Part shown: piece after piece, positions 1-6,869 of the stretch
Layout: each line of letters begins with the position of its first letter
Position numbering within the stretch: position 1 is the stretch's first letter
Source of the DNA: Chloroflexota bacterium
Lineage (GTDB): Bacteria; Chloroflexota; Dehalococcoidia; Bin125
Reading direction: 5' to 3'
Assembly (NCBI GenBank): GCA_027296805.1
Contig: JAPUIR010000428.1
Span: 1 to 6,869, forward strand
Length of the DNA stretch: 6,869 nucleotides
Position numbers and translations under genes: made by a program
The notes under the pieces: model-generated
The model's input: the letters and a program-made list of their open reading frames with translations, nothing else
What the model was told of the DNA's origin: nothing
The model's database searches: none

Positions 1-576
<576 letters not shown>

Positions 577-605
577 TCAGGCGCCCCAATGAGCGCGCAG
601 TGTAT

Positions 606-1271
606 TCATTCAGGCTCGGGTGAGCCGCTATCGGCTTCTGTCGCTTCGCCGCTGGCGGCGTCATCTCGCTGCTCGTCGCCCTCTTCATCGTCCTGTCCGG
701 CGCCCACAATCACACGGGCGGGCCGCAAGACTCGGTCACCCAGCAGATACCCCTTTTGCACCTGCGCCAGGATCTGGCCGGCGGGGCCGGGCGCCTGACC
801 GATCGCCTCGTGGAAGTTGGGGTCGAACGGTTGGTGCTCGGCCGCGATCGGCGCCAGCTCCTTTTGCTCCAGGAACTGGTAGAGCTTCTGCTCGATCAGA
901 CGCACCCCGTCGACCCAGGCCGCGGGGTCTGTTGCATGGTCGGCCTCCATCGCGCGTTCGAAGTCGTCCACGACCGCGAGGAAGTCGAGCAAGAGGGCGG
1001 CTTGTGCGCCCCGCACTCGCTCCCCCATCTCTTGCAGCGCTCGCCGCTTGTAGTTCTCGAGGTCTGCCTGCGTCCGTTGCCAGGCCTCCAAGCGCTTGTC
1101 CGCCTCTCCCTTGAGGGTTTCGAGCTCCGCCTTGAGTTCAGCGATCTCGGCCGCCATCGACGCCGCGCTGACGCCGCTGGGTGGGCCCAGCGCGCTGGAA
1201 TCGTTGTCGGCCGACTGCGCGCCTTCGCTGTTGGCGCCGGCGGCCGGGGTGCCGTCTTGCTCGGGGGCCAT
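606..1271 (-). CDS. grpE: GrpE, nucleotide exchange factor of DnaK
   Basis: Cytosolic co-chaperone that releases ADP from DnaK and so resets the Hsp70 cycle. The 221 residues divide into a low-complexity Ala/Gly/Ser N-terminus (about 1-38), a long heptad-like helix (about 39-85, with AELKAELETLK and ADLENYKRR) that fits the GrpE dimer coiled coil, and the compact beta domain. The beta domain carries the family signature: FDPNFHEAI (149-157), then KGYLLGDRVLRPARVIV (173-189). Beyond it is a strongly acidic tail of about 30 residues (DDEEGDE onward), longer than I expect for GrpE. The ATG start has a purine-rich stretch, GAGAGAAGAA, 9 nt upstream. It sits between hrcA (68-bp gap) and dnaK (41-bp gap) with no terminator visible, so it should be co-transcribed and heat-inducible through HrcA. 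Confidence 0.97.
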   Translation of the reverse strand: MAPEQDGTPAAGANSEGAQSADNDSSALGPPSGVSAASMAAEIAELKAELETLKGEADKRLEAWQRTQADLENYKRRALQEMGERVRGAQAALLLDFLAVVDDFERAMEADHATDPAAWVDGVRLIEQKLYQFLEQKELAPIAAEHQPFDPNFHEAIGQAPGPAGQILAQVQKGYLLGDRVLRPARVIVGAGQDDEEGDEQRDDAASGEATEADSGSPEPE

Positions 1272-1339
1272 GTACTTGTGTTCTTCTCTCAGGCGGACGT
1301 TCAGCCCGCTGCCGTCGCTAGGAGCCCCCGGCGCTTGCG

Positions 1340-2362
1340 CTAGTAGCCATAGACGCGTTCCATCATTTCCTGGAGCAGCGTGCTGAGGTAATCGACGCTG
1401 GCCACGGAGCGCTCGTAGGGCATCCGAGTGGGGCCCAGCACGCCGACGAAGCCGGTCATTTCATCCTCCGCGCCGTACGGCGCAAAGACCACCGTGCAGC
1501 CGCTCAGCTCTTCGGCGCGGTTCTCGCTGCCAATCACGACCCGCACTCCCCGCTGGCCAAGCTCCGCGCTGGGCACCACCATGTCCGTCACGTGGCGGTC
1601 CATCAGAGCCATCAGATCCACGGCCTGTTCGTGGTTGGCCTGGAACTCCGGCTGGGCCAAGACCCCGCTGATCCCCTCGATGCGGGGACCGATGTCCCGT
1701 GCGGCCTCGTCGTCGAGGACGCGACGAACCGAATCCACCACGACGCGCTCCAGCGGATCGCTGGGGGGCTCTGTGCGGCTCAGCTCGACCCGGGACTTGC
1801 CCGCCAGCCGTTGATTGAGCCGGTGGGAGAGCTCCCCCAAGTCGGAAGCGTCCGTACCCTCCGGCAGGGTCACGAGCTGCTTCAGCACGCGGGCTTCCTT
1901 CAGCACCACGATCAGCAGCGCCATCAATTCCTGCAGGCCGATCAGCTCCACCTGCCGTACTCGCAGCTCGCGTGCCCGGGGCGGCGCCACGATGGCCAGC
2001 AATCCAAGCGAGCGCGCCAGCACGACGGCCGCCAAGTCCAACCATTCGTCGAGTTCGGGGGCGGTCTGGTAGAACTGGTGTCGGATCGTCGCCTTCTCCT
2101 CGCCCGCCAGATCCACCTGACCCATGAGCGATTCCACGAAGAAGCGATACCCCGTCTCGGACGGCACGCGCCCCGCTGAGGTGTGCGGATGCGTAAGGAG
2201 GCCCTCGCTCTCGAGCGCCTTCATCTCGTTGCGGATCGTGGCTGGCGAGGCGGGCAGCGAATACTTCTCGCGGATCGCTTTCGATCCGACAGGCGTCGCG
2301 GTCTCGATGTACTCGTGGACCACGAGGCGAAGAATTCCCGCCCGGCGCTGCGTCAGCGGCAC
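1340..2362 (-). CDS. hrcA: Heat-inducible transcription repressor HrcA
   Basis: DNA-binding repressor of class I heat-shock genes. In the known system it binds CIRCE operators, needs GroEL to stay active, and falls off DNA when chaperonin is busy with misfolded protein. The 340 residues match the family length. The N-terminal winged-helix domain is clear: VVHEYIETATPVGSKAI (14-30), then SPATIRNEMKALESEGLL (39-56) and the wing/linker HTSAGRVPSETGYRFFVE (60-77). The rest fits the GAF-like dimerisation part, ending with FVGVLGPTRMPYERSVASV near the C-terminus, a typical HrcA block. The start is GTG. It is preferred because the protein then begins PLTQRRAGILRLVVHEYIET, as the family does, and GGGAAG lies 9 nt upstream. 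It is the first gene of the operon. A perfect CIRCE lies 21 nt before the start, so autoregulation is very likely. Confidence 0.97.
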   Translation of the reverse strand: MPLTQRRAGILRLVVHEYIETATPVGSKAIREKYSLPASPATIRNEMKALESEGLLTHPHTSAGRVPSETGYRFFVESLMGQVDLAGEEKATIRHQFYQTAPELDEWLDLAAVVLARSLGLLAIVAPPRARELRVRQVELIGLQELMALLIVVLKEARVLKQLVTLPEGTDASDLGELSHRLNQRLAGKSRVELSRTEPPSDPLERVVVDSVRRVLDDEAARDIGPRIEGISGVLAQPEFQANHEQAVDLMALMDRHVTDMVVPSAELGQRGVRVVIGSENRAEELSGCTVVFAPYGAEDEMTGFVGVLGPTRMPYERSVASVDYLSTLLQEMMERVYGY

Positions 2363-2371
2363 GGTCTTCCA

Positions 2372-2377
2372 CTTCCC
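2372..2377 (-). promoter_or_regulatory. Ribosome binding site of hrcA
   Basis: GGGAAG on the minus strand, 9 nt before the GTG at 2362. It supports GTG as the start in the absence of an in-frame ATG close by. The site lies just downstream of CIRCE in the transcript leader. Confidence 0.6.
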
Positions 2378-2383
2378 GTCTCT

Positions 2384-2410
2384 TTAGCACTCTCCACGTG
2401 AGAGTGCTAA
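2384..2410. promoter_or_regulatory. CIRCE operator (HrcA binding site)
   Basis: Exact match to the CIRCE consensus TTAGCACTC-N9-GAGTGCTAA. The symmetry runs two bases further into the spacer, giving perfect 11-bp arms (2384-2394 and 2400-2410) around a 5-base centre. It lies directly after the hrcA promoter, within about 7 to 35 nt of the predicted transcription start, where bound HrcA would block initiation or early elongation. In the transcript it could also fold into a hairpin in the 5' leader. Confidence 0.97.
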
Positions 2411-2543
2411 TTCGCGTAGTCCGATCGTATCAGGCGGCCATTTTGGCGGTCAACACGCGGGAGTACGGCGAACTGCCGCCTCAGCGGCTTATGTGTCGGC
2501 GGCGATGCTGGTACGGCGGCCCGGGAAGGGCGAAACTGACGCT
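2411..2543. other. Divergent intergenic region between hrcA and the KAS-like gene
   Basis: This region holds the minus-strand heat-shock promoter. For the plus-strand gene I see no convincing promoter; the best pair (TTGGCG at 2443, TACGGC at 2464, 15-bp spacer) is poor. A small hairpin, GCCGC-CTCA-GCGGC (2475-2488), lies in the likely leader of the plus-strand gene and has no T-run. GTG at 2493 and ATG at 2505 are in frame with the downstream gene but lie before the family-like start. Confidence 0.5.
2424..2453 (-). promoter_or_regulatory. Predicted sigma70-type promoter of hrcA-grpE-dnaK
   Basis: On the minus strand: -35 box TTGACC (2448-2453, 5 of 6 to consensus), 18-bp spacer, -10 box TACGAT (2424-2429, 4 of 6). 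TG sits one base upstream of the -10, giving an extended -10 (TGATACGAT). The predicted start is near 2417, immediately before CIRCE, which is the classic arrangement for an HrcA-controlled operon. Prediction from sequence only. Confidence 0.75.
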
Positions 2544-3761
2544 ATGCCAGATGGAACCGACTCTGAGCCGCGCCGCGTCGTGATCACCGGCGTCGGCGCC
2601 ATTACGGCCGCGGGACCAACCGCCCCCGACCTGTGGACCGCCCTGATCGAAGGGCGCAGTTGCCTGACACCCCTCGCCGACGGCCTCGAACCCCGCTTCG
2701 GTGGGCAGGTCGCGAACTACGAAGGCCCCGCTGGGGTGCCGGAGCGCTTCACGGGGTTGATGGGGCGCAGCGCCCGCTTCGCCCTGGACGCCACGATCCA
2801 GGCCATCGCCGACGCGGATATCCAGTTCAACGCGGAGAACGCCTATTTGGTCGCCGCCCTGATCGGAACGGCCCACGGCCCTGGGGCGACGGAGGGGGGC
2901 GGCCGCGCCCAGCTCAACACCGGACTGGCGGGCGCGACGATCGGCCTCAACATCGCCGGTCCCAGCTTCACCGTCGGGGCGGATGGCGCCTCCGGAGTCA
3001 GTGCGCTCATACAGGCCGCGCAGCTGATTCAAGCCGGGATCGTCAACGTCGCGGTCGCGGGAGGAGCCGAAGCGCCCCTGCGAGAAGACGTCGTCGCGGC
3101 CTACGAAGAGGCCGGCCTGCTCTCCGCCAACAACAGCGCCGATGCCCTGCGCCCGTTCGACGCGCGGCGGGACGGATTGCTGCTGGGCGAGGGCGCGGCC
3201 GTCCTGGTTTTGGAGGACCGCGAGCTCGCCGCGCAACGCGGGGCTCACGTGTACGCGGAGCTCGTTGGCGGCGCGCAAACCGCCGGCCCGCCGGGCGATG
3301 GCGCTCCACCCACCGACGTCACGATCGCCCGCCGCTCGATCGGCGACGCGCTCAAGGTCTGCGGTCTGGCGCCGAGCGAGATCGACATGGTGTTCACGGC
3401 GGGGGCCGGCACCGTGGAAGGCGACAAGCGCGAAACGGACATCTTGGAGCGATCGTTCGGATCGCGCATCCAAGACATGTATCTCACGTCCGTCAGCCCC
3501 ACTGTGGGATACACGGCGGGCGCCGCGGGCGCGATCTCGGCCGCGGCGGCCGCGTTCGCCATCTCGGAGGGGATCGTGCCGCCGCACGCCACCTACGCGG
3601 AACCGGACGCCGATTGCGCGCTGGATATCGCGCAGCGCGTGCAGCGTGATCACCTCTACGGGGCGGTCGTCAGCGCCTACGGCACGATGGGCCAGAACGC
3701 GACCCTCTTGATTCGACGTCACGTGCCGGAGGCTGGCGACGCCATCCCCTTGGCGGAGTAG
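2544..3761 (+). CDS. FabF/KAS II-fold protein lacking the catalytic residues (ketosynthase pseudoenzyme)
   Basis: The thiolase-fold ketosynthase scaffold is clear over 405 residues (FabF is about 412): RRVVITGVGAITAAG at the N-terminus, NVAVAGGAEAPL after the nucleophile loop, LRPFDARRDGLLLGEGAAVLVLED, EGDKRET, and GAAGA near the C-terminus. The active site is gone. In an ungapped comparison with E. coli FabF (from memory), the nucleophilic Cys163 is Gly148 (loop GADGASG in place of ATACTSG), His303 is Ala286 (FTAGAGT for NAHGTST), Lys335 is Ser318, and His340 is Tyr323 (TVGYTAGAAGA). The C-terminal GFGGTN gating loop reads GTMGQN. It should be unable to form the acyl-enzyme or condense malonyl-ACP. 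A scaffold, chain-length-factor-like or ligand-binding role is conceivable, but none is shown. The ATG at 2544 is chosen because the protein then begins a few residues before RRVVITG. GGGAAGG lies 14 nt upstream, rather far. A GTG at 2493 would add 17 residues. Probably co-transcribed with the MBL-fold gene 40 bp on. Confidence 0.9.
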   Translation: MPDGTDSEPRRVVITGVGAITAAGPTAPDLWTALIEGRSCLTPLADGLEPRFGGQVANYEGPAGVPERFTGLMGRSARFALDATIQAIADADIQFNAENAYLVAALIGTAHGPGATEGGGRAQLNTGLAGATIGLNIAGPSFTVGADGASGVSALIQAAQLIQAGIVNVAVAGGAEAPLREDVVAAYEEAGLLSANNSADALRPFDARRDGLLLGEGAAVLVLEDRELAAQRGAHVYAELVGGAQTAGPPGDGAPPTDVTIARRSIGDALKVCGLAPSEIDMVFTAGAGTVEGDKRETDILERSFGSRIQDMYLTSVSPTVGYTAGAAGAISAAAAAFAISEGIVPPHATYAEPDADCALDIAQRVQRDHLYGAVVSAYGTMGQNATLLIRRHVPEAGDAIPLAE

Positions 3762-3786
3762 CACGGGCCATCCCGCGGGCAGGCTT

Positions 3787-3793
3787 GGGAGGA
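3787..3793 (+). promoter_or_regulatory. Ribosome binding site of the MBL-fold gene
   Basis: GGGAGGA lies 8 nt before the ATG at 3802, the strongest Shine-Dalgarno sequence in the window. It lies in the 40-bp gap after the KAS-like gene and suggests efficient independent initiation even if the two genes share one transcript. Confidence 0.75.
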
Positions 3794-3801
3794 ACGAATC
3801 G

Positions 3802-4449
3802 ATGGACATCGCCTGGATCGGACACGCCGCATTTCGCCTGCGCGGTCGCGACGCGGCGGTCGTGATGGACCCCGCCCCCTCCAGCACGGGCTTCCGCTTG
3901 GGGCGGCCCCAGGCCGATCTCGTCACGGTCTCCAACGACGCGCCCGAACACTCCTGGATCGGCGGCGTGGCGGGCGAGCCACTTGAGCTGATCGGCCCCG
4001 GTGAGTACGAGGTGAAGGACGTGCTCGTCACCGGCGTCCCCACGGCCGGACCCCCGGGCAACGGCGACGCGAGACGCAACGTGGCCTTCGTGGTCACGAT
4101 CGACGACATCGTGGTGGCGCACCTGGGCGACATGGGAGCGGCGCCCTCGGGCGACGCCCTAGAGGAGCTCAACCGCGCCGACGTGCTCCTGCTGCCGGTG
4201 GGCGGCAACGGCCACATGGACGTGGAGACCGCCACCAAGATCATGGGTCTGTTGGAGGCGCGCCTGGTCATCCCCATGCTCTACAAGGCGGGCTCGGAGA
4301 GCGGCACGCTCGATTCGATCGACGGATTCCTCAACGCGACGGGGGCGACGCTTCCCGAGGAGACGGAGAACCACATCAATCTCTCGCGGCGCGATCTGCC
4401 CCAGAACACCACGATCCTTGTTCTCTCGCCGCGAGGCGAAACGGACTAG
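3802..4449 (+). CDS. Small metallo-beta-lactamase-fold (UlaG-like, COG2220 type) protein with degenerate metal site
   Basis: The 215 residues follow the layout of the short UlaG-like MBL-fold proteins: MDIAWIGHAAFRL at the N-terminus, VMDP (21-24), ADLVTVS (38-44), IGPGEYEVKDVLVTGVP (64-80), VAHLGDMG (105-112), ADVLLLPVGG (126-135) and RLVIPMLYK (154-162). The family motif HxHxDH, expected at 45-50, reads N-D-A-P-E-H, so only the last His (His50) remains. The usual His of the IPMHY motif is Leu160. I see no His after TGVP. The bridging Asp of HLGD (Asp110) is kept. The protein is therefore unlikely to hold the normal two-metal centre, and hydrolase activity is doubtful. The frame is intact, codon use resembles its neighbours, and the start has an excellent RBS, which argues against simple decay. 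The cellular role is unknown. The substrate of UlaG (ascorbate 6-phosphate lactone) should not be assumed. Confidence 0.88.
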   Translation: MDIAWIGHAAFRLRGRDAAVVMDPAPSSTGFRLGRPQADLVTVSNDAPEHSWIGGVAGEPLELIGPGEYEVKDVLVTGVPTAGPPGNGDARRNVAFVVTIDDIVVAHLGDMGAAPSGDALEELNRADVLLLPVGGNGHMDVETATKIMGLLEARLVIPMLYKAGSESGTLDSIDGFLNATGATLPEETENHINLSRRDLPQNTTILVLSPRGETD

Positions 4450-4453
4450 GACG

Positions 4454-4813
4454 CTAGAGCGACCGGGCCAGCGTTGCCCGCTGCGCCTTGGTCAGCCCGG
4501 TCACGACCCGCTGGTAGGCGTGATCGATCATGTCTTGGATCTCATCGTCCGCGATCCCCGCATCGAGGTAGACCGTGTTCCAGTGCCGCTTGTTGGTGTG
4601 ATAACCCGGAATCACGCCCTCGAACTGGCTCCGCAGGTGGAGTGCGAGTTCTGGTTCGCACTTCAGCGTGACTCGCTCCCGCTCGTCCGAATGGCTCACC
4701 AAGGCGAATATCTTTCCCGCGATGCGGAAGACGAGTGTGTCGGCGTTGAAGGGGTAGTCCTCACTGGCGCCCGGTTGAGAGCGACAGAGCGCCTCAACGT
4801 CTTCGAGCGTCAC
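4454..4813 (-). CDS. MmcQ/YjbR family protein (DUF419)
   Basis: A 119-residue protein with the family pattern throughout: PGASEDYPFNADTLVFRIAGKIFAL (14-38), TLKCEPELALHLR (49-61), then the hallmark VIPGYHTNKRHWNTVYLD (67-84) and the C-terminal helix DDEIQDMIDHAYQRVV (89-104). The family adopts a CyaY-like double-wing fold and is often labelled DNA-binding, but its biochemical role is not established, so I give no function. It is predicted to be cytosolic, with no signal or membrane segment. The start is GTG, only 6 bp after the rho stop. Its only ribosome-site candidate is AAGG overlapping that stop, with a 4-nt spacer, which suggests translation coupled to the end of rho. It converges on the MBL-fold gene with 4 bp between the stops. 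Confidence 0.9.
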   Translation of the reverse strand: MTLEDVEALCRSQPGASEDYPFNADTLVFRIAGKIFALVSHSDERERVTLKCEPELALHLRSQFEGVIPGYHTNKRHWNTVYLDAGIADDEIQDMIDHAYQRVVTGLTKAQRATLARSL

Positions 4814-4819
4814 GCGGCC

Positions 4820-6088
4820 TTAGGCATCCGCCGTCTGCAGCGATTCCAAGAACTCCGCGTTGGTCTTGGTGCGCGAGAGTCGGTCGAGCAAACGTTCCGT
4901 GGGCTCGGTCTGACTCGCGCCTGAAGAACTCAGCATCGACATCATGCGGCGCAGCAGCCACACCTTCTGGATCTCGTCTCCACCCAGCAGGAGCTCTTCG
5001 CGGCGGGTGCCGCTGACCGCGATATCGATCGAAGGGTAGACGCGGCGTTCCGCGAGCTTGCGGTCAAGCCGGACCTCCCAGTTACCCGTGCCCTTGAACT
5101 CCTCGAATACGACATCGTCCAAGCGGCTGCCGGTGTCCACGAGACAGGTGGCGATGATCGTGAGGCTGCCGCTCTCCTCCGCCTTGCGCGCGGAGCCAAA
5201 GAAGCGCTTGGGCGGATACAGCGCCACCGGATCGATTCCGCCGGAGAGCGTGCGCCCGCTGGGCGGCATCTCCAGGTTGTAGGCCCTGGTCAGGCGAGTG
5301 ATCGAGTCCATCAGGATGACGACGTCGCGGCCACATTCCATCAGTCGCTTGGCGCGCTCCAGCGCCATCTCCGCGACACGGGTGTGGTCCTCCACCGGCT
5401 CGTCGAAGGTGGAGGCGAAGACCTCGCCATCCACGGTCCGGCGCATGTCGGTGACCTCCTCCGGCCGCTCCCCGATGAGCACGACCATGAGATGCGCGTC
5501 CTTGTGGTTTTCGGCGATGCCACGCGCGATCGACTTGAGCAGCATCGTCTTGCCCGCCTTGGGCGGCGAGACGATCAGGCCGCGCTGCCCGCGGCCCAAG
5601 GGAGCGATCAGATCGATCAAGCGGCCCGAGAGCTCCGTGGGATCGTCGATCTCGAGCCGGAACCGCTGGTTGGGGAAGATGGCCGTGAGATTCTCGAAGA
5701 ACGGACGCTGGCGTGCTTCCTCCGGATCCTGGCCGTTGACCAGATCGACGCGCAGCAGGCTGTAGTACTTCTCGCCCGGTTTGGGCGTGCGCACGCCGCC
5801 CGTGACGTAGTCCCCCACCCGCAACGAAAACTTGCGCACCTGGGACTGCGAGACATACACGTCCGAGGGCGACGGCAGCATGGACTCCCCGCGCAGGAAG
5901 CCATAACCGTCGTCGACGGTGTCCAGGACCCCTCCCGCCAAGAGTTCGCCGTCGCTCTCGGTATTGGCCTGCAGCAGCCGGTACATCAGCTCCTGCTTCT
6001 TCAAGCTGCCGGCGCCTTTGACGCCCAGCTCCTTCGCGGCCTCGACCAGCTGATCTCGGGTCTGTGTTTCAAGTTCGGCGATATTCAA
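4820..6088 (-). CDS. rho: Transcription termination factor Rho
   Basis: Hexameric RNA-dependent ATPase/translocase that ends transcription of untranslated RNA. With the TTG start the protein has 422 residues (E. coli 419). Domains in order: N-terminal Rho_N helices (MNIAELETQTRDQLVEAAKELGV, about 1-45), the OB/cold-shock RNA-binding domain with GYGFLRG (61-67), and the RecA-like motor. The motor shows Walker A PPKAGKT (175-181), GERPEEVTDM (206-215), Walker B VVILMD (256-261), the Q-loop region LSGGIDP (281-287) and the R-loop region GTGNWEVRLDRKLAERRVYP (333-352). All key motifs look intact, and I see none of the large N-terminal insertions found in some high-GC lineages. The frame stays open upstream to 6361, but only the TTG at 6088 gives a family-like N-terminus, with AAGG 9 nt before it. 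It lies after a transaldolase gene and just before the MmcQ-like gene. Confidence 0.96.
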   Translation of the reverse strand: MNIAELETQTRDQLVEAAKELGVKGAGSLKKQELMYRLLQANTESDGELLAGGVLDTVDDGYGFLRGESMLPSPSDVYVSQSQVRKFSLRVGDYVTGGVRTPKPGEKYYSLLRVDLVNGQDPEEARQRPFFENLTAIFPNQRFRLEIDDPTELSGRLIDLIAPLGRGQRGLIVSPPKAGKTMLLKSIARGIAENHKDAHLMVVLIGERPEEVTDMRRTVDGEVFASTFDEPVEDHTRVAEMALERAKRLMECGRDVVILMDSITRLTRAYNLEMPPSGRTLSGGIDPVALYPPKRFFGSARKAEESGSLTIIATCLVDTGSRLDDVVFEEFKGTGNWEVRLDRKLAERRVYPSIDIAVSGTRREELLLGGDEIQKVWLLRRMMSMLSSSGASQTEPTERLLDRLSRTKTNAEFLESLQTADA

Positions 6089-6097
6089 GACGGTGGA

Positions 6098-6101
6098 CCT
6101 T
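6098..6101 (-). promoter_or_regulatory. Ribosome binding site of rho
   Basis: AAGG on the minus strand, 9 nt upstream of the TTG at 6088. The match is modest, but it supports TTG as the start over the longer open frame. Confidence 0.45.
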
Positions 6102-6222
6102 GCACTGCACGCTTTCGCGGACGCGCACGGCACAAAGTGAGGACCGGCGCGTGAGACGAGGGCGATGACGGGGGGTGCCTGCGCGGGGTTGCTCCCCCGA
6201 ACCGTTTCAAGCACCTGCATAG

Positions 6223-6251
6223 ATCGTAGGCAGGCTATGGACGGAACGCAA
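6223..6251 (-). promoter_or_regulatory. Possible promoter of rho
   Basis: On the minus strand: TTGCGT (6246-6251, weak -35), 17-bp spacer, TACGAT (6223-6228). The -10 box is identical to that of the hrcA promoter, which is mild support. It would give a leader of roughly 130 nt before the TTG start. The -35 is poor, and rho might instead be transcribed from the transaldolase promoter. Confidence 0.35.
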
Positions 6252-6305
6252 GCCGATTCCGGTACCGAGTACTGGGACGGCAAGCGCCCTGCGATTTCCC
6301 CTCGC

Positions 6306-6869
6306 CTAGCCGGAGCCCACCACCGTCGACTGCGCGCGTTCCCAATCCGCCAAGAAGGCATCGATTCCTTTGTCGGTCAGCGGGTGCTTCACCATCTGCT
6401 TGAGCACCTTGTGCGGCAAGGTGGCGATGTGGGCGCCCGCGGCCGCGCAGGCCTGGACGTGGCCCGTGTGCCGCACGCTGGCGGCGATCACTTGGGTGGG
6501 CAGGTGGTAGCGGTCGAACAGCTCCAGCACCTCGCGCACCATCGCAACGCCATCCTGTCCGATATCGTCCAGGCGGCCGATGAACGGGCTGACGTAAGTC
6601 GCGCCGGCGTTGGCCGAAAGCAGCGCCTGATTGACGGAAAAGACGAGCGTGGTGTTGACGTGGATCCCCTCGGCGCTGACACGGCTGATCGCTTCCAGTC
6701 CGGCTTCATCGACGGGGATCTTCACCACCACGTTGGGATGCCAGGAGGCAAGCTCGCGCGCCTCCACCACCAACTCGTCGGCGCTGCGGCTGACGCACTC
6801 GGCGGAGATGGGCCCGTCCACGATCTCGGCGATCTCTAGGATGCGCTCGCGGTAGGTGACGCCGTCGCC
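6306..6869 (-). CDS. tal: Transaldolase, short TalC/FSA-like family, C-terminal part, cut by the window edge
   Basis: Pentose phosphate enzyme moving a dihydroxyacetone unit between sedoheptulose 7-phosphate/glyceraldehyde 3-phosphate and erythrose 4-phosphate/fructose 6-phosphate. 187 residues are visible. The short family has about 215, so roughly 30 N-terminal residues lie beyond the window. The Schiff-base lysine is in NVVVKIPVD (visible residue 50, bases 6720-6722). Other family blocks are HVNTTLVFSVNQALLSANAGA, YVSPFIGRLDDIG, QVIAASVRH and LPHKVLKQMVKHPLTDKGI. Two positions separate transaldolases from fructose-6-phosphate aldolase (FSA). The Gln59 position of E. coli FSA is Glu here (ISAEC), and the Tyr131 position is Phe (SPFIGR). 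Both are the transaldolase choice, so transaldolase is preferred over FSA. It lies 217 bp upstream of rho on the same strand and may or may not be co-transcribed with it. Confidence 0.95.
   Translation of the reverse strand, partial: GDGVTYRERILEIAEIVDGPISAECVSRSADELVVEARELASWHPNVVVKIPVDEAGLEAISRVSAEGIHVNTTLVFSVNQALLSANAGATYVSPFIGRLDDIGQDGVAMVREVLELFDRYHLPTQVIAASVRHTGHVQACAAAGAHIATLPHKVLKQMVKHPLTDKGIDAFLADWERAQSTVVGSG

What the first reader, a model, noticed from the sequence alone, without database searches (positions are those of the whole stretch)
2544..3761. Intact ketosynthase-fold protein with the whole catalytic set replaced
Aligned without gaps to E. coli FabF (recalled sequence), Cys163 becomes Gly148, His303 becomes Ala286, Lys335 becomes Ser318 and His340 becomes Tyr323, and the GFGG gating loop is altered. 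The surrounding fold motifs (VAGGAE, RPFDxxRDGxxLGEGA, GAAGA) are kept, over full length and in a clean frame. KSbeta/chain-length factors are a known precedent for a Cys-less KAS partner, but there the Cys is usually Gln and the partner KSalpha is adjacent; here it is Gly and no partner, ACP or other fatty-acid gene is in view. It could be a structural partner of a distant FabF, an acyl or metabolite sensor, or something new.
Basis: partly seen in the sequence, partly recalled or inferred. Interest (0 to 1): 0.72.

Follow-up and report, generated by a model that had tools for sequence, protein, structure and literature searches.

The report
Dead ketosynthase beside dead metallohydrolase
One family of Dehalococcoidia bacteria keeps, in every genome examined, a relative of the fatty-acid enzyme FabF that has lost its catalytic residues, next to a second protein that has lost most of its metal-binding residues; the dead FabF relative is likely a non-catalytic partner subunit for fatty-acid synthesis, a role that is untested.

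Summary
Window 2544-3761 (+) encodes a FabF (KAS II) relative with Gly, Ala, Ser and Tyr in place of Cys163, His303, Lys335 and His340. It is not decay: 20 of 20 family genomes examined carry it (profile hits in 0 of 373 other class genomes), none of 94 relatives has the Cys, His303 or Lys335, and the six closest pairs have dN/dS 0.10-0.17. The alignment is not gap-free: about 20 residues before the nucleophile are missing, and FabF's Ile108 position is His in 91 of 94. Three more Cys-less clades occur in other Dehalococcoidia families; an unrooted tree without the catalytic columns separates all four from active enzymes by one branch (99/97). In the family the gene precedes an MBL-fold gene and is divergent from hrcA-grpE-dnaK across a CIRCE element. 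That MBL protein is degenerate in the three families with segment-deleted pseudo-KS (44 of 44 copies scored), but keeps its metal site in f66 (5 of 5) and in 24 of 27 other families. Two f66 genomes read FabH-KS-MBL, a probable ancestral order. Best reading: an ancient non-catalytic ketosynthase partner, CLF- or PqsB-like in principle but failing tested CLF criteria; function inferred, not shown.

The parts
2544..3761 (+). pseudo-ketosynthase gene (FabF/KAS II relative, 405 aa, clade A)
2985..2987 (+). codon of Gly148 at the nucleophile Cys position
   Evidence: alignment to 1e5m/4ls6/4ls5; G in 75 and A in 19 of 94 relatives
3399..3401 (+). codon of Ala286 at the first catalytic His position
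   Evidence: A 86, G 3, S 2, gap 3 of 94 relatives
3495..3497 (+). codon of Ser318 at the catalytic Lys position
   Evidence: T 51, S 39, gap 4 of 94
3510..3512 (+). codon of Tyr323 at the second catalytic His position
   Evidence: Y 74, H 10, F 4, A 1, W 1, gap 4 of 94
2874..2876 (+). codon of His111 at the FabF Ile108 position
   Evidence: column marked by the I108F mutant chain 4ls6 against wild type 4ls5 (mutant named); H 91, Y 2, gap 1 of 94
2877..2957 (+). shortened segment (about 20 residues fewer than in active FabF) between the Ile108 position and the nucleophile strand
   Evidence: also 23 residues in 104 of 104 clade B and 18-19 in 112 of 113 clade C proteins, but about 45 in clade D
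3802..4449 (+). MBL-fold gene (PF13483) with degenerate metal site, 40 bp downstream on the same strand
   Evidence: Pfam 124 bits; next gene on the same strand in 20 of 20 family genomes (matched in two pieces in G006); 1-2 of 7 metal-site residues kept in the 19 copies scored, G006 left out
2384..2410 (.). CIRCE element (HrcA operator; consensus recalled) in the shared divergent intergenic region
   Evidence: TTAGCACTC-N9-GAGTGCTAA without mismatch; present in 19 of 19 loci that hold the region: 15 with 0, 1 with 1, 3 with 2 mismatches
1340..2362 (-). hrcA (heat-shock repressor), divergent
   Evidence: PF01628 138.6 bits; conserved neighbour
606..1271 (-). grpE (heat-shock operon)
   Evidence: PF01025 134 bits
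1..564 (-). dnaK, cut by the window end
   Evidence: PF00012 300.7 bits

Best explanation
The gene encodes a FabF-related protein in which the nucleophile Cys, the first catalytic His, the Lys and about 20 residues before the nucleophile are gone throughout its clade, and it likely works as a non-catalytic partner subunit of an active ketosynthase rather than as an enzyme. Shown by the calls: homology, the losses, purifying selection, a fixed place before an MBL-fold gene and opposite the HrcA/CIRCE heat-shock operon, and three further clades without Cys. Inferred: (1) one Cys-less FabF paralogue arose early in Dehalococcoidia in a FabH-KS-MBL gene group, as still seen in two f66 genomes; (2) it kept a thiolase-fold dimer surface and pairs with one of the genome's intact FabF paralogues, as CLF pairs with KSalpha and PqsB with PqsC; (3) the missing segment, which in FabF lines the acyl pocket near the dimer interface (recalled), would uncap the partner's acyl tunnel and change which chains are made; (4) in the three families with the deletion the MBL protein also became a non-catalytic component. 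Expression together with heat shock through CIRCE is possible but untested.
Against: No active KS, ACP or other fatty-acid gene lies in the window or was recognised among the family's conserved neighbours. The deleted segment may itself have been part of the dimer interface. No FabH was found in the family (0 of 20), so the presumed ancestral companion is gone. The most constant neighbour is the MBL-fold gene, not a ketosynthase. In the other four f17 loci read, no FabH was near. No complex was modelled: only single chains could be predicted, and the good model used an alignment that contains active FabF rows.
Confidence: 0.42

Rival explanations
1. Pseudo-KS and pseudo-MBL form a complex of two dead enzymes that senses a ligand or scaffolds other proteins, with no fatty-acid synthase partner; the position opposite the HrcA operon would tie it to stress.
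For: Neighbours on one strand in 20 of 20 f1 genomes and adjacent by match extents in 9 of 11 f33 loci. MBL metal site degenerate in 19 of 19 f1, 17 of 17 f33 and 8 of 8 f17 copies scored, kept in 5 of 5 f66 and 24 of 27 others. Clade-invariant residues rare in active FabF: His111, Asp252, Arg263, Arg296, Asp299, Glu302, Tyr313, His348, Tyr379, in 20 of 20.
Against: In f17 the two genes lie on different contigs or were not found together. 7 f33 and 2 f17 genomes without a detected pseudo-KS still have the degenerate MBL. Three other genomes (G020, G022, G059) have a degenerate MBL although their 6 strong ketosynthase matches are intact.
Confidence: 0.3
2. It is still an enzyme, with a new active site in the old pocket: His111 with other clade-specific residues in clade A, a Glu in the Cys place in clade B.
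For: His at the Ile108 position in 91 of 94 clade A proteins; Glu at the Cys position in 95 of 104 clade B proteins.
Against: The clades put different residues at the catalytic positions (Cys site: A G/A, B mostly E, C A, D G), and the neighbour lost its metal site as well.
Confidence: 0.14
3. It is a recently decayed copy or a sequencing or binning error.
For: The genome is a MAG in 453 contigs, 79.6% complete, 5.5% contaminated.
Against: 94 clustered relatives with the same losses, an orthologue in every family genome examined, dN/dS 0.10-0.17 for the six closest pairs, conserved gene order.
Confidence: 0.01

Closest known systems
KSbeta / chain-length factor (CLF) of type II polyketide synthases
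   Same: KAS II-type protein without the catalytic set, kept as a partner of an active KS (KS/CLF as obligate heterodimer: PMC12664062, passages)
   Different: No KSalpha or ACP neighbour recognised; no Gln at the Cys site in 319 proteins of four clades; segment before the nucleophile shortened in clades A, B, C; MBL-fold neighbour
PqsB of the PqsBC condensing enzyme
   Same: Subunit of the ketosynthase superfamily that lacks the whole catalytic set and is thought to scaffold (PMC4807248, passages)
   Different: PqsB is of the FabH (KAS III) type (same passages); this protein has the KAS I/II domains PF00109/PF02801
FabF / KAS II (3-oxoacyl-ACP synthase II)
   Different: No Cys, His, Lys or His; TIGR03150 219 bits against a cut-off of 493.75
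PF13483 MBL-fold protein (Lactamase_B_3) of Dehalococcoidia
   Same: The neighbour 3802-4449 has matches at 28-43% identity in 36 of 41 genomes of other families
   Different: Most metal-site residues lost in f1, f33 and f17

Membership tests
FabF / KAS II enzyme | KAS fold and both KAS domains | tested here: met
FabF / KAS II enzyme | Cys-His-Lys-His catalytic set | tested here: not met
   Gly, Ala, Ser, Tyr
FabF / KAS II enzyme | score over the NCBIfam fabF cut-off | tested here: not met
   TIGR03150 219.4 bits, cut-off 493.75
KSbeta / chain-length factor | catalytically dead KAS II-type protein | tested here: met
   residues lost; activity itself not assayed
KSbeta / chain-length factor | gene next to its active KSalpha, usually with ACP (recalled) | tested here: not met
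   no second KS cluster and no ACP recognised in the conserved neighbourhoods of 20 f1 loci
KSbeta / chain-length factor | Gln at the Cys position (recalled as typical) | tested here: not met
   no Gln in the 94 clade A or all 319 pseudo-KS proteins
KSbeta / chain-length factor | obligate heterodimer with an active KS | not testable with these tools
   single-chain predictions only
PqsB-like scaffold subunit | FabH (KAS III) type sequence | tested here: not met
   the protein's Pfam domains are PF00109/PF02801, no PF08545 or PF08541
PF13483 MBL hydrolase (neighbour) | HxHxDH, His, Asp, His metal site | tested here: not met
   2 of 7 residues kept in the window copy, 1-2 in the 19 f1 copies scored
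decaying pseudogene | relaxed selection, broken frames or patchy presence | tested here: not met
   20 of 20 family genomes examined, no stops in their matches, dN/dS 0.10-0.17 for the six closest pairs

The most novel reading that the evidence does not exclude
A class-specific pair of pseudoenzymes: a dead FabF paralogue and a dead MBL protein, descended from a FabH-KS-MBL gene group, now form a non-catalytic complex that binds an intact FabF and opens its acyl tunnel (a chain-length factor of primary metabolism) in lineages where no FabH is found. The C20:0 fatty acid reported as major in two Tepidiforma isolates (PMC10284905, passages), of a family name borne by one clade B protein, would fit but proves nothing; whether those isolates carry the gene was not tested.
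Probability: 0.2. Interest if true: 0.85.

Novelty: new variant of a known kind. Interest (0 to 1): 0.62.

Why it matters
Dead ketosynthase partners are known from specialised metabolism (CLF, PqsB). Here four Cys-less clades of one fold persist across a bacterial class, in the loci read outside any recognised biosynthetic cluster, and in three families the MBL protein of the old gene group lost its metal site too. If the pair acts on the fatty-acid synthase, it would be a chain-length or priming factor of primary metabolism in lineages where FabH was not found, and would make 'how do these bacteria start and size their fatty acids?' directly testable.

Tried and rejected
Decay or error: rejected. 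CLF membership: adjacency to a KSalpha and Gln at the Cys site not met. Family-restricted oddity: accepted, then revised when a neighbour in L119 showed a second clade and f17 and f66 two more. First AF2 model with 20 rows was weak (pLDDT 73); redone with 94 rows, which include active FabF rows and may pull the model towards FabF. FabH loss as cause: weakened, since 23 of 41 other class genomes also give no PF08545 match, and the control rings in only 8 of 14 known genomes, so divergent FabH can be missed. Strict dependence of the degenerate MBL on the pseudo-KS: rejected (3 of 27 exceptions; 7 f33 and 2 f17 genomes without a detected pseudo-KS). Plasmid search for an annotated CLF gave only generic names in the 60 rows listed. 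dN/dS: the next two closest pairs are 0.28-0.29, the median of 165 pairs with pS under 0.65 is 0.21 and the highest 0.62; distant pairs are near saturation, so the six closest are quoted; G006 was left out. Promoter scan: one site on the hrcA side, none for the gene. Paper searches: ketosynthase+pseudoenzyme (1 unrelated paper, listing), CLF terms (listings), Dehalococcoidia+FabH (1 paper, listing), beta-ketoacyl synthase+catalytically inactive+Chloroflexi (none); the library is partial, so 'not in print' is not claimed.

Full report
Observation. The frame at 2544-3761 (+) is a 405-residue protein with both ketoacyl-synthase domains over their Pfam cut-offs. Against solved FabF sequences the nucleophile Cys is Gly148, the first His Ala286, the Lys Ser318 and the second His Tyr323. 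About 20 residues are missing between the FabF Ile108 position and the nucleophile strand: 45 residues in 25 of 26 nearest active proteins (44 in the other), 21-32 and most often 24 in the 94 relatives of this protein (one row 8). The Ile108 position, marked by the I108F chain 4ls6, is His111 and is His in 91 of 94 relatives.

Distribution. The window lies in a MAG of 2.3 Mb in 453 contigs. A protein search of 61 genomes found an orthologue at 51-62% identity in the 19 other genomes of its family f1, and nothing above 38% in the matches listed for other families. A profile scan of 393 genomes of the class found it at E<=1e-75 in 20, all of them f1 and all 20 f1 genomes of the scan, and in 0 of 373 others. 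Nineteen loci in named records are Chloroflexi, Chloroflexota or Dehalococcoidia MAGs, among them bin125; a Chloroflexota re-classification places Ca. Umbricyclopia, as members of Bin125, at order rank within Dehalococcoidia (PMC10608941, passages). That f1 belongs to this group is inferred.

Place. In the family the gene is divergent from hrcA-grpE-dnaK-dnaJ (window parts by Pfam; grpE was recognised in 15 of 20 loci) and followed on its own strand by an MBL-fold gene, in the window after 40 bp. The ORF script saw this in 19 of 20 loci; one search recovered the twentieth (G003) and shows G006 in two pieces. Gaps run up to 1,244 bp. An S15 hydrolase gene comes next in 16 of 20, not in the window. 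A CIRCE element lies between hrcA and the gene in 19 of 19 loci that hold the region: 15 with 0, 1 with 1, 3 with 2 mismatches. Whether CIRCE controls the pseudo-KS side is untested.

Beyond the family. Of 29 stretches around the MBL orthologue in other families, 11 show hrcA and CIRCE beside it; between CIRCE and MBL lie FabH (L117, L131), BioY (L117, L118) or a sigma factor (L107, L126, L134), while in L108, L124, L130 and L135 MBL is close to CIRCE (Pfam for L107, L117 FabH, L118 and L131, the rest named from sequence). In L119 (f33) the gene before MBL is another KS-like protein without Cys. It founds clade B, 104 proteins, Glu at the Cys site in 95, never Cys; 27 of the 38 f33 genomes that I count have it (only the four best candidates per genome were scored). 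One clade B protein is named Tepidiformaceae by its source. Family f17 holds clade C (113 proteins listed; Cys site Ala 112, Arg 1; Lys335 kept in 102, His340 in 109) and f66 clade D (8; Cys site Gly, His303 site Tyr 7 and His 1, Lys335 and His340 kept, segment full length). The list was cut at 120 of 822, so C and D may be undercounted. In one search, 6 of 8 f17 and 2 of 6 f66 genomes have them. In all, 0 of 319 proteins has Cys at the site; 43 of 43 nearest active ones have the full set.

One origin. A careful unrooted tree of 91 chosen rows puts all 44 active rows (a few identical) on one side of a 100/99 branch. With the segment, catalytic and gating columns removed and three long rows dropped (88 rows), pseudo (47) and active (41) still split at one branch, 99/97, in 98% of bootstrap trees. 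The root is not inferred: one origin holds if it lies among the active enzymes. Within the pseudo side, one search sets A nearest the active rows (85/33, weak). A and B have long stems, so attraction is not excluded, but the shorter C and D fall on the same side. Gene order agrees: f66 G149 (L171) reads hrcA, CIRCE, FabH, KS, MBL and G217 FabH, KS, MBL by coordinates; three f66 genomes without the KS (G168, G198, G234) have FabH and MBL side by side. In f17 FabH stands beside the KS in 2 of 6 (L168; G208 by coordinates). In f33 KS and MBL are adjacent by match extents in 9 of 11 loci (one 2.9 kb apart, one without MBL) and no hrcA or CIRCE was found there.

The neighbour. Of seven metal-site positions (HxHxDH, His, Asp, His) the best MBL copy keeps 1-2 in 19 of 19 f1, 0-2 in 17 of 17 f33 and 2 in 8 of 8 f17 copies scored, but 6-7 in 5 of 5 f66 and 5-7 in 24 of 27 other families. 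In most of these 24 the Asp of HxHxDH is another residue while the His are kept. No copy was found or scored in f1 G006, four f33 genomes (L157's, G318, G352, G357) and f66 G250. Three f17 and three f66 genomes also hold a second, full 7-of-7 relative. So the MBL protein is degenerate in the three families whose pseudo-KS lost the segment, and kept where it did not. Against strict coupling: exceptions G020, G022 and G059, whose 6 strong ketosynthase matches are intact (weak thiolase-range matches not examined); 7 f33 and 2 f17 genomes without a detected pseudo-KS but with the degenerate MBL; in f17 the two genes are on different contigs.

FabH. PF08545 at E<=1e-10: 0 of 20 f1, 18 of 41 other class genomes; the control rings in 8 of 14 known genomes, so divergent FabH can be missed. 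8 of 8 f17, 5 of 6 f66, 1 of 20 f33 (a weak hit, 7e-11). A class FabH protein found nothing at E<=0.001 in 15 of 16 f1 genomes and a weak thiolase-like match in G000. The two families whose pseudo-KS lost most lack a recognisable FabH, but 23 of 41 others do too, so this is no proof.

Mechanism. The known dead ketosynthases named here are partner subunits: CLF in an obligate heterodimer (PMC12664062, passages) and PqsB, which lacks the whole triad and likely scaffolds PqsC (PMC4807248, passages). By analogy the protein likely binds one of the intact FabF paralogues of its genome. The deleted segment lies, as recalled, at the acyl pocket and dimer interface, so such a partner would change the acyl tunnel. 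This is inference. The protein fails the tested CLF features of neighbouring KSalpha and Gln at the Cys site, so it is not filed as a CLF. The rival is a complex with the dead MBL protein and no FabF at all.

Verdict. A real, old and conserved pseudo-ketosynthase family, not met in the listings and 89 of a partial library, with an unexpected degenerate neighbour. Function unproven.

Noticed in passing
L107, L108, L117, L118, L123, L124, L126, L130, L131, L134, L135 (other class families): In 11 of 29 stretches read, the MBL gene lies near hrcA and CIRCE, with FabH, BioY or a sigma factor between in some: a fatty-acid/biotin theme beside the heat-shock operon.
   Followed up: partly
L113 (G059), L133 (G022), L134 (G020): Degenerate MBL metal site in three genomes whose strong ketosynthase matches are all intact.
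   Followed up: partly
L040; G006:C6:34970-35692: The MBL gene of G006 is matched in two pieces, a frame break or assembly error.
   Followed up: no
L041, L043-L057, after the MBL gene: An S15-type hydrolase gene follows in 16 of 20 f1 loci but not in the window, where a YjbR gene follows on the other strand.
   Followed up: no
G000:C136 (L002, L004): Two adjacent intact ketosynthase genes near a gene that reads like FabD (named from sequence) in the window's own genome: candidate partners.
   Followed up: partly
P0122-P0225 (clade B): Glu replaces the nucleophile Cys in 95 of 104 proteins, a strongly conserved and unusual replacement.
   Followed up: partly
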